Below, piece by piece: positions 1-22,260 of a DNA stretch of 22,260 bases. The notes beneath the pieces are model-generated. The model was not told where the DNA came from and made no database searches. It worked only from the letters and a program-made list of their open reading frames with translations. The first letter of the stretch is position 1. Every line of letters starts with the position of its first letter. The position numbers were made by a program, and so were the translations under genes. The DNA comes from a virus. The DNA lies in the IMG/VR virus record IMGVR_UViG_3300021197_000296, positions 1 through 22,260 of that record, one strand, 5' to 3'.

Positions 1-90
1 CATGTCGGACAAATCCTTGGCTGTATCTAGACCAGCACGCAAAGTTTTGTACGCGCCAGCAGCGAGCATTGTAATACTAACAGGATCCAT
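1..90 (-). CDS. Partial hypothetical protein (N-terminal 30 codons only)
   Basis: An open frame starts at an ATG (88-90) and runs off the left edge without a stop, so only its first 30 residues are visible (MDPVSITMLAAGAYKTLRAG, then LDTAKDLSDM). An AAGG about 9 bases upstream of the ATG is a reasonable ribosome binding site. It follows the 65-aa membrane protein by 19 bases on the same strand. The short Ala/Gly-rich hydrophobic start followed by a helical segment resembles small proteins seen near the lysis genes of marine podoviruses, but I cannot name a family. An in-frame ATG at codon 8 is an alternative start. Function unknown; confidence reflects the good start, the open frame and the context. 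Confidence 0.5.
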   Translation of the reverse strand, partial: MDPVSITMLAAGAYKTLRAGLDTAKDLSDM

Positions 91-109
91 GTGGGTGTGC
101 CTTGGTGAA

Positions 110-307
110 CTAGCCTAAGAAGTTCATACGTAACAAGAGCAATAAGCTTGCTCCGGTAATTGCAATAAGTATCATCTCTAAACGACGAATTCTAGCGTAG
201 AGCTCTTTTAGAGAAAGCTTCATAGTCGTCTTTATCTCAACAAATTCTTTTTCCATGCCATCTAATCGAGCATGTGCCTGGTTGAGTGTGCGTGTTCTTT
301 TATCCAT
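110..307 (-). CDS. Small coiled-coil/transmembrane protein, XhlA- or holin-like
   Basis: This 65-residue protein has a charged, heptad-rich N-terminal helix (about residues 5-44, probable coiled coil), one hydrophobic segment (about 45-60, with an ILIAITGASLLLLL core), and a very short tail. That layout, a soluble coiled coil followed by one C-terminal membrane anchor in about 65-75 residues, is typical of the haemolysin XhlA-like accessory proteins that sit beside phage holins, and of some small phage lysis proteins. It lies at the end of the fibre genes, where phages often place lysis genes. The ATG (305-307) follows a strong AAGGAG site that overlaps the stop region of the upstream chaperone-like gene. 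No endolysin is visible in the window, so a lysis role rests on topology and position only. It could instead be an unrelated membrane-anchored virion or moron protein. Confidence 0.6.
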   Translation of the reverse strand: MDKRTRTLNQAHARLDGMEKEFVEIKTTMKLSLKELYARIRRLEMILIAITGASLLLLLRMNFLG

Positions 308-317
308 TACTCACTCC

Positions 318-827
318 TTACGGTGCTACAGGCCAATCGGCATCTTCAAGATTAGGCCATTCATCAAGATCCGTAATGCCACGCAACTCAGATCTATAAA
401 CCGCCCAGCTTGTTTTAACATCGTTGGCTAATGGACTGTCATTAACCTGTGTCCAATCGCTATCAACTAATAGTTTATTACGTGTAGTCCTGTGACCTTC
501 GGCTGTACTCGCATCTAGCGTTGCCTGATACGCAGCTTCGTGCTCTGCTTTGGTAGTGGTTACACCATCCTCAGTTGTATCAGCAAACATATCCCTTGCG
601 ACATACTTCTCAACCCAATCACCGTTGCTGTTTTGCTCAACGCCATCACGAGCACTTGTTTGATATGCTGTTGTTGTAGCGGCAGGGCTTGCTAACACTG
701 GGTCAATGTTCATTGCATCGCAGACATTGCTAGTCCATACTCTAGGCAGAGACATATTAGGAAATGCTGCTCTCCATTGCCCTTGCGATTTAACTTCGCC
801 TGTTGTTCTTTCACGATATTCTGACAT
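318..827 (-). CDS. Tail assembly chaperone-like protein (fibre-associated)
   Basis: A 169-residue protein in two parts. The N-terminal part (about 1-75) is a short motif-rich region (YRERTTGEVKSQGQWRA, then SLPRVWTSNVCDAMNIDPV) of a type common in small proteins following phage fibre genes. The C-terminal part (about 110-169) has the pattern RNKLLVDSDWTQ, then a Trp-Ala-x-Tyr-Arg helix (SWAVYRSELRGI) and a WP-rich end (EWPNLEDADWPVAP). This is the consensus of the phage tail assembly chaperone family (Phage_tail_APC type), which helps fold or assemble fibres. It directly follows the two fibre-type genes, as expected. An AAGGAG site lies 10-15 bases before the ATG (825-827), in a short spacer that contains two copies of TCAACTG. 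The family assignment is from motif memory; the substrate (734- or 636-aa protein) is inferred from order. Confidence 0.7.
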   Translation of the reverse strand: MSEYRERTTGEVKSQGQWRAAFPNMSLPRVWTSNVCDAMNIDPVLASPAATTTAYQTSARDGVEQNSNGDWVEKYVARDMFADTTEDGVTTTKAEHEAAYQATLDASTAEGHRTTRNKLLVDSDWTQVNDSPLANDVKTSWAVYRSELRGITDLDEWPNLEDADWPVAP

Positions 828-857
828 CAGTTGATACTCCTTTTTGTCAGTTGATTG

Positions 858-2768
858 TTATGCAATAGCGTAGAAGAGGTAAGTAACGCCACTGCCGTTA
901 ACATCAGCGTAGTTTGTTACACTAAAGCCAGAGCTTTCTGGGTCAACAAAATCATAACCAGTTTGTTGTGCAGAGCTAGTATCTAATTCAAGTTTAGGAT
1001 CGTTGCCAGAAACAATTCCACGAGCACTGTCCCACACACACCAATTGTACCCATTAGTAGTAATACCTTTAATAAGTACAAACCTAGCACCATTTGAAAA
1101 ACCACAGTCAATCGTTTGACTAGAGCCATTTCCAGTGTAGCTTCCAACCTTCGATACACCTGGTGCAGTAGCAAATAAATAAGCTACATATTTCATATTA
1201 TTATAATTTACGTTAGTATAACTTGTTTGTGCTCTAAAAGTTTCATCAAATACTCCAGTAAAAGTTGTATTAGTAAAAGGAGCATTTGTATCAAACTGTA
1301 AAGTTTTAGTTACGCCAGTATCTTTGTGATAAATAGCCCAGTGAGATGTACCATCTCTTCTTTTAACCCATATCATTTCAGGATTTACGCCAAGCCCATG
1401 ACTAATATTGGTTGTTCCTCCATCGTAGGCACGAACATCAAAATAGCCTGGTGCTCTTTTCCACATCCATGAGTAATATGTGGCAATAGTTCCAGTATAG
1501 TTATACCACCCATTATTGTAATCAAATGTAAAATCATTATCAGTAGATTCAGCTGCGGTGCTATTAGTTCGTAAATATTTTGGTGCAGTTAAACGAGATG
1601 CAATATTACCGTCAGACGCACCACTTGGAATTTTATATAGAGCCATATCTACTGGGAAGCCTGATCTCCAACCTGGAGTTTTACCATCGCCTGTTGAACC
1701 AAATGTATCAATAGCAAAAACCTTAGTGGCATCTTCTGGTACAGCTAGTGGGCCTCTGCGTATTGCCATGTAGATGTATGTTGCGCTATAAGATAAATCA
1801 GCTCCACCTTGGACAGTAAAACCAGTTGGTGTTGGATTAAATGCATCACCATCAAATTCCTGATTAGATAAATTAGGCCAAAGTCTTGCATCACCATTTG
1901 AAGCATAAGACATGCCTCGCATCACATCTCTCATACCCCAGTTTTCTGAAGCGTCAGATCTTTTGAATAGAATAAACTGTGGCTCAAATCCAAGTGATAC
2001 ATCTAAATCACCAGAGGAAGGCGTGTTGAAACTCCCACACTTTATAATATCTTGGTCACCATCTGGGCCGAACCCACCGTCAGAATTATTGTGTGCAAAT
2101 AAATATAAAACCACTGGTTGATTTGCATAATATGAACCAAACTTTATACGAAATGTTGTTGAGCTTATATTGTCAAACAAAGCAGGGGAATACGATTGAA
2201 AGTTGCTTGTAGTGTTTAAAGAACCATACTTACTAGCTCCTTGCGATATATGATAAACATACCAATCATCAGCTACGTTAGTGCCTTTGACTATAACCAT
2301 TGCAGGAGATGACCCTAAATTATGATTTACCTCTAATTGTCCACCTGAACTACAGGTTCCTGTTTGAACATCAAAAAAATTAGGGGCTTTCCGAAATGTC
2401 CAAGAAACAATTTCTTCATTATTAAAGAACGAGTGAGAAAGATCAGAAACAAAACCATTAGAGTTAAATGAACTTACGCCAGATGGAGTACCTGCTGACG
2501 GATTTGCTGTCCATTCTGCATAATTGTTACTTGCATCTAACCCTTTACCTGCACCCCGTTCAGTGTCAGTAAGCCTATGATTGTCACTTACACTTCTAGT
2601 CTTAGTCCAAACCAAACCACCTTCACCACTAAGGTCAATGCCATTGGTAATCGTCTGTGTAGAGTTATTTCCAGTAGCCAAATGAGTGCTGAAAACTTCA
2701 TCTACATCAAGTCCTGCACCACCTGCTCCACCAGAAGCCGCGCCTAAAACTATTTTAGAAGCTGTCAT
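858..2768 (-). CDS. Modular tail fibre/virion surface protein with DUF7483-like repeats
   Basis: This 636-residue protein is built from repeated beta-rich modules. A Gly/Ala-rich N-terminus (1-20) precedes a first module fragment (about 48-120, starting GGLVWTKTRS). It is followed by module A (about 122-228, SWTFRKAPNFFDV then LGSSPAMVIVKG), module B (about 242-338, FEPQFILFKRSD then TYIYMAIRR), module A' (about 432-535, SWMWKRAPGYFDV then LGVNPEMIWVKRR) and module B' (about 539-636, ARFVLIKG then YLFYAIA). The B-type consensus, KVGSYTGNGSSQTIDCGF followed by FVLIK, a W-x-x-x-D-x-x-RG strand and a terminal YLFYAIA, matches the DUF7483 type frequent in marine phage fibres. I see no catalytic motif. 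It sits between the main fibre and the chaperone-like gene, 4 bases after the fibre gene. A receptor-binding or fibre-tip role is inferred from position and architecture. Confidence 0.75.
   Translation of the reverse strand: MTASKIVLGAASGGAGGAGLDVDEVFSTHLATGNNSTQTITNGIDLSGEGGLVWTKTRSVSDNHRLTDTERGAGKGLDASNNYAEWTANPSAGTPSGVSSFNSNGFVSDLSHSFFNNEEIVSWTFRKAPNFFDVQTGTCSSGGQLEVNHNLGSSPAMVIVKGTNVADDWYVYHISQGASKYGSLNTTSNFQSYSPALFDNISSTTFRIKFGSYYANQPVVLYLFAHNNSDGGFGPDGDQDIIKCGSFNTPSSGDLDVSLGFEPQFILFKRSDASENWGMRDVMRGMSYASNGDARLWPNLSNQEFDGDAFNPTPTGFTVQGGADLSYSATYIYMAIRRGPLAVPEDATKVFAIDTFGSTGDGKTPGWRSGFPVDMALYKIPSGASDGNIASRLTAPKYLRTNSTAAESTDNDFTFDYNNGWYNYTGTIATYYSWMWKRAPGYFDVRAYDGGTTNISHGLGVNPEMIWVKRRDGTSHWAIYHKDTGVTKTLQFDTNAPFTNTTFTGVFDETFRAQTSYTNVNYNNMKYVAYLFATAPGVSKVGSYTGNGSSQTIDCGFSNGARFVLIKGITTNGYNWCVWDSARGIVSGNDPKLELDTSSAQQTGYDFVDPESSGFSVTNYADVNGSGVTYLFYAIA
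861..2627 (-). repeat. Intragenic module duplication (A-B-A'-B') in the 636-aa fibre-type gene
   Basis: At protein level, A (bases about 2085-2405) and A' (about 1164-1475) share the frame SW-x-[FW]-[RK]-[RK]-AP-x-[FY]-FDV, then N-x-LG-x-x-P-x-M-[VI]-x-VK. B (about 1755-2045) and B' (about 861-1154) share [KV]-x-GSF/Y, GF-x-x-x-FILFK/FVLIK, the W-x-x-x-D-x-x-RG strand and a closing Tyr-rich strand with AI. A degenerate B-like unit precedes them (about 2409-2627). The copies are diverged, so the duplication is old. Confidence 0.65.
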
Positions 2769-2772
2769 ACCG

Positions 2773-4977
2773 TTATCCCATCGCCTGACCTAGAGTGAAG
2801 CCGTAGAAATTACTGCCACCGTCCACCGTAATGAAGGCAAATACATCTACCCCTGCATTAGTTGCAGTGATCGTGGGTGCTGTGGCTGCAGCCCAGTCAA
2901 CAGTTCCAGGCCAAGTGATTGTCCTTGCTGAACTGTCTTGCACCACCTTCAAGATAAATGCACTCGCTCTGCCAGATGCAGCAGGGTTGCTAAACGTGTA
3001 CGTTACATTCTCAGATAGAGTGTGCGTAAACACGTTGCCATCTCTTAGGTTAATCGTGGCTGCGTTGGAGCTAGAGGTTACGACTGTGCTTTCTTCAGTT
3101 GTGCCGTTGTCAAAACTTACAACACCATTTGCGTCTGCTGTAACAAAAGCACTGGCATTTGTTGTGCCTAGAGCATTAGGCAACTTAACAGTGTAGGTTG
3201 CTGATGCGCTGTGCGGTGCAGACTGTATCGTTATGCCATGAGAGTTGTTCTCACAGTTAAGAACAATTGAGCCTTGGTTTGTATTACCTTTGACTACAAC
3301 ACGACCAGTACCATTCGGCGCTAGATCAATATCTGCGTTAGAAGTAGTGACAATATCCTGACCATTCATGTCTAAGTCACCGCCCAATTGCGGAGAACTA
3401 TCGCTTGCTACATCAGCTATGCCTGGTGATATGCCTACCCATGCAGATCCGTTATAATATTTTAACAAGTTGCTAGAGCTATTATAGGCTAGATCACCTT
3501 CATCAAGCGCACTTGTTGGATCTGAGCTTGCAACTCTGTATCGATCCGCAAAGCTATTAACACCAGATATATTAGAGGCAACAGTAGTAATATTGCTGTT
3601 AGCCCCAGCGACAGTCGCTATATTATTAACATTCGTTGTTGTTGCTATTGTATTAAGATCGCTAACGAAATCACTTGTAGCCAATGTATTAAGATCACTT
3701 ACAATGTCTGACGTTGCTAAAGTATTAATGTCAGACACAATATCAGACGTTGCAAGCGTATTCAGATCGCTAACAATGTCCGATGTAGCAAGTGTGTTAA
3801 TGTCACTTACAATGTCTGTTGTTGCTAGTGTGTTTAGATCGCTAACAATATCGGATGTTGCTAGGATATTTAGATCTTCAATGACTGCAGTCGTTGCGAC
3901 TGTGTTTAAATCACTAACGAAATCAGACGTTAGCAAACTAGATTTTGCAGCTACTGAATTTATGTTTGTCGCATTTCCAGCTACCGTATTAATATTAGCT
4001 TGATTAGAAGACGCTACAGTAATTGTAATAAATGCAGAACCATTCCAGACTTTCATTTCCCCATCACCAGTATGAAAAAACAAAGCACCAGTTACTAACG
4101 CATCACCATCGTTGTCAGTGCTAGGATCACTAGACTTAGCGCCTAAGTATCTATCATCCAAGTTATCAAAACTTGCAGCTGCGTTTGTAGCTGATGTTGC
4201 AGCTTCGCCAGCTTTTGTGCTTGCTGTAGCCGCGCTTGCAGCTGACTCACTTGCCTTAGTGGTTGCCGTCGCAGCGCTTGCAGCACTCGCTGTAGCTGAT
4301 GTTGTTGCAGATGCAGCATCAACAAGCAGATCCCACTTTGCGCTATCAGTGTTAGTTGTTAGTGGCTGTGAGCCAGAACTTGTATGGGCTGTGTTAGCTA
4401 TGAAAATGTTATTAGTGCTTGTGTCCTTAACAATATCACGCACAACGTAACTTGTAGATGCACCCCAATCGCCTTTGAATATACCAATGGCTTGCGTAAT
4501 ACTGACGTTACCAGAGCCATCGAACGCAAAGATCTTGTTTGCTCGATCTGTTGCAGAGATAGTGAATTCAGAACCTGTTAAGGTGTTTGTTTTAGATGCC
4601 TTAATTGTACGACTTAATTCTTCTTCATGTTTTTGTGTAACGAATATAACTTTGTCTAGTGCTTCTTCTAAGCTTTCAGCTGGAAAGGCAGTATTAGGCA
4701 CGAGATCTAAGCCTTGGGTAAGAGGCTGTTCACGTATAATAACAACAGTCACGCCGCTTGCTGGGGCAGTTCCAAAGACAACATTACCACCACTGGCCTC
4801 GCCTACGCCTGACACTGTGTAATGCGTTGTTATTGTCTTTGTGGTTTCAGTGCCATCTGCTGCCCTTAGAATGACAGTCAGATCGTCTTGATCAAAGACC
4901 TTAAAGCTATAGGCGAAAGTAGTTAGCGAACCATTGCCGGAATAACTTACTTTGTTTGTGGAGCTACTTACTGTCAT
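2773..4977 (-). CDS. Tail fibre protein with T7-type N-terminal attachment domain
   Basis: This 734-residue protein has the classic podovirus fibre layout. Residues 1-130 match the T7 gp17 N-terminal (virion-attachment) domain style: YSGNGSLTTFAYSFKVFD, HYTVSG, VVIIREQPLTQGLDL and AFPAESLEEALDK. Residues about 221-270 are an Ala/Ser/Thr-rich helical linker. Residues about 277-318 and 480-515 carry two related SSDP...GDL...WNGSAF/YYNGSAW modules. Residues 348-443 are eight tandem 12-residue repeats. Residues about 525-625 hold LGGDLDMNGQDI and VVKGNTNQGSIVLNCE, typical of marine phage fibres, and 630-734 form a beta-rich C-terminus. It overlaps the 1084-aa gene by 4 bases (ATGA). The N-terminus should anchor to the tail tube and the C-terminus should face the host. 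No intramolecular chaperone domain or enzymatic motif is evident. Confidence 0.88.
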   Translation of the reverse strand: MTVSSSTNKVSYSGNGSLTTFAYSFKVFDQDDLTVILRAADGTETTKTITTHYTVSGVGEASGGNVVFGTAPASGVTVVIIREQPLTQGLDLVPNTAFPAESLEEALDKVIFVTQKHEEELSRTIKASKTNTLTGSEFTISATDRANKIFAFDGSGNVSITQAIGIFKGDWGASTSYVVRDIVKDTSTNNIFIANTAHTSSGSQPLTTNTDSAKWDLLVDAASATTSATASAASAATATTKASESAASAATASTKAGEAATSATNAAASFDNLDDRYLGAKSSDPSTDNDGDALVTGALFFHTGDGEMKVWNGSAFITITVASSNQANINTVAGNATNINSVAAKSSLLTSDFVSDLNTVATTAVIEDLNILATSDIVSDLNTLATTDIVSDINTLATSDIVSDLNTLATSDIVSDINTLATSDIVSDLNTLATSDFVSDLNTIATTTNVNNIATVAGANSNITTVASNISGVNSFADRYRVASSDPTSALDEGDLAYNSSSNLLKYYNGSAWVGISPGIADVASDSSPQLGGDLDMNGQDIVTTSNADIDLAPNGTGRVVVKGNTNQGSIVLNCENNSHGITIQSAPHSASATYTVKLPNALGTTNASAFVTADANGVVSFDNGTTEESTVVTSSSNAATINLRDGNVFTHTLSENVTYTFSNPAASGRASAFILKVVQDSSARTITWPGTVDWAAATAPTITATNAGVDVFAFITVDGGSNFYGFTLGQAMG
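3649..3936 (-). repeat. Eight tandem 36-bp in-frame repeats in the fibre gene
   Basis: Residues 348-443 of the fibre are eight 12-residue units with consensus LATSDIVSDLNT. Units 3-6 alternate between SDLNT and SDINT endings, suggesting duplication of a two-unit block. At DNA level the copies differ at many synonymous positions, while the amino-acid pattern (Leu/Ile at fixed positions, conserved Asp and Asn/Thr) is kept. This fits a repetitive fibrous shaft. Flanking residues (about 322-347 and 444-475) look like weaker copies. Confidence 0.9.
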
Positions 4978-7900
4978 CGTCTACCTTCTTTCTTGAGGCG
5001 TTCTACTTGTTGATATGCTGTTTTTAAATCTTCATTGCCTGGTACTTGAATGAGTACGCGAAAGCCCTGATCTATAAATTGTTTGTTAATATTGCGTAGC
5101 AGTGCAATTCTGTCTTTATCTTTAAGACCTTTATAACTTCTGCTTTGCGTTACCGCACTAAGGGTCTGTCGAAATGTGAGCGTTCCGAAACCACTGCGTC
5201 TAACTTTAACTTCGTTTTTAGCTAGGCGAATAAGATCTGACTGTGTGCCATAACTTAGTGTAATATTGTTGTATTTTTCTGGGTTTGTTAAAGGCCACTT
5301 ATTGGTCATGTCATGTAACCGAATAAGTTCTTTTTCATAGTTTTCTAATGCATCACCGTCTTTAATTCGCAAGCCTGTAAGCGCACCAAAAATAGCAGCT
5401 CCAGGTTTATTGGCAAAACTTACATCTTCCTCACCTTGCACCTCACCAAATGTGTCATACCGTACAGCGTTGTAATCGCGTTCATCTCTTACAAAACTAT
5501 CTTTTGCTTGGAACGAATTCATTTTGTCAAAGAATGCTTGAACTCCCCAACCCTTTTTGGGTGTGCCCACTAAGTCATAATTTGGCGAGCCGTTAGTTTT
5601 TGCGTATTTAAATACTTTGTTGCCATCAACAACATCAAATTGCTGTATGTCCTCAAGTGTATAATATTCAAAATCTTCTCTTGGGCTCACTGGTGTAGGA
5701 TCCGCTAGGCGCTGAAACATTCGTTGCAAAGAAGATAATGGATTAGGCAAGCCAACTGGCGTTGCGTTTTCTGCGTATGACCGAGCAATTTTAGCTGGAT
5801 CAAAACCATTTAAAAAGGATGTAACATCTGCAATACCTTGCAACATTGGCGCTTCTTTATAGTACTCACCAACTGCAATAGCTGCTGCATGTATGTAGCT
5901 TTTTTGCAGTTCTGGATCTCTTGTTTTGTTTGCACGTTGTACTGTGTCTGCAATAATAGCTAACAAACCGCCTACTGGTTCGTATCCAGAATAACTTACA
6001 TATCTTAGTGGCCCATTAGGTCTACCAAAAACGTCAAATAAATCGTCAACACCTTCGGGCCAACCCTCGCCTTTTAAAACAAAGCTGTAAGGCTGCCAGC
6101 CAGGTGGTAAGGCTTCGCGCTGCACTTTTGTTTCTGGCATACCACCAGTCAGGTTTCCATCCATAGCATGTTTACCAACTGCCAATGTGGTAGCCGTACC
6201 CATTGTAAATCTGCCAAAAGCAAGCTGTTGTTTGCGTGGGCCGTTATGACCTAACAGGTCAAACGCAGCCTTAGACACTGGCAGCGGTATATACTCAAGT
6301 GTTCTTAAAAGTGCATTTGTCGGAGCTGTAACAAAAGGCACAATAAAACGTCCTACTAGTTTTCTTTGAAAAGCAGACATGGCTTTTCCAAAAGCGCCTA
6401 GATCACTTTGCAAGGTATCAAACTTTGCTTTTACATCGAGGTCATCAGCAACAGCACGAGGGTCTAGCATCAGCATACCAGCCTCATCCATTGCCTCTTC
6501 TTTTGTCATGCCTTGGCGTAATGAATGTTGGTATCTTTTATTGAGTGCTGTGTAAAACTCACCGCGCTGAGAAATTGTTTTAGTAAATTCATCGCCAGCA
6601 AGCAGCAAACGAAAAGGTATACGCATACTTTTTGACAAAGTATCTAACGATTTACCAAACATTGTTTCACTGTTTTGAAAAGATGGCTGGTATTGATCAA
6701 TATCTAACTTGCTTGCGCCAGCTGGCTGTTCTGTACGCCAAGCTATTGAGGCCGCTTTCATTGCATCGCCCCAGGCATCACTCCAGCCTTTTACACGCAG
6801 CATAGCATCTTCTATGTATATTTGATCCTCTGCTATTGGGTAGGCCATTCCAAGCTGCTTACGTCCAGCTCTTACAACTTCGCCAAACATGCCAGCAAAT
6901 ATTTCCGTTGGCAGCTGAAACAACATAAAACTTGCATTTGAAAAGATGTTTTTAAATTGTGTTGATGGCGCGGATAATAGACCAGCTAAAAATGCTTCAT
7001 GCACCATTTGTTTCGTTTTTGCGTAGTATCCAGCTTGCGAAAATTCATTGATACCTTTCATACCATTTTCTTTGCCAGCTCGCAGCAATCGATCAGCCAT
7101 CATTTCTGTTACGTCATCTTGACCACTTTCTTTTAATAAACGGTTGGCCTCTGCACTAAATTGCTCTGCGTTTAGTTCACCGCTTACAGAAATTTGAAAA
7201 GATTGCAGAGCCCTAGCAGCTTCTGTTTGAGCCCCTTTGAGCTGTAACTGTATGCCACTATGGATAGCTAATTGCCGACGAAACTTTAGACGTACATCTG
7301 CACCAGCTCCGTTTTTTATTTGAATGGCAAGGTTTTCTAATTTTTCAGCGCTTCTAACTAGCAACTCTCTACCAGCAACAAACTCATCTGCTGTCAGGCC
7401 ACCTTCGCCAATACGCCTAGATAAAAGCCTATCCGTAAAACCAATTTCATCAGCCAACAAAAGCATAGCGTCTTGTTTAGTTTTGTTATTAGGTATTTTG
7501 CCTCTAGTGCGAGCGACTGTTTCATCAGCATACGTTTCGCCCACAGCCGTAATCATGGCTTTTACATCATCATCTGTATCAACATAATCAAAATTAAAAT
7601 CACCACCATCTTTGAGCGATTGTATGTTTTGTTCTTTTTGTGATGTTCGTAGCAAAATTTCATCTGCTACCGTTTCATCTATAACGCCAGCTTCTGCGCT
7701 GAACCCACGCTTGTCAGCTTGTAGCGCTCGCTGTGCTTGCTTATTTACATCAATAGCTAAAGCTGAAGCAGATTTTGATTGGTCACTCAGTGCGCTTTGT
7801 GCGTCTTTTAAAACATCCGTGGGTGCTTCTTCACCAATGCCAAACGATTGCAAGTTACGGTCTTTAAATTTTTCCACACCTTCTGCACTAAGTATTTTTG

Positions 7901-8228
7901 GTGCAAGCTCTCGCTTTGTCGCTGCTTCAGAATACATACCAGGTTCATCAATCAAACCTCGCTCTTGACCTGTTGGTACTCGCGGAGCTACACCTACTGG
8001 GCTTTGCTTTGTGCCAAGACCACTTGCTGCACTTGGCTTAGAAACGCTGCTATCTACGCTATCAATAATTTTAATAACTGGCGCAAAAAGCTCCATCACA
8101 GCGCTGCCTTTGCCAGCAACTTGCACACCTTGCGCTGGATCTGTTGCAAACTCTGTAGGCGAGCCAGCTGCATTGATCTGTGCACGTTGTGTTTGCTCTT
8201 CAGCTAAGTCTTGTGGATTTACTGCCAT
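4974..8228 (-). CDS. Large internal virion / DNA-ejection protein (polyvalent-type domain)
   Basis: At 1084 residues this is the longest gene in the window, in the slot corresponding to T7 gp16, just before the fibre. Residues 1-110 are low-complexity. Residues about 110-400 are helix-rich and charged. Residues about 405-830 resemble a domain common in large phage ejection proteins: RLLLAGDEFTKTISQRGEFY, then FIVPFVTAPTNALLRTLEYI, then FGRFTMGTATTLAVG and LPPGWQPYSFVLKG. Several hydrophobic or amphipathic helices here (near 415-455, 625-650, 670-690) could insert in membranes. The rest is helical and ends in charged residues. I see no lytic transglycosylase signature such as the one at the N-terminus of T7 gp16. 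The start is chosen for its GAGG site 4 bases upstream and the boundary with the preceding terminator. Role inferred: released from the capsid to help DNA cross the host envelope. Confidence 0.75.
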   Translation of the reverse strand: MAVNPQDLAEEQTQRAQINAAGSPTEFATDPAQGVQVAGKGSAVMELFAPVIKIIDSVDSSVSKPSAASGLGTKQSPVGVAPRVPTGQERGLIDEPGMYSEAATKRELAPKILSAEGVEKFKDRNLQSFGIGEEAPTDVLKDAQSALSDQSKSASALAIDVNKQAQRALQADKRGFSAEAGVIDETVADEILLRTSQKEQNIQSLKDGGDFNFDYVDTDDDVKAMITAVGETYADETVARTRGKIPNNKTKQDAMLLLADEIGFTDRLLSRRIGEGGLTADEFVAGRELLVRSAEKLENLAIQIKNGAGADVRLKFRRQLAIHSGIQLQLKGAQTEAARALQSFQISVSGELNAEQFSAEANRLLKESGQDDVTEMMADRLLRAGKENGMKGINEFSQAGYYAKTKQMVHEAFLAGLLSAPSTQFKNIFSNASFMLFQLPTEIFAGMFGEVVRAGRKQLGMAYPIAEDQIYIEDAMLRVKGWSDAWGDAMKAASIAWRTEQPAGASKLDIDQYQPSFQNSETMFGKSLDTLSKSMRIPFRLLLAGDEFTKTISQRGEFYTALNKRYQHSLRQGMTKEEAMDEAGMLMLDPRAVADDLDVKAKFDTLQSDLGAFGKAMSAFQRKLVGRFIVPFVTAPTNALLRTLEYIPLPVSKAAFDLLGHNGPRKQQLAFGRFTMGTATTLAVGKHAMDGNLTGGMPETKVQREALPPGWQPYSFVLKGEGWPEGVDDLFDVFGRPNGPLRYVSYSGYEPVGGLLAIIADTVQRANKTRDPELQKSYIHAAAIAVGEYYKEAPMLQGIADVTSFLNGFDPAKIARSYAENATPVGLPNPLSSLQRMFQRLADPTPVSPREDFEYYTLEDIQQFDVVDGNKVFKYAKTNGSPNYDLVGTPKKGWGVQAFFDKMNSFQAKDSFVRDERDYNAVRYDTFGEVQGEEDVSFANKPGAAIFGALTGLRIKDGDALENYEKELIRLHDMTNKWPLTNPEKYNNITLSYGTQSDLIRLAKNEVKVRRSGFGTLTFRQTLSAVTQSRSYKGLKDKDRIALLRNINKQFIDQGFRVLIQVPGNEDLKTAYQQVERLKKEGRR

Positions 8229-8240
8229 GATGCCTCACGC

Positions 8241-8262
8241 AAAAAAGGCCGCCAAAGCGACC
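8241..8262 (-). terminator. Intrinsic terminator between the 61-aa and 1084-aa genes
   Basis: On the minus strand a 6-bp stem (GGTCGC with GCGGCC, including one G-U pair) closes a TTTG loop and is followed at once by six Ts (8241-8246). The surrounding bases on the upstream side are A/T-rich. It lies in the 62-base gap after the 61-aa gene, with the T-run ending 12 bases before the next ATG and just before its ribosome binding site. Downstream genes therefore need read-through, antitermination or their own promoter. Confidence 0.75.
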
Positions 8263-8290
8263 TATAAGTAGTTAAAAATTTTAATTAGTT

Positions 8291-8476
8291 TTATTTAATT
8301 CTAAATTGCTCTGGTAGCCCAGCTTCTTCTTCCGCGCCTAGCTCTTTTGGCATATCACCCATAAAAGCGAGTTCAAGATATTGTTCGCGTGTCATAGGTA
8401 AATTTAAACGTTGCATTAGTGCCAATACGCCATCTTCATTCCCAGGTTGGGGCGTTAACTCCGTTTGCTCGTTCAT
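8291..8476 (-). CDS. Small acidic hypothetical protein
   Basis: This 61-residue acidic protein has a short helical core (VLALMQRLNLPMTREQYLEL) and a C-terminal KELGAEEEAGLPEQFR stretch. No known function is recognised, although the NLPMTREQYLELA segment is of a type I associate with small proteins between virion genes of marine podoviruses. Its ATG lies inside the end of the 781-aa gene (41-base overlap in another frame), with a GAGGAG site 8 bases upstream. That site supports genuine translation despite the overlap. It is the last gene before a terminator. It could be a minor virion component or a chaperone for an adjacent ejection protein; this is only positional inference. Confidence 0.65.
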   Translation of the reverse strand: MNEQTELTPQPGNEDGVLALMQRLNLPMTREQYLELAFMGDMPKELGAEEEAGLPEQFRIK

Positions 8477-10781
8477 TTACCAATCTCCTCGTTTCATCTA
8501 ACTCTATATCACCATTTTTATAACTTTGCCAGATCGCGTCTATATCAGCAACATTTTTTGCACTTGCTTTAAATTTGTCAGGAAACAAACCTCGAACAGC
8601 TTCCCATGTTATAGATTGCATTTGCCTTGGTAAAATTTCACGTTCAGCAGCAGCTCGTCTATAAGCTTCAGCATATAATCCATAATTACCTGACACGCCA
8701 GTTTTTGCAGATCCTTTTGTTGTTCCCCTACCTTTTATAGCCTGGTTTTTAAAATTATGATCAACCTCTAACGAGTTGCCAGATAACGGCCTTAGAAGCC
8801 CAGCCGCTACCGCATGTGTATCTATTGTTACATCACCAAACGATGAATTAGGATCATAGATGTTATTATAAAAATTTCTTACTTTATGTCGCTCACCCAT
8901 AAGTCTTGATATTGTATTAACATCACCAGCTGCATCAATTGAGGCAACTGCCTTCCCTATTTCATTTAATGATCCCCAAGCAGCTTTACTAGGTGTTCCA
9001 TCTGCATTTGTTGCAACCTCTAGAAACTCACCTTCTGGACTTACAATTTTATAATCTGGTTTGTTATAGGTTTGATCATACAACCTTACAAACATAGCTC
9101 GTAATGTTGCTTGCACAGCTGGGTTTTCATCTACGATTTCCGCATATGATTTATTTTTTATTGCATCCAAAATTGGTTTATATTTTGGTTTGTTTAATGA
9201 TGGCAAATTAACAAACGTTTTTTCCATTTGTTTTGTAAATTTAAAATCTTTTTGTTTTGTAGCAACTTCAAGTGTTCGTTGTGCTAGACTTACGTTTTGA
9301 TACCAATCTTTTTGCGGAGACAAACCAGCTAATACACCAGCTATAGACGTGTCAGACACATCATATTCTTTTGACCATCGATCAGTTATTGCTCTTGCAC
9401 CATCGTACCACTTTCGGCTTCTTACTCGTGTGCCTTCTGGCACTTCATCATGCAGATATAATAAATTATCTTTTACATGCTCAATAAAACGTTCACTTGT
9501 TGCGTCTATTGTTTCTGCGTCCACAGAACGCATGTTTGGATAGTCTTTTGTGATGCTTACATTGAAATCAAAAAGCTTTGGATCTTTTTTCATTTCCTCT
9601 AATCCAATGATTAATTCACCAGACATGGGATCTTCGTCTATTTGTTTTGCGGTAGGTAACCGTGTTGATATGCGTCCAGGTAAATTATTAGCAACTGCTA
9701 ATTCATTTTGTTGTCCAACGTTACCTAGATTACTACCAAGTGGCGGCATTTGACCAGGCTGGTTAAGTCGCTCACCAACATCAGCTAAACCAACACGCGC
9801 TTTTGATATAATTGCTTTAAGAGGTTTACTTATTAACTTACCAACACCAGTGGCTTCTGCTAATCCGGCAAGAACCAACATAGCGCCAAGACCTCGATCA
9901 GCACCGCCAGTTGTGCGACCTTGCGAAAATAATCTTGCACCCTCTTGGATATCCATAACGCCAGCAGTTACAAAATCACCAACACCTATACCTAGCGAGT
10001 TAGAGCTACCAAAAAACATTCCTGATAATGCTTCAGCTTCGTTTACAAGGCGTGGTCTTTCTGCCTCTAACTGTGTTTGTATTTCATTTTGTGCAAAACC
10101 TTGTTCGCGCAAATCTTCTGCAAGACTGCCTTCTGCTAATCCTAAAAGATACTGACTTAATTGCAGTTTGCCAGTTTCTCGCAATGTCGGATCGTACTCG
10201 CCAATGACAGATCCACCATTACGGATAATATCTTCAACCTCTGCTGTAGATAGCGGCTCTGTTCTTATCTCTTCATTAGGCATGTTGTCTTGCGCTTGAT
10301 TGCCAAAGACTGCGTTTGTTACTTCTGGAGAATATCCAGCCGCTAACAAATCTTGCGCTGTCGGATTGCCAAGAGAAGTGGCGTAAGCTCTTGCGTCCTC
10401 AATGCGTGTTTGCTCTGAAACAAATGGAGCTGCTTCTGCTTGTCCTGGCTCGTTTATTGATGGGCCTGTGCTCATTACCTCTGGCTGTGGCTCTGGATCT
10501 GGATAATACCGCTGATACTCTGGCGTTTCTCTGCCATACTCCATGCCGTTGAGAAGAATAGATCCTGGCCTGGTAGCTTCTACATCTAGACTTTCTTCAC
10601 CTATTTTAACGTAGCCACCACTGCCCATTCGCGTTAAAATATCATGCGTTCGAGTTTCTGCATTGAACACACTTTTTTTATCTTTTGTGGTTTGTGGATT
10701 AATGCCAGATTTTAAAACATTTTCAGCTTCAATGTATTTTTCAACCTCATTATCAGTCAGATTATTTAATAAATCACTCAT
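8436..10781 (-). CDS. Putative internal virion protein with C-terminal enzyme-like domain
   Basis: This 781-residue protein is divided into two halves. Residues 1-260 are acidic, proline-containing and low in conserved motifs; about 260-330 is Gly/Ala-rich and hydrophobic (SLGIGVGDFVTAGV, then RGLGAMLVLAGLAEATGVG), compatible with membrane interaction. Residues about 430-735 form a separate globular domain: RKWYDGARAI, AGVLAGLSPQKDWYQNV, GERHKVRNFYNNIYDP, VTIDTHAVAAGLL, YGLYAEAYRRAAAE and RQMQSITWEAVRGLF. That ordered set matches an uncharacterised domain I recall from phage proteins, notably of actinophages. The all-helical character and single Asp-x-His motif are reminiscent of helix-hairpin-helix DNA glycosylases, but this is a guess. 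The start codon overlaps the upstream stop (TAATG). The position among internal virion proteins suggests it is packaged and ejected. Confidence 0.7.
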   Translation of the reverse strand: MSDLLNNLTDNEVEKYIEAENVLKSGINPQTTKDKKSVFNAETRTHDILTRMGSGGYVKIGEESLDVEATRPGSILLNGMEYGRETPEYQRYYPDPEPQPEVMSTGPSINEPGQAEAAPFVSEQTRIEDARAYATSLGNPTAQDLLAAGYSPEVTNAVFGNQAQDNMPNEEIRTEPLSTAEVEDIIRNGGSVIGEYDPTLRETGKLQLSQYLLGLAEGSLAEDLREQGFAQNEIQTQLEAERPRLVNEAEALSGMFFGSSNSLGIGVGDFVTAGVMDIQEGARLFSQGRTTGGADRGLGAMLVLAGLAEATGVGKLISKPLKAIISKARVGLADVGERLNQPGQMPPLGSNLGNVGQQNELAVANNLPGRISTRLPTAKQIDEDPMSGELIIGLEEMKKDPKLFDFNVSITKDYPNMRSVDAETIDATSERFIEHVKDNLLYLHDEVPEGTRVRSRKWYDGARAITDRWSKEYDVSDTSIAGVLAGLSPQKDWYQNVSLAQRTLEVATKQKDFKFTKQMEKTFVNLPSLNKPKYKPILDAIKNKSYAEIVDENPAVQATLRAMFVRLYDQTYNKPDYKIVSPEGEFLEVATNADGTPSKAAWGSLNEIGKAVASIDAAGDVNTISRLMGERHKVRNFYNNIYDPNSSFGDVTIDTHAVAAGLLRPLSGNSLEVDHNFKNQAIKGRGTTKGSAKTGVSGNYGLYAEAYRRAAAEREILPRQMQSITWEAVRGLFPDKFKASAKNVADIDAIWQSYKNGDIELDETRRLVNERANGVNAPTWE

Positions 10782-12544
10782 TAAAATAATCCTCTATTTG
10801 AAAAGGCTGAAATTATTCTTTGCCTAAAAATACCTAACTCATTACGTAATGACTCTTGACCATTTGCATCTAAGTTATTGTAGTGTTGTTGAACGCTTCC
10901 AAGTGGATCTGTTTTATCTATTACAAAACCGTTAAAGATATTATTTGCTGCAAATTCATCAATATAATCATTATATTCAACACGCAGTGTTTCTGTATAA
11001 ATAACCATAAATTCTTTAAGTGTTTTTTGTGCAAACTCACGCAGCTCTGAACGTGTCATAGGATTTCCCTCTGACTGTCTTTTGTTGCTTTCTAATAACA
11101 ATTCTGCTGCTGCTGACTCGTAGGCTGTTTTGGACGCTTGTGCTAAATTATCGTCTTTTCCAATTGCTTGTAATTCATTATATCGGAAGCTTAATTTTAA
11201 GATTTGTTTAGCTTCGCCTAAAGCCTCATCGCTTTCAGCTTGCACTTGTCTAAGAATGTTGTTGTGCTGAGTTGCAGTGATGAGTGGTCTACTGTTTGTT
11301 AGTTCTTCTATTGTTAACTCACCAGTTTCAGCTAATGCAAACAATCTACTATTTTCCGCTTCGCTTTGTTCGCCTGGTGCTGCAAAGATTACGTTTGTAC
11401 TTACATCAAGTTCTGTAGCCAGCTGATCTTGTTGCTCTCTATTAAGCCAAAACTGACCTTTTGCACCAAGCACATTATTTATAAAATGTTTGGCATCTAA
11501 ACCAATTGCACCGCTTGGAAACTTTTTTTCAAATGCATCTAAATCTGAAGGGCTTAAAAGTTTTTCCATAGTTTCAATGGAAACCGTATCACCATTATGC
11601 ACACCTAAAGCAAAGTTGTATGCCTTGGTGTTTTTTCTGTTTTGCGTTTCTAATATTTCATCTTCTATTTTCTCTTCAAAATTATAAAACTTTGAAGCGC
11701 TATCTATAGTGGTAGCTAATATTGCTGTAGCGTCTGAAGGAGAAATTCGGTTTAAAACATTTAGAACGTGTTGTGGTATATCATCACTAAATACTGGTTC
11801 ATCTATTTCACCAGCTCGCACCAACTGTATTTGCTCGTAAGCCTCATTAAGATCCATTGCTTTGTTTAGATCACGCCCAGCATAGGCTGGCATCATGTTT
11901 ACAGCGATACGTTTTATAACATTATTAGGAAGAGTGTCTCTTGCTTCTTTTTCTAAACCGCCAAGATCAATGGCTCTTGTTGTTTTTTCTGTTTCTTCAG
12001 CGAACTCAATTTCAAAGGTTGTCGGGTTAACATAAGGATCTGAGTATTTTTGAATTAAATCTTCCCAGCCCTCGTTAACCGATAATACATGCATTTTTTC
12101 TATTTTAGTATCGATTTGGCCTTTTAGTGCAAATCTTGCTGACAACTCTGCTTGTGCAAATGCTGTATCAAATGCTGCCAATGCGTATTTATCGGTTCCT
12201 ATATTAGACCGTAATTTTCTTTTTATATCGCCTGTTTCTTTATCCCAGCGCCCAGTGCCATCCTCTTCAAAAATATCATAAGGATTGTTATCATTTAGAA
12301 ACCCATCTGATAACTCTAGCATGGCTTCTTTCGCGCCAAGAATAGCTTCGTTCTTGCGTGCCTCTACAATAATTTTGCGTTGCGTTTGAGCGTAGCTTGC
12401 TGCTTGGGAAAACAACTGCGATTGCATATTTCCTTTTGCTTGCGCTTGCTGAATAAACGGATTGGGGTTTTTTCGTGCAGTAAAACTTTGACCAGGCGTT
12501 TGCGTTGTTATTTGTGTCTGCGAACGAAAAGAAGGTATTCTCAT
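10781..12544 (-). CDS. Putative internal virion protein (gp15-like slot)
   Basis: This 587-residue protein is rich in Gln, Asn, Glu and Ala, with long predicted helices and no catalytic motif. Residues 1-35 are a disordered Gln/Thr/Pro-rich lead (SQTQITTQTPGQSF). Residues about 38-80 form an Ala-rich helix (SQAASYAQTQRKIIVEARKN). The rest alternates acidic helices, including LDAFEKKFPSGAIGLDAKHF near 333-352 and a heptad-like stretch near 430-500. It lies between a gp14-like and a large putative ejection protein, the position of the middle internal core protein in T7-type phages. An AGGA site lies about 8 bases before the ATG (12542-12544), and the upstream gene ends 9 bases earlier. No sequence family is recognised with confidence; the call rests on order and composition. 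Confidence 0.65.
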   Translation of the reverse strand: MRIPSFRSQTQITTQTPGQSFTARKNPNPFIQQAQAKGNMQSQLFSQAASYAQTQRKIIVEARKNEAILGAKEAMLELSDGFLNDNNPYDIFEEDGTGRWDKETGDIKRKLRSNIGTDKYALAAFDTAFAQAELSARFALKGQIDTKIEKMHVLSVNEGWEDLIQKYSDPYVNPTTFEIEFAEETEKTTRAIDLGGLEKEARDTLPNNVIKRIAVNMMPAYAGRDLNKAMDLNEAYEQIQLVRAGEIDEPVFSDDIPQHVLNVLNRISPSDATAILATTIDSASKFYNFEEKIEDEILETQNRKNTKAYNFALGVHNGDTVSIETMEKLLSPSDLDAFEKKFPSGAIGLDAKHFINNVLGAKGQFWLNREQQDQLATELDVSTNVIFAAPGEQSEAENSRLFALAETGELTIEELTNSRPLITATQHNNILRQVQAESDEALGEAKQILKLSFRYNELQAIGKDDNLAQASKTAYESAAAELLLESNKRQSEGNPMTRSELREFAQKTLKEFMVIYTETLRVEYNDYIDEFAANNIFNGFVIDKTDPLGSVQQHYNNLDANGQESLRNELGIFRQRIISAFSNRGLF

Positions 12545-12553
12545 GCTTTTATC

Positions 12554-13162
12554 CTATATCGCCAAACTTGTGCCAAGAGTGCTAGGACGAGGCATAGGTC
12601 TAGGAGATGATGTTAATGGCCCTGGTGAAGATCCGCTAAACAAACCAGCGCTTGATGCATAATTTACAGCACCACCAATACCAGCAATAAGAGATGCATT
12701 ACCTTGAGCTCTATATGCTCCAGCAGTCGCGCCACCTTCCATTCTGGTTAGTTCTGCTGTGAGTTTGACGTTTTCTTTTGCGTCTACAATTTTCATTTGT
12801 GTAACGCTGTCGTTAAACCGTTGCTTTGCCATTTCGTATTCAAACAATCTTGCATTCTGACGCAATCTTCGCATTGGTGTTCCGGAAGCAACATCAATAC
12901 CGTTTGCCGCATAGCCAGTAACCACTGAGCCCTGTAGTTCATCAAACTCAAAACGACTTTGTTTTTCGCGTACAAGTTGAGCTGCGTAAACAAGCTTGGC
13001 CTGACGATCAAGAATATCAAGATCGCGTTCTATAATATCAGCGTTGAAGTTTGCAGCCTCTCGTGCTGCTTCAGCGGCTTTATCGGCTGCTTTTTTTTCA
13101 GCAACTGCACCGCCAACACCTAATACAATGTTGGCTACGGCTAATGGTATTAAGGGATTCAT
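12554..13162 (-). CDS. Internal virion protein, gp14-like
   Basis: This 202-residue protein begins with a hydrophobic segment (about 4-18, LIPLAVANIVLGVGGAVA), followed by an Ala/Lys/Glu helix and a long helical region (to about 150) containing GYAANGIDVASGTPMRRLRQ. The latter motif recurs in T7 gp14-type internal virion proteins, which are ejected first and form the pore through the outer membrane. A second small-residue hydrophobic stretch (about 155-172, ASLIAGIGGAVNYASSAG) precedes a Pro/Ser-rich tail. Length is close to T7 gp14 (196 aa). The gene follows tail tubular protein B by 9 bases, with an AAAGG site before the ATG. The pore-forming role is known for the T7 protein and inferred here. 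Confidence 0.75.
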   Translation of the reverse strand: MNPLIPLAVANIVLGVGGAVAEKKAADKAAEAAREAANFNADIIERDLDILDRQAKLVYAAQLVREKQSRFEFDELQGSVVTGYAANGIDVASGTPMRRLRQNARLFEYEMAKQRFNDSVTQMKIVDAKENVKLTAELTRMEGGATAGAYRAQGNASLIAGIGGAVNYASSAGLFSGSSPGPLTSSPRPMPRPSTLGTSLAI

Positions 13163-13171
13163 TAGAAACCT

Positions 13172-15436
13172 TTACTTATCAAAAGTGTTTAAACGCGGAT
13201 AAATTGCTAAGACAGTCATGGGCAAAGGCTGCGATTGTCTAACTAAGATCTTAGCGTCATCATCAAATCCACCAGGAAACTCTATCTCTTTGTCTCCGGT
13301 AAAAAGCGGCACAGCAGTGTCCATAGACATTGAGCTGTCTCGAAAGAATATTCTATCTAGGCTGCTTGTATTTGGGCCGACTTCAATACCTACTGTTTCG
13401 TCTAAGCGTAGCGTAACAGCGTGAATACGTTTCGGTTTACCTTGTGACGTACCATCAACAGATCCAGCCTCAAGTCGCAGCGTTTGCATTTGACTTGTGT
13501 AACCAAAACCAACTGCTGCTGATGTGACACTTATATCAAATGAAACGCCAGAGCTTGCTACTGTTTTATCAGAGTGACTAGCACCATTTGCTAATACTGA
13601 TAACGATTGGCCCTCTAGATGTTGCAACCCAGTTAATGAACTTGTTGCACCGCCTGAGTACGTTAGGCCGCTATCAACAAAGAACGCAGTAGATGGCAGT
13701 GATCCGAAATCAAATGTTTTAAGAACTTCTATATATCTTTTTGTCTGACTGTTGATTGTTCTTTTAACAATCATATACAATTCATCTTCTCCAGAGTCCG
13801 TTGGCAAAGTTATAATGCTTTCAACAACTGCCTGACCAGATCCAAACGAGCCACCTATAATGTGTTTATGCCACGCAACTACTTCTTCTTCACGCCTGTA
13901 CGTCAGGCCAAGTAATGTACCATCCTCTCGCAATGCCCATACAATGCTCTCTGGCTCTTGCTGATAGGCAAACGCAGTCAGGCCACCCTTAGTTAAATGC
14001 TCCGCTAATATTGTTATATCAGGCGCTGCATAGCCAGCTGTATCAATCTCGCCAGCGTATCTGAATTCTCGAACTTTACGACCACCTCTTTGGATAAATA
14101 AGGTAAGATCTGCAACTTGCACTGGCTCGTCATTTGTGCAGCCATAGTTACTATATTTACGAATAACAGTTGTGGTTGATGTAACAGGGCCACCATTAGT
14201 TGTGCTTAGAACAAATTCACCACCTGATGTGCCAATTACAAGTATTCTTGTTGCTGCAAGGTAGCGTATTGCATTTACTTTATTAGACGCAATTGTGTAA
14301 ATAAGAGCATCGTCGGCTGCATTGCTTGAGCCTATTGTGAAATTTTCGTGATCAGCTGATTTGCTGAAAAATATCGTTTGCGGATTATTGCTTGTTGCAG
14401 CGAACACTAATCGTTGTTCAAAAAATGTAACTACTGAGGGATGATTAGCAGCACCATATAATGCCGGCACTGAGGCTTCTATTTTTTTTAATGTACCGCC
14501 AGATGTGTAGGTTGTGAAATTCGTTGTATCGATATTGTTTTCATCAACATCTTTTAGGGTAAAAGTGTTTGTTGTAGAATTTGCCACCACGAAATATTTA
14601 TTATTCAGTTCTGTCATTCCAACGATGGCTTCAATAAGCACTGGATCGCCATTGCTGTAACCGTGTGAACTACTGGTAATGACCCCTGGATTAGCTTTTG
14701 TAATGGCACTTATACTTTTAGGCGTTTGTGGCTCTCCTAAAAATAAAGCATCTAATATCCACGAATTATGATCTGTACGCGCTAAACTACGCGCTTGGTA
14801 TGATGGGTGTACAATGTACATTATGTCAGCGCTTTGGGCAAAACGCAGATTGAATAAATCAGCTGTTAGATATGGCGTTGTAATTTCGTATATTTTATCA
14901 ACTGTAACACCGCTATCAAATGTCGTGAAATTAGTTGTGTTTATTGCAGTGCCGTATAAATCTGTAAGCGTAAATGTGTTTGTTGTAGCATTTGCAATTA
15001 GATAATTTCTTGATGTTAATTCTGTCATTGCAGAGGAATTTGTTAAAAACACCTCTTCGCCATTGCTTAAACCATGTCCATTACTTGTTAGTACGCCTGG
15101 ATTAGCCTTTGTAATACCACTTACTGTTTTTGCATTTGCTTCTAAAACTTGCAGACCATTACGCAGTACGCGCATGTACTGATTACCAAACTCTAATGCA
15201 TAGGTATCAGCCGTTTTAAACTCAAACGGTATTAGTCTTGTTTTAGCAGCGCTATTTTTTATTTCACCTAGAAACTGTGTACCAGGCCGTCTGGTAACAC
15301 CGCCATGAGGCTGGACAATCATATTCGTTAGATCAGATAAACCCTCTCTGTATTTTTCAATATTTATTCGACCTTCTAAGCGTGGAGATATTTCCCCTGC
15401 TGTAAAGGTAGATAGAGCTGGTGCTGATCGCGCCAT
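13172..15436 (-). CDS. Tail tubular protein B (gp12-like nozzle)
   Basis: This 754-residue protein carries the conserved N-terminus of the podovirus tubular protein B / stabilisation family: STFTAGEISPRLEGRINIEKY, then MIVQPHGGVTRRPGTQFLGE (residues about 9-57). T7 gp12 (794 aa) forms the tail nozzle beneath the gp11 ring and carries the fibres. Residues 104-184 and 241-320 are two copies of a beta module (see the repeat entry) interrupting the family core. Further on come FFEQRLVFAATSNNPQTIFF (about 340-359) and FIQRGGRKVREF, also typical of this family. The ATG directly abuts the stop of tubular protein A (TAA then ATG), so translation is probably coupled. The extra modules may decorate the outside of the nozzle, a common role for such inserts. 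Confidence 0.88.
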   Translation of the reverse strand: MARSAPALSTFTAGEISPRLEGRINIEKYREGLSDLTNMIVQPHGGVTRRPGTQFLGEIKNSAAKTRLIPFEFKTADTYALEFGNQYMRVLRNGLQVLEANAKTVSGITKANPGVLTSNGHGLSNGEEVFLTNSSAMTELTSRNYLIANATTNTFTLTDLYGTAINTTNFTTFDSGVTVDKIYEITTPYLTADLFNLRFAQSADIMYIVHPSYQARSLARTDHNSWILDALFLGEPQTPKSISAITKANPGVITSSSHGYSNGDPVLIEAIVGMTELNNKYFVVANSTTNTFTLKDVDENNIDTTNFTTYTSGGTLKKIEASVPALYGAANHPSVVTFFEQRLVFAATSNNPQTIFFSKSADHENFTIGSSNAADDALIYTIASNKVNAIRYLAATRILVIGTSGGEFVLSTTNGGPVTSTTTVIRKYSNYGCTNDEPVQVADLTLFIQRGGRKVREFRYAGEIDTAGYAAPDITILAEHLTKGGLTAFAYQQEPESIVWALREDGTLLGLTYRREEEVVAWHKHIIGGSFGSGQAVVESIITLPTDSGEDELYMIVKRTINSQTKRYIEVLKTFDFGSLPSTAFFVDSGLTYSGGATSSLTGLQHLEGQSLSVLANGASHSDKTVASSGVSFDISVTSAAVGFGYTSQMQTLRLEAGSVDGTSQGKPKRIHAVTLRLDETVGIEVGPNTSSLDRIFFRDSSMSMDTAVPLFTGDKEIEFPGGFDDDAKILVRQSQPLPMTVLAIYPRLNTFDK
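14477..15127 (-). repeat. Duplicated FCCH-type beta module within tubular protein B
   Basis: Two modules of about 80 residues align end to end: residues 104-184 (14885-15127) and 241-320 (14477-14716), separated by 56 residues. Shared positions include ITKANPGV, TS-x-x-HG, SNG, MTEL, VAN/IAN before TTNTFTL, NTTNFTT or DTTNFTT, and a closing SG-x-T/V. The consensus resembles the 'E1 FCCH' beta domain recurrent in phage virion proteins. The second copy has the fuller consensus (VGMTELNNK). Confidence 0.85.
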
Positions 15437-16042
15437 TTACAATCTCGCTTCAATAAATTCGCTTGCCTCAATTCGTTGCGGTGCACCCTCAGTGCTATCA
15501 ACAAATCGTGCTTCTTTTAGTTTTTGATCATATAAACTTGCGGTAACCTGGATGATTGAATTTGATCCAGTGATGGCATAGGCTATTTCCATTGCCAATT
15601 TAGCCGCCAGTGTTTCTATTAGGTTTGCTTCGTATTGCTGTGGATCCGTAACACGCCCGACATATTTGATTTTCGCAATGCCCTCATCGGTTAGCAGCTT
15701 ACGCCCCTCAATGACGAATACAGGCCCACCGGAGTTGCTTGTCATATTATCCTGGGGATAGCTTAACGTACCATTAGAAAACTCTAATACACGCAAACAG
15801 AAGGGATCTGTCGGCAGAGCGTATTGGTTTGCGTATCCAAATTCTGGAGATGTGCTTTCTTTTGCAAGCTCAACTCTACGCAATAGGCAATTCCAGGGAT
15901 GTGCTCTAAAAACAGTATCGCGCACTGACTCATATCTTTGGTTGATTATTCGCGCTGGCTTACTGTTTTCATCGAGCGAGGTTATATTGGTCGCTCCCAG
16001 TGTGTTCAGCGCATAATTTGCAATATCAACTTGAGAAGTCAT
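15437..16042 (-). CDS. Tail tubular protein A (gp11-like gatekeeper)
   Basis: This 201-residue protein has the family features: an N-terminal ANYALNTLGATNITSLDE motif, R-x-x-N-x-R-Y-x-x-VRD (residues about 31-41), FRAHPWNCLLRRVELAK (about 44-60) and LAAKLAMEIAYAITGS (about 144-160). T7 gp11 (196 aa) and P22 gp4 relatives form the dodecameric ring between portal and nozzle. Length and location immediately before tubular protein B fit. The ATG lies 13 bases beyond the T-run of an intrinsic terminator, with a GGGGA site in between. That makes this the first gene of the segment after the head genes. Assignment is firm from the motif set; the stoichiometry is known only for relatives. Confidence 0.9.
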   Translation of the reverse strand: MTSQVDIANYALNTLGATNITSLDENSKPARIINQRYESVRDTVFRAHPWNCLLRRVELAKESTSPEFGYANQYALPTDPFCLRVLEFSNGTLSYPQDNMTSNSGGPVFVIEGRKLLTDEGIAKIKYVGRVTDPQQYEANLIETLAAKLAMEIAYAITGSNSIIQVTASLYDQKLKEARFVDSTEGAPQRIEASEFIEARL

Positions 16043-16055
16043 TTGTTTTCCCCAT

Positions 16056-16083
16056 AAAAAAAGGGGGGCGCTTTCACGCCCCT
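16056..16083 (-). terminator. Strong intrinsic terminator after the head genes
   Basis: On the minus strand, GGGGCG and CGCCCC form a 6-bp GC stem (16065-16082), extendable by a U-G pair over a GAAA tetraloop. A further CC and then seven Ts follow (16056-16062). It lies 6 bases after the stop of the 153-aa gene and before tubular protein A. The position matches the T7 terminator located just after the capsid gene, which limits transcription of genes whose products are needed in fewer copies than capsid. Confidence 0.88.
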
Positions 16084-16088
16084 CTTAA

Positions 16089-16550
16089 TTAATCAACCAC
16101 GTATTTTATGGTTACTTCGATTGTGCCAGTGCCAGCAGCACCGCCCATTGTCACTGTTACAGCAACACCACTTCCGTTAGTGTCGGTTTCTGTTCCAGAG
16201 CCTAGAGCTAAAGTAGCAAGAATATCTACTTTTTGCGCTGATGTTGACGCAGCTGCTGCTTTATATGCTGCTGCTGCTGCGCTTACAGCTGTACCAGCGG
16301 CATTTGTGTGTGCAGCATAGCCAACTGACAGAGTTGTAGATGAACCCAAAGCATCATGTGCTAGTGATCCTTCTAACAATCTCGCGCCATCTGGTAGAAT
16401 AAACATCTCTATAACATCACCGGATGCTAGTGAAGATGCCTCATAAACACCATGAGCGCAGCGGATACGACCGCCTAGCTCATTAGCTTTGTTCATCGCT
16501 ACTGGTGTTGCTCGATTGTTAGTTCGTTGTGTCGAATAAACTGTTGCCAT
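16089..16550 (-). CDS. Probable head decoration/structural protein
   Basis: This 153-residue protein has no recognised catalytic motif. It has a short N-terminal segment (about 5-33), a beta-rich region with DVIEMFILPDGARLLEGSLA (about 45-64), an Ala-rich stretch (about 85-103) and a Gly/Thr-rich C-terminal beta region ending IEVTIKYVVD. Size, Ala/Gly/Thr richness and location 13 bases after the major capsid gene, before the terminator, suggest a head decoration or stabilisation protein made in high amounts. An AAAGGAG site that overlaps the capsid stop codon region drives it. It is also possible that it is a minor head-completion protein. Confidence 0.65.
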   Translation of the reverse strand: MATVYSTQRTNNRATPVAMNKANELGGRIRCAHGVYEASSLASGDVIEMFILPDGARLLEGSLAHDALGSSTTLSVGYAAHTNAAGTAVSAAAAAYKAAAASTSAQKVDILATLALGSGTETDTNGSGVAVTVTMGGAAGTGTIEVTIKYVVD

Positions 16551-16563
16551 TTCTCAATCTCCT

Positions 16564-17427
16564 TTAAGATTCAGTGCAAGCAATTTCGACTACCTTCACC
16601 TCTTCCATGCGAGTAGCACCAAGAGTTTGACAGTAGTAGACTTGCGTTGCGTAGGATTTGTCGGCACGTTCATCGATCTTAGCCATAGGTTCTTTACCCA
16701 TTGCTACTTTTACACCATCGGATGCAAAACAAATAACCTGGCGGTTACTGTTTGAATCTGTGGTCAGACGATTGCTTGTGATGAAATTAAAACCCATGAA
16801 TGAGTTAATCTCGCCTTGAGCCAGTGCTTTTACAGTGTTGAAGTCAGATGATTTTACTTCTGTTGTATTCAACAAATCTGTGACTTGTTTTGGTGAAACC
16901 ACAATGGTTCTAGCAATTGATGGATCAACAGATGCTGCATCCAAAACTTCTTTTGCACTTAGAAGCTTTGCGACTGTCAGGCCAGCAGATCCATGTGCAA
17001 TTTTCTGACCAGCTGGTAGTGCAGTTGATGTAGCACCATCTTTACCAGTTTGCGCTGTACCCAGTGCGGCTGCAATAATCTCATCGTCCATAGCACGACC
17101 CATCGCAGCAGCCGCAGCTTTGCCATAGGTTGAGGTTGGATCGATCAGCAAACGCACTTTATCGTTATCGTCGATGAGGTCAGCCCACTCATAGTCAGAC
17201 ATGGTTACCATGCGTCTTGTGTGTGGTGTTTCAACAAGTGGTGTATCTCCATGGCGGCTTGTTTTCTTTACCGCTGCTGTTGATCCCACTTGATCAAAAA
17301 AAGCTTTCTCGCCATTCACGCTTTCCACATCTACTGCATCACGCAGCAACGAACCCATTTGCTGACTTAGCATTTGGATATTCGCGGAAAACTGATTGAC
17401 AAAAGCTGTATCGATTTGAGTAGACAT
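16564..17427 (-). CDS. Major capsid protein
   Basis: This 287-residue protein has the features of the phage capsid family used by several podoviruses: the N-terminal STQIDTAFVNQFSANIQMLS helix, FFDQVGSTAAVKKTSRHGDTP (about 44-64), VETPHTRRMVTMSDYEWADL with IDDNDKVRLL (about 65-93), MGRAMDDEIIAAALGTA (about 109-125), TIVVSPKQVTDLL (about 174-186) and FMGFNFITSNRL (about 211-222). These correspond to the E-loop, spine helix and A-domain strands of the HK97-like fold. It is shorter than T7 gp10A (345 aa). Between scaffold and head-decoration genes, it has the strongest ribosome binding site in the window (AAAGGAGA, 17433-17440) and a long leader. High expression is inferred from this and from the downstream terminator. 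Confidence 0.9.
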   Translation of the reverse strand: MSTQIDTAFVNQFSANIQMLSQQMGSLLRDAVDVESVNGEKAFFDQVGSTAAVKKTSRHGDTPLVETPHTRRMVTMSDYEWADLIDDNDKVRLLIDPTSTYGKAAAAAMGRAMDDEIIAAALGTAQTGKDGATSTALPAGQKIAHGSAGLTVAKLLSAKEVLDAASVDPSIARTIVVSPKQVTDLLNTTEVKSSDFNTVKALAQGEINSFMGFNFITSNRLTTDSNSNRQVICFASDGVKVAMGKEPMAKIDERADKSYATQVYYCQTLGATRMEEVKVVEIACTES

Positions 17428-17569
17428 TAGTCTCTCCTTTACAGTTGTGTTTCAATTTATTTTGGATTGCTGCACTTGGTTATCTCTTACGAGGCCGCGC
17501 TTACTACTTGAGGCAGTCAGTCTGCATGTCGCACATGCTTGTCGTGTGGGCCTTTCGGTTATCCACGTA
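17428..17569 (-). promoter_or_regulatory. Long untranslated leader of the major capsid gene with possible hairpins
   Basis: This is the longest non-coding stretch in the window (142 bases). On the minus strand it can form a perfect 6-bp hairpin, GCATGT-GCG-ACATGC (17524-17538). It may also form a nested hairpin beginning at the scaffold stop (17543-17574; CGT and GTGG arms, inner CC-GAAA-GG) and a small CTC-GTAA-GAG loop (17484-17493). It ends in AAAGGAGA 5 bases before the capsid ATG. No clear sigma-70 or T7-type promoter is evident, but a phage-specific promoter could hide here. No tRNA or known riboswitch fits. Confidence 0.5.
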
Positions 17570-18391
17570 TCACGATGCTGCTTTGAAAAGCTCCTGCACT
17601 TTTTGTACATATGCATCATGTTCTGGGTGCTGGCCGTCCGTATATGGAGTGCCAGGACGCATTAGATCTTTTAATTCTTGTTGGGCTTGCGCTGGTGTCA
17701 TTATAAGCTCAGTGGGCTCGCCCAACAAACTATCCTCACCAATTTGCTCTGCTAGACCAACAAACATTCTTACAATGTCTGGGTGATCGCCTAGCTTGCG
17801 ACCATCTTGTAAAATAACGTCTTCAAACATTGATAGTTTTTCTTTGCCAAGCAGATTTGTAGCGGCATTGTAAGCCATCTTTGTTTTTTGGTCATATGCC
17901 TGACCATATTCGCTTTTCAGCTCTTGAATAGCACCATTTACTGCTTGTTCAGTTACTTGATCATTGGCCTCGAACGCACTTTGCGCTTGCGTGTTTAAAT
18001 ATTGCGCAATTGTTTGCGCTTGTCCTGGCGCTAGTCCAGCATCAAAAGCAGCTTGTTGAAATGCCGCTAAGTCTGCATCTGCAATATCGAGATCAAATTG
18101 TACTTCGTAATCGCTTGCATTTTGCGGTCTGCCAGTTTCAGCATAGAACTGTGTGTATTGTTCTGGCGTCCAGCTTTGTTGTGGCTTGCCAACATTATCA
18201 CCACCAATCATTGACCTTGCGTGTACATATGACTTTGCCAGTGATCCAGCATCTGTAAAGTTTTTAAGACTTGGATTGCTTCGCAAATCTTCTGGTAAGC
18301 TATCTAAAAAATTAACTGGAGCTGCGCTTTCTGCTACAGCTTGAGTTGCGACTTCTTGAGATCCAGCGTCTTGGGTTGCCTCTTCGCTCAT
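17570..18391 (-). CDS. Capsid assembly scaffold protein
   Basis: This 273-residue acidic protein has an Ala/Glu/Gln-rich disordered N-terminus (1-25), NFLDSLPEDLRSNPSLKNF (about 27-45), DAGSLAKSYVHARSMIG (about 47-63) and a Gln/Ala-rich helical middle (about 105-190). It ends in a charged C-terminal helix (YVQKVQELFKAAS). The 'LPEDLR-x-x-x-SLKNF...LAKSYVHAR' pattern is the signature of phage scaffold or capsid-assembly proteins located just upstream of the major capsid gene. Scaffolds guide procapsid assembly and leave before DNA packaging. It overlaps the 69-aa gene by 4 bases. No protease motif is visible, so capsid maturation by this protein is not indicated. Confidence 0.88.
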   Translation of the reverse strand: MSEEATQDAGSQEVATQAVAESAAPVNFLDSLPEDLRSNPSLKNFTDAGSLAKSYVHARSMIGGDNVGKPQQSWTPEQYTQFYAETGRPQNASDYEVQFDLDIADADLAAFQQAAFDAGLAPGQAQTIAQYLNTQAQSAFEANDQVTEQAVNGAIQELKSEYGQAYDQKTKMAYNAATNLLGKEKLSMFEDVILQDGRKLGDHPDIVRMFVGLAEQIGEDSLLGEPTELIMTPAQAQQELKDLMRPGTPYTDGQHPEHDAYVQKVQELFKAAS

Positions 18392-18597
18392 TCGGGTTCC
18401 TTCCCTTCGGTCAGCATCCGGACAATCAGCAACACGGTTGCACGCTGACCTTCATTAAATGCAGAATTATATGGATTGTCCGTATACGTGGTTGTCTCAA
18501 AACCAAATCTAGCCTTGAGGTCACTTAGCACTTTCTCGCCATCGTCCGTATTAAACGCTCGACGATACGCAAGTTTTAACTCTTCTATTTCTTTCAT
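18388..18597 (-). CDS. Bbp19-like small neck-region protein
   Basis: A 69-residue protein with the pattern YRRAFNTDDGEKVLSDLKARFG, then FNEGQRATVLLIVRML. It matches the Bbp19-like phage family, small helical proteins encoded between portal and scaffold genes in many podoviruses. Its role is not established to my knowledge. The start overlaps the portal stop by one base and the end overlaps the scaffold start by four bases, which implies translational coupling. The order portal, Bbp19-like, scaffold, capsid is itself supportive of the assignment. Confidence 0.75.
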   Translation of the reverse strand: MKEIEELKLAYRRAFNTDDGEKVLSDLKARFGFETTTYTDNPYNSAFNEGQRATVLLIVRMLTEGKEPE

Positions 18598-20201
18598 TAC
18601 TGTTCTGCTGTAGCCGCTTGCGCTTTAATAAATGGCGCTACTTTATTAGCCATTTCTGCTTCTTGCATTTGCGCTTGTTGTTGTTGCGCTGCTGCTTGTG
18701 CTTCGGCTTGTTGTCTTCTTACTTCTTCAACTTCATTAGATCCGCGAATAACACGAGCCGGAAGACCAGCCGTTTCAACGAGATACTGCACCATTTTATC
18801 GCCATCGATGTAGTCAGTTACTGGCGCGACTTCAGAGACTTGTACTAAAATCTCAAACCCACGCAGCATTGCCTGTAGATCTGTAAGCTTTTGCGCTTTC
18901 GCAAGTGGCGAGACATACTCAATATCAATTTCCTGACCTTGTAACTCCTCCGGAGCTGGAGGGAGGAGGCCGTTCCGGAGGAGCAATGCAAAGGATCTTG
19001 AGATCAACGGCTGGAGCAATTCGGCTTGTAACCTACCCAAAACAGGCCCAAGCAACCGCATTTTCTCTTCGTTTCTTTGCAACACTTCCGTAGCCGTCAT
19101 ATTCGCGCCCTGACCCAACAATAGCTGATCTACATAAAATGCCTGACGTATTGCGTTACGCCTTTGCTCTTCCATGTTAAGCCCAAGTGGGTTGTTTGCG
19201 GCTATGTTTAGCGGCTCTAGTCTATCTCGTGTGCCAGATCGGTAGAAATTTAACGCTCCTGGTGATGTTCTTACTGGTGAGATAAAACCATCATCTGGAA
19301 CCATAAGCGGTGGATCTAATTGTTTTTGGCTAGCTCGTATGGTCACTTCGCTCATTTTATTGAGCATTTTTACATCTGGCAAAGCAGTCATTGCTGGAGA
19401 GCGACCATACTGACTGACTGAATCTTTTACAAAACGCGGAACCATAAACGGAAAGTCATCAAATCCGCTTTCGGATAGCAGATCTAGCCCATCAGCTAGA
19501 TAATATATCGATGCAACTGCTTTATCTTTTGCAAAGCTTCCCTTGGCCTCTGCTCGTGGGAATACTGCGTGTATTACATCATATTCTGCGTATGGATCTT
19601 TCTCGACGTTTTTTTCTATTTTCTGTGGTAAAGTAGCGCCCGAAAACTGCATTTTTATTGCACGAGCTGACATTTTAAATTTACGATAGACCGTATCTAC
19701 GCGACCACTAGGATCTTCTGATATGCATATTTCTGCAATGTGTCTGCAAGCAAATCTCAAACCATCAGGGTTCATTTCAACATAAAACGCACCAGTGCCA
19801 AAAACCACTAAGTCATAATACAATTCATGTATTTCTTGCTGAAAATTAGAGCGATTAAAAGCCTGGTACATTTGATCTGTACAAGTCTCTAGCCATTCGT
19901 TTGCTGCATCATCTCTTTGGAGCCCTGGGTTTCTGTATCGCATGGAAAACCAAGGTGTGCTTGGGCTGGTAAGCATACCATGCAAGCTGCTTGCTAAAAG
20001 CTCTACTGCATGTATTGCCGTACCATCGTAAATAAGTTCTGTTCTTTTATCGCCCTGGGTTCTTTGTTTTGTAATATCTGCTTTGCGTGGCAACATAAAA
20101 TCAGCAAGTTGCTGCCAATGCTTTTCCCAATTGGATCGCTGACCTTGTAGCGACTTTAATCGCTTATCAAGCTGACTAATTATAGGATTTACTTCTGCCA
20201 T
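18597..20201 (-). CDS. Portal protein (head-to-tail connector)
   Basis: This 534-residue protein is close in length to T7 gp8 (536 aa) and carries features of the bacteriophage head-to-tail connecting family. These include NWEKHWQQLADFMLPRKADI (about 24-43), YDGTAIHAVELLASSLHGML with SPSTPWF (about 58-85), ELYYDLVVFGTGAFYVE (about 126-142), YGRSPAMTALPDVKMLNKM (about 264-282) and RQAFYVDQLLLG (about 352-363). The C-terminal 40 residues are Gln/Ala-rich and likely disordered, common in this family. Twelve copies form the channel through which DNA is packaged by the terminase and ejected. It follows the 67-aa gene with a one-base overlap and precedes the Bbp19-like gene in the same way. Confidence 0.92.
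   Translation of the reverse strand: MAEVNPIISQLDKRLKSLQGQRSNWEKHWQQLADFMLPRKADITKQRTQGDKRTELIYDGTAIHAVELLASSLHGMLTSPSTPWFSMRYRNPGLQRDDAANEWLETCTDQMYQAFNRSNFQQEIHELYYDLVVFGTGAFYVEMNPDGLRFACRHIAEICISEDPSGRVDTVYRKFKMSARAIKMQFSGATLPQKIEKNVEKDPYAEYDVIHAVFPRAEAKGSFAKDKAVASIYYLADGLDLLSESGFDDFPFMVPRFVKDSVSQYGRSPAMTALPDVKMLNKMSEVTIRASQKQLDPPLMVPDDGFISPVRTSPGALNFYRSGTRDRLEPLNIAANNPLGLNMEEQRRNAIRQAFYVDQLLLGQGANMTATEVLQRNEEKMRLLGPVLGRLQAELLQPLISRSFALLLRNGLLPPAPEELQGQEIDIEYVSPLAKAQKLTDLQAMLRGFEILVQVSEVAPVTDYIDGDKMVQYLVETAGLPARVIRGSNEVEEVRRQQAEAQAAAQQQQAQMQEAEMANKVAPFIKAQAATAEQ
18945..18983. repeat. Perfect 10-bp inverted repeat inside the portal gene
   Basis: CTCCTCCGGA (18945-18954) and TCCGGAGGAG (18974-18983) are exact reverse complements with a 19-base spacer. 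In the portal they encode the region around NGLLPPAPEELQGQ, a Pro-rich loop. The local base composition is clearly richer in G+C than the surroundings. It could form an mRNA hairpin within the coding region; it may also be chance from Pro and Glu codons. Confidence 0.6.
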
Positions 20202-20404
20202 TATTTTTTTCCGTAACTGCCCATAAGGGATGGACGTTTAACCTTTATACCTTCCAAAATCCTACCTTGAGATCGTCCGGCTGATTTTTGCATCATACGC
20301 TCTAATGGATCTACAGTAGATAAACCTGGAAGCGCTGCTGGTTGCACCGCATCACGCCCCATAAGCCCAGCTATATTTTGTGGTTTTTTTTTGTTTATAA
20401 GCAT
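20201..20404 (-). CDS. Small basic hypothetical protein upstream of the portal
   Basis: This 67-residue protein is strongly basic (MLINKKKPQNIAGLMGR near the start; GRILEGIKVKRPSLMGSYGKK at the end). No domain is recognised. The C-terminus, a basic patch followed by RPSLMG, is similar in character to the end of the preceding 352-aa protein. Its stop overlaps the portal start by one base, so it is likely coupled with portal synthesis. Possible roles are a minor virion, neck or packaging component, but this rests only on location and composition. Confidence 0.6.
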   Translation of the reverse strand: MLINKKKPQNIAGLMGRDAVQPAALPGLSTVDPLERMMQKSAGRSQGRILEGIKVKRPSLMGSYGKK

Positions 20405-20406
20405 TT

Positions 20407-21465
20407 TTAACCAGCCAATAATGCTCTTCGTGTTCTAAGCTTTGGATCTTCATTTTCATTGTTAGCTGTGAGCAATCCACCAGGTCTTGTTAAGATCGAT
20501 GCTCTGCGTCCTTTGGTGTACATGTTTATGGCATTATCTTCTGCTGGCCCTAAAGATATGGCGGCATCAGCTTCCATTTCACCACCCAACGCGGTGTTGC
20601 TGCTTACGTTTTGCACTGCTGCTGGCACTGAAGTTAAGATACTCGTACCACTTACGCCACTTGGTGTATCACCAGCTGCAGCGGCTGCTTCTGCAATTTC
20701 TTCAGGTGTTAGATTAGTGCTTTCATCAATTGCATCACCATCCGTAAAATCGTCTGTAGATTGATCTACATCACCAATTATCTCCCCACCTAGTGCAGCA
20801 CCTGCTGCATCACCAACCTCACCTAATGCTGCTTCTGCTGCCGCTGCCGCTTCTTCTGGTGTTTCCGGTATTGGTGTTCCTGGTGGTATTCCAGTACCTG
20901 GGCCTAACGGCAAGGCGTTTAATTCTCCTACTATATTTGTGCTAGCAACAGCTTCAGCTCCTGCTAGACCATCGCCATCGCCGCCATCGTCACCATCATC
21001 ATCGTCACCATCATCACCGCTATCGTCATCACCGTCTTCTTTTTCTATATAAGCAGCACCTATTTCATCAGCCAAACGCTTTACAGTTTTTATCTCATTA
21101 CTATCTTTACCAGCGCCAGAACTCAAAATGCTGCCATCAGATAATTCTAATGTCGTTAAGGTATCTTTATTTGCCCCGAAAATATTCTTTCCACGATCAC
21201 CAATATTTGCATCAATATTATCATCGCCATACGTTAATTGCGCACCAGCTTCAGCAGCCTCTAATCCAGCCTTAAAACTATCAAAGGTTGTTGCTAACGC
21301 ATTTTTATTGCCACTTTTACTACTACCAGATCTATCAGAAGAAATAACCGTTCGTTTCCCACCGGAATCAATTTTTTCAATTATGTTTTTTCCGGCCTTA
21401 AAACGACCAACGTATCTCGTACCATCAGCCCTGGTAAAACTATCATATTCTTCATATTCAGACAT
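20407..21465 (-). CDS. Acidic low-complexity protein between terminase and portal
   Basis: A 352-residue, strongly acidic protein. Residues 1-35 form a short possible beta unit (DSFTRADGTRYVGRFKAGKN). Residues about 60-140 are mixed. Residues 141-166 are almost entirely Asp, Gly and Glu. Residues about 185-310 are Ala/Gly/Pro/Glu-rich and probably disordered. The C-terminus (about 318-352) is basic: KGRRASILTRPGGLL, then LRTRRALLAG. This last motif is of a type I recognise at the ends of proteins encoded beside portal genes in marine podoviruses. Function unknown; a virion, neck or packaging accessory is plausible from order (10 bases after terminase, 2 before the next gene). The ATG (21463-21465) follows AAGGAGA. 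Confidence 0.7.
   Translation of the reverse strand: MSEYEEYDSFTRADGTRYVGRFKAGKNIIEKIDSGGKRTVISSDRSGSSKSGNKNALATTFDSFKAGLEAAEAGAQLTYGDDNIDANIGDRGKNIFGANKDTLTTLELSDGSILSSGAGKDSNEIKTVKRLADEIGAAYIEKEDGDDDSGDDGDDDDGDDGGDGDGLAGAEAVASTNIVGELNALPLGPGTGIPPGTPIPETPEEAAAAAEAALGEVGDAAGAALGGEIIGDVDQSTDDFTDGDAIDESTNLTPEEIAEAAAAAGDTPSGVSGTSILTSVPAAVQNVSSNTALGGEMEADAAISLGPAEDNAINMYTKGRRASILTRPGGLLTANNENEDPKLRTRRALLAG
20968..21045 (-). repeat. Asp/Gly low-complexity tract
   Basis: Bases 20968-21045 encode residues 141-166 of the 352-aa protein, about two-thirds Asp/Glu and one-third Gly with one Ser, visible as repeated (atc)n-like triplets on the plus strand. It is a likely flexible, highly negative linker, possibly metal- or protein-binding. 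Such triplet tracts can vary in length by slippage. Confidence 0.85.
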
Positions 21466-21475
21466 CTATCTCTCC

Positions 21476-22260
21476 TTACGCTGCAAACGGATTATAACCG
21501 CTGTCAGCATTCCTTTGAGCCGGACGTAAACTGTCCGTAACAGTCCTAATACCCACCGCCATGTATCTTGCACAATCGGCTGCATGAGAACTCCAATCGT
21601 GTACAGGGGTGTTCCTAAAAGAACGTAAACGCTCATTATAAGCGCGGTGATACTGCCTAAGAGCCTCGAGCCCAGGCTTGCACAACTCTGCATCAAACCA
21701 GCAACGAGGAAGGAGCATTTTCGTAGCATGTATCCCATCCTCTAACGGCAATTTCGGAACAACCCTAAAATTAATTCCCAAGTCATAAGCAGCCTCTCGC
21801 CTAGACTTCCCAGTACTTAACTCTCTCACCTCAATGTCATGCGGTGCATGATGTAATGAATATAAATATTCTTTCTGCTGGAGAACCTTCGCATAATGCG
21901 GCAAGCCCTCTCCCCTATTCTCATAGTAATCAATCACATGAACAGCACGACCAACCTGTTGGACAAACCAAATCACCGTACTGTCGTTTACTCCCAAATC
22001 CCAAAAAGTCTCTACCCTAACACTAGGATCATACGGAACCGACGTAATGCGCCCCATCTCATGGAGCTCCTGTAACTCCTTGCCATATACAGCACCTGGT
22101 ACATTCGCTACCCAACTACACTCATATTCTTGTGCATACTGGTCAGGGCTCATCATACTCGATGCAGCCTCTAACTCCTCATCATCTAAAATCCCAGTTT
22201 CACTCGCCTTGAATAAAGCCGTATGCCAATCACCCTGCCTCTCAGCAGCCTCATACAACT
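21476..22260 (-). CDS. terL: Terminase large subunit, C-terminal nuclease part (5' end outside window)
   Basis: The frame is open through the right edge, so the N-terminal ATPase region is not visible; a TTG near the edge is not the real start. The visible 260 residues show the RNase H-like nuclease of large terminases. There is a typical lead-in (MSPDQYAQEYECSW), then FWDLGVNDSTVIWF with the first acidic residue Asp87, then AVHVIDYYENRG with Asp110, and HDWSSHAADCARY with Asp228 (numbered in the visible fragment). These acids coordinate the metals that cut concatemeric DNA at headful or site-specific termini. The gene lies directly upstream of the head genes, unlike T7. It uses GAG for 19 of 22 Glu, in sharp contrast with the next gene. 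Confidence 0.9.
   Translation of the reverse strand, partial: LYEAAERQGDWHTALFKASETGILDDEELEAASSMMSPDQYAQEYECSWVANVPGAVYGKELQELHEMGRITSVPYDPSVRVETFWDLGVNDSTVIWFVQQVGRAVHVIDYYENRGEGLPHYAKVLQQKEYLYSLHHAPHDIEVRELSTGKSRREAAYDLGINFRVVPKLPLEDGIHATKMLLPRCWFDAELCKPGLEALRQYHRAYNERLRSFRNTPVHDWSSHAADCARYMAVGIRTVTDSLRPAQRNADSGYNPFAA

Follow-up and report, generated by a model that had tools for sequence, protein, structure and literature searches.

We propose that residues 366–781 of a 781-residue protein encoded by a T7-like podovirus form a divergent DNA glycosylase/AP lyase domain of the helix-hairpin-helix (HhH-GPD) type, captured by a virion protein that is ejected into the host, and we put the probability of this reading at roughly 60%. 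The domain belongs to the DUF7178 family, for which the Pfam entry and the "glycosylase" labels on some actinophage members were already known. What is new here is the structural and catalytic-residue support, together with the virion and polyvalent setting. A widespread family of "unknown function", spread over cyanophages, roseophages, actinophages and many environmental podoviruses, gains a predicted fold, two predicted catalytic residues and a testable reaction. Moreover, tailed phages appear to bring a set of proteins with them into the cell, and a predicted DNA-base-excising enzyme would join this set.

A variable half joined to a constrained, widespread domain

The window, that is, the whole 22,260-nucleotide stretch of viral DNA that was analysed, encodes this putative ejection protein on its minus strand, at 8436–10781, as a variable N-terminal half followed by a C-terminal DUF7178 domain. 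Compared with eight relatives, residues 1–360 show 34–47% identity and a dN of 0.53–0.80, whereas residues 370–781 show 75–83% identity and a dN of 0.12–0.20, about 4 to 6 times lower; in the two pairs with unsaturated dS, dN/dS for the latter stretch was below 0.1. Judged from these substitution rates, residues 370–781 are under strong purifying constraint. A preliminary description of the window had placed an enzyme-like domain at 8577–9494, and residues 430–735, which we regard as the HhH-GPD-like core, map exactly to that interval on the minus strand. All the motifs quoted there occur in the 781-residue reading frame, and the marked unlikeness that it saw between the domain and the N-terminal half is borne out by the identity and dN values. 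Its limits were too narrow, as the conserved module delimited by alignment A1, the AlphaFold2 model and the low dN covers approximately residues 366–781 (8439–9686, minus strand). A match to RepB_primase_C at residues 220–249 was weak, fell below the cut-off and was discarded.

The protein is a member of PF23802 (DUF7178) by Pfam, scoring 93.6 bits where the gathering cut-off is 27 (E = 1.9e-26), and the domain also matches phrog_3842 (E = 2.8e-26), which like the Pfam family comes without a function; taken as sequence scores, these matches are far beyond chance. One scan of viral contigs gave 384 relatives confirmed by tblastn, a scan of viral contigs with the Microbacterium member found none, and a literature search for DUF7178 found no paper. 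Free-standing members of about 200 residues are present in 160 phage records, including mycobacteriophages, Streptomyces, Gordonia and Microbacterium phages, cyanophages, roseophages and SIO1-like podoviruses. The preliminary description had linked the motifs to uncharacterised actinophage proteins, and indeed DUF7178 members are found in actinophage records, some of which annotate them as "glycosylase" or "N-glycosylase/DNA lyase". Most annotated members of DUF7178 or PHROG 3842 are such free-standing proteins, encoded by early or accessory genes; unlike them, the copy in the window ends a virion-operon protein and bears an insertion of about 90 residues. The free-standing gene is the third after the terminal repeat in ICBM2, ORF03 in A-4L and gp03 in CRP-1; it lies upstream of the RNA polymerase gene in P-SSP10 and, in SIO1, where it is gp9, upstream of the replication genes. 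These map positions suggest that the podovirus free-standing genes are expressed early. In cyanophage NATL2A-133 (41678–42264, hit H24), the free-standing DUF7178 gene matches in two pieces, annotated as two hypothetical proteins, and is perhaps split by a frameshift.

Predicted fold and active-site residues

The AlphaFold2 model of residues 357–781 is almost all-helical (pLDDT 91, pTM 0.90). With its insertion included, the window domain had no significant Foldseek match in the PDB. The best match, trichodiene synthase (E 0.29, TM 0.13), was rejected as not significant, and Pa-AGOG, at rank 28 (TM 0.24/0.35), stood out by TM-score among poor matches. The insertion, at approximately residues 511–601 (8979–9251, minus strand), contains a beta hairpin and was delimited by hhalign of the A3/A2 profiles against A1 and by the secondary structure of the model; members of the virion-fused branch have it in common, and the free-standing members lack it. 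Given the Pa-AGOG lead and this insertion, an insert-free member of the family was therefore modelled instead. The free-standing member L177 (37-sequence alignment A3) gave a compact AlphaFold2 model with a pLDDT of 95, and its best 25 Foldseek matches in the PDB were all 8-oxoguanine DNA glycosylases, namely OGG2 of M. jannaschii, T. maritima and S. solfataricus, AGOG, and mouse or human OGG1. Probabilities reached 1.00 and TM-scores 0.62, with modest E-values (best 0.028); chance would hardly put 25 matches out of 25 into a single enzyme class. The window domain aligns with the free-standing family along its entire length (hhalign E = 2.9e-27), and end-to-end homology between the two can be considered secure at the profile level. 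Searched against viral models, the window domain retrieves the free-standing members of S-CBP42, Tefunt and a Salinibacter phage, as well as many large phage proteins, some of them named for ART-PolyVal or other domains. On the strength of these models, it is well supported that DUF7178 adopts a divergent HhH-GPD fold, closest to OGG2, AGOG and OGG1.

The residues expected at the active site of such a fold are intact. The LSPQKDWYQN motif (residues 487–496; 9294–9323, minus strand), in which alignments and homologue counts show the Ser, W493 and the Asn to be invariant, resembles by eye the LSAQATDVSVN of E. coli endonuclease III (Nth), and the Trp and Asn of SPxxxWxxN are present in all 303 distinct homologues. 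Residues 621–642, the LMGERHKVRNFYNN region (8856–8921, minus strand), form a predicted helix-hairpin-helix, as seen in helices H265–271 and H276–286 of the domain model and in the alignment with the HhH of Nth. The predicted catalytic lysine, K633 (codon 8883–8885, minus strand), lies there within ERHKVRNF and is conserved in 309 of 309 distinct homologues; the predicted catalytic aspartate, D654 (codon 8820–8822, minus strand), is conserved in 305 of 305. In an hhalign comparison with an Nth/MutY alignment built in this analysis, the invariant Lys and Asp fall on K120 and D138 of Nth. The score of this alignment was 26.9–30.6, with a weak probability of 9–23%, and for each of three query profiles it exceeded that of all 200 block-shuffled decoys. 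Independently, and in agreement with the profile alignment, the Lys begins the second hairpin helix in the models, and the Asp caps the helix that follows. Both corresponding residues are essential in AGOG and OGG1 (PMC9638937). That the Lys/Asp pair of bifunctional HhH-GPD glycosylases is retained as K633 and D654 is well supported by these alignments.

These results bear on several suggestions of the preliminary description. It had singled out D654, H656 and W493 as conserved, which is true without exception for D654 and W493 in about 300 homologues; H656, the His after the Asp, is found in 299 of 306 distinct homologues and gives way to Trp in mycobacteriophage members. Its DTH motif looks catalytic as far as D654 is concerned, but the Thr varies (T, G or R), the His can be Trp, and the predicted pair is K633 with D654. 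K633, missing from its list of residues, is the one that matters most for the predicted function. Its view of the domain as catalytic rather than structural agrees with the fold and the invariant residues. The same is true of its guess of a relation to helix-hairpin-helix glycosylases; the structural match to OGG2, AGOG and OGG1 was obtained for the free-standing relative and not for the window domain itself.

Could the HhH-GPD likeness be superficial, DUF7178 being another all-helical enzyme or a structural domain? Sequence searches might suggest so. Sequence searches of the PDB, whether by the protein or by profiles A1 and A2, gave nothing relevant, 37 members scanned against Pfam and NCBIfam returned neither PF00730 nor any related or other glycosylase family, an AlkA-type HhH-GPD profile gave no signal against the DUF7178 profiles, and no HhH-GPD family gave a significant sequence-profile match; the Foldseek E-values are weak as well. 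Against this stand the single enzyme class of the best structural matches and the register of Lys and Asp reached by two independent routes, and we consider a superficial likeness very unlikely.

Within the HhH-GPD superfamily, the all-helical fold of the free-standing model, the hairpin Lys and the later Asp are features that DUF7178 shares with OGG2, AGOG and OGG1; it differs from them in having neither sequence-level similarity nor the C-terminal lysine of OGG2, which is strictly conserved there and senses 8-oxoG (PMC3397491). The C-terminus reads HNI or similar in full-length free-standing members and PTWE in the window protein. Nor is there any conserved cysteine in the invariant columns of A1, A2 and A3 that could belong to the four-cysteine iron-sulphur cluster of Nth and MutY. 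Because this lysine and these cysteines are absent, we do not file DUF7178 with OGG2 or with Nth/MutY, and its fold likeness does not imply 8-oxoG as the substrate. For a closer profile, OGG2 sequences were also sought in 149 genomes of one bacterial phylum, with none above the cut-off.

One could also imagine that the glycosylase fold was kept only for binding or guiding DNA within the ejection machine, catalysis being lost or irrelevant. In T7, the C-terminal part of gp16 binds DNA and deals with the genome as it enters (PMC8954989), and the insertion of the fused branch could change the active site. However, Lys and Asp are invariant in both fused and free-standing forms, which binding alone would not demand, and the free-standing copies are early, non-structural genes. 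A role confined to DNA binding therefore appears unlikely.

Virion genes and polyvalent relatives

The 781-residue protein is encoded among genes for internal virion proteins. In order of transcription, the window encodes the portal, probable scaffold and coat, tail tubular proteins, a 202-residue gp14-like internal virion protein (12554–13162, minus strand; phrog_418, E = 8.5e-6), a 587-residue protein (10781–12544, minus strand), the 781-residue protein, a 1084-residue gp16-like protein (4974–8228, minus strand; phrog_6651, internal virion protein, E = 1e-15) and the tail fibre. The 587-residue protein has no Pfam or PHROG match and is assigned to the T7 gp15 position by synteny, the order being conserved in relatives. 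This gene order is repeated in six related contigs (L001, L006, L026, L029, L034 and L044) and, with more divergence, in three others (L070, L072 and L263). Gene order and the internal virion protein families matched by the neighbours thus recall the T7 ejection proteins gp14, gp15 and gp16, and synteny suggests that in this T7-like podovirus DUF7178 is carried by one of the internal virion (ejection) proteins. T7 differs in that no comparable protein lies between its gp15 and gp16. Moreover, the enzyme domain carried by T7 gp16 is a transglycosylase (PMC8954989) and acts on peptidoglycan, whereas the enzyme predicted here would act on DNA.

Elsewhere in the region, a 636-residue protein at the downstream end (858–2768) matches DUF7483 (E = 1.4e-62) and virion or tail-fibre PHROGs, and is probably a receptor-binding or fibre protein. 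A 352-residue reading frame upstream of the portal gene (20407–21465) has no Pfam or PHROG match. In 14 related contigs of up to 34 kb, perhaps incomplete (L002, L011, L036, L039 and ten others), no family A DNA polymerase was found, which is unusual for T7-like phages.

In other relatives, DUF7178 is part of giant proteins of 1,100–5,100 residues, and those that we scanned carry ART-PolyVal, LPD22, LPD38, inorganic pyrophosphatase, GGDEF, RadC or methyltransferase domains. In three contigs (L069, L084 and L086), the gene of the giant protein directly follows that of a gp15-position protein of 565–632 residues. In a tree built on core columns, the fused forms make up one clade (SH-aLRT 100), and the two copies of virus Rctr197k, which lie within a large multidomain protein, group elsewhere, among the free-standing members. 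This topology is consistent with at least two captures of the domain into large proteins, long branches making the exact placement unsure. When a fused copy is present, it is the single such protein and without a free-standing copy in 29 of 30 records, most of which are fragments; a 138-kb contig has two fused copies. The Rctr197k protein (P0004, L088:786-6905; 2,039 residues) bears its two copies in tandem, at about residues 1100–1300 and 1380–1660, and also holds a pyrophosphatase and a 2'-5' RNA ligase-like domain. A contig of Pseudofulvimonas gallinarii (L262:1194-9809) encodes a 2,872-residue protein combining GGDEF, a RadC-like JAB domain and DUF7178.

For the polyvalent proteins of phages, which unite at least two domains of unrelated function in one polypeptide, packaging and delivery have been proposed (Iyer et al. 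2017, PMC5512222). The DUF7178 proteins of the relatives have the same partner domains and the same neighbourhood of virion genes, and the gene in the window is likewise encoded among late virion genes; the window protein differs in being short, with DUF7178 as the only domain recognised by Pfam and no partner. Delivery into the host fits both the gene order and these fusions. An active glycosylase that stays out of the particle, as a late-expressed DNA enzyme merely located in a structural operon, would also be compatible with two observations: we found no proteomics in the literature for this phage or its relatives, and two contigs (L048 and L051) have the gene beside portal or terminase genes. 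We nevertheless judge it improbable. Many relatives have the domain joined to a variable N-terminal half, exactly between the gp15-position and gp16-like genes, the giant-protein genes of L069, L084 and L086 follow the gp15-position gene, and fusions with LPD22, LPD38 and ART are typical of packaged polyvalent proteins.

Possible roles during DNA entry

We propose the following scenario for a packaged, active glycosylase. The 781-residue protein would enter the cell together with the phage DNA and, once in the cytoplasm, its C-terminal domain would act on DNA early in infection. The domain would flip out a base and excise it, D654 assisting while K633 attacks C1' to form a Schiff base, and the strand might then be cut 3' of the abasic site. 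Tentatively, and with slightly less than even odds, the use of this reaction would be to clear the incoming phage genome of damaged or unwanted bases ahead of its first transcription and replication. We slightly favour such repair because the nearest folds are those of repair enzymes and the free-standing homologues lie in early regions. An offensive use against host or modified DNA, or a counter-defence, is less probable, and fits the polyvalent partners. More doubtful still is the specific proposal of an injected DNA glycosylase that an entire branch of phages uses as a weapon, removing particular, perhaps modified, bases of host or incoming DNA at entry. The main text of the survey of polyvalent, injected phage proteins (PMC5512222) neither contains the word "glycosylase" nor records a base-excision activity, and PADLOC gave no match. 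If a packaged enzyme of this kind is active, these phages would be able to repair or edit DNA ahead of any phage gene expression. Brig1 and other anti-phage enzymes (PMC11078745) are likewise DNA glycosylases at the phage-host interface; compared by description rather than by sequence, they are bacterial defences directed against T-even DNA, whereas the enzyme predicted in the window is encoded by the phage.
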